Below are positions 1 through 64,000 of a stretch of DNA of 64,000 nucleotides, in pieces; the first letter of the stretch is position 1, and every line of letters begins with the position of its first letter. The DNA lies in the NCBI GenBank assembly GCA_029263415.1, contig JAJCXN010000037.1, positions 124,001-188,000 on the forward strand. Reading direction: 5' to 3'. The translations under genes and the position numbers were made by a program. This DNA is from Acidobacteriota bacterium (GTDB taxonomy: Bacteria; Acidobacteriota; Thermoanaerobaculia; Multivoradales; Multivoraceae). A model generated the notes under the pieces. That model was given only the letters and a program-made list of their open reading frames with translations. It searched no databases and was not told the origin of the DNA.

Positions 1-376
1 CGAACATGCCGATGAGCCGATGAACGCACTGCGCTCCATAGCGCGCGAACAACTGCAGGACCACTTCGGTATCGGTATTGGAGGTGAGTTCAACACCGTC
101 CGCGGCGAGTTCTGCCTTGAGCGCGCGAAAGTTGTATATCTCGCCGTTGTAGGTGATCGTTAGCGACCCGCGCTTCATCGGCTGGAGGCCAGCGTCGCTG
201 AGATCGAGAATCGCGAGTCGACGATGCGAAAAGGCTACTCTGGGGCCATTGTCCGCATTCGGTGCGTTCTGCCAAACCCCGCAGCCGTCTGGGCCACGGT
301 GCTCGAGATCCTGGGCCATCTGAACAGCTCGTTCGGAGGACGCCATTGAGCCCACGATGCCCGCAATTCCGCACAC
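1..376 (-). CDS. asnB: Asparagine synthetase (glutamine-hydrolysing), N-terminal part, cut by window edge
   Basis: The reverse strand opens with GTG-TGC-GGA, giving MCGIAGIVG: Cys2 is the N-terminal nucleophile of class II glutamine amidotransferases after removal of the initiator. It is followed by HRGPDG (about residue 27), SHRRLAILDLS and YNGEIYNF, all hallmarks of the AsnB glutaminase domain, which releases ammonia for ATP-dependent conversion of aspartate to asparagine. About 125 residues are visible; the synthetase domain lies outside the window. AsnB paralogues of this sort are frequent in surface polysaccharide clusters, and the divergent neighbour is an O-antigen ligase-like protein, so a role in modifying a sugar or peptide of an exopolysaccharide is possible (inference). 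The family call is secure; the exact substrate is not. Confidence 0.93.
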   Translation of the reverse strand, partial: MCGIAGIVGSMASSERAVQMAQDLEHRGPDGCGVWQNAPNADNGPRVAFSHRRLAILDLSDAGLQPMKRGSLTITYNGEIYNFRALKAELAADGVELTSNTDTEVVLQLFARYGAQCVHRLIGMF

Positions 377-526
377 GAACTAGCCAACTCCCGCGGTCAG
401 GGTGCAACGATGGTTGGTGGTTGACAATAGATCGAGTTTGAGCATTTCTACTTGGCGGCTTGGCACAGAGTCGCTAACCTCGGGTGGCGACGGCCGCAGT
501 CCTTACCCTTGCAGCAAACGTATCGC

Positions 527-1780
527 GTGAATCCGAATTTGTCCGCACCCCAATCCAACCCAGAATCCACCCGCTTGCCTGTCCTATCGTGGCTGACAGC
601 AGCTCACGTCTGGTCCATCTTTGGCCTGGCGCTCTCCAGCGGCTTGCTCGGTTTCGCTTGGCTCGGTAGCGTTGCCGCGATCGGCCGACAAGGCGGTCTC
701 GCTCGTCTTCAAGAGGTCTGGCGCTCGTCAAAAGCTCTATTGATTCCAGTCGCGGTCTACCTGACGGCCTACGGTGTTTCGGTGGCGACCTCGGTGCATC
801 CAAGAGACAGTCTTCGAGAGTTCGCCTCTACAGTCTTTACGATGTCTGCGCTGATCCTGCTGCTGCTGTGGGTGAGGGGCGAGCGTCGAACACGGTGGAT
901 GCTGCAGGGCGTCTTGATGACCATCGGGCTGTTCAGCATTTGGGGCATTGTTCAGTACGTGTTTACAGATCAGGGCCCGGTGTCCAATCGGATTCCCGGG
1001 CCGTTCTCGCACTACATGACGTTCTCTGGAGTTCTGCTGGTCGGAGTGGTGATCTTGCTGGCTCGCTTAGGGGTTGAGTCGCGTCTGAGGACTCTGCCCA
1101 ACTGGCTGTTGCTCGGCCTGATCACGCTAGCCATGGTGTTGACATTGACGCGGCACGTTTGGGTGGCCACGGTAGCCGCGGTGACCCTGGTTGTGTGGAT
1201 GATGGCGAGGCGCTGGACGCCCGTCTATCTCGCCGCGCTGTTGGTTTCGTGTCTAGCTCTTGCAGCGTGCGCACCCGAACAATGGGATCGTGCCCGCTCG
1301 ATCGTCGACCTAGATAATGCTTCGAACTACGATCGCTTGTGCATGACCTGGTCCGGAGCTCAGATGATCAAGGATCGTCCGTTCTTTGGCATGGGCCCGG
1401 GTAGTGTCACCACGATGTATCCCTTGTACCGCCACCCGACGGCGCCGCGAGTCGAGATTCGCCACCTCCACAACACGTTCGTGAATATGGCGGCTGAGCG
1501 TGGCCTGATCGAACTCGGTGCCTTCATTTGGTTGTTGTTTGTGGTCGGCAGAGAAGGTTTGCGGGGCTATCACGCGCAACGTGAGCGAAGTTCGGGCACC
1601 GCTGACCTCTACTTCACGGCGTTTCTGTTGGTCGTTGTCTTTAGCTTTGCCGGCATGTTCGAGGCGAACTGGCGCGACACCGAGGTCAACCGCCTAATGT
1701 TGTTTGTGATGGTGATCCCGTGGCTACTGAAGCCGTCGACTATGCAGGCCCAAGAGACGGGTCAGGCCCGGACAGGTTAG
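527..1780 (+). CDS. O-antigen ligase / polymerase family membrane protein (Wzy_C)
   Basis: About 417 residues with many hydrophobic segments from residue 20 to the end. The large periplasmic loop has the family signature: GMGPGS, then YPLYRHP, then HLHNTFVNMAAERG and a final group of membrane helices. Such proteins join or polymerise lipid-linked glycans at the periplasmic face of the inner membrane. The frame is open from a TTG at 452, but the first 25 residues are basic and unlike the family, so GTG 527 is preferred; neither start has a strong ribosome site. A TTGACA at 421-426 could be a -35 element but no convincing -10 follows. It is divergent from the asparagine synthetase, and both probably belong to a polysaccharide cluster extending to the left. 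Ligase versus polymerase cannot be decided here. Confidence 0.85.
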   Translation: MNPNLSAPQSNPESTRLPVLSWLTAAHVWSIFGLALSSGLLGFAWLGSVAAIGRQGGLARLQEVWRSSKALLIPVAVYLTAYGVSVATSVHPRDSLREFASTVFTMSALILLLLWVRGERRTRWMLQGVLMTIGLFSIWGIVQYVFTDQGPVSNRIPGPFSHYMTFSGVLLVGVVILLARLGVESRLRTLPNWLLLGLITLAMVLTLTRHVWVATVAAVTLVVWMMARRWTPVYLAALLVSCLALAACAPEQWDRARSIVDLDNASNYDRLCMTWSGAQMIKDRPFFGMGPGSVTTMYPLYRHPTAPRVEIRHLHNTFVNMAAERGLIELGAFIWLLFVVGREGLRGYHAQRERSSGTADLYFTAFLLVVVFSFAGMFEANWRDTEVNRLMLFVMVIPWLLKPSTMQAQETGQARTG

Positions 1781-1880
1781 TCCAGTCCAGCCCAGTTGAG
1801 CCCGGTCGATCCCAGTTCAGGCCAGCGCAGTTCGGACCAGCATAAGATCTGGCCAGCGCAGATCAGGCCCACCCTTTGAG
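1781..1880. repeat. Degenerate short repeats of CCAG/CAGTT type
   Basis: Directly after the O-antigen ligase stop codon the DNA is built from imperfect copies of a word like CCCAGTTCAGGCCAGCGCAG; GGCCAGCGCAG occurs twice with diverged copies between. No exact period can be set. It sits between convergent genes and has no coding potential I can support. It resembles the cleaner tandem repeats found later in other gene-free gaps of this window. Confidence 0.45.
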
Positions 1881-1908
1881 TACCCAGATCTGCCAAGGTC
1901 TACGTAGC

Positions 1909-2745
1909 TCATAGGAGGCGTGCTGTCTTTCCCAGAATCCTGATCAGCAGTGGTTGGTAGAGGGTCGGGCAGAGGCGCTGGATCAGATCTAGGATGCGCG
2001 CGTCGAAGCCAATCAGAGCGCGCCGTTTTCCCTTCGCTGCCGCTTTCAGGATCTGCCGCGCTGCCGACTTAGAACTGGTGAACGCTTGCTTGCGGAACCT
2101 GGCCTTCACTGCCTCATGATCTGGGATCGCGGTCCGCAATGACGCGTTTCGTTGGACTTCCAGAATGTCGGTGTCTATGCCCCCGGGGTGAACGGCAGTC
2201 ACTCGCACCATTGACCGGTCCAGATCGAGTTCCATGCGCAAGCACTCGGTGAATCCGCGCACCGCGAACTTTGACGAGCAGTAGGCGCTCATCGCGGGGC
2301 AGCTGGCGATTCCGAAAATGCTGCAGATGTTGACGATCCTGCCCTGGTCGCGTTCACGCATCGCGGGCAGGAAGGCCAAGGTTCCGTGGACGACGCCCCA
2401 GTAGTTCACTCGCAGGATCGAGTCGAGATCGGCTGATGTCATCTGCCAGATCCGCCCCGACATGGCGATACCGGCGTTGTTCACCAACAGGTCAGGAACT
2501 CCGTGCTGCTTGAGGACCATCTGAGCGTAATGGGTGACGGCAGCTTCATCAGTGACGTCGAGGGCAGCGGTCTCGATCGCGCCGCCTGCGGTGCCAATCG
2601 CACCAGCGGCGGCTTCGAGCTTTCGGCTGTTGATGTCAGAGGCCAGCACCGTTGACCCTTCGGCCGCGAGCTGTTGAGCGAGGGCTCGGCCGATACCACT
2701 AGCAGCGCCAGTGACGACGGCGACTGGGAACCGGGGTGAACTCAT
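1909..2745 (-). CDS. Short-chain dehydrogenase/reductase (classical SDR)
   Basis: 278 residues, the usual length for a classical SDR. The Rossmann motif TGAASGIG is at 12-19, NNAG at 89-92, catalytic Ser142 and the YxxxK pair at Tyr155/Lys159. An Asp (SDIN, about residue 37) after beta strand 2 suggests preference for NAD(H) over NADP(H). The C-terminal tail is basic and hydrophobic and may touch the membrane, as in SDRs acting on lipids or steroids. ATG 2745 is preferred over ATG 2766 because AAGG lies nine bases upstream of it. The substrate cannot be read from the sequence. It is the last gene on the reverse strand before the convergent O-antigen ligase. Confidence 0.9.
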   Translation of the reverse strand: MSSPRFPVAVVTGAASGIGRALAQQLAAEGSTVLASDINSRKLEAAAGAIGTAGGAIETAALDVTDEAAVTHYAQMVLKQHGVPDLLVNNAGIAMSGRIWQMTSADLDSILRVNYWGVVHGTLAFLPAMRERDQGRIVNICSIFGIASCPAMSAYCSSKFAVRGFTECLRMELDLDRSMVRVTAVHPGGIDTDILEVQRNASLRTAIPDHEAVKARFRKQAFTSSKSAARQILKAAAKGKRRALIGFDARILDLIQRLCPTLYQPLLIRILGKTARLL

Positions 2746-2909
2746 CCAGGCGAACCTTCTGGTCATTTGATGGATCTATGAACCTATCGGCAAAACGGTG
2801 GTGGTTGAACCGATGTTCAGTGGAGTCTATTGAGGCCGAGCGCTTAAGATGAGTCCATGCAAAACCTGTTCAAACACCCGAAGTTAGATGCAGTCGGCGA
2901 TCGCCTGCT

Positions 2910-4043
2910 TTGAGTAGCCAAGCCAGTCTGTTGCCCGCGTTTTTCGATGGTCATAACGACACTCTGTTGCGCTTGCATCTGGCCGATTCAGATGTCGAGC
3001 CGTTCTTTTCTGGTCGTCGCGGACATCTCGATCTGCCGAAGGCGCGGGCTGGTGGTTTCGGTGGTGGCTTCTTCGCAGTGTTCGTTCCCAACCCGAGCGA
3101 TGAAGATCTCTTGGACTTGGTTGACGATAAAGGCTCCAAGGGAGCAGTCGGCAAGCCAGCAAAGCTGCCTTGGTCGAGAGACAACGCCCCGTACTCACCA
3201 CCTGTCGATGCCGAAACTGCGGTCCGGATTGCCACTGAGGTGATGGACTTGGCCGAGCGATTGGTCAGCGTTGGGAAAGGGCGGATCGTCTGGATGAAGG
3301 ATTCCAGTGATCTTGACCAAGCTGAGAGGGCCTTTCGCTCCATGCCGCACGACATTGACGCCGTTCGCTTGGTGTTGCACTTTGAAGGCGCGGAACCGAT
3401 CCGCTCTGACCTCAGCAACCTTGAGCATTGGTACTCACGTGGCCTGCGGTCGCTGGGGCTTGTTTGGAGTCGCCGTAATGACTTTGCCGCTGGGGTCCCG
3501 TTTCGCTATCCCTCGACGCCGGATCACTTCGACGGTTTGACCGCTGCTGGGAAGGACCTGGTCAGGGCTTGCGATGAGCTCGGAATTCTGTTGGATCTCG
3601 CCCATCTCAACGAGCGCGGGTTCTGGGATGTGAGCCGCACGAGCACAAAGCCGTTGGTCGTGACCCACGCTGGTGCGCTGTCGGTGTGTCCGTCGAGTCG
3701 CAATCTGACGGACGACCAGATTCGAGCGATTGGGGACAGCGACGGCGTGGTTGGTGTCAACCTGCACTGCGGCGACCTGCGAACCGACGGTCGACTGAAC
3801 AGCGACACGCCCTTGGAGGTCGTCATCCAACACATCGAGACGATGGTGGGACTCGCCGGGCCACGTCATGTTGCTCTTGGATCAGACTTCGACGGAGCCT
3901 TGATGCCGCGCTGCTTGAGCGACGCCTCCAAGTTGCCGACACTCTTGTCGGGGCTCAAGGATCGCGGCTGGAAGGACGACGCCCTGGCGGCGTTTGCCTA
4001 TGGGAACTGGCTGCGCGCATTGCGTGCCGCCTGGGAAGGGTGA
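2910..4043 (+). CDS. Membrane dipeptidase family protein (peptidase M19)
   Basis: 377 residues starting at TTG 2910. All metal ligands of the M19 amidohydrolase barrel are present: DGHND (His15, Asp17), HFEG (Glu159), DLAH (His232), VTHAG (His253) and GSDFDG (Asp326). These enzymes hydrolyse dipeptides, often with D-residues at the C-terminal side, using a binuclear zinc site. There is no obvious signal peptide, so a cytoplasmic location is likely. No good ribosome site precedes the TTG and no better in-frame start keeps the DGHND segment, so the start is moderately certain. It stands alone, with a 165-bp gap to the next gene on the same strand. Confidence 0.92.
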   Translation: MSSQASLLPAFFDGHNDTLLRLHLADSDVEPFFSGRRGHLDLPKARAGGFGGGFFAVFVPNPSDEDLLDLVDDKGSKGAVGKPAKLPWSRDNAPYSPPVDAETAVRIATEVMDLAERLVSVGKGRIVWMKDSSDLDQAERAFRSMPHDIDAVRLVLHFEGAEPIRSDLSNLEHWYSRGLRSLGLVWSRRNDFAAGVPFRYPSTPDHFDGLTAAGKDLVRACDELGILLDLAHLNERGFWDVSRTSTKPLVVTHAGALSVCPSSRNLTDDQIRAIGDSDGVVGVNLHCGDLRTDGRLNSDTPLEVVIQHIETMVGLAGPRHVALGSDFDGALMPRCLSDASKLPTLLSGLKDRGWKDDALAAFAYGNWLRALRAAWEG

Positions 4044-4208
4044 GTTGAAGATTGGTGGTTGGTGCTGAGCGAACGTCTGGTTGAAGAGGTGCGCCGACGG
4101 CGAACGGCCAGTGAAGTGAGCCTTCGCTGGATCGCGGCTGAAATTTTTTCCGTTAAGGTCGCGCTCCATTTGAACTGAATTGATCGAACAACGCTAGAGG
4201 CCTTAAGC

Positions 4209-5282
4209 ATGGAAACGCAACAGCCGAAGATCAGCACCACCGAGCCGCAGCAGGTCAGAGGCATCGACCGCGATTCAGTCACGCAGTGGCTCTTGGAGAA
4301 TGTTGCCGGCGTCACAGCACCGTTTGAGTTTTCGATCATCGAAGGCGGCCACTCGAATATCACCTATAGGGTCGTCGACGGCGCGCGTCGAGCCTTGGTT
4401 CTGCGCAGGCCTCCGATCGGAAAACTACTAGCCACAGCGCACGATATGGCGAGGGAACACCGGATCGTCTCGGCTCTCGCGGGTACCGCGGTGCCAGTGC
4501 CGCCGGCGCTCGGGCTGTGTGAAGACGTTGCCGTTAACGAAGCCCCCTTCTACATCATGGAGTTCGTTGATGGGCACGTGCTCAACTCGGCGGAGCAGGT
4601 GCAGTCGCTGTTTGACGTGGGTGAGCGAGCGCAGATCGGTGCATCTGTAGTCGAGGTGTTGGCGGCTCTACACACCATCAACCTCGAGCAAGTCGGCCTC
4701 GACACATTGGGCAAGAAGGAAGACTACTTGGCGCGCCAACTGAGGCGTTGGCGCAAGCAGTGGGACGCTTCGAAGACGCGCGAGTTGCCAGCGATGGAAG
4801 AGGTAGCCGAGGGCCTCGAACACCACATGCCAGAGCAGATCGGCGTCGCAGTTGTGCATGGTGACTATCGCCTCGGCAACATGATCACCGGAGCGAACGC
4901 CAAGATCGCAGCGGTCTTGGACTGGGAACTGTGCACGCTGGGAGATCCCTTGGCTGACGTCGGGTACCTCCTCAACAACTGGCCCGATTCGCCGGACGAG
5001 GTCGGCTCGAGCCCGGTCGCTGAGCGGCCGCCGACCGCCGCTGGCGGATTTCCAAAGCGTGCGGAGGTTATCGCGCGCTATCAGGAACTCACTGGCATCG
5101 ATGTTGGCAACGTCGCCTACTACCGCGCGTTTCAGTATTGGCGGTTGGCAGCGATCGTCGAAGGCGTACTCGATCGCTACATGAAGGGCAAGATGGCCGG
5201 TACGGTCGACCAGGATGTTTATCGTTCAAGGATCGATGGTTTGGCTTCTGCTGCGGTGGAGATGATGGAAGAGGTCGCGTAG
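4209..5282 (+). CDS. Phosphotransferase family protein (APH-like, ACAD10/11 type)
   Basis: 357 residues with the aminoglycoside-phosphotransferase kinase fold. The segment EGGHSNITYRV (45-55) is the nucleotide loop, VLRRPP (64-69) follows, the catalytic loop is HGDYRLGN (217-224, Asp219) and the metal-binding DWE is at 238-240. This pattern is that of the subfamily related to the kinase domain of ACAD10/11, often found near acyl-CoA dehydrogenases and thought to phosphorylate hydroxyacyl-CoA-type substrates; no antibiotic-resistance role is implied. AGAGG lies eight bases before ATG 4209. The next gene is convergent with only a few bases between the stops. Confidence 0.87.
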   Translation: METQQPKISTTEPQQVRGIDRDSVTQWLLENVAGVTAPFEFSIIEGGHSNITYRVVDGARRALVLRRPPIGKLLATAHDMAREHRIVSALAGTAVPVPPALGLCEDVAVNEAPFYIMEFVDGHVLNSAEQVQSLFDVGERAQIGASVVEVLAALHTINLEQVGLDTLGKKEDYLARQLRRWRKQWDASKTRELPAMEEVAEGLEHHMPEQIGVAVVHGDYRLGNMITGANAKIAAVLDWELCTLGDPLADVGYLLNNWPDSPDEVGSSPVAERPPTAAGGFPKRAEVIARYQELTGIDVGNVAYYRAFQYWRLAAIVEGVLDRYMKGKMAGTVDQDVYRSRIDGLASAAVEMMEEVA

Positions 5283-5287
5283 CTCCG

Positions 5288-7519
5288 CTATTCGAAGATG
5301 TTTGCGATTTCTCGCACCGCATCCTCAAAGCGTGCGAGTGCGCGGCGTGCTCGACCTGCGTCGGCGAGATCGCCTGCGCGATCCAGCTCCGCAGCACTCT
5401 GCATGATCCTAGAAACGGCTTTGCGCACCTGGCCGCGCTCTCGAGCGGTGATGCCATCGAGCCGCTCAAGTAAGGCTTCCGCCAGGTCGCGACCATCAAA
5501 CGCTGGCACATAGAGCCTGAGCCAGTCGCCCTGTGTCATTCGATCCTGCACCTGCTCAGCTCGCAACCCGAGTTCTCGTGCGATGGCAGCGGCGGCAGCT
5601 GGGATCGTGAGTGGTGGGCGAGCGTGCGAGTGATCACCGATCGAAAGAGTGCCTCCGCGACCGACAGAAGCCTGCGGCTCGGTTGTAAGCTCTTCAAAAT
5701 AGAAGTCGAAGCGGACCCGCTCGCCGGCAAGAAACGTCGACGCGTAGAACTCGGCCGGCAATTCCTCCGGGATGGTGGCGATCAACGCCGTGCCGCGCTC
5801 CTCGACTTGCATCGGATAGGGCTCTTCGGTGAACTCTCCGCTGGCTTCATCGAAGCGCTCGAAGATGACCGTGGATGAGAAGTTGCGTGGGTCAATGGGA
5901 CGCTTGAAGTCGTCGTAGAAATAGAGTTTGAACTGGCCACTAGCGGGCAAGGTGCCCTCAACGTGGTGGTACTGGTTGGCCGCCATGAAGAACTGACCAC
6001 CGTGTAGAGGCGAGTGATCCATGTGAGCGGCGGCTGTCGGATCCGTTGGGCCGGCCGCAGGAGTTGCAGCGGCGGTCGAACTAGAACCATTGTCGGGGCC
6101 GATGCCGCGCATCATTTGACCGCCGGACTGCGGAACCCTTGGGTCGATCACGAAGGGCAACACCAGATGGTCGGTCAAGGTGTAGTCGACCAACAGCTCC
6201 AGATCGCCGGTCCAGCCTTTAGTGGGCACCTCGTGCCGAAGCGTACCCGTGAGCCTGACAACCGTGCCTTTCGGGGTCTCGAGCGGTCGTTCGAACTGGT
6301 ACGACGCCGGCCATTCATCCGAATGCTCGGTGATCAATAGAACGGTCTGCTCGCGCCCATCGGGATAAGCGAGAGTCACTTCCGCATCGGCGAAGTCAGG
6401 GTCGATGCGGGGGTTGAGCCCGATCAAGCGGGCTGCTTCCGTGAACTCACGAGCTACTGAGATGGGGTGGCGCAGTTCCTTCTTCGACGGCTCGAGCCCG
6501 CGACCGCCAACCGCGAGCGTTTCGGCGATCAGGTCGACTTCATCGATGCTTTGAGCGAGGAATAAGCCTAGGGTTGATTGATCCGTGACAACGCCCGACT
6601 GTACGTCGTAGCGGCGACGCCGATAGTCCACTTCGACTTCGACGACGCTGCCGGCCCGCAATCGCTTGCCGGCGCCGGCCGGGAAGAGCACGGGCGCATC
6701 GCCTGGAAGGAACTGACCCAGGAGCTTGCGACCTGCAGGTGTTGGCCGCATGCGAGTGGGTTCCGGTTCAGTTTCGTCTCGGAATGGGTCGTAGGGCAGC
6801 TGGATCTCGACCTCGAGTGCTTCGGGTTCCAAGTGCTCGTCGATGATCCAGGCCGTGATCCGCTGAACCGCGCCGACTGCATCTGGTTTGAATTCGTACC
6901 CGGTGATCCAGCTATCGGTCTCGATGTCGATCGCGAAGCGCTCGGTTCGGGTGGCCGTGCTGTTGCCATCGGCAATCTCGAAAGGGACTTCTGGCTGAAG
7001 CAGCACGTCGGGTTCACCGAGTTCCCATGCGCCTGAAGTGAACTCCTGTGGGGCGGGGATCTTGCGCCTAGGGCCTTGGGGCGCGCCGCCGCCGACCCAA
7101 GCGATCAAGACGTCCTTTTCCTCCTTGGAGAGCGTTCGCGCGTTGGAGAACTGTCCGTAGCGATGGTCCGCGGTCCACGGCGGCATCTGGCCAGTTCGTA
7201 GCTCTTCTTCGATTGCTGCTGCCCAGGCTCGGGCGCCGGGAGCTGAATCAGTACCGTAAGTGGTGAAGTCCGCGTACGGCGGGGCAGCTCCGCCGGGACT
7301 GTGGCACCGCATGCAGTGTTGGCGCAGGATCGGTCGGATGTCGTCGCCCCAGGTGACGTCGGTAGTGATGCGGGTGTGCGCGTCCACCGACGCTGGGTCG
7401 TCGATCGGAGTGAGCAATGGGCTAGCAAAAACGACCAGGGCGACCGCCCCCGTGGTGAGGAGCAAGCGGGTGATGCGTCGTGACTTGGAACTACTGATCT
7501 TGATCGGTGCCTCGGTCAT
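5288..7519 (-). CDS. Secreted multidomain protein: cytochrome c segment plus copper type II monooxygenase-like domains
   Basis: 743 residues from ATG 7519, which has AGGAG ten bases upstream and lies 13 bases after the pyrE stop; an earlier in-frame ATG at 7570 would run into pyrE. A basic N-terminus and a hydrophobic stretch (19-37) form a signal peptide or anchor. A haem c site CMRCH (69-73) with probable axial Met in MPPW (Met112) follows. The middle resembles ascorbate-dependent (PHM/DBM-like) monooxygenase barrels. Around residues 510-560 is a His-rich segment with DHSPLHGG and HHVEGT, likely metal binding. The usual HH pair of the first copper domain is not obvious (RITAW instead), so catalysis is uncertain. 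The C-terminus is helical and charged. Function unknown; an extracytoplasmic redox role is the best guess. Confidence 0.75.
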   Translation of the reverse strand: MTEAPIKISSSKSRRITRLLLTTGAVALVVFASPLLTPIDDPASVDAHTRITTDVTWGDDIRPILRQHCMRCHSPGGAAPPYADFTTYGTDSAPGARAWAAAIEEELRTGQMPPWTADHRYGQFSNARTLSKEEKDVLIAWVGGGAPQGPRRKIPAPQEFTSGAWELGEPDVLLQPEVPFEIADGNSTATRTERFAIDIETDSWITGYEFKPDAVGAVQRITAWIIDEHLEPEALEVEIQLPYDPFRDETEPEPTRMRPTPAGRKLLGQFLPGDAPVLFPAGAGKRLRAGSVVEVEVDYRRRRYDVQSGVVTDQSTLGLFLAQSIDEVDLIAETLAVGGRGLEPSKKELRHPISVAREFTEAARLIGLNPRIDPDFADAEVTLAYPDGREQTVLLITEHSDEWPASYQFERPLETPKGTVVRLTGTLRHEVPTKGWTGDLELLVDYTLTDHLVLPFVIDPRVPQSGGQMMRGIGPDNGSSSTAAATPAAGPTDPTAAAHMDHSPLHGGQFFMAANQYHHVEGTLPASGQFKLYFYDDFKRPIDPRNFSSTVIFERFDEASGEFTEEPYPMQVEERGTALIATIPEELPAEFYASTFLAGERVRFDFYFEELTTEPQASVGRGGTLSIGDHSHARPPLTIPAAAAAIARELGLRAEQVQDRMTQGDWLRLYVPAFDGRDLAEALLERLDGITARERGQVRKAVSRIMQSAAELDRAGDLADAGRARRALARFEDAVREIANIFE

Positions 7520-7532
7520 TGGGGGACTGCTC

Positions 7533-8174
7533 CTAGAAGCCGAAAGCGGGGGAGAGATCGCCGTTTTCATCCGCTTGATAGAGCGCGGCGAAAGCTAAGC
7601 CACGGTCGCGAATCTTCTGGGCACCGCCTGCCTGTCGGTCGACCACGGCGGCCACCCCGACGATCTCGCAACCGATGGCCTGTATTGCATCGATTGCTTG
7701 CATGATCGAGCCTGCGGTGGTGACAACGTCGTCGACGACCGCAACCTTGCGACCGGGCACCAGGAGCTGCCCGTCCGGGTGCCAGGATTCGTCGATCTGC
7801 CGTTCAGTGCCGTGGTCCTTCGGCTGCTGACGGACGGTGAACCCGTACATGAGCGGCGCATGAGCCGCGCTGGCACTGTTGCGCTTGGCCTCATCGCTCG
7901 CGATGGCGACTGCGGTGGCGAGGTATACAGCGCCCATCGCCAGACCGCCGACCGCCTCTGCGCCAGTATCCCGCAGCAACGCGTAAAGCTCGCGACCGCA
8001 AAGCTGTGCGCCGCGCGGGGAGAGGACTGTGGCCTTGGTGTCGCAGTAATAGTGACTGTGAGCTCCCGAGGCGAGCGTGAAGCTGCCTTTGCTGATGCTT
8101 TGCCGTTCGAGAACCCCTTGGAGTTCGTGAGCCAGCGTGGCGGATGGGTTTGAGCTAGTGGAGGGATCGGTCAT
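7533..8174 (-). CDS. pyrE: Orotate phosphoribosyltransferase
   Basis: 213 residues, the normal length. It carries the OPRT signature: the GSFTLASG substrate-loop region near residue 30, GGLAMGAVYLA (76-86), and the PRPP-binding motif VVDDVVTTAGS (146-156). The enzyme transfers ribose-5-phosphate from PRPP to orotate to form OMP in pyrimidine synthesis. The gene reads on the reverse strand just upstream of the haem/copper protein, probably as one transcript. An 11-bp direct duplication lies a few bases upstream of its start. Confidence 0.94.
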   Translation of the reverse strand: MTDPSTSSNPSATLAHELQGVLERQSISKGSFTLASGAHSHYYCDTKATVLSPRGAQLCGRELYALLRDTGAEAVGGLAMGAVYLATAVAIASDEAKRNSASAAHAPLMYGFTVRQQPKDHGTERQIDESWHPDGQLLVPGRKVAVVDDVVTTAGSIMQAIDAIQAIGCEIVGVAAVVDRQAGGAQKIRDRGLAFAALYQADENGDLSPAFGF

Positions 8175-8195
8175 TGGCGTGTCTTCCCGAAGTGC

Positions 8196-8217
8196 GGTGA
8201 CTGTGAGGTGACTGTGA
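8196..8217. repeat. Two tandem copies of an 11-bp unit
   Basis: GGTGACTGTGA occurs twice head to tail at 8196-8206 and 8207-8217, and a third partial GGTG follows. It lies in the 280-bp divergent gap between pyrE and the DUF3311-like gene. The rest of that gap shows no gene, terminator or clear promoter. Confidence 0.6.
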
Positions 8218-8454
8218 GGTGGCGGGTGGTCGGCCGTCAGAAGGCTCTTTCCGGTGACGAGTCGGTGCTAGCAGTCGGGGATCATAGCGAGTCGGGAACG
8301 TGCGCGGAGTCTGCTTCGGTTAGGGTGTTGTTCGCTTCTCCCTCAGTTGAACCCATAGGCCTTGTTCGCCGGGCCAGCGACGCTGGCACCTCGGTGTCGA
8401 TCGACGCTGTGTCGAGTCGGAAGCAGGCCCGCTTTTCTTGTGAGTACTGATTCT

Positions 8455-8658
8455 ATGAACCGAGACAAACTCCTTCTCGCTGGCTACGCACTCGCCGTGG
8501 TCGGTCTGACCGTTCCGGTGGTGCCCGGACTTTGGTCGGGTCGTGCCTCCATTTTCGGGTTGCCGGGATCCTTGATCTGGGTCGTTTCAGTGCTGTTCTG
8601 GGTGTTTGCCCTCTTGGTGTGGCACTTCACTTCTGACCGACCCGAAGAGCAGCGGTAA
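8455..8658 (+). CDS. Small two-helix membrane protein, DUF3311-like symporter partner
   Basis: 67 residues from ATG 8455. Two hydrophobic helices (about 7-26 and 38-58) flank a short loop with FGLPGS, and the tail is charged (SDRPEEQR). Size, two-helix layout and position fit DUF3311 proteins, which are encoded directly before sodium:solute symporters and may be accessory subunits. Its TAA stop overlaps the ATG of the symporter by one base (TAATG at 8656-8660), so the two are translationally coupled. The open frame extends upstream to 8362, but that part looks non-coding. Confidence 0.78.
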   Translation: MNRDKLLLAGYALAVVGLTVPVVPGLWSGRASIFGLPGSLIWVVSVLFWVFALLVWHFTSDRPEEQR

Positions 8659-10139
8659 TGGAGACTTGGATCGTCGCTCTGGTGATCTGTGGCATCTACT
8701 TAGTGGTCACGCTTGCGACCGGCATCATTCCGGGCCTCAAGGTCTCGAAGAGTGTTTCGGGCTACGTTGCCGCCGACCGGTCGATGAACACGCTGGTGCT
8801 CTACTTCGTGATGGGTGCCTCGATCTTCTCGTCGTTCGCGTTTCTGGGCGGACCGGGATGGGCCTATTCGCGGGGCGTTGCGGCCCTTTACATCATCGCG
8901 TACGGCGTGATCGGCATCATGCCGCTCTACTTCATCGGTCCTCGCACCCGACGGCTGGGGGAGCGCTTCGGTTTCATCACACAAGCTGAGCTGTTGGCCC
9001 ACCGATTTGACTCGAAGCTGTTGTCGGTCGTCCTTGCGGTGCTTTCGGTGGCGGCCTTTGTGCCCTACTTGGTGATTCAGATGGAAGGGGCAGGGATCAT
9101 CGTTGAGACCTTGACTGAAGGACGGGTTTCGTCTGCGGTCGGTGCCGGCGTCGCTTATGGCGTTGTGGTGATCTACGTTCTGGCCAGTGGAGTGATGGGG
9201 GTCGGTTGGACCAACACCTTTCAAGGTGCGTTCATGATGGTGGTCGCTTGGTTTCTCGGCCTCTACTTGCCGGCCAAGCTATACGGTGGCGTTGGCCCCA
9301 TGTTCGACCAAATTCGGGAGGCCAAGCCTTACTTGCTGGATATGCCAGGTTTGGCTGGCAATGGCGATCCGTGGACCTGGGCCGCCTTCGGTTCGGCGGT
9401 GTTCGTTTCGGCCGCTGGCTTCACCATGTGGCCTCACTTGTTCATGAAGAGCTATGCCGCGAAGTCGGATCGAGCGTTGCGTCTGACCGTGGTGATGTAT
9501 CCGACCTTCCAGATCTTCTTGGTGCCGATACTGTTGATCGGGTTTGCCGGCGTGGTCATGTTTCCCGATGTAAGGCCGGCCGACTCCATCTTGCCGTTCC
9601 TCTTGACCCAGCTCGACTTGTCACCGATCCTGATCGGGTTGGTGTGCGCGGGCACGCTCGCAGCGTCGATGTCCTCGGGTGATTCGATACTTCATTCAGC
9701 CGCCTCGATCGCGATTCGCGACGGTGTGCGCCAAGTCGCCCCGCGCCGTTTTGAAGGTGCAGCCGCCGATGAACGGGAGCGATTCTTGATTCGCGCGGCG
9801 GTGGTTGCCCTGGCGCTGGTGGCGTACTACTTTGCGGTGGTGTCGCAGGTGTCATTGGTGGCGCTGTTGCTGGCCGCTTATGGTGGAGTAGCGCAGATTC
9901 TACCGCCGGTACTGGCAGCCTTCTATTGGTCGCGCGCGACCCGCGCTGGCGCTCTGAGCGGCCTGCTGGGTGGCCTGCTGGTCAATTGCGTCTTCTTGTT
10001 CAATCCTGAGCTGTCCCCGATTGCTGGGATGCACGAGGGTTTCTGGGGCTTGCTGGTCAATGTGACGCTGCTGATTGGCGTCAGCGTTGCCACCCGCCCA
10101 GACGACCAAGAGCGCGTTCAAGCGTTTCGCGAAACCTGA
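8658..10139 (+). CDS. Sodium:solute symporter family protein (SSS)
   Basis: 493 residues with about 13 hydrophobic segments. The N-terminal helices with FVMGASIFSSFAFLGGPGWAY match the substrate/sodium site region of SSS transporters, and the conserved central region contains LAASMSSGDSILHSAAS, close to the family signature after helix 8. These inner-membrane carriers import small organic solutes with sodium. The substrate cannot be read from sequence, but the next gene is an amidohydrolase of the M20 hippurate/amino-acid group, so uptake of an N-acyl amino acid, peptide or related acid is plausible. Translation begins inside the stop codon of the small membrane protein upstream. Confidence 0.92.
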   Translation: METWIVALVICGIYLVVTLATGIIPGLKVSKSVSGYVAADRSMNTLVLYFVMGASIFSSFAFLGGPGWAYSRGVAALYIIAYGVIGIMPLYFIGPRTRRLGERFGFITQAELLAHRFDSKLLSVVLAVLSVAAFVPYLVIQMEGAGIIVETLTEGRVSSAVGAGVAYGVVVIYVLASGVMGVGWTNTFQGAFMMVVAWFLGLYLPAKLYGGVGPMFDQIREAKPYLLDMPGLAGNGDPWTWAAFGSAVFVSAAGFTMWPHLFMKSYAAKSDRALRLTVVMYPTFQIFLVPILLIGFAGVVMFPDVRPADSILPFLLTQLDLSPILIGLVCAGTLAASMSSGDSILHSAASIAIRDGVRQVAPRRFEGAAADERERFLIRAAVVALALVAYYFAVVSQVSLVALLLAAYGGVAQILPPVLAAFYWSRATRAGALSGLLGGLLVNCVFLFNPELSPIAGMHEGFWGLLVNVTLLIGVSVATRPDDQERVQAFRET

Positions 10140-10178
10140 GATCTCAACGACTGTTTGCAACTTGGAGCTATTCCACAC

Positions 10179-11351
10179 ATGACCGCTGAATCGACCATCG
10201 ACCGCGCACGGCTGGCGTCCTACCAAGAGCAGCTCACTGAGTGGCGCCGCGACTTCCATCGTCATCCGGAGTTGGCTTTCGAGGAGGTGCGAACCTCCGG
10301 TTTGGTTGCCGATCGTCTCCGTGAGTTTGGCCTCGAGCCGGAGACTGGGATCGGCGGTACCGGTGTAGTTGCGGTGATTGAGAGTGGCTCCTCTGAACGT
10401 TCGATCGGCCTGCGGGCCGACATGGATGCGCTGCCCATCCACGAGCAGAATGCCTTTGATCACAAATCCACCTGCGACGGCAAGATGCACGCTTGTGGTC
10501 ATGACGGTCACACCTCGATGTTGCTGGGAGCTGCGCGCTACCTTTCGGAAACGCGAGACTTCGACGGTCGTGTGGTGCTCATCTTTCAGCCTGCGGAAGA
10601 GAAGGACGGAGGCGCGCGAGAGATGATCCGCGACGGCCTGTTCGATCGCTTCTCGATCGACCAGGTGTACGGTATGCACAACCTGCCGGGCACTGCGGTT
10701 GGAGAGTTTGCTTTGTGCAGTGGTCCGATGATGGCAGCAATCGACACCTTCGAGGCACGGGTGGTGGGCATCGGTGGGCACGCTGCGTTTCCCCACGGCT
10801 GCAAGGACGGGATCGTGGCTGCAGCTCAGATCGTCAGTGCTTGGCAGAGCATCGTGGCGCGCAACGTCGACCCGATCGAGAGTGCTGTGATCTCGACCAC
10901 CATGATTCACGCAGGTGACGCGTTCAATGTTCTACCGGCGGTGATCGAGCTTGGCGGCTGCGTTCGTACCTTCGATCCGAACGTGCAAGATTTGATCCAA
11001 ACCCGGCTGCGCGAGATAGGTGAAGCCCTATGCGCTGCACACGATCTCACCTTTGAGTTCGAGTACAACCGCTATTACCCTGCCACCGTGAATAGTGCGG
11101 CGGAAGTCGAGCGTTCAGCGCGCGCGGTGTCCCAAATGGGAATGACTGTCGATACCGAGATGAGCCCCATCATGGGGTCTGAGGACTTCAGCTTCATGTT
11201 GCAAGAGCGCCCCGGGGCATTCGTGATGACCGGCAACGGTCCGTCGAGTGGTTTGCACACGCCGCTCTATGATTTCAATGACGCGTTGTTGAGTGTTGGC
11301 ACCGAGTACTGGGTGACCCTGGTGCAGCAGGAGCTTGCCTCAGTCGGCTAG
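10179..11351 (+). CDS. M20 family amidohydrolase (hippurate / N-acyl amino acid hydrolase type)
   Basis: 390 residues from ATG 10179; GGAG lies eleven bases upstream. Metal ligands of the M20D group are all seen: CGHDGH (Cys106, His108), PAEE (140-141), GMHNLP (His167), and a late GSEDFSF segment supplying the C-terminal histidine-region glutamate/aspartate contacts. These enzymes hydrolyse amide bonds of N-acyl amino acids or similar substrates in the cytoplasm. It follows the symporter by 39 bases, so import and hydrolysis of the same solute is a reasonable reading. No signal peptide is present. A TTG at 10155 is in frame but adds residues not seen in the family. Confidence 0.92.
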   Translation: MTAESTIDRARLASYQEQLTEWRRDFHRHPELAFEEVRTSGLVADRLREFGLEPETGIGGTGVVAVIESGSSERSIGLRADMDALPIHEQNAFDHKSTCDGKMHACGHDGHTSMLLGAARYLSETRDFDGRVVLIFQPAEEKDGGAREMIRDGLFDRFSIDQVYGMHNLPGTAVGEFALCSGPMMAAIDTFEARVVGIGGHAAFPHGCKDGIVAAAQIVSAWQSIVARNVDPIESAVISTTMIHAGDAFNVLPAVIELGGCVRTFDPNVQDLIQTRLREIGEALCAAHDLTFEFEYNRYYPATVNSAAEVERSARAVSQMGMTVDTEMSPIMGSEDFSFMLQERPGAFVMTGNGPSSGLHTPLYDFNDALLSVGTEYWVTLVQQELASVG

Positions 11352-11797
11352 ACGGGCGGCGTCCGAAGGGGTGAAAGATTGCGAGCGTGTAGCGAATAGA
11401 AGCAAGTCCTCTGCTGTGCTAGGATTACGGGCGTGTGTCAGCGCCGTTTGTCGAGCCATGTTCTGGGCGACTAGCCGCGTCGCATGACCGCTGGGCCCCT
11501 CAGGTACGATCGCTCAGGCGCGATCACTCGGATTCGATCACTCGGACTCGATCACTCGGACTCGATCACTCAGGCACGATCAATCAGAGACGATCAATTG
11601 CGTCGGTGATTGTGGAACCGATAGAGGGTGGAGCCGAGTAAGAGAGCGGAGGCAGTCGAAGAGGCTTGCTTTCCCGATCGCCTCGGACCCTCAAGCCCGC
11701 TCCTTAGTCCCCCTTGGTCCCAAGCATTTGCCTTCGATCCGTCACCGGTTTCACTTGAAGCTGGCTTTCACTCAAAGATCTATTCTGAGACAGAACC
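11352..11797. other. 446-bp gap between the amidohydrolase and rpmE2
   Basis: Apart from the seven-copy 14-bp repeat described separately, I see no gene here. A 68-codon open frame (11435-11641) runs through the repeat, but because the repeat unit is not a multiple of three its protein has no repeating pattern and looks accidental. The part just before rpmE2 should hold its promoter, but no well-spaced -35/-10 pair is convincing. Confidence 0.5.
11507..11604. repeat. Seven tandem copies of a 14-bp unit, each with a GATC site
   Basis: Units start at 11507, 11521, 11535, 11549, 11563, 11577 and 11591. The consensus is CGATCACTCGGACT; units three and four are identical, the outer units carry a few substitutions, and spacing never slips. 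Every unit begins with CGATC, so seven GATC sites lie exactly 14 bp apart. There is no dyad symmetry between units and no coding sense. Confidence 0.9.
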
Positions 11798-12058
11798 ATG
11801 AAGAACGAAATTCACCCTGAACAGCATCCGGTGGTCTACATCGATCCCACCGCTGAGATCGAGTTCATCTCCCGCTCGACCCAGACCAGCGATACCACCC
11901 GTGACATCGATGGTGTCGAGCACTACGAGCTGAGGCTTGAGATTTCCTCGGCCTCGCATCCGTTCTATACAGGTAAGCAGCACTTCATCGATACTGCGGG
12001 TCGGATCGAGAAGTTCCGCAAGAAGTATGGCGGCAAAGCGCTTCCTGGCGAGAAGTAA
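11798..12058 (+). CDS. rpmE2: 50S ribosomal protein L31 type B
   Basis: 86 residues. The sequence MKNEIHPE, then SRSTQTSDT, then [12 protein letters not shown] and KFRKKYG is that of L31 type B. It lacks the zinc-binding cysteines of type A, as expected of the paralogue that replaces it under zinc limitation. It is a single-gene unit closed by a strong intrinsic terminator 40 bases downstream. Whether a zinc-containing rpmE exists elsewhere in this genome cannot be seen here. Confidence 0.95.
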
Positions 12059-12097
12059 CCTCCTCAGCAGCTGCTGGAGCAGAGTGCTCCACAAGTG

Positions 12098-12126
12098 AAG
12101 GCCGCGCGATTTCGCGCGGCCTTTCT
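12098..12126 (+). terminator. Rho-independent terminator after rpmE2
   Basis: Perfect 11-bp stem AAGGCCGCGCG / CGCGCGGCCTT with an ATTT loop, followed by TCT. The 3' arm ends in CCTTTCT, giving a short U tract. It is the most stable hairpin noticed in the window and lies 40 bases past the L31 stop codon. Confidence 0.85.
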
Positions 12127-12309
12127 GCGTTGGCCCGTACCTCGTTGATTCGCAAGGGCAGTAAAACCTGGAAACAAGTAGGGGGTGCAGGGCGTACTCT
12201 TTTCGAAGCGACCAACCGCCAACCGAGGCCACAGATGGCCATCGAAGTTTCGGCCACAGTTGCTTTACTCCAGAATCCAATCAAATCGAGATAAGACGAG
12301 ACTCCTCTG

Positions 12310-13575
12310 ATGAATACTCCAAGGCCTGATCACCTGCCGCGCGCCTCAGCACGTTCCTGGTCGATCGCAAATCTTCCCCTACCAGTTGCGCCACTGCTTG
12401 TGCTTGCTGTCTTGCTACTGACAGTGTCGTTCACGCCCTTGATCGGTTGCGCTGTAGACAGCGCGGCGAGCGAAGACGCAACTCCGTTTGCCACCAATGA
12501 AGACGGCGCTCCGAAAGAAGAGGAGGCCGTCCCGGTTGCCGCCTTCCCGCTCCAGCGAGGCCCGATCGAACGCGTCCTGCGGTACTCGAGTAACCTCGAA
12601 GCGGAACGCAGCGTTGCGGTCCTAGCCGAAGCCTCCCGGCAGGTCACCGAGCTGTTGGTTGAGGAGGGAAGCTGGGTCGAGAAAGGGCAGCCGCTCCTGA
12701 GGCTCGAGGACGAAGCACAGAAGAGCGAATTGGCCAAGACACAGAGTCAACTGGCGAAGGCTACTCGCGAGTACCAACGGCAGGAACGGCTGTTCTCACA
12801 GCAGTTGATCAGTGAGCAGGCATTCTCCGAGTCGACCTACGACAAGGAACAGTTGGAGATCGCGGTCGCTGACGCTGAGCGCGAACTCGGCTACGCCACG
12901 GTCTACGCTCCAATCTCGGGTGCGATCACTCAGCGTTTGGTCAACCTCGGTGACCACATTCAAGTCAACGAGCATCTGTTCGACATCGTCGACTTCGGTT
13001 CGCTGGTGGCTCGGATCTTCGTGCCTGAAAAGGAACTCGCCGATCTTTCTCGCGGTCAGGCCGCTCGCCTGCACGCTCAGGCTATCGGTGGTGAGGCGCG
13101 CGACGCGAAGATTCTACGCATCGCGCCAACCGTGGATTCGCGCAGCGGCACTGTCAAAGTCACCCTGGCGATTCCCAACAAGAAGTCATTGCGGCCTGGA
13201 ATGTTCGTCGAGGTCGACCTGATCGCCGACACCGACGAGGACGCTTTGCTGATTCCAAAGCGAGCTCTGATCTATGACGAGTCCCAGATCTTCGTATTCA
13301 AGGCAGCACCCACCTCTGCTGGGGCAGTTGCCGATGCTGGCGCAAACGCGCGCGAGGCCACGGTCGAACGCCTGTTGATTGAAACTGTGATCGAAAGTCG
13401 CAATTTTGTGAAGGTGACCGGGGAGAAGCTGACCGCCGGAGATCTTGTGATCGTTGCCGGTCAAGCTGGTCTCAAGGATGGCGCAAAGGTCCGTCTACTC
13501 GACTTGCAAGAAGCACTCGACACCTTCGGCGGCGGTGCAACGGCCGAAGAGCTGGCTGCAGAACTCGTTAACTAA
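12310..13575 (+). CDS. RND efflux periplasmic adaptor (membrane fusion lipoprotein)
   Basis: 421 residues. A hydrophobic segment (about 26-46) ends in the lipobox LIGC (Cys47), so the mature protein is probably lipid-anchored. Next come the split biotinyl-lipoyl domain (VLAEASRQVTEL and VYAPISGAI), a coiled-coil hairpin between them (about 135-190), a beta barrel and the membrane-proximal domain. Such adaptors link the inner-membrane pump to an outer-membrane channel. The two RND permease genes follow on the same strand after 73 bases, so this adaptor most likely serves both. No TolC-type channel gene is in the window. Confidence 0.92.
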   Translation: MNTPRPDHLPRASARSWSIANLPLPVAPLLVLAVLLLTVSFTPLIGCAVDSAASEDATPFATNEDGAPKEEEAVPVAAFPLQRGPIERVLRYSSNLEAERSVAVLAEASRQVTELLVEEGSWVEKGQPLLRLEDEAQKSELAKTQSQLAKATREYQRQERLFSQQLISEQAFSESTYDKEQLEIAVADAERELGYATVYAPISGAITQRLVNLGDHIQVNEHLFDIVDFGSLVARIFVPEKELADLSRGQAARLHAQAIGGEARDAKILRIAPTVDSRSGTVKVTLAIPNKKSLRPGMFVEVDLIADTDEDALLIPKRALIYDESQIFVFKAAPTSAGAVADAGANAREATVERLLIETVIESRNFVKVTGEKLTAGDLVIVAGQAGLKDGAKVRLLDLQEALDTFGGGATAEELAAELVN

Positions 13576-13648
13576 GAGCTGGGTGACGCGCGCTCTTGGA
13601 GCCTGATGGGCTCGAGACCAAGTCCGTCACCAGAAAGCACTGGAAGCC

Positions 13649-16600
13649 ATGACCGATTCGAAAGACTCTCGCGCAGCGGAGGAGGAGACAGGTGCGGACG
13701 TAGCGCCCGTCGCCGAGCCCATTCAGCCTAGGCCCGAACCCCAAAAGCCCGAGCACCCAGGCAGCTTTCTGACCCGACGACCGGTTGCGGTCTTGATGGT
13801 CTTCTTAGCGGCCGTGGTGTTTGGTGCACTGTCGTTTCAGCGCCTGCCGGTTACCCTGATGCCGGAGCTGTCGTACCCGACGCTCACGGTGCGTACCGAG
13901 TATCCCGGCGCAGCCCCGGAAGAGGTCGAGAACGACGTCAGCCGTCGGATTGAAGAAGCGCTCGGAGTCGTCAGCGGCTTGCGCCGCATGAGTAGCGTCT
14001 CGCGCGCGGGTGTGTCAGATGTGATCCTCGAGTTCTCGTGGGACACCGAGATGTCTGATGCGATCCAGAACACGCTTGAAAAGCTCGACCTGGTGTTCTT
14101 GCCAGCAGAGGCCGAGCGCCCGCTGATTCTTCGTTTTGACCCCTCTCTTGATCCGGTAATGGAACTCAGTCTTTCGGGCACCGGTGAACGCTTCGAAGGC
14201 CCTGAAGGTCTGAGGCGCCTGCGGCGTTTGGCCGAACTGCAAGTGAAGCGCTCGCTCGAGCCCGTCAACGGGGTTGCAGCGGTGCGGGTGCGGGGCGGAC
14301 TTGAAGAAGAAATCCACGTCCTGCTTGATTCCGAAGCGTTGCAGCGCACGGGCATTGCAGCTCAATTGGTGATTAGCCGGCTCGCGCAAGAGAACATCAA
14401 CGTCGCCGGTGGAACTCTCAAAGAGGGGCGCACCGAGTACATGGTTCGAACGGTGAACGAGTTCGGCAGTATCGATCAGATCGGCGAGGTTGTAGTCCAG
14501 ACGATCGACGGCCGCGAGATCCGAGTCAACGACATCGGACGAGTGGTCAGATCAAACCGTGACCGCGAAATCATGACCCGTAGCGGCGGTGCTGAGTCGG
14601 TTCAACTCGATGTGTACAAAGAAGCTGATGCCAACATGGTGGCATTGGCCAAGTCGGTGCGTTCGGCGGTCGGCGAACTCGACATTGAGGCTGAACTCAA
14701 GAAGGCCGGGGGCGAAGAAGAGGAGCCGTCGCGAGCCGCGGCGGCGCGGGCCAACCGCGGGCGCTCATCGGGCGGGCGTGGCCGAGCCAATGTCGGCGAG
14801 ACCTTGGCCGAGCGGCTATATCGCGAGGAAGGCGCTCAGCTGTCGGTGGTCGCTGACCGTTCTGTGTTCATTGAGGGCAGCATCAACGAAGTGCGCAACA
14901 CCGCCATCATCGGCGGTCTGTTAGCGGTGGTTGTGTTGTTCTTGTTCCTGCGCAATTTCGTGACCACGTTGATCGTCGCCGTATCGATTCCGATCTCGCT
15001 GTTGATGACGTTTGCGCCAATGAGCTCGTTCGGGGTCTCTTTAAACATCATGTCGCTCGGCGGCCTGGCGCTTGGGGTGGGCATGCTGGTCGACTCGTCG
15101 ATCGTTGTACTGGAGTCGATCTTTAGGTGCCGAGAAGAGGGCGACGGATTGGTCGAGTCGGCCGTGCGCGGTGCCCAGGAGGTGCGCTCGGCGGTGTTCT
15201 CATCGATCTTGACGTCGATCGCCGTGTTCTTTCCGATGGTCTTCGTTGAAGGCGTTGCCGGGCAAGCCTTCGGTGACTTGGGGCTCGCGGTAGTGATTTC
15301 ACTGCTCGCGTCGATGGCCGTGGCTCTGATGTTCATTCCCATGCTCGCTAGCCGGCGCGGTTGGGCCTTGCCAAGCGAGGAGCAGGGGCTGGCCCGCTTG
15401 CGACGTTTCGGCGCACTGTCCTTGCTGCGCGGCGACTGGGCACGCACCAAGGCCTGGGCCTCTGGCGAGGTTTCGGCAGATTCCGACCTTGCTGATGACG
15501 ACGAGGATTCGGTCGAGGTGTACGAGTCCTACGGGGCCGAGGCGCCGCCGCTTTGGCGGCGCCTGGTGATGCCCTTTGCGCTTCTGTTCTTGGTCATCCG
15601 ATTCGTGGTCAACCTGGTCCTCGAGCTGGTCGGCAAGTTGTTCCTGGGCCTCCTATTGTTGATCTCCATGGTGTTCGGCCGGCTGTTGATACCAGCGATT
15701 ACTTGGCTGTTTACTCGCCTCGCAAAGATCCCGTTGATCATCACCGACAAGGTGCTAGGCGCCGTGCAGTCGAGCTATCGACCGGCGTTGGACTGGTCGC
15801 TAAATCGTCCTTTGGTGGTTGGCGCGGTGGTGGTGGCAGTGGTCTTGGTCTCGGGTTGGCTGGTCTTGCAAATCGAGAACGAGTTGCTGCCCGAGGTTCG
15901 GCAAGGCGAGTTCACCGTGGAGGTGGGCTTGCCGGTTGGAACCCCGCTAGAGGAGACTGAACGCTTGCTCGCTCCGGTGGAGCAGGGCCTCCTTGCTGAG
16001 ATCGAAGCGCTCCAGGCCGAAGAGGCTGCGGCAGCAGCAGCCGGTGAGAAGCGGCCAGCTAAGGACAGTGCGGCTGAGTTCAGTACGGCTGAACTTGCTG
16101 GAGTGGACCAGCTGTTGGTCACCTACGGCTACGATGTCACCAACTCGCAGCGATCCGACGAAGGCGAACATACCGCGCGTTTCAAGGTGCTCTTGAAGGG
16201 CGTCAAGGGCGACCAAGAGGATGTCTTGATCGGTCGACTCCGTCGACGCTTCTCTGAGCTTCCGGACACCGACGTTCGAGTGGTGCGTCCGGTGCTATTT
16301 AGCTTCAAGACGCCGATAGAAGTAGAGGTTCATGGCGAGGATCTTGATCGCTTGAAGGACATTTCGGATCTGGTCGCAGCGCGTCTGTCGACGATGCCTG
16401 AGCTCGCCGATGTTGAATCGACCCTGCGCAGTGGCGCTCCTGAGCTTCAGATCGAGTACAACCGCGAACTGCTCGCCCGGTACGAACTGGGCATCAACGA
16501 TGTCGCGCAGATGGTGCGTAACCAAGTCAAGGGGTTTGAGGCGACGCTTTTCAACTTGAAGGATCGGCGCATTCCGATCATGGTCCGCCTTGAGGAGCAA

Positions 16601-17476
16601 GATCGTAGCTCAGTCACCGATCTCGAGGGGTTGGTGGTCAACTCAGGAGCCGAGCGTCCGATCCGGCTTGGTGCGGTTGCCAGCGTCGAGCTAGGCGAGG
16701 GTCCCTCCGAGGTGCGCCGTGTTGATTCACGACGAGTAGCTCTGGTGCGCGCCAACCTAGGCGATGCGTCGCTTGGTACGGCCGTGCAGCGGATCGAGGA
16801 CGTCCTCGCCACGGAGATTGATTGGCCGTCAGATATGACTTTCATAGTCGCCGGTCAGAGCCAGGAGTGGGAACGGAGTCGCAGTTCGCTATGGATGGCG
16901 CTAGCTCTTTCAGTGTTCCTGGTCTATGTGATCATGGCGGCTCAGTTCGAGTCCTTGATTCATCCGCTGGTGATCATGCTGACCATTCCATTGGCGTTCT
17001 TCGGCACGGTGCTCACCTTGTGGCTGCTCGGTGTGAATCTCTCGATTGTGGTCTTCTTGGGGATGATCATGCTCGCAGGCATCGTGGTCAACAACGCGAT
17101 TGTGCTGGTCGACTACATCAACACTCTCAAGGCCCGCGGGCTTCCGGCACGTGAGGCGGTACTCGAAGCTGGTTCGGTGCGGTTGCGCCCGATCCTGATG
17201 ACAACAGCCACCACGATCTTGGGCCTGCTGCCGATGGCGCTTGGACTGGGGCAAGGTGCAGAGATTCGCACTCCGATGGCGTTGGCCGTGATCGGTGGCT
17301 TGCTGACCTCGACCTTCCTAACGTTGTTCGTTATCCCAGTGGTCTACTTAATCTTCGACAACCTGCAATCGCGGCTACTGGGCCTACGTGAACCAGCCGC
17401 GACTTCCATCGAGTCCGATGAACATCACGGTATCGATGGCGACCTTGAGGCAGAGGCCGCCCCAAGCTTAGGCTAG
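13649..17476 (+). CDS. RND efflux permease, HAE1 family, enlarged (first of a pair)
   Basis: 1275 residues, against about 1030-1050 for typical HAE1 pumps. The N-terminal helix and the porter domain start are standard (MPELSYPTLTVRTEYPG). In helix 4 the proton-relay region reads GVGMLVDSS (about residue 480), with one of the two AcrB aspartates kept. Three insertions explain the length: a Glu/Ala/Arg/Gly-rich stretch near 350-390, an acidic then strongly hydrophobic block of about 150 residues between helices 6 and 7 (about 570-715), and an Ala/Glu-rich stretch near 785-815. The protein is trimeric in known relatives and exports drugs, lipids or metals by proton antiport; the substrate is unknown. 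The second permease follows immediately. Confidence 0.9.
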   Translation: MTDSKDSRAAEEETGADVAPVAEPIQPRPEPQKPEHPGSFLTRRPVAVLMVFLAAVVFGALSFQRLPVTLMPELSYPTLTVRTEYPGAAPEEVENDVSRRIEEALGVVSGLRRMSSVSRAGVSDVILEFSWDTEMSDAIQNTLEKLDLVFLPAEAERPLILRFDPSLDPVMELSLSGTGERFEGPEGLRRLRRLAELQVKRSLEPVNGVAAVRVRGGLEEEIHVLLDSEALQRTGIAAQLVISRLAQENINVAGGTLKEGRTEYMVRTVNEFGSIDQIGEVVVQTIDGREIRVNDIGRVVRSNRDREIMTRSGGAESVQLDVYKEADANMVALAKSVRSAVGELDIEAELKKAGGEEEEPSRAAAARANRGRSSGGRGRANVGETLAERLYREEGAQLSVVADRSVFIEGSINEVRNTAIIGGLLAVVVLFLFLRNFVTTLIVAVSIPISLLMTFAPMSSFGVSLNIMSLGGLALGVGMLVDSSIVVLESIFRCREEGDGLVESAVRGAQEVRSAVFSSILTSIAVFFPMVFVEGVAGQAFGDLGLAVVISLLASMAVALMFIPMLASRRGWALPSEEQGLARLRRFGALSLLRGDWARTKAWASGEVSADSDLADDDEDSVEVYESYGAEAPPLWRRLVMPFALLFLVIRFVVNLVLELVGKLFLGLLLLISMVFGRLLIPAITWLFTRLAKIPLIITDKVLGAVQSSYRPALDWSLNRPLVVGAVVVAVVLVSGWLVLQIENELLPEVRQGEFTVEVGLPVGTPLEETERLLAPVEQGLLAEIEALQAEEAAAAAAGEKRPAKDSAAEFSTAELAGVDQLLVTYGYDVTNSQRSDEGEHTARFKVLLKGVKGDQEDVLIGRLRRRFSELPDTDVRVVRPVLFSFKTPIEVEVHGEDLDRLKDISDLVAARLSTMPELADVESTLRSGAPELQIEYNRELLARYELGINDVAQMVRNQVKGFEATLFNLKDRRIPIMVRLEEQDRSSVTDLEGLVVNSGAERPIRLGAVASVELGEGPSEVRRVDSRRVALVRANLGDASLGTAVQRIEDVLATEIDWPSDMTFIVAGQSQEWERSRSSLWMALALSVFLVYVIMAAQFESLIHPLVIMLTIPLAFFGTVLTLWLLGVNLSIVVFLGMIMLAGIVVNNAIVLVDYINTLKARGLPAREAVLEAGSVRLRPILMTTATTILGLLPMALGLGQGAEIRTPMALAVIGGLLTSTFLTLFVIPVVYLIFDNLQSRLLGLREPAATSIESDEHHGIDGDLEAEAAPSLG

Positions 17477-17543
17477 CGTTCGACCGGCAGTGGTCCCAGC
17501 GGGCAGGTGCCCAAAGACCGTTTTTAAACAGGAGCATCGTTCC

Positions 17544-20500
17544 GTGAGCCAATCACAACCAGAGATTCCCGATCCCGTCGCTCAAGACGAGTCGAAGTAC
17601 GGCAACTTTCTGGAGACGGTCCTGCCGCGGTTCTCCTTGAATCGGCGAGTGACGATCCTGGTGCTCGTTGCGACTCTTGTGGTGCTTGGCGTGGTTGCCA
17701 CGATGGGCATCCCGATCGAGTTGATTCCAAACGGCTTCACGACACCGTTCTTGCGTGTGTCTGCGCCTTGGCAAGATGCGCCTCCCCAGGAAGTGCTGGA
17801 TAAGGTAGTCCTGCCTCTGGAAGAGGAACTGTCGACGGTCAGCGGGCTCTCGAACATGTTCTCGTTTGGTCGTTCGGGCTTCGGCCAGGTGTTTATGGCT
17901 TTCAAGCAAGGCACCGACATGGACGTAGCGTACCGAGAGGTGCGCGATCGTGTTGAGCGGGCCAAGGCAAGGTTGCCAGACGACCTGCAGCAGGTCTTTA
18001 TCCACAAAGATGATGACACCAGCATGCCGGTTGGCATGATCGGACTTGCGGTCGAGGAAGACACGATTGGTGTCTATGACTTGATCCAGAACGAGATCAT
18101 CCTGCCGCTCGAGCGGGTCGAGGGCGTTGCAACCGTGTCCGCGAACGGTTTGCAAGAGAAGGAAATCCTGATCGAGCTCGACCGAGAGCGGGTCGACGCG
18201 GCTGGTCTCAACATCTTTGAGATTGCTCAAGACCTCGCCCGCGACAACTTCTCAATGGCCAGCGGCAATATTCGTGCTGGCGATCGAAAGCTCCTGCTGC
18301 GTTCGGTAGCGCGTTACCGCCAAACCAGTTCGGTCGAGGAGGTGTTGGTAGCTCCTTCAGTACGGCTCGGTGATATCGCGAACATCAGCTACGCCGAGGC
18401 CGACAACGAATTCAGCGTTCGCGTGAACAGCCGGCCCGCCTACGCGATGATGGTGATGAAAGAGGGCGACGCCAACACTTTGGAAGTTGCCAGGCGTGTC
18501 AACGCGGTCACCAAGGAACTGCAGAAGAACCCGCGCTTGCAGTCGATGATGGTCGACATGATCATGGATCAGGGACTGATTATCAAAGAGTCCTTGTCAA
18601 CGCTGCTTTCGAGTGGTCGGGTCGGGGCGATGTTTGCTCTGGTTGTGCTGTTCTTCTTTCTGCGCCGAGTTCGCATGAGCGTGATTATTGCGCTCTCGAT
18701 TCCGCTGTCGATGGTGATCGCCTTGGTGGTGATGTACTTCGCGGGCGAGAGCCTCAACCTCATCTCGCTGTTGGGTCTAATGATCTCGGTAGGTCTTCTG
18801 GTGGACAACTCGGTCGTTGTAGCGGAGAACATCCATCGCCTCCACCGTTCTGGCGAGAGCATCAACGGGGGACCGATCAGTCGCCGAGAGGCGACGATTC
18901 GGGGCACCGGCGAGATCGCACTGGCTGTGACTACGGCAACGCTGACCACGATGATTGTCTTTTTGCCGGTGTCGCTGGTTGAAGGCATGGGCCAGTTCTT
19001 CTTGCTCAGGCTCGCGATTCCGATTGCTGTCTCGCTGTTCGGCTCGTTGTTCGTAGCGCTCACGGTTGTGCCGCTGGCGGTCTACCTCACGTTGGAACCA
19101 CGGAAATCCAGTCAGCGTCGTGATCGTGAGGCACAGCCCTCGGCTTCGAGCCGATTCTCTAGTGCCATTCAAGCCGTGTTGCGAGTTGGCTATGACAAGA
19201 CCTTCGGGATCGTCGGTCGCGCATACTCGAGCGCGTTGTCGTACTTCCTCAAACGACGTTTGGACCTCGTGTTGGGACTGATCGCGATCTTCTTCTTGAC
19301 CAGCGCGGTCTCCAAGGATCGGGTCGGGGTGGTGGCGATGTCGGAAGAGGATTCGAGCTTCATCGAAGTCGATTTGGATCTACCGAGAACCATGACGTTC
19401 GACGAGAGCCACCGTTACTTCTTGCGGGTCGAGAAGGCAGTCGAGAAGTTGTCGAAAGAATTCGACATGGAGTTCTACGTGATTGTGCACGGTCGCAATT
19501 GGGGCGAGATTCAAGGTGCTATCGCGGCTGGTAGTCCCCACAAACCCAAGCGGATTGTGGAGGAGCTGGTGGCGGTGCTGCCCGATCTTCCGGGTCTGGA
19601 GGTCCACCACGGCATGGCTTCTCAAGATGAGAAAGAGGACGCTCTCGACACCGAGGTGGTCTCCTTGTACGGCGAGGAGGCAGAACGCTTGGACGAAATC
19701 GCGAAGGTTCTCGAGGATCGACTCGAGACAATCCCAGGGGTGCTAGGGGTCAAACGCGCAGCCGAACGGGCGCCAAACGAGCTCGCCCTGATTCCTGATC
19801 GTGACCTGACGCAGCGCCAAGAAGTGAACCCGACCACGCTTGCCACCATGGTTGGCTACGCGCTGCGCGGACAACCGCTACCAAGGGTCTATCTCAACGG
19901 GCGCGACATTCCAGTGCGTGTGCGCTTCGAGGAGTCAGATCGATCGAGCCTTGCCGAGCTCGGAAACTTCTCAGTCCCAGGCGGTACCGGCGAGGCGATA
20001 CCGCTCACTAGCTTGGTTGATGTCGAACAGTTGCCGACACCAACCACCATCTTCCGGCGTAACAAGCAGACTGTACGCAGGATCACTGTCGAACTTGAGG
20101 ATGGCCAGGAAGAGCCGGCTCGGGAGAGCATCTACGCTTTGATGGCGGCAACGGACCTCCCTGAGGGTGTCAGTTTCGGCGCGCGGGTGGCCCGCGGTCG
20201 CCAGTCGGACGACGCCCGAAACATGGCGTTCGCTGCGATGCTTTCGATCATGTTCGTCTATTTGCTGATGGGCTTCTTGTTCGAGAGCTTCATGCTGCCG
20301 ATTTCGATCCTTGTGACCATTCCGCTGGCGAACCTGGGCGTTACCTGGATGCATCTGATCGCGGGTCGAGATATCGACTTCTTGGGTCTGGTGGGCCTGA
20401 TCATCCTGATTGGCGTTGTGGTCAACAACGGCATCGTCTTGGTCGACTACGTGAGGCGGTTGCGAGACCGTGGCCACGAACGCGCTGAGGCCCTGATCCT

Positions 20501-20804
20501 GGCCACCGAGCGTCGTTTCCGACCGATCATGATGACTGCGCTGACTACAATTTGCGGGATGATCCCTCTGACTCTCGGTACGCCGTCGAGCATGGGCATG
20601 AGCTACAAGAGCTTCGGGCTCACTCTGATTGGCGGCATGGTGACGTCGAGCTTCCTGACTCTGCTGGTGGTGCCAGTGTTCTACACCCTAGTGGAGGACG
20701 CTAGAGCTGCGGCAGCCCGAGTGGTGTCGAGTGCGTTCGGGCGCGGTGGCCGTGGTGACGGAGATGCTGAGCCGGTGACGGACGGCGAAGTCGCGACTTC
20801 ATAG
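17544..20804 (+). CDS. RND efflux permease, HAE1 family (second of a pair)
   Basis: 1086 residues from GTG 17544, chosen because AGGAG lies ten bases upstream; the frame is open from 17490 but that prefix is not family-like. The layout is standard: N-terminal helix, porter domain, helix 4 with VGLLVDNS (about residue 420), and the C-terminal half with VVNNGIVLVDYVRRLRDRG in helix 10. It is clearly a paralogue, not a duplicate, of the preceding permease. Pairs of unlike RND permeases with one adaptor are known to form mixed trimers (MdtBC, MuxBC), so a heteromeric pump is likely. The C-terminal tail is rich in Gly, Asp and Arg. Confidence 0.92.
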   Translation: MSQSQPEIPDPVAQDESKYGNFLETVLPRFSLNRRVTILVLVATLVVLGVVATMGIPIELIPNGFTTPFLRVSAPWQDAPPQEVLDKVVLPLEEELSTVSGLSNMFSFGRSGFGQVFMAFKQGTDMDVAYREVRDRVERAKARLPDDLQQVFIHKDDDTSMPVGMIGLAVEEDTIGVYDLIQNEIILPLERVEGVATVSANGLQEKEILIELDRERVDAAGLNIFEIAQDLARDNFSMASGNIRAGDRKLLLRSVARYRQTSSVEEVLVAPSVRLGDIANISYAEADNEFSVRVNSRPAYAMMVMKEGDANTLEVARRVNAVTKELQKNPRLQSMMVDMIMDQGLIIKESLSTLLSSGRVGAMFALVVLFFFLRRVRMSVIIALSIPLSMVIALVVMYFAGESLNLISLLGLMISVGLLVDNSVVVAENIHRLHRSGESINGGPISRREATIRGTGEIALAVTTATLTTMIVFLPVSLVEGMGQFFLLRLAIPIAVSLFGSLFVALTVVPLAVYLTLEPRKSSQRRDREAQPSASSRFSSAIQAVLRVGYDKTFGIVGRAYSSALSYFLKRRLDLVLGLIAIFFLTSAVSKDRVGVVAMSEEDSSFIEVDLDLPRTMTFDESHRYFLRVEKAVEKLSKEFDMEFYVIVHGRNWGEIQGAIAAGSPHKPKRIVEELVAVLPDLPGLEVHHGMASQDEKEDALDTEVVSLYGEEAERLDEIAKVLEDRLETIPGVLGVKRAAERAPNELALIPDRDLTQRQEVNPTTLATMVGYALRGQPLPRVYLNGRDIPVRVRFEESDRSSLAELGNFSVPGGTGEAIPLTSLVDVEQLPTPTTIFRRNKQTVRRITVELEDGQEEPARESIYALMAATDLPEGVSFGARVARGRQSDDARNMAFAAMLSIMFVYLLMGFLFESFMLPISILVTIPLANLGVTWMHLIAGRDIDFLGLVGLIILIGVVVNNGIVLVDYVRRLRDRGHERAEALILATERRFRPIMMTALTTICGMIPLTLGTPSSMGMSYKSFGLTLIGGMVTSSFLTLLVVPVFYTLVEDARAAAARVVSSAFGRGGRGDGDAEPVTDGEVATS

Positions 20805-21028
20805 GTCGTTTACGGCTAGTTGTCAGTTGAGCCGGTTGAGGGTCTCACTTCGGGCTGGACGGCTTTCGGGTTCCTTTGGGTCGGGGGTGGCTTCGGGTTG
20901 GGTGGCTGCGAGCCGCCAGCTCGCAGGACAGGCGTACGCACTGGCTGAGCGCGGGGCAGGAGCGGTGAGCACGGCTACAATCCGCGCTGCACATCAACTT
21001 CGCACTGCTACCCTCAGAGGAGCCTCCT

Positions 21029-22036
21029 ATGAAGATAGACGCTGGACTCGCCCCTGACCTCCACGCGGTACCCGCAAACGCCCAGGCCTTAGAAGCTGAG
21101 GGCTATGACGGTGTGCTAACGGCGGAGACGTCGCATAATCCGTTCCTGCCGCTGCTACTTGCTGCAGAGCACACTCAGCGAGTCGATTTGCTGACCTCGA
21201 TCGTGGTGGCGTTTGCTCGCTCGCCGATGTCGGTTGCAGCCATGGCGCACGACCTCAACGCCTACTCGAAAGGTCGCCTGGTGCTGGGGCTCGGGTCGCA
21301 GATCAAACCACACATCACCAAACGATTTTCTATGCCTTGGTCGAGCCCTGCCGCGCGAATGACCGAGTTCATCCAAGCGATGCGGGCGACCTGGGCGTGC
21401 TGGTACGAAAAGAAGCCGCTGTCATTTCGCGGTGAGTTCTACACTCATACGTTGATGACGCCAATGTTCACCCCTGAGAACATCGAGTTTGGCGCGCCGC
21501 GGGTGGTACTGGCCGCTGTGGGACCGTTGATGACGGAGGCTGCCGGAGAGGTCGCCGATGGCGTGATCGTCCATTCGTTCACTACTCGCAAGTATTTTGA
21601 TGCTGTGACCGTACCGGCGATCGAGCGGGGCTTGGCCCGCGGCGAGCGCGACCGAGCAGGGTTCGAAGTGTGCTACCCCGGATTCGTAGTTTGTGGAGAG
21701 ACCGAAGAACAGTTCGCCGAGTCGCGGCGAAAGGTGTGCAAGCAGATCGCGTTCTACGGCTCGACGCCCGCCTATCGGGCGGTGTTGGAGCAGCATGGTT
21801 GGGGCGAGCTGCAGACCGAACTCAATATCTTGTCCAAGCAGGGAGAATGGGATGCGATGGGAGAGCGCATCACCGATGAGATTCTTGGCGAATTCGCAAT
21901 CGTCGGCGAGCCCGACCAAGTGGGCTCGAAGTTGAAGGAACGGTGGGGTGGAACCGTGGACCGGCTTGCGACCCCTCTGTCGTTCCTTTCTGGCGAACGA
22001 AAGGCTGCACTGCTCGAGGAGCTAAGGGCCTCGTAG
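21029..22036 (+). CDS. LLM-class oxidoreductase, F420-dependent type (MSMEG_2256-like)
   Basis: 335 residues in the luciferase-like barrel fold. It begins MKIDAGL, with YDGVLTAETSHNPFLPL (about 28-44), LTSIVVAFARSPMSVA and LGLGSQIKPHI (about 89-99), features of the group often annotated as F420-dependent (TIGR03617, MSMEG_2256 family). Members reduce or oxidise small substrates with a deazaflavin or flavin. AGGAG lies just before ATG 21029. It is flanked by gaps of more than 200 bp on both sides, so it is probably monocistronic. Cofactor use depends on whether the host makes F420, which this window cannot show. Confidence 0.87.
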   Translation: MKIDAGLAPDLHAVPANAQALEAEGYDGVLTAETSHNPFLPLLLAAEHTQRVDLLTSIVVAFARSPMSVAAMAHDLNAYSKGRLVLGLGSQIKPHITKRFSMPWSSPAARMTEFIQAMRATWACWYEKKPLSFRGEFYTHTLMTPMFTPENIEFGAPRVVLAAVGPLMTEAAGEVADGVIVHSFTTRKYFDAVTVPAIERGLARGERDRAGFEVCYPGFVVCGETEEQFAESRRKVCKQIAFYGSTPAYRAVLEQHGWGELQTELNILSKQGEWDAMGERITDEILGEFAIVGEPDQVGSKLKERWGGTVDRLATPLSFLSGERKAALLEELRAS

Positions 22037-22160
22037 AAGCGGAGCTGTACTCGGGGTACTAGCTCAGTTAGCGAGCCAGTGCCGTACTCGGCGGCAGGCT
22101 TCGGGTCTGGTACTCTCTGCGCGTACTCATCGCGCTGGAGTCGTTTGTTTTCAGTCATTT

Positions 22161-22210
22161 ACGCGGGTCCACGCCGATCCACGCCGATCCACGCTGATCC
22201 CCGTTGATTC
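22161..22210. repeat. Five tandem copies of a 10-bp unit upstream of the Tad locus
   Basis: Units start at 22161, 22171, 22181, 22191 and 22201, with consensus ACGCCGATCC; the middle two are identical. The period equals about one helical turn. The array lies 140-190 bases before the first gene of the Tad pilus locus, in a 300-bp gap with no other feature I can support. Confidence 0.8.
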
Positions 22211-22349
22211 ACGACCCTCGGTCGGAGAGCGGGAGTCGGCGCGGACGATATTTGGTGGGCACGGGTCGTGATCGGGTGAGTGCTATGAGGTACTCGGTTC
22301 AGTTTTGGATGATCGCAATTTGAGCGATTCCAATGCTAGGAGACCAACG

Positions 22350-23663
22350 TTGTTGTCAGAGTTCTCGCCGCCCAATCGAATCAACCCCCGACGCAGTCAC
22401 GGCGTTGGGCGGCGCGTTCGCCATGGCCTGGCTTGCCGTCAAGGTGGCTTCGTCACACCGGTGGGCTGGTTCTACCTGATCCTGGTCTTGACTCTGGTGG
22501 TGGTAGTCGTTGGCGCGATCGCTTGGACAATCGCGAACGCCAACGTGATGATCGCGGAGCGGACGGCGGAACTCGCCGCCAATCGCGGAGCAATAGCTGG
22601 GTTGCAGCACTTGGTGGCAGGTGTGTTTCCGGGCACACCCTTCCTTGTGCTGACAGTCCCTGAACCGCAGAGGACTCGAGCGGTCACCGACCACATCAAC
22701 GCGGTCGCTGTGTCCAACGGGATTCTGCGCCAATACCTGGCTCCATTTCAGGCCGGTGATATCGAGGTGGTTCTGTCGATCGCCGCGGCCACGGTGACGG
22801 TGACTGCACGTACCGGTCGAAGCGGTCAATTTGTGCGGACAGCGTCGCGATCAGCGGCAGTGCGAGCTGCAAACGCGGTGGATCCTGGTCGAGTGCTCAA
22901 GCTGGTCGACGGATCCGCACGCAGTCTGGGGGTTTTGCCGCTGGCTGTGGAAGCGTCTGCCTTCTCGGGTCTTGCGGTACCAGTGAGCTCGAATGGAACC
23001 GCGGAGCGGTCCCTTCGGACTGGACCCGTCCAGATTGCCTTCGGCAGCAACGCGTTTCCGGTGGATGCTGCTGACCGCATCAGTAGCGGTGGGGGAGGTG
23101 AGATCTTGGTTGCGGCTGCTGAGTTTCTTGGCTTCGACGGAGTTGGCATACCCGGAGGCCAGGCACCGCCGGGCTTTGCTGTTGGCCAGCAGGTCTTGCT
23201 CTCGCATGTCGATAAAGCGGGGGCGCGCAGAACACCTACAGACTCGTTAACGGCTAGGAACGAAGGCGCGAAGGAGCAGGCACCGCACATGAGCCGTGAG
23301 CGTGAGATCACCGACGCGTTGCTGCAGTACTTAGAGGGGCGCGCTGTGATTGTGCCGCTGGTTGACGGAGACCGAGTGCAAGGCTTTGCGGTCGCGTCCA
23401 TTGTGCGCGGTCCAAGCGATGGTTTGGCTCTCGAACTCTTACCATCTGCGCTCTCGCCGCTGGCTCACTTTGACGCGCTCGGCGAGGCAGTGTCGCCGTT
23501 GCTGGCTCAGCGCAGTGGCCTAGCCATGGGATTGGCGATGAGCTTGACGATTCCTTCTTCGGACCAGCTCAGCGGGGATGAGCAAGGCCTGGAACAAGAG
23601 TGTTGCGGCCATGAATTCACTTACCAGCAGGCGATCTTGTCCCCTGTGGAGATTGCAGGATGA
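22350..23663 (+). CDS. TadG/TadE-like membrane protein, first gene of the Tad pilus locus
   Basis: 437 residues from TTG 22350, which has AGGAG (22338-22342) seven bases upstream; an earlier TTG at 22305 lacks one. A basic N-terminus is followed by QGGFVTPVGWF and one hydrophobic helix (about 37-60), then a long extracytoplasmic domain. That is the layout of TadG-like proteins, which resemble pseudopilins with large soluble domains. The Glu expected five residues after the cleavage glycine is missing, so processing by a prepilin peptidase is doubtful. The 3' end overlaps the TadZ gene by four bases (ATGA). Assignment rests on position and topology more than on motifs. Confidence 0.65.
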   Translation: MLSEFSPPNRINPRRSHGVGRRVRHGLACRQGGFVTPVGWFYLILVLTLVVVVVGAIAWTIANANVMIAERTAELAANRGAIAGLQHLVAGVFPGTPFLVLTVPEPQRTRAVTDHINAVAVSNGILRQYLAPFQAGDIEVVLSIAAATVTVTARTGRSGQFVRTASRSAAVRAANAVDPGRVLKLVDGSARSLGVLPLAVEASAFSGLAVPVSSNGTAERSLRTGPVQIAFGSNAFPVDAADRISSGGGGEILVAAAEFLGFDGVGIPGGQAPPGFAVGQQVLLSHVDKAGARRTPTDSLTARNEGAKEQAPHMSREREITDALLQYLEGRAVIVPLVDGDRVQGFAVASIVRGPSDGLALELLPSALSPLAHFDALGEAVSPLLAQRSGLAMGLAMSLTIPSSDQLSGDEQGLEQECCGHEFTYQQAILSPVEIAG

Positions 23664-24862
23664 ACAGCCGCCACCCCAGTGGACCTGACGCTCTTGAGAC
23701 TCCTGTCTTGGGGCCTGAAGGGGTTCTGGTCATTCACCCCAATCCGTCCGTCCGTGCAGCGTTGATTTCTAAGCTACGCGAGGTCAGCGAGAGACCGCTG
23801 TCCGTCTACGAAACCGATACCGTCGCGGACGGCCTCGGCCGCCTGGAGGGCCTTGATCCAAGCAAGGTGTTCCTCGATCTCTCGCACGATATCGAGCTCG
23901 CGCTCGAAGCATTGGCGGTCATGCGCGGGAAGGGCAGAACAGTGCTAGGGCTCTATGACCCCTTGCTTCGCGATACCGGCGATCGGGACCTATTCCGTCG
24001 AGCGGTGCGCGCCGGTGCCGACGACTTCCTGGCGCTGCCGGTCTCTGGCGAGGAGTTGTTCGATGCCCTGCGGGCGAATTCCGAGCATCAGAAGTGGGTG
24101 GAGGAGCCGGGGCGAATCTTGACGTTCTTTGGCGCCAAGGGCGGTGTCGGGACTACGACTGTCGCCGCCAATCTTGCATTGGTCTTGTCCGGTGGCGGCG
24201 ACTTCAAGGATGTAGCCTTGTGTGACGCGTCGCTACAGTTCGGCACCGCCGCGAGTGTCCTGGGCCTCGAAGCGGAGCGAGATCTCGGCGATCTGGTTCG
24301 CGATCTTGGGCGCGAAGACGCGCTCACCACTTACCTTGCGACTCACCCTGTGACCGGTTTGCGGGTTTTGGCCAGGCCTCGCTCGATCGAAGATGCGGAG
24401 GCGGTCGGCTCCGAGGATCTGAGCCGCGTCTTGCTGGCGCTACGCTCCCGCTATCAGTATGTGGTGGTCGACACGTCATCGGCTCTCGACCAAGTGACAC
24501 TCGCGGCGCTGGACCTGGCGGATCACGTGTTTGTCGTCCTTGAGGGCCTGACACCGGCAGTCAAAGCGACCGCGGATGCGCTTAAAGTCCTCGGACGTTT
24601 GGGATTCGACGAGGACCGTGTGTCACTGATCTTGAACCGTTCAGGCTCCTTCGACGGAGCACTAGGCCGACGCACGGTTGAACTCGAACTGGGTGGTGGT
24701 TTGTTTGCGGAACTGCCGCAAAACAAGGATGTCGTCCGGGCGGCAAACAATGGCGCGCCGTTGGTGATTAGCAAGCAGAAGAACCCATTCGCAGTGGCGG
24801 TCGGCGATCTGGCGGATCAGGTGATCGCCAAGGTTCCGAGCCGTCGCCGGGAGATGCGTTAG
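23660..24862 (+). CDS. tadZ: TadZ/CpaE-like pilus localisation ATPase
   Basis: 400 residues. The first 140 look like an atypical response-regulator domain (VLVIHPNPSVRAALI ... VFLDLS ... RAGADDFLALPVS). The rest is a MinD/ParA ATPase domain with the P-loop FFGAKGGVGTTT (156-167); the lysine usual before the final threonines is replaced, as in many TadZ/CpaE proteins. TadZ marks the cell pole and places the pilus machine. The gene overlaps its neighbours at both ends: ATGA with the TadG-like gene and TAGTG with tadA, so the three are translationally coupled. Confidence 0.88.
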   Translation: MNSRHPSGPDALETPVLGPEGVLVIHPNPSVRAALISKLREVSERPLSVYETDTVADGLGRLEGLDPSKVFLDLSHDIELALEALAVMRGKGRTVLGLYDPLLRDTGDRDLFRRAVRAGADDFLALPVSGEELFDALRANSEHQKWVEEPGRILTFFGAKGGVGTTTVAANLALVLSGGGDFKDVALCDASLQFGTAASVLGLEAERDLGDLVRDLGREDALTTYLATHPVTGLRVLARPRSIEDAEAVGSEDLSRVLLALRSRYQYVVVDTSSALDQVTLAALDLADHVFVVLEGLTPAVKATADALKVLGRLGFDEDRVSLILNRSGSFDGALGRRTVELELGGGLFAELPQNKDVVRAANNGAPLVISKQKNPFAVAVGDLADQVIAKVPSRRREMR

Positions 24863-26316
24863 TGACTGGAGTCCCAATGTCGGGCATGCCAGCGGATCCA
24901 GCGGCAGTGCACTCCAGTTTGACGATGGCGTTGCCCAGGGTTCAGGTCACCCGAGAGGCTAGTTTGCGCTCTATCCTTGGCTCCCAGCGCGGCGGCGTCT
25001 GCGAGCGTCTTGCTGAGATTCCAAAGAAGGCGGTAAGCGGTGCCGCGTCGCTCAGGCAAGTCGTATTCGAGCGGTTGCTTCGCGACCTGGAATCCGGTGG
25101 TGCTATGACGTTGCGGCAGCCGAAGCGAGCACGGGCGCGGATCAAACGCATCGTAGAGGACTCGCAGAAGCGTGGCTTGATCCCAGCGCTGCATGGCAGT
25201 GAGCGCCAGCAGCTCGAGGATGAACTGTACTCGGAGTTGCTGGGCTTTGGCCCACTCGATCGATTACTTGCGGATCCGGCTGTCTCAGACATTCTGGTCA
25301 ACGGCCCAGACTCGGTATGGGTGGACCGCTACGGCAAGCTCGAAGCAACGAACGTGCGGTTTGACAGCAACGAACACCTACTGCGTCTGGTGAGCCGTGT
25401 GGTCGCAGCTCACGGACGACACTTGGACGAAGCGTCTCCAATGGTCGACGTGCGCATGTCCGATGGGTCCCGGCTGCACGCTGTGATTCCTCCCTTGGTG
25501 CCGGCGACCACGGTGTCGATCCGTCGCATGAGGGCGGTGCGCTGGCAGCTCGAGGATCTGGTCGCTGTTGGCTCCATGAACCTCGCAATTGCTGACTTTC
25601 TAAGCAAGGCGGTAGCAGCCAGGTTCAACATCGTGATTTCTGGTGGCGCTGCTACTGGCAAGACCACCATGCTGAATGTACTGTCCAGTGCCATCCCCCG
25701 TCATGAGCGCATTGTCACCATCGAGGAGACTGCGGAACTCGACTTCGATCACCCCCACGTGGTCTCGCTCGAGGGGCGCTCAGCCAATATTGAGGGTCGT
25801 GGCGAGGTCAGTCTGCGCGAGTTACTCCGTGGCGCACTGCGCATGCGGGCGGATCGCATCGTGGTCGGCGAGGTGCGTGGTTCTGAGGTGTTCGACATGC
25901 TCCAGGCGATGAACACAGGCCACGCGGGTAGTTTGACGACGGTGCACGCCAACGGGCCGCAGGATGCTCTCAGGCGGCTCGAGAACCTGGTGCTGATGGG
26001 AGGCTTTGAGTTGCCCAGCGCCGCGATTCGAGAGCTATTGGGTGCCTCCTTTGACTTGGTGGTGCAGGTCAGTCGGTTTGCTGATGGCTCGCGACGGATC
26101 TCGAGCGTGCATCAGGTTGCCCTTTCCGGTGGGCACCTAGGCACCCAGGAACTCTTCCGCTACGAAGGTCGACTGAGGGGTAGTGATGGAGCAGGTGTTC
26201 AGTCTGCGACAATGGTGGGCGAACATGTTCAGCAGGAGCTTCCGGAAGATCTCCGGACTCGATTGGTGGCAGCCGGATTACTGGTTGAGGACCGAGGAAG
26301 GCTAGCAACAGAGTGA
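24862..26316 (+). CDS. tadA: TadA/CpaF-like secretion ATPase
   Basis: 484 residues starting at GTG 24862 inside the tadZ stop. An N-terminal helical domain is followed by the conserved VSDILVNGPDSVWVDRYGKL region, the Walker A ISGGAATGKTT (259-269), and the Asp/His boxes and Walker B (IVVGEVRGSE, then MNTGHAGSLTTVHAN). This hexameric motor powers both assembly and retraction of Tad pili at the cytoplasmic face. All catalytic elements seem intact. The first ATG in frame is at 24877, an alternative start. Confidence 0.94.
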   Translation: MTGVPMSGMPADPAAVHSSLTMALPRVQVTREASLRSILGSQRGGVCERLAEIPKKAVSGAASLRQVVFERLLRDLESGGAMTLRQPKRARARIKRIVEDSQKRGLIPALHGSERQQLEDELYSELLGFGPLDRLLADPAVSDILVNGPDSVWVDRYGKLEATNVRFDSNEHLLRLVSRVVAAHGRHLDEASPMVDVRMSDGSRLHAVIPPLVPATTVSIRRMRAVRWQLEDLVAVGSMNLAIADFLSKAVAARFNIVISGGAATGKTTMLNVLSSAIPRHERIVTIEETAELDFDHPHVVSLEGRSANIEGRGEVSLRELLRGALRMRADRIVVGEVRGSEVFDMLQAMNTGHAGSLTTVHANGPQDALRRLENLVLMGGFELPSAAIRELLGASFDLVVQVSRFADGSRRISSVHQVALSGGHLGTQELFRYEGRLRGSDGAGVQSATMVGEHVQQELPEDLRTRLVAAGLLVEDRGRLATE

Positions 26317-26449
26317 TCACGTCAGATCTTGCAGCGGGATGGTTCCGTTCTGCGGACAGTTGTGTGCCGTTTCGGTTGGCTCGTCGTGGAACAGAACGCG
26401 CGAGTTGTGCATCTCGTGGGCAGGGCCAGTCGATAGCAAAGGCAGATCA

Positions 26450-27334
26450 GTGACTGACCTCTTAGAGACGGCAATCTTTGTAGTGGCCTTGCTTGTGGTG
26501 CTGCTCGCGGTGAGCGATCTGTTCGCCGGCTGGTGGCGGGCTTTGAACAAATCTCGAGACCTCGAGCGGTTGCGGCCAATGGACGATGACGAGATAGAGG
26601 AGGCGCGTGATGGCCGTGCGGGCGCGGGGCTCAACTGGACTGTGGTGATCTGGACCGGGGTGGCGTTGATCTTGTCGCTGTTCGTCGGTTCAATCATCTT
26701 TAGTGTGTTTAGCGTCCCGGTCCTGGCAGTCCTGTCCGGCCTGCTGTCGGTCTACATACCGTGGACAGCGATTCGGCAGTTTAGACAGTGGCGTGCCCTG
26801 CGTTTCGAGCAAGATCTTGTGGACGCGGTTGACTTGATGGCTGCCGCTCTCGAGGCAGGCGAGAATACGAGTCAAGCGTTGGTCAGCGCCGCGGAGGGCT
26901 GCGAAGGCTCCGGGCGACGAGAGCTACGCGAGATTGCGCACCGGTTGGACTTGGGCATGAGTATTGAGCGCGCGCTGCAGCGTGTTCATCGCAAGTATCC
27001 AGTGGAAGGGGTGCGCCTGTTCGTTCAGAGTCTGATCGCTAAGTGGTACGCAGGTGGTGACCTAGCACCGGTCCTACGCGCCATCGCGCGGATCATGCGA
27101 GATCGCTTAAGCATTCGTTTGCGCACTCGCAGCGAACTTGCGGGTGCGCAGGCCTCGGCGCTGTTGTTGGCGCTGTTGCCGTACGTCCTGATCGTTGCTT
27201 TTGTGCTAGCTGCGCCGTTTTGGATCGACAGTATCGTCCAGCACCCGTCGGGCCCGGCGTTGCTGTTGTTTGGCGTGCTGCTGCAGCTGTTGGGGTTTGT
27301 CTGGTTGTGGCGTGTGATTCGAGTGGAGCTCTAG
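26450..27334 (+). CDS. tadB: TadB-like inner-membrane platform protein
   Basis: 294 residues from GTG 26450. A hydrophobic segment at the N-terminus, two more around residue 65-100, then the T2SS-F domain (QDLVDAVDLMAAALEAGENTSQAL, later YPVEGVRLFVQSL) and two C-terminal helices. TadB and TadC form the membrane platform on which TadA acts. An ATG at 26339 is in frame, but the 37 residues it adds are rich in Cys, Trp and Arg and look untranslated. Neither start has a strong ribosome site. The stop is separated from tadC by one base. Confidence 0.88.
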   Translation: MTDLLETAIFVVALLVVLLAVSDLFAGWWRALNKSRDLERLRPMDDDEIEEARDGRAGAGLNWTVVIWTGVALILSLFVGSIIFSVFSVPVLAVLSGLLSVYIPWTAIRQFRQWRALRFEQDLVDAVDLMAAALEAGENTSQALVSAAEGCEGSGRRELREIAHRLDLGMSIERALQRVHRKYPVEGVRLFVQSLIAKWYAGGDLAPVLRAIARIMRDRLSIRLRTRSELAGAQASALLLALLPYVLIVAFVLAAPFWIDSIVQHPSGPALLLFGVLLQLLGFVWLWRVIRVEL

Positions 27335-27335
27335 C

Positions 27336-28193
27336 ATGTCGCTCGGTGGAGTCTGGATCGATGCAATCCTCTTGATCCTTCTGGTAGCCGCTGTGGTGGC
27401 CGTGGTGCAGCTCTCGCGCGGCTCGGTGATGGCGGCCGATGGGGTGGAAGGAGCTGGGGAGGCTGATCTAGAGCATGATCTGAGAGCCTGGGCCCGTGGC
27501 TACTACCCGCGTTTGGTCCGCCAGGCAGGCTTTGATCCGGAGCGCTGGCGCGTGTCGTATTGGGTGGGTAAGGTCCTGTTCACGGTGCTCTTTGCCTACA
27601 TTTGGTACCGGTTCGTGACCCTGCTGAGTACCACGGCGTCTCCTTTCATCGGTGCCGTCGTGTTGGCGATAGCCGGGTTCTTCGCTCCCGATGCGATTCT
27701 GGCGCTCCGGCGCAGGGCCCGCATGGACAAGATTCGCAACTCAGTCTCGTACTTCCTCGACTTGGTGGTGGCACTGCTCTACTCGGGACTCAGTCTGGAA
27801 GATGCGTTCCGGCGTGCCGGCCGCGATGGTTTTCCAAGCGAGCACCCGCTCTCAAGTGAGGTTGATCTTGTTTCCCAGGAGTTGGATGCCGGCCAAGACC
27901 GAGCAGTGGCGTTCCGCGCGCTGGCCGACCGAACCGGTGTCAAGGAGTTACGTTCAGTGGCTGCAGCGCTGCGCAGTGGTGCCAAGTTGGGATCTTCGAT
28001 CGAGACCACCTTGGAGGCTCAGGCTACGGTGTTGCGCACCAAACGCAGGGAAGAATTGCGCCGCCGAATCAATGCCGCTCTGGTGAAGGCGTTGATCCCT
28101 GTCTTGCTTTGCGGTCTACCGCTGTTCCTGATCTTGGTGTTCTTTCCGGCGGTGATCTCGATCGTTGAGTTGTTTGGTGAATTCAACCAATAG
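27336..28193 (+). CDS. tadC: TadC-like inner-membrane platform protein
   Basis: 285 residues with an N-terminal helix, two central helices and a T2SS-F domain (ISYF-like segment NSVSYFLDLVVALLYSGLSLEDAF, then a long basic helix with TKRREELRRRINAALVKALIPVLL). This is the usual TadB paralogue completing the platform. It starts one base after the tadB stop, so the two are coupled. After it comes a 213-bp gap that separates the machine genes from the pilin gene. Confidence 0.88.
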   Translation: MSLGGVWIDAILLILLVAAVVAVVQLSRGSVMAADGVEGAGEADLEHDLRAWARGYYPRLVRQAGFDPERWRVSYWVGKVLFTVLFAYIWYRFVTLLSTTASPFIGAVVLAIAGFFAPDAILALRRRARMDKIRNSVSYFLDLVVALLYSGLSLEDAFRRAGRDGFPSEHPLSSEVDLVSQELDAGQDRAVAFRALADRTGVKELRSVAAALRSGAKLGSSIETTLEAQATVLRTKRREELRRRINAALVKALIPVLLCGLPLFLILVFFPAVISIVELFGEFNQ

Positions 28194-28335
28194 CTCCGCA
28201 ACAGCAGCGAAGCCGGCCAAACGCCACCACAACGGGGTTGCAAGAGAGGCCTCTTGGTCGGTGTCTAGCTCGGCGTAAAGCTAACTGTCTATTTGACTTC
28301 CGGCTCTGGGCTCCACAAAATCGCCGTGCTATTTC

Positions 28336-28350
28336 ACACTTGCGAAGTGT
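28336..28350. promoter_or_regulatory. Inverted repeat in the pilin leader
   Basis: ACACTT-GCG-AAGTGT is a perfect 6-bp inverted repeat with a 3-base centre, 57 bases before the pilin start. A second palindrome, AGAGGCCTCT, is at 28245-28254. Either could be a protein site or an RNA hairpin in the leader of the separately expressed pilin. No promoter consensus is evident. Confidence 0.4.
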
Positions 28351-28406
28351 CTGCGGCAAAGCCGTGGCAGGCTTCCTCCAACGAGTGGTCCTAAAGGAGA
28401 ATTTAC

Positions 28407-28751
28407 ATGGCCCTCAAGCAAAAACTACGGAACCGCCAAAGCGGTTTCATCGTCAGTGCTGAGCTCGCGCTCATCACCACTATCCTGGTGATCGGTTTGA
28501 TCGTCGGCTTGGTCGCCGTGCGTGATGCGCTGGTTGCTGAGCTACATGATGTCGCCGAGGCGATCGGCGAACTGGACCAGGCCTTTACCTTCGAAGGTGT
28601 TCTCGATCCGATTACCAATGCTGCGACGCAGGGGTCGGTGTTCGCTGACGAACAAGACTCCACCGGAGGTGGCGTCGGAAACGGCTACGCAGGCGCGGCT
28701 GGTGACAACAACCCAATCGTGTTCAGCCTACCGCCTGTGGATGAGAACTAG
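28407..28751 (+). CDS. Flp/Tad-type pilin-like protein
   Basis: 114 residues, with AAAGGAGA before ATG 28407, the best ribosome site of the locus. A short basic leader (MALKQKLRNRQSG) precedes FIVSAEL and one long hydrophobic helix (about 20-38), then an amphipathic region and a Gly/Asp/Asn-rich tail. Cleavage after Gly13 would give a mature pilin starting with Phe. In classic Flp pilins Glu is at +5 followed by Tyr; here Glu19 is at +6 followed by Leu, and the tail is longer than in 50-80 residue Flp pilins. Position between tadC and the CpaB/secretin genes supports a major-pilin role. A related alternative is a TadE-like minor pilin. Confidence 0.75.
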   Translation: MALKQKLRNRQSGFIVSAELALITTILVIGLIVGLVAVRDALVAELHDVAEAIGELDQAFTFEGVLDPITNAATQGSVFADEQDSTGGGVGNGYAGAAGDNNPIVFSLPPVDEN

Positions 28752-28764
28752 CTCCTAGCTAGTT
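28746..28764 (+). other. Perfect stem-loop spanning the pilin stop codon
   Basis: AACTAGCT-CCT-AGCTAGTT: eight paired bases with a 3-base loop. The pilin TAG stop (28749-28751) lies within the 5' arm. No T run follows, so this is not a standard intrinsic terminator. It could block 3' exonucleases and raise the pilin mRNA level relative to downstream genes. Confidence 0.65.
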
Positions 28765-29159
28765 GTCGTGACTAGCAGGGTGGGGCGCTGGGTCTTTTGT
28801 CAGGGCGGAACGCTGCGCCTGACGTCACGATCGTCAGTGAAAGCCCTGTGGCCAGGCTGGCCGCTGGGGCGCGTGGCCGATCTGAGTCGGATCAGCGGGA
28901 TCGCCGAGGCTCACACGGCGTTGCTCGAACACCACGCGGGGCCCGAAGCGGGAGGCCATCTCCCCGGGGTGTATTGATGTTGAGCCTCGTGCATCTAAGG
29001 GTGCGCGGGCGTTCAGCGTACCTCCGCGGGGTCCGGCCGGAACCTGGCTGGGCCGGCCTGGCGCGCCTTGCGTACTCGTAGTAAAGCCGCTATCGGCTCT
29101 ATTCGAGCTAGCGCCGGGTCGTGACGAAGAACTCGATTCTGTTTGGAGATCGTGCCGAC
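28765..29159. other. Unexplained 395-bp stretch between the pilin and CpaB genes
   Basis: Two overlapping open frames (28768-28977 and 28797-29081, up to 94 codons) exist, but both give Arg/Gly-rich proteins with no family resemblance, and neither has a clear ribosome site. A small hairpin AGCCG-CTAT-CGGCT is at 29085-29098. The stretch seems richer in GC than its surroundings. I see no convincing gene; a decayed minor pilin or a structured RNA are both possible. Confidence 0.4.
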
Positions 29160-29966
29160 ATGAACATTAGGGACAACTCGCGCAGGTCGGGGTTACTTTT
29201 TGCGATCGGCCTCGTCGCTGCGATCCTCTTGGTGGTTTTGGCGGTGCGCCAGATTCAGCGCTTGTCAGCAGATGGCAAAATTTGGGTGGCATCGGCTGGG
29301 CTTGGTTCCGGCTCGTTGATCGAAGAAACCGACCTTCGGCTTGCCGCTGCGCGTGGCGGGCTGCCTCAGGACGTTCTGCGAGAGCGCGGGCAAATCCAGG
29401 GCAGGCAGCTCACTCGAAGAAAGCAGGAGGGAGCGCCCTTCACTGATGCTGACTTTGCCGAAACAGCCGAGCAGACAGCCGAGCAAGGGCCGTCGCCTGG
29501 CATCGCCGCGGACATTCCGGAGGGGCGCGTTCTCATGCCTCTGTCCATTTCGCCGAGCCTCTTTCCTTCGTCGTTACTACGTCGTGGTGACCGAATCGAC
29601 ATCATCGCAACTGATCGACAAGGTGACACTGAGTTGGTTGTGCGCGACGGTTTTCTCATGGGTCAGAACCGGCACGAGAGAACGCGGCCGGCTCAGCAAC
29701 AAGCTCGACGCGGACCGTTCGGTATCGACATGACCTCGAGTGCGGAACGTACGAAACCCCCTCCGCTCTACCTGTATCTTGGTGTGCACCCCGAAGATGC
29801 GGTCAGTTTGTCGCGTGCCCAAGGGGCTTCCGCAACGCTCAAGATCGTCATGCATTCCCGCGATGATGTGCAAGCCGGGCGGGTGTCAGATCTCGGCGCA
29901 GACAAGCAGCAGACCGTCGAACTGATTCGTGGCAGCGATCGCGAAATAGTGCCAGTTGCGTACTGA
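29160..29966 (+). CDS. RcpC/CpaB-like pilus assembly protein
   Basis: 268 residues from ATG 29160 (GGAG eleven bases upstream; a GTG at 29121 is also in frame). One N-terminal helix (about 12-33) anchors a periplasmic region with the SAF fold: VASAGLGSGSLIEETDLRLA, then GRQLTRRKQEGAPFTDADF, then the DRIDIIATD and PEDAVSLSRAQGASATLKI segments seen in CpaB. This family sits beside the secretin and stabilises the outer-membrane channel in Tad systems. It is followed after 22 bases by the secretin gene. Confidence 0.86.
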   Translation: MNIRDNSRRSGLLFAIGLVAAILLVVLAVRQIQRLSADGKIWVASAGLGSGSLIEETDLRLAAARGGLPQDVLRERGQIQGRQLTRRKQEGAPFTDADFAETAEQTAEQGPSPGIAADIPEGRVLMPLSISPSLFPSSLLRRGDRIDIIATDRQGDTELVVRDGFLMGQNRHERTRPAQQQARRGPFGIDMTSSAERTKPPPLYLYLGVHPEDAVSLSRAQGASATLKIVMHSRDDVQAGRVSDLGADKQQTVELIRGSDREIVPVAY

Positions 29967-29988
29967 CCATTCTTTGATGGGGAATCGC

Positions 29989-32424
29989 ATGATCTTGAGA
30001 TACCTGTGGGTGAGTCTCGCGTTTGCGTTGACACTTGCTCAGGTGCCCGCGAAGGCACAGGTTAGCGAGGGCTTCTCGCCTTCGCCAGTTCAAGTCAGAG
30101 GCACGCTGCAAGCGAAGGTTGGCCGCGGTTCCGTGCTGACCTTGCCAAGTGAGATCGAGCGCCTAGCGCTTGCGGACGAAACGATTGCTCGTGCGCAGAT
30201 CATCTCCAGCAGGGAAGGTTTGCTCACTGGCGTGCTGCCGGGGCAGACCACAGTGATCGCTTGGCTGGCTGATGGTCGGCGCCTTCAGTATGGCTTTAAG
30301 GTCACCAACGACATCAGTTTCCTTCAGCGTTCGCTGACAGCGCTGGATCCCGGATTGACTGTCGAGGCGAGCGATGATGGAGCCTCTATTGTTTTGGCAG
30401 GTACCGTCCCTGACGCTCGCACTGCTAGGCGCGCTGTGGCCTACGCAGAACAACTCAGCGACGGAGCTACGGTGGTCGACTTCGTTGACTACCCCGGCGC
30501 AATGGCGACCTCTGAGGACTTCCTGCAGGGGCTCATGGAGGGCATAGATCCTCGCATCCGTGTGCGCCGGCTCGAACTGCCTGCGACTCAAGACACTGAA
30601 GATCGATCGGGCTATGTGCTCGAAGGCCGTGTGCGAACGATCAACGAGCTGCGGCGCGCCGTTCAGCTGGCGGAGCTTCACCTGGGAGGCACGGCTGGCA
30701 AGGTCGAAGCACCCAACGATCAGAAGGTCCAGTTCTCGCGCAATCAGAACTTCGGCGGTGGCGGCGGCGCTGGCGCCGGCGGTCGTAGTGGCAGTGGTGG
30801 TGCCAACCTGCAAGGTGCAGAGCTTGGACCACCAGGCCTAGCGGCGCAGGTCTCACGTGGCCTTGCAATCACGTCTGGATCCGGCCGTGTGGTTGCCCTG
30901 TTAGAGGTGGATGAGTTGCCGCAGATTCAGGTGGCGATTCGGGTTCTGGAGGTCGACAGGGCTCGCGCGAAGAAACTCGGGGTCAACTTTCGTTTGGACT
31001 ACGACAATGTGTCGATCGGCAACTACACCGGACCCCAGGGCAGCAACCTTCCCGGACTTCTCGGCGCCGTTCCGGAAATCAGCGCCGTGAACGGAGCGGC
31101 GAATGTTGTGGCGGCCTTCGTTGACGGAGTGACTTCGATCGCTACGGCGATCGATTTTCTCTCAGACCGCAATCTCGCGCGCTCGGTAGCGGAACCAAAC
31201 ATCACCACGCTCTCCGGTGAGCAGGCCTCGGTTTTGGTCGGTGGTGAAGTGCCGATTCCGGTGTCCTCGTCCAACGCGATCTCCACTTCCCAAGGTGTGG
31301 CGTTTCAAGACTTCGGTGTACGCTTGGATATCCGCCCTACGCTCGGCGCCGATGGTGTGGTGACGATGGAGGTGGTGCCGAGCATCGTCCGGCCGAGCCT
31401 CGCGCTGTCAGTGAACAACGTTCCTGGCTTCACCATTCAGACTGTGCAGACGACCACCCGCGTTCAAGTAGGGCAAAGCCTGGTGATTGGCGGTTTGCTG
31501 TCCTTTCAAGAGAGCTTGGAGGATCGGCGGCTACCGGGCCTCGGAGCTTTCCCACTATTTCGCTGGAAGCGCCGGGCTCGTGAAGAGCGCGAACTGATGT
31601 TTGTGATCACACCGCGCGTCGTCACCGAAGGTGTCCTAGACGCAGAGGAAGACCTGAAGCTTCCCGAACTCCAGTTCCCTGCGGACCGCGACAGTTGGCG
31701 CGACATCTACGAGCCAGAACCGGTCGACGCGACGGGCGTTCCTTTCGAGTTTCGTCGCGATGACTTATCGGTGGACGATGTTGACTGGACCACGCTAGAG
31801 GCGTCAGCCGATCGCACAGATGAGACGTTGGTCTCGGCGAGAGGTGATAGCGCCGACGGGTATGACGCTGAGGGCTACGACGACGAGTTTGCCCAGGACG
31901 GTGGCTTGGACGACGCGTTTGAGACAGAGGGCGCAAGCGACGATACCTTTCCGCAGCGTGGGTGGATTGTGGCGGCAGATGTTGAGCCTTGCCTCAACAT
32001 CCGCCCTTCACCAACGTTTGCGCAGGAGGCAAGCGACTGTATTGATCCAGGAGCCCAGGTCGAGGTGCTCGATTCTGCGCCGGGTTGGCGTCATATCAGA
32101 ACCTCGGCGGGCGCATCAGGATGGGCTGCGGCGAGCTTTCTGGAACGTGGCGCCTCGGAATGGATGAACGATGATGCGTTCAGCGACGAACCCTCGATGG
32201 TCGAGGAAGCTCCTCCGTCGGAGGCTTGGGTGGTTTCCTTTGAGGCAGATCCATGTTTGAATGTTCGTCCTAGCCCAGATCAGAACAACACACGGATGGA
32301 TTGCATCGAGCCAGGCCTTGAACTCGCCGTAGTTGGTGAGTCCGGCATCTGGCGACGAGTGCGATTGCTTGATGGGCGAGAAGGTTGGGTGTCCAGCCGA
32401 TTCCTCGTTCCGCACAACGACTAG
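29989..32424 (+). CDS. RcpA/CpaC-like secretin with two C-terminal SH3 domains
   Basis: 811 residues from ATG 29989, which has GGGG six bases upstream and gives a clean signal peptide (1-23, ending AKA); the frame is open from TTG 29956. The N-terminal pilotin-like domain (LTLPSEIERLALADETIARAQI) and BON-like region are followed by a Gly-rich linker near 255-275 and the secretin domain (VPIPVSSSNAI ... QDFGVRLDIRPTLG ... GQSLVIGGLLS). Past an acidic linker (about 560-655) are two bacterial SH3 domains (about 657-720 and 745-808). Each has a cysteine pair exactly 16 apart: Cys668/Cys684 and Cys756/Cys772, likely disulfides. Known CpaC/RcpA secretins end after the channel domain, so this tail is unusual and may bind peptidoglycan. 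Confidence 0.9.
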   Translation: MILRYLWVSLAFALTLAQVPAKAQVSEGFSPSPVQVRGTLQAKVGRGSVLTLPSEIERLALADETIARAQIISSREGLLTGVLPGQTTVIAWLADGRRLQYGFKVTNDISFLQRSLTALDPGLTVEASDDGASIVLAGTVPDARTARRAVAYAEQLSDGATVVDFVDYPGAMATSEDFLQGLMEGIDPRIRVRRLELPATQDTEDRSGYVLEGRVRTINELRRAVQLAELHLGGTAGKVEAPNDQKVQFSRNQNFGGGGGAGAGGRSGSGGANLQGAELGPPGLAAQVSRGLAITSGSGRVVALLEVDELPQIQVAIRVLEVDRARAKKLGVNFRLDYDNVSIGNYTGPQGSNLPGLLGAVPEISAVNGAANVVAAFVDGVTSIATAIDFLSDRNLARSVAEPNITTLSGEQASVLVGGEVPIPVSSSNAISTSQGVAFQDFGVRLDIRPTLGADGVVTMEVVPSIVRPSLALSVNNVPGFTIQTVQTTTRVQVGQSLVIGGLLSFQESLEDRRLPGLGAFPLFRWKRRAREERELMFVITPRVVTEGVLDAEEDLKLPELQFPADRDSWRDIYEPEPVDATGVPFEFRRDDLSVDDVDWTTLEASADRTDETLVSARGDSADGYDAEGYDDEFAQDGGLDDAFETEGASDDTFPQRGWIVAADVEPCLNIRPSPTFAQEASDCIDPGAQVEVLDSAPGWRHIRTSAGASGWAAASFLERGASEWMNDDAFSDEPSMVEEAPPSEAWVVSFEADPCLNVRPSPDQNNTRMDCIEPGLELAVVGESGIWRRVRLLDGREGWVSSRFLVPHND

Positions 32425-32659
32425 CTAGGAACGCCGCTAAGCACTTCAGCGTGCTTGAGTTTTGGGCGCCCCTGGGAGCAAACAATGCTACGGAGCATCG
32501 GAGGGGGTTTAGGGCTTTGCGCGGGATACGCCAGCAGATTGGTCTTTCTTTGATTCTCCCCTATCGCGTTCCGTCGACATCTGCTCGTTGCCACCGTCCG
32601 GTTGCGGATGCGATGCCCCGTGCACTCCTCACCGCCGTGTCGGGATCAGGAGCGCACTG

Positions 32660-33814
32660 ATGATTCCCGAACGCATTGCCGAGACCCCGTGGCCTACGTT
32701 CCCAAGCCGCGCGGAGGATCTCGAGCAGATTTGGGTGCCGCAGCACATGCTGCAAGACGCACTTCGCGAATTGGTGCGGGATGTCCTTCCCGGAGCCGCG
32801 ATGCTGTTCGGCGGGCTGTGCATTGCGCAGGGCGTCGTGCTCTACGCGGTGCAGCCCCAGAACCCGGGACCCTCGATGCTGGTCACCCTAGCCGTGGGGA
32901 CCTTCCTCTGGATCTCTGCGCTTGCACTGTTTCAGTTCAAGCTAGCGCTGCCTGCGGCGAATCCGGTCGCATTCAGCATTGCGTTGGCTGCCGTGGGCGT
33001 GTCGCTGTCCAATCTCGGCGCCACGGGAGAGCCACTTTTTACCGGCCCTCTGTTTTTGTTCCTGGCCGCCACCTCTATGCTGTTCTTGGAGAGGAGGTGG
33101 TTCATTGGCTTTTCGTTGACTGCCATCGGCCTCTGGCTTCTGGTGGGTTTGAAGGTCTATTCCAATCAGGAGTGGCCCTACTATGTGCTGTCGGTTCTGT
33201 TTGTTGTGGGTATCACCGCCTGGTTGTTCTTTAGCCGCTACTCAACCTTAAAGCGCCTAACGCAGTTTCAGCTTCAAGACGAGAAGCGCAGGGAACTTCT
33301 TCTCGGTCGCGTTGATCATGCGTACAAGAGTTCTGCCGAACTGATGGAACTGACGGTGCGTGACCCTCTCACCGGGGCGTACAACCGACGGTACCTGTCG
33401 CGCTTAAGAAAAGAAGTTGAAGTCGACGATCGAAAGTGGGCTGCTGTGTTGATCGACATGGACGGGTTCAAGAAAATCAACGACGAGTTTGGGCACGACG
33501 CAGGTGACAAGGCACTTCAGAAGATGGCCCACTTCATCCGGCGCCAGGGTCGTGCGGAGGACCGACTGATCCGCATTGGAGGCGATGAGTTCCTGATTCT
33601 GATCCAAGTCAAGAGTTCCGAAGAGGTGGGTCACATCGCGAAGCGGTTCCGAGAGATCGCGTCAAGGGAAGCGCCCTACGCCTTCAGCATGGGCTCCGCA
33701 TACAAGCGACCGTACGAGCCACTGGAGGAGTTGCTGCACCGAGCAGACCGAGCCATGTATCAGGACAAGGCGCGGGAGCACCGCTATGACAATGTGGGTG
33801 TCGAGCGGAGCTGA
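32660..33814 (+). CDS. Membrane-bound diguanylate cyclase (GGDEF)
   Basis: 384 residues from ATG 32660, with AGGAG seven bases upstream (the frame is open from 32588). About six hydrophobic helices (roughly 30-200) form a membrane sensor of unknown ligand. A short linker helix leads to the GGDEF domain, with DPLTGAYNRRYL, IDMDGFKKINDEFGHDAGD and the intact catalytic GGDEF near residue 306. An inhibitory I-site RxxD (RAED) is placed five residues before GGDEF, so product inhibition is expected. It makes cyclic di-GMP. Its place right after the Tad genes suggests control of pilus-based attachment, although it has its own leader. Confidence 0.9.
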   Translation: MIPERIAETPWPTFPSRAEDLEQIWVPQHMLQDALRELVRDVLPGAAMLFGGLCIAQGVVLYAVQPQNPGPSMLVTLAVGTFLWISALALFQFKLALPAANPVAFSIALAAVGVSLSNLGATGEPLFTGPLFLFLAATSMLFLERRWFIGFSLTAIGLWLLVGLKVYSNQEWPYYVLSVLFVVGITAWLFFSRYSTLKRLTQFQLQDEKRRELLLGRVDHAYKSSAELMELTVRDPLTGAYNRRYLSRLRKEVEVDDRKWAAVLIDMDGFKKINDEFGHDAGDKALQKMAHFIRRQGRAEDRLIRIGGDEFLILIQVKSSEEVGHIAKRFREIASREAPYAFSMGSAYKRPYEPLEELLHRADRAMYQDKAREHRYDNVGVERS

Positions 33815-33836
33815 GGGCAAGCCATCGCCGCCGTTG

Positions 33837-33857
33837 ACAGAGTTCGTTCTGTTTTTT
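33837..33857 (+). terminator. Rho-independent terminator with UUCG tetraloop
   Basis: ACAGAG-TTCG-TTCTGT followed by TTTTT. The stem is five Watson-Crick pairs plus a G-U pair closing a UUCG loop. It lies 22 bases past the diguanylate cyclase stop and ends the left-to-right Tad/GGDEF block before convergent genes. Confidence 0.8.
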
Positions 33858-33941
33858 AGCCGGTAGCCGCTAGACTTGGACAGCCTGTGCTCCGTTCGTC
33901 AGTCACGCCCTCCTACTCAGAGGGACAGCAGGCTTGCCCTT

Positions 33942-34784
33942 CTACAGAGCGCGGCGAAGGCCTCTGAGGCTGGTTTCGACGCTCTTCCACCGGTCGCCCT
34001 TGATGGTGTCTTGCTCGACCAGAAGATGCTGGATACCGCTAGCTGCGTCTGAAGCAAAGATCGACTTGAAGTCGATGACACCGGAGCCGACCTCGGTGTC
34101 CTCCTGGGCTTCGCTCTTGGCCATGTCTTTGACGTGAACTAGCGGATAGCGGGATGGATCTTTGGCGAGATAGGCCAGCGGTTCATGCCCGGCCTTGGAG
34201 ATCCAGTAGAGATCGAGTTCCAAGACGAGCTGCTCGGCGGTAGTGTTCGCGATCAACATGTCATATGGCACTTGGCCATCAATGGGAACGAACTCGAAGT
34301 CGTGGTTGTGATAGGCAAGCTGAACGCCTGCTTTGTGGCACTCCTCTGAGGCCCTCTGTAGGGTTTCGATGTGGCCACGGTAGTCATCGAGCGTCTTGCG
34401 CTCGTTGGGCATCAAGAAGGCGACCGTGAGATAGCGGTGCCCGAGGGTCTGGCAGTCATCCAGGAGCGCGGGAAGGTTCTCTTTCAAGGGCTTGATCAGG
34501 GTATGCGTGGACGGCGCCACCAGGCCGTGCCGATCATGAATGGCGCGCACCTGCTTTGCAGTGCGCCCATAGAGGTTGAAGACTTCGACTTCTTTGAAGC
34601 CGAGTTCCGCGACGCGCGCGAGGGTGCCTTCGAAGTCTTCTTGCATCTCATTGCGCAGCGTGTAGAGCTGGATGCCTAGTGGCCGCGAGTCTGCAAGAGC
34701 CGCCTTCGTCTCGGAGGCAAAACGTGTTGCGACGGTGGTGGCGGCAAGGCCGGTGATGAAGTTGCGGCGGTTCATGGTGATCAT
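33942..34784 (-). CDS. Tat-exported sugar phosphate isomerase/epimerase-like protein (TIM barrel)
   Basis: 280 residues from ATG 34784, with AGGA eight bases upstream. The N-terminus MITMNRRNFITG then a short hydrophobic stretch and ASETKA is a twin-arginine signal, so the folded protein is exported. The barrel has the xylose-isomerase-like features GIQLYTLR, LGFKEVEVF, AYHNHDFEF and LELDLYWI, with His/Asp/Glu metal ligands. Exported members of this family have been linked to cleavage of 3-keto-glycosides. It is the downstream member of a run with an M24 peptidase and a PQQ-like protein, and a DUF1080 gene diverges from the run. The open frame extends upstream into the M24 gene, but that part is noise. 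Confidence 0.86.
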   Translation of the reverse strand: MITMNRRNFITGLAATTVATRFASETKAALADSRPLGIQLYTLRNEMQEDFEGTLARVAELGFKEVEVFNLYGRTAKQVRAIHDRHGLVAPSTHTLIKPLKENLPALLDDCQTLGHRYLTVAFLMPNERKTLDDYRGHIETLQRASEECHKAGVQLAYHNHDFEFVPIDGQVPYDMLIANTTAEQLVLELDLYWISKAGHEPLAYLAKDPSRYPLVHVKDMAKSEAQEDTEVGSGVIDFKSIFASDAASGIQHLLVEQDTIKGDRWKSVETSLRGLRRAL

Positions 34785-34833
34785 TGTGGGGTCCTGTGGT
34801 TGCGCTTGCGCTGTTGGGTTCAGACCGGGCCGG

Positions 34834-36219
34834 CTAGCGAATGAGGAGGAGTCGATCGTTGGGTGGGTAGAGCCACTCGACTCCGCGCTCGGTGACGATC
34901 GCATCGTCTTCGAGCGGGATCCGCAGCTTCTTGTTGCCCCACTCGGGAATTGCGGTGTAGGCGAAGAGTTCGATGGAAAGCAGGTTGGTGGGGTGCAGCA
35001 TGTAGGTGCGTCGCAGAGGATTGAAGAAGGCGATCGATGGTCCCGCGCCATGTCCAAAGTTGCCCACGCTATGACAGCCAATGACCACATCTGTGGTTGA
35101 GGGGTTGTCGGTCGGTTGGTTGAAGCCGATTTGAGCAAAACCAGCGGCCACCAGCGCTGCGTAGATCTCGCTCTCTGCTTGCACTGCAGTGCGGTCTGGT
35201 TTGATGGTCTGAGTGATGATCTTGCGCGCTCGCCGGCCCTGGTCGAATGCGTGTTGTATCGACTTTGGTGCCGCCGTCTCGCCGTCTTTCAGTACGTAGG
35301 CGATGCGCTTCATGTCAGTGTGCATGCCGAGGTAGCCGACGCCCCAGTCGATCATGATCACGTCGCCACCCTGGATGATGCGCTCATTCGAGAGCGCTTC
35401 GACTCCATCTGGGCCAGTAATGTAGATCGAGGGCATGCCAAAGGAGAGGTCCAACCCGCGTTCAAACAGTCGCTCCTGGATCCACCACGCCACGTCCTCG
35501 AGCATGGTCATACCGGGAGCGATGACCTCGTTGGAGAACGCACGCTCCGCGATCTCACGTGACATTTCGCCCGCCTGGGCAAATGCGGCGATCTCGGACG
35601 CAACCCGACGCGAGCGAAAGTCGGAACCCAGTTTCTCGGCAGAGACGAAACGCTCAGCGTACTTGGAGCCGAGAGTGGCCGCCAGCTGCTTGTAGCCCGA
35701 GTGCGAGAGGGTGTCGAGCGGGCCGATCTCAGGCGCGGTATTGATGGCGATGGTTTTCGGGTCGCGCTCCGCTACGAATTCGGCGAGCTGGTCTGCGCTT
35801 AGAAAAAGGTCGTAGGCGCCGCTGCGCTCGATGCGGTAGCCGCTGATGCCGAGTGCGGCCCGCTCAATGCGATCGCCGCCGCGATCGGTGAATATGTAGA
35901 AGCCGTCCTTTCCCGCATAGCCCTCGCCGAAGTCGCGCCACCAGTTACCGTAGTTTGCTTCGCGAATCATGGTGATCCACATTTCGACTCGGTTCTCGCG
36001 CATGACTTGCGGCAGGATCAAGTCGAACTTGTCACGGCGGATGGTGTTGAGCTGTTCCCACCGGCGTTTGGCTTCACCGTCTGCGAGGCCCGAATTGACC
36101 GCCCCGGCGGGTCCTGCCGTCTGTGCTGAAACGCTCCCTGGAAGTACAGTGGTGAGTAGAAGGGCGGTTGCGATGATGACCGCCGGAGCCAGGATCTGAA
36201 TTGAGGTTCTAGTTCTCAT
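34834..36219 (-). CDS. Exported M24 family metallopeptidase (Xaa-Pro aminopeptidase-like)
   Basis: 461 residues from ATG 36219. A signal peptide of about 33 residues ends at VSAQ. The N-terminal creatinase-like domain (about 60-230) precedes the pita-bread catalytic domain, where the metal ligands are seen: DWGVGYLGMHTD (two Asp), GHGAG (His), LLSIE (Glu) and VTERG (Glu). It probably removes N-terminal residues from proline-containing or other peptides in the periplasm. The start overlaps the 3' end of the PQQ-like gene by eleven bases, so translation of the two is linked. Why a peptidase accompanies sugar-type genes is not clear. Confidence 0.87.
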   Translation of the reverse strand: MRTRTSIQILAPAVIIATALLLTTVLPGSVSAQTAGPAGAVNSGLADGEAKRRWEQLNTIRRDKFDLILPQVMRENRVEMWITMIREANYGNWWRDFGEGYAGKDGFYIFTDRGGDRIERAALGISGYRIERSGAYDLFLSADQLAEFVAERDPKTIAINTAPEIGPLDTLSHSGYKQLAATLGSKYAERFVSAEKLGSDFRSRRVASEIAAFAQAGEMSREIAERAFSNEVIAPGMTMLEDVAWWIQERLFERGLDLSFGMPSIYITGPDGVEALSNERIIQGGDVIMIDWGVGYLGMHTDMKRIAYVLKDGETAAPKSIQHAFDQGRRARKIITQTIKPDRTAVQAESEIYAALVAAGFAQIGFNQPTDNPSTTDVVIGCHSVGNFGHGAGPSIAFFNPLRRTYMLHPTNLLSIELFAYTAIPEWGNKKLRIPLEDDAIVTERGVEWLYPPNDRLLLIR

Positions 36220-37714
36220 TGGTGAGCCTTGCTTCACGAAACGCATACAGCGCAGTGTGCGTGCGCACGTAGAGGGTCGTTGCGTCGAGCGCCGGTGTGG
36301 CGTAGATGACCTCGTCCATGTCGTTCACCGCTAGTGACTCGAGTTTTCCTGCGGCAGCTGCTTTGGCACTGAGCACGGCGATTTTGCCCGATCGACCGGT
36401 GATCACGACCTTTCCGTCTCCAGCGATCGGTGAAGCGTAGATGCTGTCGATCAGCCCTTCGATCCGTCCCTGGCTCAGGACAGTTCCGGTTGCCGGATCA
36501 AGTACAGTGGTGATTGCTCGATCGTTGACCATCCACAGTGCGCCTTGGTAGGTCAAGGGCGAAGGGAGTTGAGGGACCTGGCGGAAATGCTTCCATAGGA
36601 CGTGTTCTTCGGTGAGGTCACCGGTGGCCCTAGCTCCTGGAAGCCTGATCGCGATCATGCTGTTCTTGCTCGCCAACGCAGCTTGCAGGTAGCGCCAGTC
36701 GTCTTCGCCGAGCTTGCCGTTACTGTTCAGATCGACGAATCCGAGCCATTCCTTTGCGATTGATACAGAGGTCTCTTCGGGTGTGATCTGGTTGTCGCCA
36801 TCCGCGTCATCGGCCTTGGCTTCTTGCCAGCTGGGCACAGAGACGGTGCTGTCGATTTCGTTGAGTGGGGATCCGTAGCCATGGATAAACAGGTTGCCGT
36901 CGGCTATCGACGGGGTGGACTTCATCTCGAAGGGCAGTCCGTTGATCCACCAAAGCTTCTCGCCGGTGGCAACCGAGTACGAGGTCAGTAAGAATGAGCC
37001 GGCCATGAGGACTTGAGGCTCTCCACCTTCGGGCTGAAAGAGAACGGGGCTTGAGTGACCGGACTTGGCTTCAGGGCGTTGAGCGGACCACAGGCGTTCA
37101 CCGGTCTTGAGCGAGACCGCGAAGATCGATGAATTGGTCTGTTGATCGATCGCTAGGATCACGCGATCTTCGACCAAGATAGGAGACGCACCCATCCCGT
37201 ACACGTTGTTGAACGGGCCGAGTGGTACTTGCCACAGGGATTTGCCATCGCGGTCGTAGGCAATTAGGCCGAAGTCGCCGAAGAAGACGACCACGGTGCT
37301 GCCGTCAGAAACCGGAGAGGCCGCCGCGGGGCCGTTGCGCGTATCAAGCTTCTCGGTCCGCGGCCTCGGCGCGGCCTGTCGCCACACTTCGCGACCCGAG
37401 GCGCGGTCCAACGCGATGGTCACCAGGTCTTGGCCGTCGACTCCAGTGAGGTAGATCCTGTCTCCCACCAGGATCGGGGAGGAGTGCGCGGGCGGTACGG
37501 CCGCTTTCCAGGCGACGTTGGTATCAGGCCCGAACTCAGTGGGGAAGTCTGTTGTCTCCATGATGCCCTGACCGTTGTTGCCGCGGAACATTGCCCAATC
37601 GGAGGAAGTCGAGCTGGCGTGAGTTACTCCAGTCGAGATGGCAATCACTGCAATACCAGCGACAATGGGGGCCGAGATCAGCGTTGAAAAGGGAGAGGGT
37701 TGTGTTGTGCTCAT
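36209..37714 (-). CDS. Exported PQQ-like beta-propeller protein with EF-hand-like insertion
   Basis: 501 residues from ATG 37714; the frame continues upstream but without coding signs. A hydrophobic signal (about 11-30) ends near THASS. The body has repeated propeller motifs of the PQQ type (ALDRASGREVWR, SLKTGERLWSA, VATGEKLWWI, TVLDPATGTVLS) and begins with DWAMFRGNNGQG, typical of this family. Near residues 300-350 an insertion holds two calcium-loop-like motifs, DADGDNQITPEE and DLNSNGKLGEDD. It may bind a sugar, a cell-wall component or a redox cofactor; the tryptophan docking typical of true quinoprotein dehydrogenases is only partly apparent. No haem motif is present. Confidence 0.82.
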   Translation of the reverse strand: MSTTQPSPFSTLISAPIVAGIAVIAISTGVTHASSTSSDWAMFRGNNGQGIMETTDFPTEFGPDTNVAWKAAVPPAHSSPILVGDRIYLTGVDGQDLVTIALDRASGREVWRQAAPRPRTEKLDTRNGPAAASPVSDGSTVVVFFGDFGLIAYDRDGKSLWQVPLGPFNNVYGMGASPILVEDRVILAIDQQTNSSIFAVSLKTGERLWSAQRPEAKSGHSSPVLFQPEGGEPQVLMAGSFLLTSYSVATGEKLWWINGLPFEMKSTPSIADGNLFIHGYGSPLNEIDSTVSVPSWQEAKADDADGDNQITPEETSVSIAKEWLGFVDLNSNGKLGEDDWRYLQAALASKNSMIAIRLPGARATGDLTEEHVLWKHFRQVPQLPSPLTYQGALWMVNDRAITTVLDPATGTVLSQGRIEGLIDSIYASPIAGDGKVVITGRSGKIAVLSAKAAAAGKLESLAVNDMDEVIYATPALDATTLYVRTHTALYAFREARLTNEN

Positions 37715-37859
37715 GACTGAGTATGACGGATCCGGCTTACAGGTAACCCCTCGGCTAGTGCGGATCAGCATAGCTGGTGCTTCGATGACGTTAAGATCAT
37801 GTAACTGCTGATCGGCCGCCGCCTGTTTCACAACCACCGGATTCGGTAGGAAGCTCTCC

Positions 37860-38570
37860 ATGACTCCCTTTTCTAGCTTAGTGACCGCTGCAGCCGTTCT
37901 CGGAGTGACCGTTCTGACAGCGGGCTGTTCCATGCCTGCGGTGGCGGAGGAAGAGGAATTTGTCAACCTACTGACCACGGGTCTCCCGGAGTGGCGCGGC
38001 TACAAGCAAGAGACTGTGCCGAGCAGTTGGCAGGTCGAGGGAGACGAGCTGGTGTTCATACCGTCGGTAGATGGTCGCGGTGACTTGATCACGCGCCAAG
38101 AATACGCGGACTTCGAGCTTCGCCTTGAGTGGCGGGTGGGACCGGCCGGAAACTCAGGCATCTTCTTCCGGGTTTCCGAAGATCAGCCGGCGCCGTACAG
38201 CACTGGCGCGGAGATGCAGGTGCTGGACAACGAACTGCACGTGGATGGCAAGAACCCACTCACGTCGGCCGGATCCAACTATGCCTTGCACGCACCCAGC
38301 AGGGACGTCACGCGACCGGTGGGAGAGTACAACTCGGTGCGTCTGCTGGTGGTCGGACCGCGCGTCAAGCAGTGGTTGAATGACGAGCTGGTGGTCGACT
38401 ATGAGCTGTGGACGCCCGAGTGGAAGGAACTCGTCGCGGGTTCAAAGTTCCGTTCTATGCCAGGTTATGGTCTCAACCGTACGGGTCACATCGCTCTGCA
38501 AGATCATGGCGATCCGATTGCCTTTCGCAACATCTCGGTTCGACGCCTGAACGCTGAAGGTGCTCAATAG
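37860..38570 (+). CDS. DUF1080 lipoprotein (3-keto-disaccharide hydrolase family)
   Basis: 236 residues. The lipobox LTAGC (Cys23) predicts a lipid-anchored periplasmic protein. The concanavalin-like domain follows with WQVEGDELVF, FELRLEWRVGPAGNSGIFFRV, GAEMQVLDN and the C-terminal GHIALQDHGDPIAFRNISVR, the classical DUF1080 signature. Family members act on 3-keto-glycosides. It is divergent from the PQQ-like gene with a 145-bp shared control region, and with the Tat-exported isomerase makes a plausible periplasmic sugar-breakdown set (inference). Confidence 0.93.
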   Translation: MTPFSSLVTAAAVLGVTVLTAGCSMPAVAEEEEFVNLLTTGLPEWRGYKQETVPSSWQVEGDELVFIPSVDGRGDLITRQEYADFELRLEWRVGPAGNSGIFFRVSEDQPAPYSTGAEMQVLDNELHVDGKNPLTSAGSNYALHAPSRDVTRPVGEYNSVRLLVVGPRVKQWLNDELVVDYELWTPEWKELVAGSKFRSMPGYGLNRTGHIALQDHGDPIAFRNISVRRLNAEGAQ

Positions 38571-39057
38571 GCCATGGGCGCTGGTGACCCTCGCGCTTTT
38601 AGCTGCGGTGCCGCCCTCGATGAGTGACGCTGAAGGATCGATCGAGCCGGCTAGAGCGTCCTCGATCATCGATCGCCTGCTTGCTATTCCGAGCGGCTAT
38701 CTGGTCGCAGTGGCGGGGTACAGCGGACTGGCCGCGCTGTTGCCATCCGTTGGCAGCGTGGATTCAGGTACGCCGAGTGGCGACTGGCAGGTAGTGATAC
38801 TGCGAGTTCTGGTGGTCTTCGTGTCGGCGGCGCTTGCTGGTGCAGTTGCAGCCGGACTATGGCCGAGTGAAGGGCGCCAGCTCGCTGCATCTGCCCTGGG
38901 CGTGCTGCTGGTGCTCTTGATGCTGCGAGTAGAAATGGGCTCTGCGTCGGCCGAACCGGCCCTGCTTCGTTTGGTACTGCTCGGTTCGACGACGCTTCTA
39001 GCATCAGCTTGTGGCGGAGTGATTGTGCGTCGGATTGTGCGATCTCGTACCCACTAA
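38560..39057 (+). CDS. Hypothetical membrane protein
   Basis: 165 residues from a GTG that overlaps the end of the DUF1080 gene by eleven bases. An N-terminal hydrophobic stretch is followed by three or four further hydrophobic segments (about 44-65, 78-100, 108-122, 133-155), ending in a basic tail (RRIVRSRTH). I do not recognise a family. Its position between the DUF1080 gene and a glycosyltransferase, with 14 bases to the latter, suggests a common transcript. Confidence 0.6.
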   Translation: MLNRPWALVTLALLAAVPPSMSDAEGSIEPARASSIIDRLLAIPSGYLVAVAGYSGLAALLPSVGSVDSGTPSGDWQVVILRVLVVFVSAALAGAVAAGLWPSEGRQLAASALGVLLVLLMLRVEMGSASAEPALLRLVLLGSTTLLASACGGVIVRRIVRSRTH

Positions 39058-39071
39058 CGGAGTCGCTTCCG

Positions 39072-40301
39072 ATGGCGCCTTTCTTCTCAGTGGTGATCCC
39101 CGTGCGCAATGCAGCCGAGGACCTCAGTGCGTGTTTGGCTTCGCTTGCCCGATCGAGTGAGACCTCGTTCGAAGTCATCGTGGTCGATGATCGTTCGGAC
39201 TCACGGGCAAGTATGGCCGTCGCTCGCGAGGCCGGTGCGCAGGTCATTGAGCTTGCGCAGCGTGGTGGCCCTGGAGCTGCGCGCAATGCGGGCGTCGAGT
39301 TGGCCAAGGGCGACTTTCTCCTGTTTCTCGACGCCGATGTGGAAGTCGCCAGGGACACCTTGGCTCAGATGCGCAGCGGTCTTGAGGAAGATCCAAGCGT
39401 GATCGCTCTGTTTGGCTCCTACGATCAGAATCCGTCCGGCCAGAACTTGCTGTCGCAGTACCGAAACCTATTGCATCACTACACGCACCAGAAGAGTCAG
39501 CGTCACGCGTTCACCTTTTGGAGCGGGTGCGGCGCCATCCGCAAGGATGCCTTTCTCAATCACGGAGGCTTCGAGCACCGTTTCAAGCATCCCTCGATCG
39601 AAGATATTGAGCTTGGCCAGCGCCTATCGGAAGCCGGGGCCGAGATTCGGCTGCGGCCCGAGGCTCTAGTCAGGCATCGCAAGGTTTGGCGTTTCGTTTC
39701 GACCATGCGATGTGACCTGTTTGACAGAGGCATTCCGTGGACTCGAGAACTGCTTAGAGCCGGGCACATTCCAGCTGACATGAACATGAGGTACTCGGAT
39801 CGCGTGTTGGTTGGAGTCGCGCTCCTGCTGACGATACTCTTCATCGGCGTCACGATCACGGAACCACTGTGGTGTTTGGTGCCCCTGTTTGTTTCTCTCT
39901 GCTTGCTCGCGGCTGATCGGTTGAGCTCTAGTGCCGATGGGCTTGAACTCACCCGTTGGATCCCGCTGAGGATCGTTTCAGTCGTCGAGGGGCTTGGGTT
40001 GTTGGCGCTGTTTGCAGCCACCCAAGAGAGCTGGCCATGGGTGCTCGGTGGCCTCGCGTCCCTGAGCGTATTTCTCTGGGTCAGGCGGGACTTCTACAAG
40101 ATTCTGCTACGAGTCAGAGGCTTCGCTTTTGTCTTTCTCAGTTTTCAAGCGCATGTGATCTTCTATTGGATTTGCGGCTTAGCCTTCGCAGTTGGTAGCT
40201 GTTTGCATCTGCTGAGGCCACTGACGCCGATGCCGACCCTACAGGCCCCGGCCGAGGTAGGAGAGAGGAGCGGGGGAGCCCGGCGATCGATGGAGTCGTG
40301 A
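39072..40301 (+). CDS. Glycosyltransferase family 2 with C-terminal membrane helices
   Basis: 409 residues from ATG 39072 (CGGAG nine bases upstream). The GT-A domain starts at once: FSVVIPVRNAAEDL, VIVVDDRSDS, GGPGAARNAG and the metal-binding LLFLDADV (about residue 97). A second motif, HPSIEDIELGQRL, holds the catalytic-base region. After residue 250 come about five hydrophobic helices. Such proteins move sugars from nucleotide donors to lipid or polysaccharide acceptors at the inner membrane. The acceptor is unknown. The aat gene follows after ten bases. Confidence 0.9.
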   Translation: MAPFFSVVIPVRNAAEDLSACLASLARSSETSFEVIVVDDRSDSRASMAVAREAGAQVIELAQRGGPGAARNAGVELAKGDFLLFLDADVEVARDTLAQMRSGLEEDPSVIALFGSYDQNPSGQNLLSQYRNLLHHYTHQKSQRHAFTFWSGCGAIRKDAFLNHGGFEHRFKHPSIEDIELGQRLSEAGAEIRLRPEALVRHRKVWRFVSTMRCDLFDRGIPWTRELLRAGHIPADMNMRYSDRVLVGVALLLTILFIGVTITEPLWCLVPLFVSLCLLAADRLSSSADGLELTRWIPLRIVSVVEGLGLLALFAATQESWPWVLGGLASLSVFLWVRRDFYKILLRVRGFAFVFLSFQAHVIFYWICGLAFAVGSCLHLLRPLTPMPTLQAPAEVGERSGGARRSMES

Positions 40302-40311
40302 GGATCCCTCA

Positions 40312-41061
40312 GTGAAGGTTCTCGGTCCGGGAGAACTGTTGCCCCCGCTCGAGACGGCGGATGAGTCAGGGTTGTTGGCCGCTGGTGGCTCCCTTGATCC
40401 AGCCAGGTTGGTCAGCGCCTATCGAGCGGGTGTGTTTCCGTGGCCACTCTTGGGGGCCGGACAGCCTATGCTTTGGTTCAGCCCCGATCCGAGGTTTGTG
40501 CTGTTTCCCGAGGAACTCCACTGCTCCAAGTCCCTCCAGCGAACTTTGCGACGTAAGCGGTTCCGCGTAACTGTTGATCAATGCTTCGACCGAGTGCTCG
40601 CCGGTTGCAGCGAGACGCCGCGGGAGGGACAAGACGGGACTTGGATTACTCCTGAGATGATCGCCGCTTATCGGAAGCTCCATGAACTCGGCATCGCGCA
40701 CTCGGTCGAAGTTCACGCTTTTGAGTCCGATGACGCCGCGAAGGAGCGTCTGCTCGGTGGGCTTTATGGCCTAGCAATCGGGAGAGTGTTCTTCGGAGAG
40801 TCGATGTTCTCCCGAGCGACCGACGCGTCCAAGGTCGGCTTTGTGACCCTGGTTCGCGCCCTGCGCATGGCTGGGTTTGGGATGGTCGACTGTCAGCAGG
40901 AGACCTCACACTTGGGGCATTTTGGGGCACGCCCGGTGCCACGACGGGAGTTCTCTAGGCACCTGGAAGAGCTCTTAGACGAGCGCCCGGCGGAGTGCTG
41001 GAAGGGCCTTGTTGATTCCGTTCAACCCACTGGCCTGGGCGGTACCGTGCGAACGGTGTAG
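40312..41061 (+). CDS. aat: Leucyl/phenylalanyl-tRNA--protein transferase
   Basis: 249 residues from GTG 40312. It has the family core: GLLAAGGSLDPARLVSAYRAGVFPW (20-44), PMLWFSPDPR, TWITPEMIAAYRKLHELGIAHSVEV, GGLYGLAIGRVFFGESMFS and DCQQETSHLGHFGA. The enzyme adds Leu or Phe to proteins with N-terminal Lys or Arg and so marks them for ClpS/ClpAP degradation. A clpA/clpS gene is not in the window. It follows the glycosyltransferase closely but is functionally unrelated. Confidence 0.95.
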   Translation: MKVLGPGELLPPLETADESGLLAAGGSLDPARLVSAYRAGVFPWPLLGAGQPMLWFSPDPRFVLFPEELHCSKSLQRTLRRKRFRVTVDQCFDRVLAGCSETPREGQDGTWITPEMIAAYRKLHELGIAHSVEVHAFESDDAAKERLLGGLYGLAIGRVFFGESMFSRATDASKVGFVTLVRALRMAGFGMVDCQQETSHLGHFGARPVPRREFSRHLEELLDERPAECWKGLVDSVQPTGLGGTVRTV

Positions 41062-41153
41062 AGTTTCTCCCTCCAGTCTGAATGGTCTCCTTAACTTAAG
41101 CCCACAGCGATTGCCGGGACGATGCCTCCCGGAACAACGAGTTGAACCAATCC

Positions 41154-41741
41154 ATGGCAACCCAAGTCGACGCTCCCGCTCCGAAGAGCAGTTTTGATTC
41201 AGCGAGCTCAGATTCAACGAGTCCAGGTTTGACTGGTGCTGATAGCGACAGTGTCGAGACCGTCGATCCAGTCGAGATCCGCGAGCGTATCCAACGCGGG
41301 ATCCAACTGTGCCGGGCCCAACAGCTGGAGAAGGGATACCGGCTTCTTCGAACTGTTACCCAGGATGTGGTGCCGAATCGCGATTTGCCTGGCCTATTCT
41401 TCTCCTACCTGGGCTACGGGATTGCCGCCTTTGAAGCGCGCTACAACGACGGGCTGGCCCTGTGTGAGCGAGCAATCGAGATGGAGTTCTACAACACCGA
41501 GAATCACTACAATCTCGCCCGGACGTACATGCTGCTCGGATCCCGCAAGAAGACGATCTCTGCGATTCGAGCGGGCCTTCGAGTTGATGCTGATGATCGG
41601 GCCCTGAGGCTATTGTTGCGCGAGTTGGGTGTCCGCAAGAGGCCACCAATCCCTTTTCTTAACCGCAACCATGGACTCAACCGATGGCTCGGCAACCTCC
41701 TGCATTTCCTGACCGCGCCACCTCATGCAAAGGACAAATAA
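41154..41741 (+). CDS. Tetratricopeptide-like repeat protein
   Basis: 195 residues. An unstructured Ser/Thr/Asp-rich N-terminus (1-45) is followed by helical repeats that look like TPRs: GIQLCRAQQLEKGYRLLRTV, GYGIAAFEARYNDGLALCERAIEM, NLARTYMLLGSRKKTISAIRAGL. A basic, Pro-rich C-terminus ends it. TPRs mediate protein contacts; no enzyme motif is seen. The TAA stop and the ATG of the nitrilase gene share one base (TAATG, 41739-41743), so the two are translationally coupled and may work together. ATG 41154 lacks a strong ribosome site. Confidence 0.75.
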   Translation: MATQVDAPAPKSSFDSASSDSTSPGLTGADSDSVETVDPVEIRERIQRGIQLCRAQQLEKGYRLLRTVTQDVVPNRDLPGLFFSYLGYGIAAFEARYNDGLALCERAIEMEFYNTENHYNLARTYMLLGSRKKTISAIRAGLRVDADDRALRLLLRELGVRKRPPIPFLNRNHGLNRWLGNLLHFLTAPPHAKDK

Positions 41742-42670
41742 TGAGAGTCGCAGCGGTGCAGGCAGCACCGGCTTTTCTCGATACATCGGCGACCCAGGAG
41801 ATCATTCTCGCGTCGTTGGACCAAGCGCATCAGGGGGGTGCTCGGCTGTGTGTTTTCCCCGAGACCTTCTGGCCGGGTTATCCCTTTTGGGTCGACCTGA
41901 CTGCTGCATCTTCTTTCAACGATGACTTGCAAAAGCGCGCGTATGCCCAGTACTTAGCTGCGGCCGTGAGCACGGAAGGAGAGCTTTTTCAGGGCGTGAT
42001 CAAGAGGTGCGCAGAGTTAGGGGTGTTCGCGTACCTGGGATTTGCTGAACGTTCGGAATCGGGCGGCTCGGTCTATTGCTCGCTGGCGGCGATCGATCCT
42101 GAGCGCGGGCTGGTGAGTGTTCATCGCAAGCTCCGCCCGACCTACGGCGAACGGTTAGTTTGGTCTCCGGGCGATGGTGAGGGCCTGGTGGTGCACGACT
42201 TTGGCGGAGTCCGTGTTGGAGGCCTCAACTGCTGGGAGAACTGGATGCCGCTGGCGCGGACCGCGCTGTACGCGCAGGGCGAGCAGATTCATGTCTCGAC
42301 CTGGCCCGGTGCACCGCACCTCACGCACGATATCTCGCGCTTCACCGCGCTTGAAGGCAGGGTCTTCGTGGTCGCTGCGGGAGCGGTGCTTCGCGATGAG
42401 CACATCCCTCACGACTTTGCATTGCGTGACGAGGTGCTAGCAGTGCGGCAACGGTTCAACAGCGGTGGATCGATCATTGTTGCACCCACTGGTGAGGTGT
42501 TGGCCGAGGCCGCGCCTCATGAGGAAACGGTATTGTTCGCAGATCTTGATTTGGAGATGGTCGCGGCTGAACGGCACAACTTCGATCCAACTGGGCACTA
42601 TGGTCGCCCAGACGTGCTCAGTTTGTCGATTGATCGACGGCGAACGCGCACCCTACAGGAGCGCAGCTAG
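41741..42670 (+). CDS. Nitrilase / carbon-nitrogen hydrolase
   Basis: 309 residues with the full catalytic triad: Glu41 (VFPETFWPGYP), Lys129 (VHRKLRPT) and Cys163 (LNCWENWMPL). The NCWEN motif is that of true nitrilases (branch 1), which convert nitriles to acids and ammonia, rather than of amidases. Length matches the family (about 310-350). The start codon lies within the stop of the TPR gene, and the 3' end overlaps the convergent GluQ-RS gene by four bases, both using CTAG. The natural substrate is unknown. Confidence 0.92.
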   Translation: MRVAAVQAAPAFLDTSATQEIILASLDQAHQGGARLCVFPETFWPGYPFWVDLTAASSFNDDLQKRAYAQYLAAAVSTEGELFQGVIKRCAELGVFAYLGFAERSESGGSVYCSLAAIDPERGLVSVHRKLRPTYGERLVWSPGDGEGLVVHDFGGVRVGGLNCWENWMPLARTALYAQGEQIHVSTWPGAPHLTHDISRFTALEGRVFVVAAGAVLRDEHIPHDFALRDEVLAVRQRFNSGGSIIVAPTGEVLAEAAPHEETVLFADLDLEMVAAERHNFDPTGHYGRPDVLSLSIDRRRTRTLQERS

Positions 42671-43695
42671 GGCAGGACTGGAGGCGCCTGCCGTTGCTGG
42701 ATGAAGTTGTCGGGCACGACCACTGGATCGAGTGGAATCGCGCTCAGGTCGAACCAATCGATGAGCGCAGCCGCCTCGATCGGTTCGCGGGTTCGCCGTT
42801 GCCCCAAGGTCCACGCCAGGTAGCCGACAATCTCGGTTGATCGCCAGCCAGATTGACGGAGGGTCCGGAGCGTTAGCGCTGGATGGCGCTTACTGAGCTT
42901 GTCACCGTGCTCGTCGATCAGCAGCGGGACATGTGTGTACCTTGGGGTCGGCACGCCCAGTGCGCGTTGCAGCAAGACCTGGCGGGCGGTGGAAGACAGT
43001 AGGTCTTGTCCGCGAACGACTTCTGTGATGCCTTGTTGTGCGTCGTCGACCACCACGGCTAGCTGGTAGGCCCACAGGCCATCGCGCCGTCGTAGTACGA
43101 AGTCGCCGGTGGTCTCGCTGACCCGTTCGACGATTCGTCCCGAGAGAAGGTCCTCGAACTCGACCGGATCATCATCTGGCTCCACGGTGAAACGCACAGA
43201 GGCCACCGGCTCCTTCGATTCGAGCAGCACTTCAAGCCACCCTGAGGGCCGTTCCTTTGGACGTGCCTCTTTGGGGTAGGGGGAGGATTCAGCATGATGA
43301 GGTGCGCTTGCAAGCGAGCGCAGGTCCTTGCGGGTGAGCGGGCACGGAAACAGCCGGCCGGTCGATTCGAGATGCTGCAAAGCTTGGGAATACAGTTCAG
43401 AGCGGTCGGATTGGTGATCCGGAGCCAGAGCAATCCGAAGAGTCTCCTTGGCTTGATCTTGGAGGTGACCGGGACCCACGTCCCAGTCCAGGCCGAGCCA
43501 CAAGAGATCTTCGATCTGTTGTACTTCGCTGCCCGCGACCACGCGTGGTCCGTCGAGGTCTTCCACCCGCCACACGAACTCGCCACCCTTTGATCGCGCG
43601 GCCAGCCACGCCACCAAAGCGGTGCGCGCATTGCCCAGGTGAATGTCACCCGTGGGGGAGGGGGCGTAGCGCCCGCGAGTTGGAGCGATGGTCAC
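42667..43695 (-). CDS. gluQ: Glutamyl-Q tRNA(Asp) synthetase
   Basis: 342 residues from GTG 43695. It is a shortened GluRS: RYAPSPTGDIHLGN (9-22, HIGH-like), FVWRVEDLDGPR, LLWLGLDWD, and the KMSKS equivalent KLSKRH near residue 260, without the anticodon-binding domain. It charges queuosine in tRNA(Asp) with glutamate. In E. coli a zinc is held by a Cys-x-Cys, a Tyr and a Cys; here the first site reads CPL and the last SPYPKEAR, so most ligands are lost. The protein is about 40 residues longer than the E. coli enzyme. A 12-base gap separates it from the upstream MAPEG gene. Confidence 0.9.
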   Translation of the reverse strand: MTIAPTRGRYAPSPTGDIHLGNARTALVAWLAARSKGGEFVWRVEDLDGPRVVAGSEVQQIEDLLWLGLDWDVGPGHLQDQAKETLRIALAPDHQSDRSELYSQALQHLESTGRLFPCPLTRKDLRSLASAPHHAESSPYPKEARPKERPSGWLEVLLESKEPVASVRFTVEPDDDPVEFEDLLSGRIVERVSETTGDFVLRRRDGLWAYQLAVVVDDAQQGITEVVRGQDLLSSTARQVLLQRALGVPTPRYTHVPLLIDEHGDKLSKRHPALTLRTLRQSGWRSTEIVGYLAWTLGQRRTREPIEAAALIDWFDLSAIPLDPVVVPDNFIQQRQAPPVLP

Positions 43696-43707
43696 GGCGC
43701 TACTCCG

Positions 43708-44094
43708 CTAGGACAGCATGTTCCAGTTGAGCCCCAGTCCGATCAACGCGCCAGCCAAGAGCGCGAGTTCAACGGTGAAACTGAGCCAGCTGCCAAGTGT
43801 TCTCTTACCGGGACTCCTGAGGTAGCCGATGGCGTAGAGGGTCCTGGCGAGCAGGAAGGCTACGCCCAAGCCCGTTGCCCAGGGCACACTTACGAGAGCG
43901 CCGAAGAGCCAGACAGAGGGGATGAACACGATCAGCCTCTCGTGGGTGTTGACTTGAATGCGCAAGGCCCTTTCGAACTCTGGCGGACCGGTGATAGCGG
44001 GCGCGAGGACCTTGGTACGGTAGCGTGCCACCAGCAGAGAGAAGATCCAATACTGGAGGAGAGAGAGGAGAATGATGAGGGTGACGGGTTGCAT
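43708..44094 (-). CDS. MAPEG family membrane protein
   Basis: 128 residues from ATG 44094; the open frame reaches 44184, but the extra residues are basic and not family-like. Four hydrophobic helices with the MAPEG signature FERALRIQVNTHERLIVF after helix 1 (about 43-60) and ARTLYAIGYLRSPGKRTLG before helix 4. Eukaryotic relatives are membrane glutathione transferases or eicosanoid enzymes; the bacterial role is generally unknown. It precedes GluQ-RS on the reverse strand. Confidence 0.87.
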   Translation of the reverse strand: MQPVTLIILLSLLQYWIFSLLVARYRTKVLAPAITGPPEFERALRIQVNTHERLIVFIPSVWLFGALVSVPWATGLGVAFLLARTLYAIGYLRSPGKRTLGSWLSFTVELALLAGALIGLGLNWNMLS

Positions 44095-44182
44095 CGTTGG
44101 GCCGATCAGTGTCGTTGTTGGCGCGTGGGCGAGACACGTGCGAAATCGCAGGGGGCGACGTGGTCTGGAGAATCCTGTGGGC

Positions 44183-45166
44183 ATGAATCATACCGGCCTG
44201 CTGTTTGGCCGGTCGTTGATGTTGGCTGCGTGCGTGGCGCCAGCTGTCTTGACTCCCACGCCTGCAGTGGCCTGGAACGGCGTCGGACACGAGGTGGTTG
44301 CCCGAGTTGCCTGGAATCAACTGGATGCAGTCACCAAGGCAGAAGCGGTGCGTCTGTTGCTCGCTACTCGTCCTGAAGTCGAACTCACTCAGATGCGTCC
44401 TGTTTTGGGCGGCCGTCGCGACCAGATTCTCTTCGAGCGCGCGGCGACCTGGCCAGACTATGTGCGTAGCCAGGTGCCTGACGAGAATCGGCCAGGATGG
44501 CACTACACCAATTTGTTTTGGAAGCAGGTCGACGGTCGTGCTGTCGATCTTCCGGAGATGAGACCGGCTGCTGAGAATGTGCTCACCGAGCTGCCGAGGC
44601 TGCTCAATACCCTCGCCGATAGTGGTTCTAGCGACCATGATCGTGGTGTGGCCTTGGCCTGGGTTCTGCACCTGATTGGCGATCTTCACCAGCCCTTGCA
44701 CTGCTCAGCGCGTGTCACCGATCAAGATCCGCGCGGCGATCGCGGCGGCAACAGTTTCAAGCTTGCTCCGGAACAAGAGGGAGTTCCAGACTTCAGGCGA
44801 GACAACCTGCATTCACTGTGGGACGGAGCTCTGTCGCGCTTGTACCCGCAGAAGTTTTGGGAGTCCGATTGGAGGTACCGGCAGCGTTTGCTCGCGATCG
44901 TTGTGCCCGTTCAGGTGTCAACAATGCAAGACGCCCGGCCTGCTGCCACCTTCGACCGTTCAACAGCCGCCGCCACCTTGATGGAGTGGGTGGAGGAGGG
45001 CTTCGCTGTGGCGAAGCGGGCTTGTTATCCCGCGGGACTTGTGCGCAACCAACCGGCTAGCGCTAGCATGCTAGGAGCCGCGGCGGCGGAAGCTCAGCAG
45101 CGCATGCTGTGGGCGGGCGAACGTCTTGCTGCAGTACTAGAGGCGATTCTCGCTACCGACGGATAA
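44183..45166 (+). CDS. S1/P1-type nuclease, secreted
   Basis: 327 residues from ATG 44183. The signal peptide (1-30, ending AVA) is cleaved to expose Trp31, which in this family ligates zinc through its N-terminus. Other ligand motifs are present: GVGHEVVA (His36), ERAATWPDYVR (Asp), GWHYTNLFW (His), HLIGDLHQPLHCS and GDRGGNSF, NLHSLWD. The enzyme cleaves single-stranded nucleic acid and nucleotide 3'-phosphates in the periplasm or outside, presumably for phosphate or nucleoside scavenging. Its end overlaps the convergent methyltransferase-like gene by 14 bases. Confidence 0.93.
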   Translation: MNHTGLLFGRSLMLAACVAPAVLTPTPAVAWNGVGHEVVARVAWNQLDAVTKAEAVRLLLATRPEVELTQMRPVLGGRRDQILFERAATWPDYVRSQVPDENRPGWHYTNLFWKQVDGRAVDLPEMRPAAENVLTELPRLLNTLADSGSSDHDRGVALAWVLHLIGDLHQPLHCSARVTDQDPRGDRGGNSFKLAPEQEGVPDFRRDNLHSLWDGALSRLYPQKFWESDWRYRQRLLAIVVPVQVSTMQDARPAATFDRSTAAATLMEWVEEGFAVAKRACYPAGLVRNQPASASMLGAAAAEAQQRMLWAGERLAAVLEAILATDG

Positions 45167-45818
45167 AGACATACTCACGAAAACCGTCGCGCTGTAGAAA
45201 GCATCGATCCACCTCCCACCCGGACATGACCTTCAGGAGTTGCGGCTCGGTGTAGCGTGGCGACGGTCGAGTTCCGGGGTTGGCGGTAGCGATGAGTGTC
45301 TCCTGATCTTGAATCTTGATCTGGCGAGGCTGCTCGGGGAGCGTACCCAAGTAGGAAATTTGACAGAGCAGGCGCGTTCCCGATGCAGCGTAGGGCTGCA
45401 CGCCCTCGACCAGACCGCGAATCTGCTCAGTCGATAGGAAGTCAAACAAGTCCCAGGTCAACAAGAGATCGAAGATCGATCGTGTTTCGGCCTTCCCGGG
45501 GCGTTGGTCGAGAATCCCAGCGATCAATTGGCCGACCGCATGCGAGTCGTTCGTCCGCTTCAGACGATCGGGCCGCTCGACCAGCTGCGGGTACAGGTCG
45601 AGAATCTCGAGCTGGCAACCAACTTTGCTGAAGAACTCGACGTTCTCACCGTATGCAGCTCCAAAGTCAAGCACTCTACGACGATCCCTCGAGCGCAGAG
45701 AGTCGATGGCAGCAGAGAACGCCCTACTCTGGCGTGGAGCACCAACGGCGCTTCTCGGTTTCTCGGCATTAGCGGTCGCACCGTGCTGCTTCTTCCTTCG
45801 ACTAAACGGTAGCCTCAA
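45153..45818 (-). CDS. SAM-dependent methyltransferase-like protein
   Basis: 221 residues from TTG 45818, coupled to the bactofilin stop (TTGA overlap of four bases). After a basic N-terminus the Rossmann motif VLDFGAAYGENVEFF (about 49-63) and the acidic end of strand 2 (LEILDLY) indicate a class I methyltransferase fold. LLLTWDLFDFL and the later RLLCQISYLGTLP fit the family core. The substrate is unknown. Tight coupling to a cytoskeletal protein gene is unusual. Confidence 0.7.
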   Translation of the reverse strand: MRLPFSRRKKQHGATANAEKPRSAVGAPRQSRAFSAAIDSLRSRDRRRVLDFGAAYGENVEFFSKVGCQLEILDLYPQLVERPDRLKRTNDSHAVGQLIAGILDQRPGKAETRSIFDLLLTWDLFDFLSTEQIRGLVEGVQPYAASGTRLLCQISYLGTLPEQPRQIKIQDQETLIATANPGTRPSPRYTEPQLLKVMSGWEVDRCFLQRDGFREYVFIRR

Positions 45819-46357
45819 GCAGGTGCCTCAGTGGGTTTCTCCGTGGAGGCGCTACTTTGCGAACGCTGTTTGGACGAGAGTTGAGGTTTCTGATTGTTCG
45901 GATTCCGCCGTGCTTCACGTTGCCGCGATTCTTGCGGGCCTTGCATGTCGATTGTTCCGCGAAAGCTGGACCCATCCTCTAGAGTGACCCTCGGAGCGAC
46001 GATGTTGCCTTCGACGCGGCCAGTATTACGGATCACGACTTCGCTCTCCCCGGTGAGATTGCCGTGGACTTCACCTTCGACTTGAATGCTTTCACCGAAC
46101 ACATCAGCGCTGACGCGCCCGCTCCGGCCCACGGTGACACTGTGCTTGTGCAGTCGGACTTCGCCTTCGACGCGGCCTTCGATGATGAGATCTTCTTTGC
46201 CTGAGAGGTCGCCTTTGATGCTGATGGATGGACCGATCACTGCTGTGGAACCTCCGGACCTTTTGGTCTTGGTGCTGCGTTGGGGAGTCGACTGTGCGGA
46301 GTGCGGAGTGGCACTAGAGGGCTGAACGTTCGACGCGGTGTCCTTCTTATTCCACAT
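45815..46357 (-). CDS. Bactofilin (polymer-forming cytoskeletal protein)
   Basis: 180 residues. The central beta-helix domain (about 38-130) shows the repeating pattern SIKGDLSGKEDLIIEGRVEG, then SVTVGRSGRVSADVFGESIQVEGEV and RVEGNIVAPRVTLEDGSSFRG. Both ends are disordered, Ser/Thr/Lys/Gln-rich, as in other bactofilins. Bactofilins self-assemble without nucleotide and organise cell-wall synthesis, stalks or polar structures. It opens a two-gene unit with the methyltransferase-like protein. A 234-bp divergent control region separates it from the antiporter gene. Confidence 0.95.
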   Translation of the reverse strand: MWNKKDTASNVQPSSATPHSAQSTPQRSTKTKRSGGSTAVIGPSISIKGDLSGKEDLIIEGRVEGEVRLHKHSVTVGRSGRVSADVFGESIQVEGEVHGNLTGESEVVIRNTGRVEGNIVAPRVTLEDGSSFRGTIDMQGPQESRQREARRNPNNQKPQLSSKQRSQSSASTEKPTEAPA

Positions 46358-46591
46358 GGTAGCTACCTTTTGAAGGTTGTAGTGACTGTGACGCGGGATG
46401 GGACTCTGAGCGAACGATTAGCTCGGCGGCGCAATGCGCATCCAAAACATAGCCGAAAGACTATATACCGAGGTTGGGCCGAACGCTAGGATTCGCGCTC
46501 CCAAGTCTTGAAAGTAGAGCCGGGCTTAGAGTGATACTCGTACCAGAGTGCAAGAATCGTCCTACTCGTCAGTTCTTCAGGAGTCCACCTT

Positions 46592-47758
46592 GTGGCTTTG
46601 ATTGCAGCATTGTTCTTGGGCTTCGGCCTGATCGCTCGGAAGCTCGAGCACAACTCGGTGACCGGACCGATGGTGTTCACCGCTGGAGGGCTAGTCTGTG
46701 CGCTAGTGGGCGCTGAGGGGCTCAACAGCGGAATCGATGAAGGATTCCTCCACGGTATCGCTGAGCTCACTTTGATCTTGCTGTTGTTCGGCGACGCCGC
46801 GACAATCTCCTGGAGCAAGGTGCGCAGCAATAGGGCTCCGCTGCGGCTGTTGGTGATCGGCTTGCCGCTGACCATAGTGGTTGGCACGGTGGTTGGCTGG
46901 CAGCTGTTACCGGCTCTTGGCATATGGGGGGCCGCCCTGCTGGCTTCGATCCTGGCGCCAACCGACGCTGCTCTCGCACAGGCCATGGTCACCAATGAAT
47001 CTGTTCCAGAGAAGATCCGTAGCGCTTTGACCGTCGAGAGCGGCTTGAATGACGGTATTGCCTTGCCGGTGGTGTTGGTCACCGCTTCATGTCTTGCTTT
47101 GAAGGGACAAGGAGACTTGTTGCCGCAACTGAGCCTCGGTGCACAGCAAGTTCTCCTGGGCCCACCGGTGGGGATCGCCATCGGGTGGCTCGGCGCTAAG
47201 GCCACCGACCTCGCGCTGAAGCGGGAGTGGACCCAGTTGAGCTTCGAGCAGTTCGCGGGGCCGGCGTTGGCGGTGCTGGCCTACGCCGCCGCTCACCCGG
47301 TTGGGGGCAACGGGTTCATAGCCGCGTTTGTCGCCGGCCTGGTCTTTGGTAACACCAGCGTCCTGGCCAAGGAGCGGCTGCAGGAGTTTGTTCAAGAGGA
47401 AGGGGAGCTGCTGAGCTACATCACCTTCTTCTTGTTTGGTGCCTTGCTGGTTCTGCCGTCAGTCGAGCACTGGACGGTCGAGGCGGCGGTCTATGCGCTT
47501 GCGAGCCTGACTGTGGTGCGCGTTGTGCCGGTGCTACTAAGCCTCAGCGGCACCTCGCTGCGCATGCCGGAGAAGCTGCTGCTGGGGTGGTTTGGGCCAC
47601 GAGGCTTGGCGTCTATCCTGTTTGCGCTACTTGTAATCGAAGAGAGTCATCTAGAGCACGGCGAGCAGGTGCTGGCGGTGGTGGTGATCACGGTGCTTGC
47701 CAGCGTTCTGCTGCATGGAGTCTCGGCGGCGCCCTTGGCCCGCCGATTCCGTCAATAG
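46592..47758 (+). CDS. Cation:proton antiporter (CPA1 / NhaP-like)
   Basis: 388 residues from GTG 46592, with AGGAG nine bases upstream. About eleven membrane helices; key motifs are LLLFGDAATI, SILAPTDAALAQA and VESGLNDGIALP, where the Asp of the ND motif carries the exchanged ion. The late segment FGPRGLASILFALLV is also typical. It exchanges sodium or potassium for protons across the inner membrane. No C-terminal regulatory (TrkA-C) domain is present, so it is a short form. It is followed by an 8-bp tandem repeat. Confidence 0.92.
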   Translation: MALIAALFLGFGLIARKLEHNSVTGPMVFTAGGLVCALVGAEGLNSGIDEGFLHGIAELTLILLLFGDAATISWSKVRSNRAPLRLLVIGLPLTIVVGTVVGWQLLPALGIWGAALLASILAPTDAALAQAMVTNESVPEKIRSALTVESGLNDGIALPVVLVTASCLALKGQGDLLPQLSLGAQQVLLGPPVGIAIGWLGAKATDLALKREWTQLSFEQFAGPALAVLAYAAAHPVGGNGFIAAFVAGLVFGNTSVLAKERLQEFVQEEGELLSYITFFLFGALLVLPSVEHWTVEAAVYALASLTVVRVVPVLLSLSGTSLRMPEKLLLGWFGPRGLASILFALLVIEESHLEHGEQVLAVVVITVLASVLLHGVSAAPLARRFRQ

Positions 47759-47769
47759 ATAGCTTTCTT

Positions 47770-47841
47770 GATTCGCTGATTCGCTGATTCGCTGATTCGC
47801 TGATTCGCTGGGTCGCTGGGTCGCTGGGTCGCTGGGTCGCT
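47770..47841. repeat. Nine tandem copies of an 8-bp unit in two variants
   Basis: Five perfect copies of GATTCGCT (47770-47809) followed by four perfect copies of GGGTCGCT (47810-47841), with no slip in phase. The array starts twelve bases after the antiporter stop, between it and the convergent OmpA-like gene. Block structure suggests two rounds of slipped-strand expansion after a two-base change. Confidence 0.92.
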
Positions 47842-47869
47842 GGCGCTAAGCAGCGGCCGACGTTTTGAG

Positions 47870-48529
47870 CTACTTGAGGACGACCAACACCACCCGGCGA
47901 TTGGAGCGACGGCCCTCGGGGCTGTCGTTGTCGTAGGCAGGGGCCGACTCGCCGTAGGAAATGACTGACATTCGGTGTAGCGGAAATCCCTGCGCCTGAT
48001 TGAGGTGGCGTCTCACCGCTTCAGCGCGCTGCTGACCGAGCTGAAAGTTGAACTGTTCGGGACCCGATGAATCGGTGTGTCCTTGAATCTCCAAGTAGAT
48101 ACCGGTGTTTTCGGCGATCAGCGGTTGAGCGAACTCGTCGAGTGCCGCCTTGGATTCATCGGTGAGCTGGGATGTGTTGATCTTGAAGCGGACGCTGTCG
48201 TTGTTGAACACCGTCTCGGAGATGAGCGACCCTTCGGCCAGCTTGCCCGCTGCGAGGGCTCGGTCAAGCGCGTCCTGAGCGGTCTTGGAGGCGGTCTTTG
48301 CGGTCTTCGAGGTCTCATCGATCGCAGCGCCGTTCTCGTCCACACGACGATTGGTGCGAGAGATGTCGGACTGTGTCGACTCGAGGCGCGATTCCATTTC
48401 GTCGACTCGTTCGGTGGTCGGCGCGGTGGCGGTGTTGACCTCGCTGCGCACGAAGTTCTTGGTGGCGCAGCCGGTTCCTAACGAAACGGCGATGAGAGCA
48501 ATGACGGCGGTGAAGAGAGGGTTGTTCAT
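47870..48529 (-). CDS. OmpA-family lipoprotein
   Basis: 219 residues. A signal peptide with lipobox LGTGC (Cys21) predicts an outer-membrane lipoprotein. A helical, Thr/Ala-rich region (about 30-100) contains regular heptad-like alanines, as in Lpp-type coiled coils. The C-terminal OmpA domain has YLEIQGHTDSSG and FNFQLGQQRAEAVRRHL, the residues that grip diaminopimelate of peptidoglycan. It ties the outer membrane to the wall. The VWA protein gene lies upstream on the same strand, 85 bases away. Confidence 0.93.
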   Translation of the reverse strand: MNNPLFTAVIALIAVSLGTGCATKNFVRSEVNTATAPTTERVDEMESRLESTQSDISRTNRRVDENGAAIDETSKTAKTASKTAQDALDRALAAGKLAEGSLISETVFNNDSVRFKINTSQLTDESKAALDEFAQPLIAENTGIYLEIQGHTDSSGPEQFNFQLGQQRAEAVRRHLNQAQGFPLHRMSVISYGESAPAYDNDSPEGRRSNRRVVLVVLK

Positions 48530-48614
48530 GAGTAGAGACTCCGTTGGTTTCGCTGGGGATCAGCAGGGGGGAGAGGACTGTGGCGGGGCATGAGAGCAGC
48601 TACGGACTGTCGAC

Positions 48615-49664
48615 CTACCAGCCTTGGGGGTCGAAGCCGAAGTAGTGGGTTCGATGATGCACAATGCCTCTCTTGTGGAGAAGGCGCACTTCCACCGTGT
48701 GCATTGAACGTGTCGTACTGGTTTCGGTGGGAAACCCGAGGAATACTCGATTGCGAATGTCGCGCAGTACTCTAGATACCGCCAGTTCGACACTGATCTC
48801 GGTCAAGTTGACGTAGCGGCCGCCGCTGGCCTCTGCCAGTTCCCGAAGGCCTTGGAGCTCAACTTCGGTAGCGAAACCGTCCGCTGGACGCTCCTTTGCT
48901 GCTGCGCCTGGCTTGCGATTCTTGTTGGTCGCGTCGCGCTGGTCTGGCGCGCCACCCTCGAGGCCGAACACGTAAACCGGGATGCCGGTACCTGAAAGCA
49001 GGGTTCGCACCTGGCCGATCGGGAGCTCACTCGCGGTATCTACGCCGTCGGTCACCACCAGGCCGGTCGTTCGACCCCAATGGCCATGCGACAACTGAGG
49101 AATCGCAGCGGTGGCGTCGATCAGCGCCGTTTCGCCGTAGCCTACCCACGCTTGCTCAAGCCCCGCGAGAAGTTGATGATCAGCGGTGAACGGCTGCTTG
49201 ACCTCAACTTGAGGTGAGGCAAACGTTGCCAGTGCTAGGTGATCGCCGGGGATCAGTTTCTTGACCATTTGTCGATAAGCAGACCGGGACAGACCCAACC
49301 GACTTCGCAAGTCCATGCTGCCAGAGACGTCCTGAAGGTAGAGCAGGTTGACGATCTCTCCGGCCGCGTCAAACTCGTCGATCTTGACCTCTCGATCGTC
49401 GACGAAGAGGCGGAACATTCCGGGCGCAAGGGGTGGCAAGACTCGGTTCTTCGATTCGACGATCACCGAAACGGAGACCCATTCGACTGAGACCCGATCC
49501 GCGAATGAGACATCCGCGGCCTGCTGCCCGTACACGACTGGTCCAGACCAGGTCAGCATGATCAAGAACGCGCACGCGGCGAATCGCCGACCCGGATGGC
49601 GATCGGCGCGCTGGCGGGAGACTGAGCGCAAGCGGGGTGGCTGGATTTGAAGACGCATCGACAT
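48615..49664 (-). CDS. Secreted VWFA-related domain protein
   Basis: 349 residues from ATG 49664 (ATG 49658 is an alternative). A basic N-terminus and hydrophobic stretch form a signal peptide ending VVYGQ. A short beta domain (VSVSVIVESKNRVLPPLAPGMFRLFVDDREV) precedes a von Willebrand A domain with MIDAS LQDVSGSM near residue 113 and VVTDGVDT. This two-part structure is that of the VWFA-related family (TIGR03436-like), abundant in Acidobacteria. It likely mediates metal-dependent protein contacts outside the cytoplasm. No partner is evident beyond the adjacent OmpA-like lipoprotein. Confidence 0.85.
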   Translation of the reverse strand: MSMRLQIQPPRLRSVSRQRADRHPGRRFAACAFLIMLTWSGPVVYGQQAADVSFADRVSVEWVSVSVIVESKNRVLPPLAPGMFRLFVDDREVKIDEFDAAGEIVNLLYLQDVSGSMDLRSRLGLSRSAYRQMVKKLIPGDHLALATFASPQVEVKQPFTADHQLLAGLEQAWVGYGETALIDATAAIPQLSHGHWGRTTGLVVTDGVDTASELPIGQVRTLLSGTGIPVYVFGLEGGAPDQRDATNKNRKPGAAAKERPADGFATEVELQGLRELAEASGGRYVNLTEISVELAVSRVLRDIRNRVFLGFPTETSTTRSMHTVEVRLLHKRGIVHHRTHYFGFDPQGW

Positions 49665-49732
49665 TAATCTATACAAAGATTATGCCAAGTCGCCCAACAA
49701 TGTGGAAGCCTAGGTGCTGCGTCGTCCCGGCT

Positions 49733-50836
49733 CTAGCTGCCGATGCCCAGTGGTTCGTAGCGGCCAATGAACAGTTGCTCAATCACTCCCGCTCCGACTA
49801 GCGGGGCCTTGGGTCCGTCGCCGATGGTGAGCTCAGCACGGCAGAACGCTTGGACGTGGCGGTACTCGAAGAGCGAATTGTCAACGGTATCCAGATCTAT
49901 CTGGTCGTATTCGACATTGAGCTCGCCGTGATCTAAACCATGGCTCCAGCGGGGGTGGGTGTAGCCCAGGCCCGACATGTAAAACAGCGGGCCAGGCTCC
50001 AGACTCAGCTCCAGTTCCCTTGGTCCATCGAGTGTCTCATCGAACAACTGGATGTTCATCGTGGCGATCCTCGCGGCCGCATCGACGGTGACCCTTGAAC
50101 TCGGTCGGCTGCAGACCAGCTCGCTTCGGTTGACTGAGGCGCTCTCGGTCAGGAGGCCTACATGAGCGCCGCTCTCGTTCCAAGGGCACCCGTCACCATC
50201 AGCGTTGAGGTGGTAAAAGACGGAGCGATCGGCAAAGTTCAATGGCGTCCACAGCCAGAAGAACTGTGGATCGGCGGGAATGGTCTCAGGGTCACGCACT
50301 CCGACAGGTCGAATGCCCCACGATCGATCTCGGGTTCCAACCAAACCTTCAACGGTCTGAGCCTGCCCCTCGACCGCGATGTCGCCAGTCCAGACTCCGT
50401 TCTGCGTCATGCGCGTGTAGTCGAATGTGAGGCGTTGTTTGGAACGGCGGGTGAAGCGGGGTTCCTCCAAGACCGCGCAGCGAGCGTTGAACTCGAGGTT
50501 CGCCTGCACGATCTCGTGATCAACGTGCAGCTTGAGTTGCAGCAGGGGGATCGAAACCTCGATGCACAGCGGGCCCACAGAGAGATCCATGCGATCAACA
50601 ACCTTCTGAGTTTTTGATGCCCGGACATTGTGTTGGACATCATCACGCTGGACGCAAAAGGCAGCGTCTACCACACCGAGGGTGGGGTAGAACCCCATGG
50701 CGAACGCGAAGAAGGTCGATCCGTCTTCGGAATAGCCGTTGAAGAAGTAGCGATCGTAGAAGTTGCGCTCATCGGTCGCCCGCGCCATTGGTTGAGGCGA
50801 CTGATGGATGGGGTAGTCGTCGGCGGGAGTGATCAT
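49733..50836 (-). CDS. DUF7064/DUF7065-like protein
   Basis: 367 residues from ATG 50836; the frame is open to 50914 but the extra part is not family-like. Sequence features: NFYDRYFFNGYSEDGSTFFAFAMGFYP near the start, WTGDIAVEGQ and GTRDRSWGIRPVG in the middle, FWLWTPLNFADRSVFYHLNADG after it. This is the layout of the poorly described DUF7064/7065 proteins, distantly like the CrtC lipocalin-type hydratases, often found with lipid or steroid genes and with ecdysteroid-kinase-like proteins. The neighbouring divergent gene is such a kinase. Function unknown; mainly beta structure. Confidence 0.6.
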   Translation of the reverse strand: MITPADDYPIHQSPQPMARATDERNFYDRYFFNGYSEDGSTFFAFAMGFYPTLGVVDAAFCVQRDDVQHNVRASKTQKVVDRMDLSVGPLCIEVSIPLLQLKLHVDHEIVQANLEFNARCAVLEEPRFTRRSKQRLTFDYTRMTQNGVWTGDIAVEGQAQTVEGLVGTRDRSWGIRPVGVRDPETIPADPQFFWLWTPLNFADRSVFYHLNADGDGCPWNESGAHVGLLTESASVNRSELVCSRPSSRVTVDAAARIATMNIQLFDETLDGPRELELSLEPGPLFYMSGLGYTHPRWSHGLDHGELNVEYDQIDLDTVDNSLFEYRHVQAFCRAELTIGDGPKAPLVGAGVIEQLFIGRYEPLGIGS

Positions 50837-51039
50837 GAGATGTGCGCTCTTGGAGATGTACGGTGGCGGGGAGGATGTCGAGACCCGAGCTGTCGGGCGA
50901 CGTGTGCTTGCCACCGATGCTAGGTTAGATGGTTCTCCGAGTTGGGTGAGAGGATCTTTGGATAGTAAACATAGCGCGATTTGTGCGACAGGGACGATGT
51001 TCAGGTCGGTCGGGTGCTGTCATGAGTAGGGAGTGACGT

Positions 51040-52140
51040 GTGAACAACCGCGATAAGACCAGCTGGCCAGCCTCCGTCGGGGAGGTTGATGCCCAGTGGC
51101 TCAGTGCGGCAATGTCGTCGAGTTTCCAGAGTGAGGTCACGATTGAGTCGTTCGCGGCGAGCCGTGTCGGAACGGGGCAAGTGGGCGAATGCTGGCGACT
51201 GTGCTTGACTTACGCAGTGAGTGAAGGCGGGCCCGACAAACGTCCGAGTTCGGTGATTGCGAAGTTCGCCGCGAGCGACCCGGCAAGTCGCGCGGCGGGG
51301 GCATCGCAGTCTTGCTACGTCCGTGAGGTCGGCTTCTATCGCGACTTGCAGTCGCGCATTCGCACTCGGACGCCGCTAGTCCACTTCCAAGCAATTGCTG
51401 ACAACACCGTAGATCATGTGCTGCTTCTCGAAGATATGGCGCCGGCGGTCCAGGGTGACCAACTCTTGGGTTGCTCGATTGCGCAGGCTCAAGTTGCACT
51501 CGAACAGCTTGGCCTGTTGCATGCTCCCCTCTGGGACGATCCGAGCCTGGGTGCTTTGGACTGGCTAGAAGCTCCGACGGCTGAGGGACGCAAGCAGGTG
51601 TTGGGCTTGTTTGTTTCGTCGCACGCTGGGTTCATCGAGCGCTTCGAGGCCACGCTCGAGCCAGATACGGTAACTGTGGTTCGTTGGTTGGCGAACAACG
51701 CGGCCCGTCTAAAGGAGTACGCGGGACCAGTGGCCCCAGTGCACAATGACTATCGCGTCGACAACCTTCTGTTTGGTGACGGAGTCTCAGCACCAGCCGT
51801 GACCGCAGTTGACTGGCAGACCATCAAGCTCGGTTGCGGTCCGCACGATGCCGCGTACTTTCTCGGCGCAGGGCTTGCTCCAGACGTGCGTCGTGAGCAT
51901 GAACGCAAGCTGTTGGAAACGTCCTACTATGAGACCCTGCTCGCTCAGGGCGTTCGCGACTACGACTTTGATGCCTGTTGGCTTGACTATCGGCGGGGCG
52001 CGTTTGGCGGTCTGCTGATGGCGGTGATCGCGTCGATGTTAGTGGGGAGCACAGGGCGTGGCGACGCGATGTTTCTCACCATGGCCAACCGCCATGCGAC
52101 TCACGCCTTGGATGTCGACGCGATGAAAGCTGTGCTTTAG
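51040..52140 (+). CDS. Ecdysteroid-kinase-like phosphotransferase
   Basis: 366 residues from GTG 51040 (AGGGAG upstream). It is a second APH-fold kinase, distinct from the one at 4.2 kb: GTGQVGECWRLCLTY (nucleotide loop), SVIAKFAA, VREVGFYRDLQ, LLLEDMAP, the catalytic HNDYRVDNLLF (about 236-246) and AVDWQTIKLG (metal Asp). The order fits the CHK/EcKinase-like group, thought to phosphorylate hydroxylated lipids or steroids. It diverges from the DUF7064-like gene through a 203-bp gap, a pairing seen with these two families. The 3' end overlaps the convergent methyltransferase gene by four bases. Confidence 0.83.
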   Translation: MNNRDKTSWPASVGEVDAQWLSAAMSSSFQSEVTIESFAASRVGTGQVGECWRLCLTYAVSEGGPDKRPSSVIAKFAASDPASRAAGASQSCYVREVGFYRDLQSRIRTRTPLVHFQAIADNTVDHVLLLEDMAPAVQGDQLLGCSIAQAQVALEQLGLLHAPLWDDPSLGALDWLEAPTAEGRKQVLGLFVSSHAGFIERFEATLEPDTVTVVRWLANNAARLKEYAGPVAPVHNDYRVDNLLFGDGVSAPAVTAVDWQTIKLGCGPHDAAYFLGAGLAPDVRREHERKLLETSYYETLLAQGVRDYDFDACWLDYRRGAFGGLLMAVIASMLVGSTGRGDAMFLTMANRHATHALDVDAMKAVL

Positions 52141-52877
52141 GAGCTTGCTTCGACCGAGGTGCAGAATGCCGCGAATCCCCAAGACAGTTCTGAGAAGCGA
52201 CGGTGGCTGGGGGTGGCGAATCCGGCCGCCTGTGCTGAGCGGGTAGCGGTCGATAGATCGAAGAAGAACTCCTCTTCGATCTCGTCAGCGAGGTCCTCGC
52301 GGTCCGTCTGCCGGTAGTTGCTGAGGATCTCCTGCTGCTGGGATCGGTCTGAGAACATCAGGTCGCCAATGACCAGTCGCCCATAGCGAGGGTGAAGGAT
52401 GCGCCTCGCTTGGTTGAAGAACTCGTCCTTCTCCGACTCTTCGAGGTGATGCAGGGTGTAGGTACTCACGATCGCATCGAAGCTGGAGTCAGGTGCTTGA
52501 TGGCAGTGGGAAAGAACGTCATCGATGACGAACTCTGGTGATTGTGTTGAAGCGGCCGCGCGAGCTGCAAGCTTCCTTCTGGCCAATGTCGACATCTCGG
52601 TCGAAATGTCGACGCAGACGAGTCGACCACACGGCGGAAGCAGTGTAGTGAGGTTGCCGGTGCCGGAACCCAGCTCGAGAACTCGATCTGTGGGGCCAAC
52701 TGCCGCTCTTCGAGCGACCCAATTCAGCAGGTTGCCGTAACCCGCGCGAATCGGGTCGTCATGGTTTTCGACGTCTTGATCGTAGTCTTGTGCATCTTCG
52801 TCGTGATTGAAGCGGTCGACATGTCGTGAGCGGATTTCCAAACCTCGTCTCCGATGATGTGTTTCGATCTCTGGCAT
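52137..52877 (-). CDS. Class I SAM-dependent methyltransferase (YrrT-like)
   Basis: 246 residues. The N-terminal region (AQDYDQDVENHDDPIRAGYGNLLNWV, about 29-54) resembles YrrT-type methyltransferases. The SAM motif VLELGSGTGNLTTLL (65-79), acidic VCVDIS, and IVSTYTLHHLEESEK follow. It methylates an unknown small molecule; YrrT itself belongs to methionine-recycling operons, but no such genes are nearby. The 151-bp gap upstream contains nothing I can support. Confidence 0.85.
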   Translation of the reverse strand: MPEIETHHRRRGLEIRSRHVDRFNHDEDAQDYDQDVENHDDPIRAGYGNLLNWVARRAAVGPTDRVLELGSGTGNLTTLLPPCGRLVCVDISTEMSTLARRKLAARAAASTQSPEFVIDDVLSHCHQAPDSSFDAIVSTYTLHHLEESEKDEFFNQARRILHPRYGRLVIGDLMFSDRSQQQEILSNYRQTDREDLADEIEEEFFFDLSTATRSAQAAGFATPSHRRFSELSWGFAAFCTSVEASS

Positions 52878-53028
52878 ATCGCAGTGCGCCAGCCTTCAGC
52901 GGGACCGGGGACTCGTCAACGATACTGTGCGTCGTCCTCCCGTGGGACCAGCATTGCCTCCTCGCCACCGCGCGAACTGACCGTCCAGATTCCCGTGCTC
53001 AGTCCCGCGGGAGTTTCACCACGGGCTG

Positions 53029-54162
53029 CTAGCCGAGTGCGACGACCTTGATCATTAAGACCGGTCTCTTTCCGTCTTCGAATGCTGCGTCGAAGGCAGA
53101 AGCGTCAGTGGCTAAATCAATGGTGGTCTTTGAAACGCCGTCGGTCGCCTGAGCTCCGACAGCGCGTCCGGTATAGAGCTTCTGGGTAACTGACTCGGTC
53201 AGCGGTTCACCGTCGGCGCTGAGAATCTGTATGGTCAGTTCGAACTCTGAGGTGTAGGCCTCACTTCGGCCGAAGAAAGTGATCGCGAGGCCAGTGTTCT
53301 TCCGCTTGGTGCGCTTCTTGACTTCGACAATCTCGATGGTTCCGCCATCAATTTCGTACTGGGCAAGATCCCTAGAACGCCAACCGTATCCTTCTGGAAT
53401 CTGGTCGAGAGGCCCGAGTGGAAGCTCCACCGACATTGGCGACTCGACCTGAATGCGGGAGACCTTGGAGGTACCGCGAACTACTGGTGCGCTCTCAGCG
53501 GAAGAGATGCGAATGGTTGGAGCTTCCTCACGAGTGGTCGAGGCTGCCGGTTGAGCTTGCCTTTTGGGGGCACTCGAAGCCTCGGTCGGTTTGGGCTTTG
53601 GCTGGCTTTGGCTCTTACGACGACGTTCCTTGTTGCCTTTCCCGGCCGCCACATAGGTGACACTGAATGCTTCGACCCAATTGCCTTGAACCTTGACTTT
53701 GACTGTCTGCTGGAGCTGTCCGTCTTCTGATCTGCGGTAGCTAGAGACCACGGGGTCAACCGTGCCGTTGGCTTGGGCGACTGTGCCGTTTAGTTCGAGA
53801 CTGGTTAAGCGTCCCGCGGAGACCAAAGGCTTGCCTTCGGTGTGGGCGACACTGCCATCGTCGATGACGGCGGTGGTGGCCCAGGTGCCGTCATTCTTGA
53901 AGGATTCAGTGGTGAAGACTTGATTGCCGTCAATGGTCAGCTCTTGGGTGAGGCCACAGCCGTTCGCGACCAACTTGACGGTCGCTGAACCTTTAGTCTG
54001 CCCGTCGGCGACCAGGTCATAGGTGCCGACGAGCTCTTCAAATACAGACCAAGGTGCGCCGTCGCAAGCTGCAGTCTGGGTGATCGCTGGAGCGGCCACT
54101 CCGGTGACGATCAGTGCGCTGCTCAGTACAGCTATCCGAATGGGATTGGTGATGCGGCTCAT
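53029..54162 (-). CDS. Exported hypothetical protein
   Basis: 377 residues from ATG 54162, with AGGAG nine bases upstream. A signal peptide ends near AITQTAA (about 32). The first domain (CDGAPWSVFEELVGTYDL ... GNWVEAFSVTYV, about 33-175) looks like the lipocalin-like THAP4/DUF1579 type of beta barrel. A Lys/Pro/Gln/Ala-rich linker (178-215) leads to a second beta-rich domain (about 225-377). I do not recognise the second domain. No catalytic motif is evident. It is monocistronic. Confidence 0.6.
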   Translation of the reverse strand: MSRITNPIRIAVLSSALIVTGVAAPAITQTAACDGAPWSVFEELVGTYDLVADGQTKGSATVKLVANGCGLTQELTIDGNQVFTTESFKNDGTWATTAVIDDGSVAHTEGKPLVSAGRLTSLELNGTVAQANGTVDPVVSSYRRSEDGQLQQTVKVKVQGNWVEAFSVTYVAAGKGNKERRRKSQSQPKPKPTEASSAPKRQAQPAASTTREEAPTIRISSAESAPVVRGTSKVSRIQVESPMSVELPLGPLDQIPEGYGWRSRDLAQYEIDGGTIEIVEVKKRTKRKNTGLAITFFGRSEAYTSEFELTIQILSADGEPLTESVTQKLYTGRAVGAQATDGVSKTTIDLATDASAFDAAFEDGKRPVLMIKVVALG

Positions 54163-54285
54163 GGGGTCAGCTCCTAGGAAGGTCGGACTCTCACTGTGGG
54201 ACGATTGGGCGATGAACGGTGATCTTGGCTCGACACCGTGCTCACCGGCTTGTTGTTCTTCGAATGAACAACCGCGGCAGATCGC

Positions 54286-55266
54286 TCAGTATTGCACTAG
54301 AGCCTCTTGCATGCCGGTTGCCACGAGTTCGCCTTGCTTGCTGAACATCTCAACATGGATCAATGCCAAGCCGTCGACTGCGATACGACTCTCCGCTACA
54401 AACAGATGCCACCGGCCAGGCGAAGGCACTTGGTGGAGCCACACCGAGTGATTCAGCGTAACGGCTTGGTTTTTGGTCCAAAGAATGCCGTGAGGAAGTG
54501 CCGCAGTCGAAAGCAGGGCGCGGTCGGAGGCGTAAAGCAGAAGCGCAATGCGAAGATGTTCGTCGAGTGTGTCAGAGCCTGGCACCCTGACCCAGTTGAC
54601 CGCTCGAGGAGGCAGTTTCACTCCCGGGGTCAGCATCTTGGGATCGGTCACTAGGACCTCGACGGCGTTGACCGGATGTTCGAGCCAACTCAGGCCCAAC
54701 TTCCTGGTTCGCTCTTGCTCGCGATCAAGGCAGTCATTCGGTGCTGGCACGTCGTCGGGAGGCTTTGCCACCGAGTGGCTGATGCCGGTCCGGGTGATCA
54801 AGGGCCGTGGCTCGCCGGGGTCGGCCTCCTTGAGCGGGATGCGGAAGCCGATGTCGCCTTCGAAAAGGACACGCGATCCTTGCCTGACGACCCCTCGTCG
54901 ATTGGAGAACGAGCGGCCGTCGCGGGCGGCGAGCACATCGCATTCAAGTTCCGTTTCGGAACGGCCTGCGCGCAAGAAGGTGCCACTGATGGAGTGGAGT
55001 CGCCTCGCGTCGTCGACCGTCGATTGCGCGGCTAGGTACGCCAGAGCGAAACTGGTTCCGCCGTAAAGACGTCCTGGTCCTTGGGTGAGCGTAGTGAACC
55101 TGCCCTCGAGGTCAGGTGGACTTCCCCCCCGTGCTTCCAGAGCGAAGCAATCAAGCACTCGGTCGAGTGCAATCTTGCGTCTGGCGGCTCGCTCAGCGGG
55201 CTCGATCCTTTCGAAGTCGGCAGACGAACTCAGGTCTGAACCCTGATCGAACGAGGAAGTGGTCAT
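54286..55266 (-). CDS. Acyl-CoA thioesterase (TesB-like double hot dog)
   Basis: 326 residues, close to TesB (about 290). First hot dog: RLYGGTSFALAYLAAQSTV and HSISGTFLRAG; second: LLYASDRALLSTAALPHG and TLNHSVWLHQ with the catalytic Asp/Thr/Gln-type residues of the family. It hydrolyses medium and long acyl-CoA to fatty acid and CoA. The N-terminus carries about 30 extra polar residues. The divergent gap to the esterase gene on its right is 255 bp. Confidence 0.88.
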   Translation of the reverse strand: MTTSSFDQGSDLSSSADFERIEPAERAARRKIALDRVLDCFALEARGGSPPDLEGRFTTLTQGPGRLYGGTSFALAYLAAQSTVDDARRLHSISGTFLRAGRSETELECDVLAARDGRSFSNRRGVVRQGSRVLFEGDIGFRIPLKEADPGEPRPLITRTGISHSVAKPPDDVPAPNDCLDREQERTRKLGLSWLEHPVNAVEVLVTDPKMLTPGVKLPPRAVNWVRVPGSDTLDEHLRIALLLYASDRALLSTAALPHGILWTKNQAVTLNHSVWLHQVPSPGRWHLFVAESRIAVDGLALIHVEMFSKQGELVATGMQEALVQY

Positions 55267-55521
55267 GAGGAAAGGTACAGCTCTTCTAGTGCAAAAAAGT
55301 TTCTTGTTCGACGTCTACGGGACCGATTCGCCGACAGGTATGACCGCTGATTCTCGCACGACCACGCGTTTGATGAGCGCCTCGGGTAGAGTGCTCTCAA
55401 CCAAGCACACTTCGTCGCCTCCAACCGCGTTGTTGGTGGCACCTTCGGTTGGATCTCGGTCGACCTCTGCTCGCCCATTCGTCAGCATTGACGGGGATTA
55501 CTACCGTATTGGAGAACTCTC

Positions 55522-57303
55522 GTGATCAAGCATTTGATGATGCCCCTTGCACAAGTCAACCGCTTTCGCGCTCTAGCACTAGTGGGCGTAGCGCTGGCCC
55601 TGATCGTGTCGTGCGGTGGGGTTGCTGACGGTCCCGGGTTGAGGATCGAAGTCAGTTTCCCTGAATCTCTGCACCCCGATCCGGCGCAAGGGCGCCTGCT
55701 TCTGTTTCTGGCAGATGCGCCCGAGGAGGGCAAGAAGGTGCGGCAACCATTTCAGCGCGTGAGTTCGCGTTTGAGTGGAGTTCCCGTCTTCGGAATCGAC
55801 GTTGAGGAGTGGCAGCCCGGAGAACCCGCTGTATTCGAGGGCGAGGTGGTTGGCTATCCGGTTCGATTGCTGGCGGAACTGCCGCCTGGTGAGTATGTGG
55901 TTCAGGCCCTCCTGCATCACTACCAAGACTTCAAGCTCGGTAATGGCAAGCAGGTGAAGTTGCCGATGGATCGGGGCGAAGGGCAGCAGTGGCGAAGGGC
56001 GCCGGGCAACTTGCTCAGTGCACCAAAGACGGTTGCAATCGGCAGCGCTCCTCAGGTGATTCGGATCGAGCTCGATCAGAAGAATCCGGAGATCGAGCCA
56101 CCCAGCGACACCGAGTGGGTCAAGCACATCAAGGTGCGTAGCGACTTGCTTTCGAAGTTCTGGGGGCGCGATATGGAATTGGGCGCACATGTGTTGCTGC
56201 CGGCCGGATTTGATGAACATCCCGAGGCTAGCTATCCACTGATGGTGTTCCATGGCCACCACTCAAGTAGCTTCGGCGGCTTCCGTACCGAGCCGCCGGA
56301 TCCCGAGATCGAGTGTCGACCATCGCTTCGGTTCGGCGAGCCCTGCTACAACCGAGTGGTGCAACAGGAAGCCTACGACCTCTACAAACGGTGGACGAGT
56401 GACGACTTTCCGCGGTTCCTGATTATTGAGATTCAGCACGCCAATCCGTACTACGACGACTCGTACGCGGTCAACTCAGCCAACATCGGACCCTATGGCG
56501 ACGCCATCATGCACGAGCTGATCCCGGAGGTGGAGCGACAGTTCCGTGGGATTGGAGAAGGCTGGGCACGCTTCACCTACGGCGGCTCGACCGGCGGTTG
56601 GGAAGCGCTGGCGGCGCAAGTGTTCTATCCGGATGACTTCAACGGTGCCTTCGCAGCGTGCCCCGACCCGATCGATTTTCGCGCCTACATGACCTTAGAC
56701 CTTTATGCCGACGACAATGCCTTCTACTACCCGTCGCGGTTCAAGCAACAGGGTCGACCCGCTTGGCGAAATGCTGAGGGGCGCGTTGAAGCGTCGATCA
56801 AGGACTACAACGATCTGGAGCTTGTCTTGGGCACAAATGGTCGGTCTGGTGACCAGCTCGATGTCTGGCAGGCTGTCTATTCGCCGATGGGTGCGGATGG
56901 GTATCCACAACCGATCTGGGACAAGAAGACCGGCCAGATCGACAAAGCGGTGGCTGAGCATTGGCGCGAGAATTACGATCTGCGTCACATCATGGAGCGG
57001 GATTGGAAGACTCTCGGTCCCAAACTCGAAGGCAAGATTCACCTCTACAGTGGCGACATGGACAACTACTACCTGAACAACGCGGTGGTGCTGACCGAGG
57101 AGTTCTTGGAGTCGACGACCGATCCTTACTACGGTGGTGAGGTCGACTATGGTGATCGCGCCGAGCACTGCTGGAACGGTGATCATGAGAACGGGAATCA
57201 CATTTCGAGACTGCGATACAACACGTTCTACTTGCCGAAAATCATGAAGCGGATTGAACAGTCTGCGCCCCGCGGTGCTGATGTGACCAGTTGGCGCTAC
57301 TGA
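55522..57303 (+). CDS. Lipoprotein esterase-like protein (alpha/beta hydrolase)
   Basis: 593 residues from GTG 55522 with GGAG eight bases upstream. The lipobox IVSC (Cys31) predicts a lipid anchor. An N-terminal beta domain (about 35-200) precedes an Esterase-D-like fold: YPLMVFHGHHSS, then FTYGGSTGGWEAL, in which Ser356 is the nucleophile, and GDHENGNHISR near residue 555 supplies the His. Substrates may be ester-linked decorations of polysaccharide or feruloyl-like esters; nothing in the neighbourhood decides it. An 88-codon frame just upstream ends on the same GTGA but has no other support. Confidence 0.8.
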   Translation: MIKHLMMPLAQVNRFRALALVGVALALIVSCGGVADGPGLRIEVSFPESLHPDPAQGRLLLFLADAPEEGKKVRQPFQRVSSRLSGVPVFGIDVEEWQPGEPAVFEGEVVGYPVRLLAELPPGEYVVQALLHHYQDFKLGNGKQVKLPMDRGEGQQWRRAPGNLLSAPKTVAIGSAPQVIRIELDQKNPEIEPPSDTEWVKHIKVRSDLLSKFWGRDMELGAHVLLPAGFDEHPEASYPLMVFHGHHSSSFGGFRTEPPDPEIECRPSLRFGEPCYNRVVQQEAYDLYKRWTSDDFPRFLIIEIQHANPYYDDSYAVNSANIGPYGDAIMHELIPEVERQFRGIGEGWARFTYGGSTGGWEALAAQVFYPDDFNGAFAACPDPIDFRAYMTLDLYADDNAFYYPSRFKQQGRPAWRNAEGRVEASIKDYNDLELVLGTNGRSGDQLDVWQAVYSPMGADGYPQPIWDKKTGQIDKAVAEHWRENYDLRHIMERDWKTLGPKLEGKIHLYSGDMDNYYLNNAVVLTEEFLESTTDPYYGGEVDYGDRAEHCWNGDHENGNHISRLRYNTFYLPKIMKRIEQSAPRGADVTSWRY

Positions 57304-57380
57304 TGTCCTAGCAGTGTGGGGGTGCGAGATGGCGGCCACGGACTAACAAACGAGCACCTCCGGCAATTGTCGGAGAGTTC

Positions 57381-58535
57381 CTAGGCGTCCGCACTCCCAA
57401 CGGGGGGACCAACGTAGATTGACTCGGGTCGGATGAGACGCCCGTAATCGAGTTGCTCGAAGCAGTGTGCGATCCAGCCAACGCAGCGCCCAATTGCGAA
57501 GGTCGGTGTGAACTGGTCTTGGTTCAGGCCGATGGCGTGTAGGAGTAGGGCTGTGTAGTACTCGACGTTGGTGTCTAGGCGCCTCTCCGGCTTGCGCTCG
57601 GCTAGCACCTCAAGTGCAGTGCGCTCGACGGCGGTGGCCAAGTCGTAGAGCTCTTGGTTCTCGCCACTGCGCGCGAGCTTCACTGCGGCTGCGGCTAGGA
57701 CGTCCGCGCGCGGGTCTCGCACTTTGTAGACCCGATGGCCGAACCCCATGAGTCGCTCGCCGCGATCGAGCTTGGCCTCCAGAAAGGAGCGCGCGCGGCT
57801 AGGCTCCGCGATCTCGAACACCATGTCAAGCGCTGGTCCTGGAGCGCCGCCGTGCAGCGGTCCCTTGAGGGCGCCGAGCGCTCCGGTAACCGCAGATATG
57901 AGATCCGACTCCGTGGAGATGATTACTCGGGCGGTGAAGGTGGATGCATTCATCCCGTGGTCCGACACTGTGTTGAGGTACGTCTCAAGCGCCCGGGTCC
58001 GAGCGGGGCTGGGGGAGCGGCCTGCTAGTGGATCGCTGGAGAGCTGGTGGAGAAAATCTGCAGCGAGCCCAGGCTCATTGCTGGGGCCACCGGCCGTCCT
58101 GCCGCACGAGAAATGGTGGTGGCTGGCAACAATGGTGGGGAGCTTTGCTAGCAGTCTCAAGGCAGACTCCGTTCGCTCGGTAGATGTCGGCGACTCTGTG
58201 CCACTGGCGAGAGAGGCCACGGCCATGCGCAAAGCATCCATCGGGTCTGCATCACGGTTGGCTTCGAGCAGATCGAGCGTCGCTGGCGGTAGCGTGCGGT
58301 GGCCGGCCATCCTCGAGGCAACATCTGTGGTCTCCAAGAAGAGTTCGATCAGCTCTTCAAACGACGCCGAGGGGGCCAAGCTGTCAACGCGATGCCCCTT
58401 CAGCACTAACTCGCCCCCTGCGCCATCCACATGCGAGAGCGCGGTGCTGGCCGCCACGACCCCGGCGAGGCCGTCGCAGGAGGGCTGTTGTGGTCTTCCG
58501 TTACTTTCGATTGGCTGGCTCGCTTTCATGGTCAT
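57381..58535 (-). CDS. Citrate synthase (catalytic paralogue)
   Basis: 384 residues from ATG 58535; GGAGG lies eleven bases upstream, and the open frame further upstream is non-coding. All active-site segments are intact: SDHGMNASTFTAR, KGPLHGGAPG, GFGHRVYKVRDPRAD, LDTNVEYYTALLL and GRCVGWIAH. It condenses acetyl-CoA (or propionyl-CoA, as a methylcitrate synthase) with oxaloacetate. It is divergent from a second citrate synthase gene with a DNA-binding domain, separated by 144 bp. The N-terminal 40 residues are polar and not conserved. Confidence 0.92.
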   Translation of the reverse strand: MTMKASQPIESNGRPQQPSCDGLAGVVAASTALSHVDGAGGELVLKGHRVDSLAPSASFEELIELFLETTDVASRMAGHRTLPPATLDLLEANRDADPMDALRMAVASLASGTESPTSTERTESALRLLAKLPTIVASHHHFSCGRTAGGPSNEPGLAADFLHQLSSDPLAGRSPSPARTRALETYLNTVSDHGMNASTFTARVIISTESDLISAVTGALGALKGPLHGGAPGPALDMVFEIAEPSRARSFLEAKLDRGERLMGFGHRVYKVRDPRADVLAAAAVKLARSGENQELYDLATAVERTALEVLAERKPERRLDTNVEYYTALLLHAIGLNQDQFTPTFAIGRCVGWIAHCFEQLDYGRLIRPESIYVGPPVGSADA

Positions 58536-58628
58536 GGCGTTGATGTTCCTCCGTTGCTGGGTTGTTTCTCGACTGGGATGAGTTTGAGGGCTGGAGTCCC
58601 TGGAGGTCGATCTTGAGCGTGAGGTGAT

Positions 58629-58660
58629 ACATTGATCAAGGTTGATTCTGTAATCAATGT
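58629..58660. promoter_or_regulatory. Inverted-repeat operator candidate between the citrate synthase genes
   Basis: ACATTGAT (58629-58636) and ATCAATGT (58653-58660) are exact reverse complements 16 bp apart. Inside lie the palindrome TTGATCAA (58632-58639) and the pair TTGATT / AATCAA (58642-58647 and 58652-58657). So four TTGAT half-sites sit in 32 bp. The block ends 20 bases before the start of the helix-turn-helix citrate synthase and lies about 94 bases upstream of the other. Confidence 0.65.
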
Positions 58661-58679
58661 GGGCAAACAGGAACGTGCA

Positions 58680-59951
58680 ATGAGCGTCGATGAGAACAGG
58701 GGTGTCGCCAACGGGGACTACTGCACAGCGGTCGAAGCTGCACGGACACTCGGAGTCAAGTTGCCAACGCTCTATGCCTATGTCAGCCGGGGGCAGTTGC
58801 ATTCGGTGTCACTTCAGGGGAGTCGCCGTCGCGGCTACCTTCGGGCTGAAGTTGCCGCTTTGGGTCAGCGCCGAAAGCAAACCCGGACCGCAGACTCAGC
58901 GGCACGTTCGGCGCTCGACTGGGGCCTCCCGGTGCTCGACACTGAACTGACGCTGATCGCGGACGGCAAGCTCTACTACCGCGGACTCGACGCCACCGAG
59001 CTGGCGACCACCAGTTCGCTCGAGCGCGTCGCTGCTCTCTTGTGGTTGGGGGATCAAGACCGCGAAGCGGAGCTATTTGGGGAAGCACTTGAGCCGGTAC
59101 CGAAGGCTTGGGTTGAGGCGACTTCAATCGCTGAGTCTGCTCATCCGAGCTCGAGCTTGTTGCTCGCTGTCCAGCTCTCCGAGATGACTGATCCCTTGGC
59201 CGGCGCCTTGACCGAGGAAGCGATGGTGGTTGCCGGAGCTCGGATTGTGCGCGCGCTGGTCGCAGCGGTGGCTCGCCTAAAGCGGAGGAGGCGGGGCCCT
59301 CTGGTTGAGATCCTTTCCAAGGAGTGGTGCCGCAGGCGTTCCGATTTGATGGTCCCCCTCAACACCGCGCTGGTGCTGTGCGCTGATCACGAGCTGAATG
59401 TGTCTTCGTTTACCGCGAGGTGCATCGCATCTTCCGGAGCAGGTCCTTATGAGGCAGTGTGTGGAGGGCTGTGCGCTCTGCGTGGGTATCGCCACGGTGG
59501 GCATTCAGATCGAGTGGAGGCGCTCTTTCGCGAAGTGGGGATCGCTTCGGGGAGGCGGGCTCCGACCCGCGAGCAAGTACGACGACGACTGAGTGCACGC
59601 ATCCAACGCGGTGAACGCCTACCCGGTCTTGGCCACAATCTGTATCCGAATGGCGACCCGAGGTACGGGGCCATCCTTCGGTCTCTGGAGCAAGCCCAGC
59701 CGAATTCGCCGTTGGTTCGAGGTATGCGGCGCGTCGCAGAGGAGGGCCGGCGCCTGACCGGACAGCACCCGACGCTCGACTTGGGGTTGGCGGCTGTCGC
59801 AGCGACATCCGGTCTACCCTTGGGATCGGCGTGGACGATCTTTGCCTTGGGCCGCAGCGTCGGCTGGATCGCTCATGCTCTCGAAGAGCGGCGCCGCAGC
59901 AAACTGATTCGGCCGCGAGCTCGGTACATTGGGCCCGCTGTTGGGGCGTAG
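58680..59951 (+). CDS. Citrate synthase fused to an N-terminal helix-turn-helix domain
   Basis: 423 residues from ATG 58680 (AGGA eight bases upstream; a TTG at 58632 is in frame but lies inside the operator candidate). Residues about 11-60 form a MerR/excisionase-type HTH: YCTAVEAARTLGVKLPTLYAYVSRGQL followed by RRRGYLRAEVAAL. The rest is a citrate synthase domain. The catalytic His sites are kept (DHELNVSSFTAR, RGYRHGGHSD, GLGHNLYP) and an Asp in the third position (TLDLGLAAV), but the Arg of the usual GHRVY is Asn. It may be an enzyme with DNA-binding ability, a sensor of citrate-synthase ligands, or both. Confidence 0.88.
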   Translation: MSVDENRGVANGDYCTAVEAARTLGVKLPTLYAYVSRGQLHSVSLQGSRRRGYLRAEVAALGQRRKQTRTADSAARSALDWGLPVLDTELTLIADGKLYYRGLDATELATTSSLERVAALLWLGDQDREAELFGEALEPVPKAWVEATSIAESAHPSSSLLLAVQLSEMTDPLAGALTEEAMVVAGARIVRALVAAVARLKRRRRGPLVEILSKEWCRRRSDLMVPLNTALVLCADHELNVSSFTARCIASSGAGPYEAVCGGLCALRGYRHGGHSDRVEALFREVGIASGRRAPTREQVRRRLSARIQRGERLPGLGHNLYPNGDPRYGAILRSLEQAQPNSPLVRGMRRVAEEGRRLTGQHPTLDLGLAAVAATSGLPLGSAWTIFALGRSVGWIAHALEERRRSKLIRPRARYIGPAVGA

Positions 59952-59992
59952 CCCGTTTGGATGTTCATTGTCCGCCCTTAAGGTGAGCTCCT

Positions 59993-60451
59993 CTAGTTTT
60001 GGTGCCTCTCGTCGAGTCCCAGTCGCCGCCAGGACAGCACGCTTGGACCACTCGCGCCGCGCGTGACCCATAGTTCGCTCACCGCGCTGGCAGCGCCGAG
60101 CTTCGCAGTGGCACGGATCTGAGATCGGCTAGGCGACTCCTCGCGGACGTTGCTTTGAATTGTTCCGGCCGCAAACTCTCGTTCCTCGACGCCACCGAAA
60201 TCTCGGTCGAGATCAAGGGAGGCCAGCGTCTCAGCGATCACCGAGTCATTCATCGAACGCAGGTCGAGCTGTTGACGGCTGCGCAGCTGCTGTCGCTGTT
60301 CGTGGAACACCAAGGAGAAGACCAGGGTTGCGGCAGTAGCCAGTATCAAGAGGGTGAACAGGGTGGTGAGCAGCACGTGACCGTCTTGGACCCTTGGCCC
60401 TGGCCTGTGCCTTTGCCTTTGCCTTGAGGAGCCACGCACGGCACTCAGCAT
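59993..60451 (-). CDS. PilX-like minor pilin operon protein
   Basis: 152 residues from ATG 60451, which has GAGG nine bases upstream; a GTG at 60487 overlapping the preceding gene is an alternative. A basic, Arg/Gln-rich N-terminus (coded by a TTTGCC-type hexamer repeat) precedes GHVLLTTLFTLLILATAATLVFSLVF and then a polar helix with QLRSRQQLDLRSMND, the pattern of PilX/GspK-like proteins. No standard GFTL(E) cleavage motif is present. It is the third gene of a pilin-like set with overlapping upstream members. Confidence 0.6.
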   Translation of the reverse strand: MLSAVRGSSRQRQRHRPGPRVQDGHVLLTTLFTLLILATAATLVFSLVFHEQRQQLRSRQQLDLRSMNDSVIAETLASLDLDRDFGGVEEREFAAGTIQSNVREESPSRSQIRATAKLGAASAVSELWVTRGASGPSVLSWRRLGLDERHQN

Positions 60452-60480
60452 CTGGTAGCACCTCGGTGGCCTGCTGTTCA

Positions 60481-61068
60481 CTACCACGCCCTCGTTGAGC
60501 GCGCTCGTGACGTCAAGACGAGGCGCTTGACCGGTCGTCGATTGTTGAACAAGCCAGTCTCGACCTTGGAGACCACGGCGCTATTGGCACTCGAGATGGT
60601 GTTCAGAGCGCCCCGCGCTTGCCACTCGATGCGTACCGTGGGCGTGCCATCCGAGAGCCACCGAAAGCTGTCGAGCGGCGCTAACCGCTGGGTTTCGATC
60701 TCGGGGTCTTCAACGTCGGTAGCCAGGGATGAGCGCACCAAGAAACCCTCGTGGAGGGCGTAGGTGATGATCGCGTCACGATGCCGCAGTAGAAGAGGCT
60801 CGGTAGACCACTCGAGATCGAGGCTCTGCGCGACCGCCCGACTGAGTGACACGTCGTTGCGCAGTCGAGCCTCGGAGAGCTCGACGCCGGTGCGGGTGAT
60901 CGCTGGAATGGACGCCGCCGAGAGTCGATATGACTGCAGGAGAATCTGGCTGACCAAAGCCAAGATCGCACTAATGATCAAGGTGGTGACGATCAACTCG
61001 AGCAAGCTGAAGCCAGCCCCCGAATGCCCGTTGCAGCGGATGTGTACCCGTCGACTGCAACCGTTCAC
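60481..61068 (-). CDS. PilW-like prepilin-type minor pilin
   Basis: 195 residues from GTG 61068 (GTGA overlap of four bases with the preceding gene). The class III prepilin signal GAGFSLLELIVTTLIIS (about 18-34) has Gly at -1, Phe at +1 and Glu at +5, so a prepilin peptidase should process it. The rest is a beta-rich globular domain. This is the PilW/PulJ-like position in a minor-pilin operon of type IV pili or type II secretion. Confidence 0.8.
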   Translation of the reverse strand: MNGCSRRVHIRCNGHSGAGFSLLELIVTTLIISAILALVSQILLQSYRLSAASIPAITRTGVELSEARLRNDVSLSRAVAQSLDLEWSTEPLLLRHRDAIITYALHEGFLVRSSLATDVEDPEIETQRLAPLDSFRWLSDGTPTVRIEWQARGALNTISSANSAVVSKVETGLFNNRRPVKRLVLTSRARSTRAW

Positions 61069-61547
61069 AACGACGACTCGGTAGCGAGCAGGGCACTTAG
61101 GCCGGGCTCAAAGAAGCGAGTGGTCAAGGTGCGTACTCGAGTAAATCGGCCTCGTCGCCCGGTCGCCTTGAACTCGACCTCGAAGAGGTCGCTGAACTCG
61201 GTCACTTCCACTTGGGCGCTAAGGCTCGGAATCACGGCGCCTTCGCTCGTTCTTGGTGCGTTCTCTGCGCCGGTATCCGCCTCAGGCAAAGAGAGCACGC
61301 GAAACGTGGTCCCCTCGATGGTGGCGGTTTGCAGTCGGGTCAGCTTTTCTAGGTCAATGACGCGAGCGCGCATGGCTTCGTGTAACTGGTCTAGTTGCTC
61401 GTCCAGTTGAGACTGAAGCGCGACTAGTTCAAGCGCGGCTCGTCCACTAATGATGGCGCCGAGCCCGATTCCTAGTCCCATAGCCAGAATAAGCAACGCA
61501 ACCAAGCACTCGATCATCGTGAAGCCGTTGGATCTCGTGTTGTGCAT
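61065..61547 (-). CDS. PilV-like prepilin-type minor pilin
   Basis: 160 residues. It starts MHNTRSNGFTMIECLVALLILAMG: Gly8 at -1, Phe at +1 and Glu at +5, a clean type IV prepilin leader. A short globular part with helical spine and a C-terminal beta region follow. It is the first gene of the three-gene set and overlaps the PilW-like gene by four bases. Such minor pilins prime assembly of a pilus or pseudopilus; the core assembly genes are not in the window. Confidence 0.82.
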   Translation of the reverse strand: MHNTRSNGFTMIECLVALLILAMGLGIGLGAIISGRAALELVALQSQLDEQLDQLHEAMRARVIDLEKLTRLQTATIEGTTFRVLSLPEADTGAENAPRTSEGAVIPSLSAQVEVTEFSDLFEVEFKATGRRGRFTRVRTLTTRFFEPGLSALLATESSL

Positions 61548-61620
61548 GAGAGGCTCTCTGCTCTACTGAATTGGCTATGGGTTGACTTGGGCCTAGCTCT
61601 CGAAACAGTACCGGACTTGG

Positions 61621-61677
61621 TCAGTGCCCGCGTGTTCAGTGCCGCGTGTTCAGCGCCGACTGTTCAGCGCCGACTGG
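61621..61677. repeat. Four copies of a 14-bp unit between pilin set and SH3 protein
   Basis: Units start at 61621, 61636, 61650 and 61664 with consensus TCAGCGCCGACTGT / TCAGTGCCGCGTGT; the first has one extra base. It lies in a 141-bp gap, just after the stop codon of the SH3 protein gene as that gene is read. Confidence 0.75.
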
Positions 61678-61688
61678 GCTGCGTCAGC

Positions 61689-63713
61689 CTACGGTGCTGC
61701 TGACGTCTCAGCGATGATCAGCCAATTGTCGCCTGAATCCAATGAGAACGTCAGCGTCTTCTGGACCCGATCAGAGAAGGCGGTCGAACTGTAGCCCTGT
61801 AGGAAACTGGCGGTCGCGCGGCCTTCACCTAGGTCTTGAATGCGAAGCGGCCCCAGGCTTATCTGGACGGTGCCGCGTGCTCGCAACCGCTGCGTTCGGC
61901 GTTGCTTCCAAACGTTGAGAGTCATTCCTTCAGGCAAGAAACGGGGTGAGTACGCGGCGAGGTACTCGGTCACGTTCCCCCTTGACCAAGCCGCTCGCCA
62001 CCGCTCGACCGCTCCAGGGAGCGTCGTGATTGGGTTTGCGGCACCCTCTATTCGAGCCGGAGTGCTGGCGACCCTGGCCGGTCTGGTCGGGGTGGTGGTG
62101 CTGGTCTCTTCGGCCGGTGCGAACCCGCCCGGCGATCCTTGCCCATTGCCCGCGATTGACTCCTCTGCCGAGAGGGGAAGCGGCGCGAGAGGCGGAGCGT
62201 TTGACGGGTCTTCGACCTCGCGAGCCGGCAAAGAGTCCCTAGAACCGGCCTGACTTAGCGCACCACGGAGTTCGCCGTTCTCGGTCTGCAAGGATCGCAG
62301 AGTGACGTTCGCTCCTTCGATATCGATCTGAGCCGCGTTGAGCTCTTCCGCTACCCGCACCAACTGCGCTTCGAGCTCACGATTCCGAGCAGTGAGAGTG
62401 TCGCGGTTCTGTGCCAAGGCCTGCAGCCGGCTCTCCATCTGCTCGTGTTGCCTGCTGAGCGCGTCGACTTGCTTTCGCAGTCGACGTTCCTCGCTTCGGT
62501 TGCGCTTCTCTTTGCTTGCGTTGAGTTCACGCTCGAGTTCAGCGATTCTGAGTTGGTCGGCCGTTTGATCCTGGGTTTGAGCAGTCTGTTCGTTCAGAGC
62601 CTGTTGCCTAGCGGTAGCCACCGCTGTTGCAAGCGCTTGAGCCGCTTGCTTGCGTTCAGCCTCGATCGCGGTCGCCAGTACTCGTGATGCCTGCTCTCGA
62701 TCGCTTTGCAGGCCGTTGTTGGTCTTCTGCAGCTCTTCGATCTGCCGGCGTTGGGTTTTGAGATCTGACCGCATCTGGCGCACTTGCGATTTGCTCTTGC
62801 TGTCCGACTGTAGGGCTTCGATTTCTGCCTCGAGGTTGGCAGTGAACTCTGTAGCCTCGTTCAATTCTCCGGCTAGATCGTCGATCGTCTCAAGCAACGA
62901 CGCTGCTCGTTGAGTCTGGGCTTGTTGATCGTGCTGGTCCGATTGCAACAGCCGGAGCCGGGCCTGGCTCTCAGCAAGCTCTTGCGCGAGTCGGGAGTTC
63001 TCGACGATGAGTGGGTCGCTCGCGGGGTGTGCGACAGGGTCTGGTCGGCTCCGAGCAGGAGCGATGGTGCTGTTTGCGGGCTGCGCGACGGCTGCTGCCT
63101 GAGAGCCTTCGGTGACGTCTTGTGCTAGTGGACTGATGTACTCGGCTGCGACCCAACCGCGGAGTTCCTCCGACTCAACACGCAACCAGCCCTCGAGTGA
63201 CTCGACCACCGTGAGTTCGCGCCGAGGCGGAAGAAAGGCGAGACGCTGTGCAGCCAAGCTTGGCCCTGCTCGCAGGTTCAAGGTTGAGGTGGTTCGACCG
63301 CGGTAGGGTGCAGTCGGTTGCGCTGCCAGCTGTTGAGTATCGACGCTCCTGGCTGGCGTTAGTTGGACGTATTCAGCGCTCACCCAGCCGGTGGTGTTGC
63401 CTGAGGCGATTCGAAACCAGCCGGAGCGAGTATCTTGGATACTCAGCGGGCTTCCCGGAGGAAGCCTCGCGATAACCTGGGTGTTGAGGCCGGGTCCCGA
63501 ACGCACGTTGAGCCTGGCCGTCGCCACTGCCGAGAACGGCACTGTTTGAGGTTCGGTCGCGGTGGTGACCTGAGCTAGCCCAGTGCTGGGAACCACCACG
63601 GTCCCCCATACGAGCGCTATCGCAAGAGTGGTTGTCACCAGGCCTACAGAGGAGCCCCAGCGCGCCGAGGTGCTGAGATAGTTAGGAAACGGCTGATCAG
63701 CTGGGCTGCTCAT
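61689..63713 (-). CDS. Envelope protein with two SH3 domains, coiled coil and Cds6-like C-terminal domain
   Basis: 674 residues. A hydrophobic segment (about 22-46) acts as signal or anchor. Two bacterial SH3 domains follow (about 60-118 and 140-195; ARLNVRSGPGLNTQV and STLNLRAGPSLAAQR). From about 230 to 480 the chain is a long Gln/Glu/Arg/Ala-rich coiled coil. A Pro/Thr-rich linker leads to a final domain (about 565-670: VERWRAAWSRGNVTEYLAAYSPRF ... TASFLQGYSSTAF ... NWLIIAE), the SnoaL-like Cds6/LD-transpeptidase-associated fold. All parts point to peptidoglycan or pilus-related envelope work. It is upstream of the minor pilin set on the same strand. Confidence 0.82.
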   Translation of the reverse strand: MSSPADQPFPNYLSTSARWGSSVGLVTTTLAIALVWGTVVVPSTGLAQVTTATEPQTVPFSAVATARLNVRSGPGLNTQVIARLPPGSPLSIQDTRSGWFRIASGNTTGWVSAEYVQLTPARSVDTQQLAAQPTAPYRGRTTSTLNLRAGPSLAAQRLAFLPPRRELTVVESLEGWLRVESEELRGWVAAEYISPLAQDVTEGSQAAAVAQPANSTIAPARSRPDPVAHPASDPLIVENSRLAQELAESQARLRLLQSDQHDQQAQTQRAASLLETIDDLAGELNEATEFTANLEAEIEALQSDSKSKSQVRQMRSDLKTQRRQIEELQKTNNGLQSDREQASRVLATAIEAERKQAAQALATAVATARQQALNEQTAQTQDQTADQLRIAELERELNASKEKRNRSEERRLRKQVDALSRQHEQMESRLQALAQNRDTLTARNRELEAQLVRVAEELNAAQIDIEGANVTLRSLQTENGELRGALSQAGSRDSLPAREVEDPSNAPPLAPLPLSAEESIAGNGQGSPGGFAPAEETSTTTPTRPARVASTPARIEGAANPITTLPGAVERWRAAWSRGNVTEYLAAYSPRFLPEGMTLNVWKQRRTQRLRARGTVQISLGPLRIQDLGEGRATASFLQGYSSTAFSDRVQKTLTFSLDSGDNWLIIAETSAAP

Positions 63714-63755
63714 GAAGGTGCTTCCATCAAATGGTACACAGGTGCTTGCGGTGAC

Positions 63756-64000
63756 CTACTCCGAGAGACGAGTGACTGCGTTGTGAAGATACCTGATGAT
63801 GGTCTCGGTGTCTGAATCCGCAGTCAACAGATTCCGCCAGCTCCGTGGCAAAAACTTTTCCTCGTTCATGCGCTCGAGGATGGTGATCAGTCCGTCGAAA
63901 TAGCCGTCGACGTTCAGCAGCGCAATCGGTTTCGGGTCGAACCCGAGCTGAGTCGCCGTCATCACCTCGAACAACTCGTCCAGCGTGCCGATTCCTCCAG
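63756..64000 (-). CDS. LOG family protein (cytokinin riboside 5'-monophosphate phosphoribohydrolase type), 3' part
   Basis: The last 80 residues of the protein are visible; the start lies beyond the window. The fragment opens with GGIGTLDELFEV, the second half of the PGGxGTxxE signature of the LOG/'lysine decarboxylase' family, and continues ALLNVDGYFDGLITILERMNEEKFL, typical of it. LOG enzymes release free base from nucleoside 5'-monophosphates. It is on the same strand as, and 42 bases upstream of, the SH3 protein gene. Confidence 0.92.
   Translation of the reverse strand, partial: GGIGTLDELFEVMTATQLGFDPKPIALLNVDGYFDGLITILERMNEEKFLPRSWRNLLTADSDTETIIRYLHNAVTRLSE

Follow-up and report, generated by a model that had tools for sequence, protein, structure and literature searches.

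The window, meaning the whole 64,000-nucleotide stretch of Acidobacteriota DNA that was analysed, contains two intact, divergent open reading frames that both encode citrate synthase-related proteins. The partner gene (57381..58535, minus strand) encodes a CitA-type citrate synthase of 384 aa, assigned by alignment and by its subfamily model (NCBIfam PRK12350, 337.1 bits against a cut-off of 332). The second gene (58680..59951, plus strand) encodes a protein of 423 aa in which an HTH domain is fused to a citrate synthase (HTH-CS), as recognised from profile matches, an AlphaFold2 model and Foldseek. With the partner starting at ATG 58535, the divergent regulatory gap read from the sequence measures 144 bp (58536..58679). 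A Shine-Dalgarno-like GGAGGA on the minus strand precedes the partner gene and AGGAA precedes position 58680, where the ATG is the most likely start of the fusion; with a start at TTG 58632 the operator described below would fall within the reading frame. A sequence-only reading had described an intact citrate synthase diverging from an HTH-bearing second one, and both frames are indeed intact, but the partner's catalytic Asp has been replaced by Glu.

Citrate synthase catalyses entry into the TCA cycle. A third enzyme of this kind, of the main type (460 bits), is encoded at another place in the host genome, which makes the divergent pair accessory. The fusion occurs in none of ten sampled relatives from the host's own family, indicating a recent gain or loss of the pair in the host lineage. 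An acyl-CoA thioesterase II gene and an ecdysteroid-kinase/APH-like gene (54286-55266 and 51040-52140) lie a few kb upstream and show no sign of belonging to the citrate synthase pair. On the other side, 59993-61547 holds three small minus-strand genes in series, one of which (61065-61547) carries an N_methyl pilin motif, while the other two are pseudopilin-like by reading.

The fusion protein and its relatives

The fusion consists of a winged HTH (about residues 14-54), a long helix (55-78), a flexible linker (about 70-82) and a citrate synthase domain (81-413). This last domain matches Citrate_synt (PF00285) over residues 81-413 with an E-value of 1e-59 and 202.7 bits, and the partner scores 340.6 bits with the same profile (cut-off 27 in both cases). 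The match to HTH_17 (residues 14-51, 24.3 bits) is slightly below the curated Pfam cut-off of 27. However, HTH_17 is found in all 66 aligned relatives and MerR_1 in 60 of the 66 (E<=0.001), so that an N-terminal MerR/HTH_17 domain is present across the family even though the window protein itself falls under the cut-off. The AlphaFold2 model (mean pLDDT 91.6) reproduces the winged HTH, the long helix, the flexible linker and the citrate synthase fold, and its Foldseek matches are citrate and methylcitrate synthases. The recognition-helix residues TLYAYVSRG are among the best-conserved columns of the alignment. A sequence search for a solved structure with a fused HTH gave no match starting before query residue 85 among the 60 PDB matches listed.

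A scan of genome contigs recovered 80 fusion relatives with 37-61% identity over the best segment, distributed over Chloroflexota, Acidobacteriota, Actinomycetota (Rubrobacter), Gemmatimonadota, Myxococcota, Armatimonadota, Binatota and Pseudomonadota. Further relatives are present on plasmid records of Deinococcus, Azospirillum, Agrobacterium, Ensifer, Comamonas, Cupriavidus and Embleya, and a sample of the host's class contained the full-length fusion in 9 of 46 genomes. Near-identical loci in metagenome-assembled genomes named Gemmatimonadetes and Latescibacterota (L058 and L060), and another in one named Klebsiella pneumoniae (L006), look like binning or naming errors. In most of the relative loci a citrate synthase gene lies divergent, upstream of HTH-CS. 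Clustering of the neighbouring genes across loci found no conserved operon beyond the pair; clusters 1 and 2 consist of antisense shadow frames. Since neighbours other than the citrate synthase vary among loci, the pair is the unit.

An operator that accompanies the fusion

The gap contains a repeat block at 58629..58660, delimited from the sequence and from aligned sites. As the sequence-only reading had noted, it packs four TTGAT/ATCAA half-sites (58632-58636, 58635-58639, 58642-58646 and 58653-58657) into 32 bp, together with an exact 8-bp inverted repeat formed by ACATTGAT (58629-58636) and ATCAATGT (58653-58660). Alignment of the upstream regions of related loci yielded the operator (G/A)TCAA-N2-TTGAT-N6-ATCAA, with N7 in Xanthomonadales and some others, and the predicted operator of the window, ATCAA-GG-TTGAT-TCTGTA-ATCAAT (58635..58658, plus strand), matches RTCAANNTTGATN6ATCAAY. 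With N6 spacing the half-sites are 11 bp apart, which would fit two HTHs placed one helical turn from each other. Allowing up to two mismatches, the window has three overlapping matches, whereas the expectation from shuffled windows is 0.05. Across the 6.9-Mb host genome there is a single exact match and none to the backwards control, and an N5-spaced pattern gave only chance matches there.

The sequence-only reading had proposed that the repeats be compared across homologous pairs, where their absence would count against it; of 79 related loci, drawn from many phyla, 69 in fact have the operator at the promoter of HTH-CS or of the partner, and two more have it nearby. Exact N6 sites lie upstream of HTH-CS genes in 53 cases, the other 8 being at the partner promoter or adjoining the pair, and none lies anywhere else in the 754 kb covered. 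Seven loci (L016, L018, L028, L055, L056, L064 and L077) have no canonical site. Three of these (L056, L064 and L077, from Myxococcus) share a TCGAGTCGAGTCGACAA block upstream of HTH-CS in place of the missing TTGAT operator.

A scan of 396 genomes of the same phylum with the pattern alone returned 14 exact sites (control 0), of which nine, including that of the window, adjoin HTH-CS genes; eight further HTH-CS genes were recovered in this way. The five sites with no adjoining HTH-CS gene (ATCAAAATTGATCTC..., ATCAAGCTTGATTCC..., GTCAAATTTGATGTC..., ATCAACTTTGATTCC... and ATCAAGATTGATCAC...) were taken as chance occurrences. In the class sample, the operator is also present in two HTH-CS genomes outside the pattern scan and in partial form in a third (G222), and it stands beside no gene in the pattern-scanned genomes of that sample that have no HTH-CS. 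By sequence comparison, then, the repeats in the window are a conserved predicted operator that is exclusively associated with HTH-CS genes.

The operator overlaps promoter elements in the related loci. In the direction of the partner, the outer half-site is the -35 box TTGACA, followed by N17-TAnnnT, in 33 of 59 loci (six or fewer for any other spacing); the promoter signal in the direction of the fusion is weaker (12 of 59). The gap of the window itself has no recognisable sigma-70 consensus promoter in either direction, and the -35 overlap therefore rests on the relatives. The earlier proposal that the fusion controls both promoters is upheld to the extent that, in these other loci, the operator coincides with the -35 box of the partner. 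A protein bound there would cover this box, and repression by the fusion is for this reason favoured over activation.

What stands opposite the fusion differs among lineages and includes a CitA-type synthase, prpB-prpC, a family III CoA-transferase or an HMGL-like enzyme. In Lysobacteraceae, the fusion diverges from prpB and prpC of the methylcitrate cycle with the operator in between, in its N7 form in L070-L073, L079 and L081-L083 and as an N8-like variant in L075, which makes the fusion a candidate regulator of the methylcitrate cycle in this family. Azospirillum, Comamonas and Undibacterium have a family III CoA-transferase as the divergent partner, whereas on a Deinococcus plasmid (L127, 2861-3904) it is an HMGL-like gene of the homocitrate/isopropylmalate synthase type, with the operator in the gap. 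The Comamonas site is partial, whereas the other loci with non-CitA partners have canonical sites. This HMGL-like partner represents another acetyl-CoA/2-oxoacid condensing fold. Where another gene splits the pair, the site is found at the promoter of the HTH-CS transcription unit or at the partner. In the tree, the prpBC group forms one clade and the CoA-transferase partners require two changes. A change of partner with the operator retained would be explained by a regulator that swaps targets, and not by an enzyme with an incidental HTH. The view of the fusion as a regulator of the shared gap is therefore well supported by comparative genomics, since the operator stays with HTH-CS when the partner enzyme differs.

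Active sites and the putative ligand

Active-site residues were aligned to the citrate synthase of M. sedula, where His214, His253, Asp307, Arg262, Arg332 and Arg351' take part in citrate binding or turnover (PMC6386500). The window fusion and 86 of 92 relatives retain all seven residues examined (H237, H272, H319, R328, D367, R392 and R411). The remaining six have lost H319, the equivalent of His253, and one of them also R392; most of the six keep the operator. The window partner reads NVEYY, with Glu at the position of Asp307, and the same Glu is present in all 56 CitA-type partners, whereas PrpC-type partners keep the catalytic Asp (8 of 8). The closest solved chain to the partner is 2c6x, 'citrate synthase 1', which we take to be CitA of B. 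subtilis and which reads NVEFY; chains of CitA from M. tuberculosis likewise read NVE. The regulator would consequently have the more canonical active site of the two, the enzyme being the altered one. The sequence-only reading had suggested instead that an Asn replacing Arg in the motif GHRVY weakens catalysis by the fusion. This is not supported, as the position (GHNLY in the window) is variable, 43 of the 92 relatives having Pro there, 14 Arg and 8 Gln, and lies outside the citrate, oxaloacetate and catalytic residues of the M. sedula enzyme (PMC6386500).

Basic residues have changed family-wide. In the loop that also holds this position, 76 of 92 fusions have Pro instead of a basic Lys; an Arg that precedes the catalytic Asp, and that the partners conserve, is missing from 91 of 92. 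The loop belongs to the small domain, which forms the acetyl-CoA pocket, and altered CoA binding is accordingly possible. An acid (oxaloacetate, citrate or methylcitrate) is thus preferred over acyl-CoA as the putative ligand, and acyl-CoA, which the sequence-only reading had also named, is the less likely, weaker half of the sensing proposal. The retained oxaloacetate and citrate residues fit the proposed sensing in the citrate synthase pocket. The domain may also still be an enzyme, given the full catalytic triad of most members, which a pure sensor would not need.

A proposed one-component regulator and its alternatives

We consider it probable that the fusion is a one-component regulator in which a citrate synthase dimer is the sensor and the HTH binds the operator in the gap, with both promoters repressed in the unliganded state. 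DNA binding by the fusion, repression, the ligand and conformational coupling are the parts that we infer. The N-terminal winged HTH would bind the operator between the protein's own gene and the divergent partner, and, as this operator covers the -35 box of the partner and probably also that of the fusion, the unliganded protein would most likely repress both genes. Citrate synthases close upon binding oxaloacetate or citrate (PMC6386500). Binding of oxaloacetate, citrate or methylcitrate in the conserved cleft would similarly close the citrate synthase domains; the two HTH heads would thereby change position, and the promoter would be freed or re-set. The accessory CitA-type synthase would in this way be made only when substrate or product signals a need.

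A more tentative reading is that of a trigger enzyme, where a working citrate or methylcitrate synthase also represses and its catalytic state, not mere ligand occupancy, sets DNA binding. The retention of all seven catalytic and substrate residues in most members would be expected of such a protein, as would their contrast with the Glu of every CitA-type partner; however, most of the members that lack H319 still have the operator, and the loop changes may have weakened CoA binding. Its extension to the whole family, in which a catalytically competent citrate synthase is the operator-bound repressor across phyla, reads turnover or substrate-driven domain closure out directly as transcription and has been re-deployed, along with its operator, to various acyl-CoA and 2-oxoacid enzymes such as CitA, PrpBC, CoA-transferase and an HMGL-type synthase, is similarly doubtful though conceivable. 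Activation of the partner combined with self-repression, in the manner of LysR proteins, seems unlikely. The TTGAT-N6-ATCAA dyad is centred some 10 bp upstream of the -35 hexamer of the partner, and in the direction of the fusion the dyad begins at the candidate -35 (TTGATN), as this arrangement would predict, but the centre falls near -45 and not at -41.5, the -35 box of the partner is itself the third conserved half-site, and the partner promoters are near consensus and would need no activator. It is very improbable that the operator serves another regulator and that the HTH only helps the enzyme to assemble or localise. Proteins other than regulators can also carry HTH_17/MerR-like domains, and MtrA has been reported to bind the gap between citA3 and citA4 of S. 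coelicolor in gel shifts (PMC12323332); against this, the operator tracks HTH-CS across phyla and partners and is absent beside genes in the scanned class genomes without HTH-CS, and the recognition helix is highly conserved.

On the comparative sequence evidence, HTH-CS proteins very likely constitute an overlooked, cross-phylum family of metabolite-sensing gene regulators. As the sequence-only reading had stated, the combination of HTH and citrate synthase does occur in databases, where it is listed under enzyme names ('citrate synthase family protein'). If these proteins regulate, a central point of metabolism is wrongly annotated in many genomes, and the conserved operator offers an immediate test in many species. 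The proposal, if true, would provide a new architecture among one-component sensors, responsive to oxaloacetate, citrate or methylcitrate and of possible use as a metabolite biosensor, and a candidate regulator for the methylcitrate (prpBC) genes in Xanthomonadales relatives. No publication proposing the fusion as a regulator was found in the open-access literature, which leaves its novelty unproven.

Several known systems resemble the proposed one. In B. subtilis, the LysR repressor CitR is encoded divergently from the minor citrate synthase CitA, and, as in the window, a CitA-type synthase with the Asp-to-Glu change (2c6x) is accompanied by a divergent local regulator; in the window, however, the part of the LysR protein would be taken by a second citrate synthase that bears a MerR-like HTH. 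PutA and BirA combine enzyme and regulator in one protein, and like these, NadR and MocR/GabR, the fusion would join the fold of a metabolic enzyme to a DNA-binding domain and sense its own pathway, although fold and operator differ and, to our knowledge, none of these has a citrate synthase domain. HTH-CS can be grouped with the enzyme-derived one-component regulators, as a new variant among them. With the MerR family it shares the MerR_1 match of most members and, in the model, a long helix after the winged HTH, but the putative sensor is an entire citrate synthase. Moreover, the classical MerR operator sits in an over-long promoter spacer of 19-20 bp, whereas the partner promoters have a 17-bp spacer with the operator on the -35 side, and the fusion is therefore not classed as a classical MerR regulator. 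SCO5831 (citA3) and SCO5832 (citA4) of S. coelicolor were both taken as putative synthases under the control of MtrA, in a study that assigns no regulatory role to either protein (PMC12323332). They are likened here to the window pair by gene arrangement, being adjacent citrate synthase genes that share an intergenic region. In Embleya, another member of the Streptomycetaceae, HTH-CS adjoins a plain citrate synthase.
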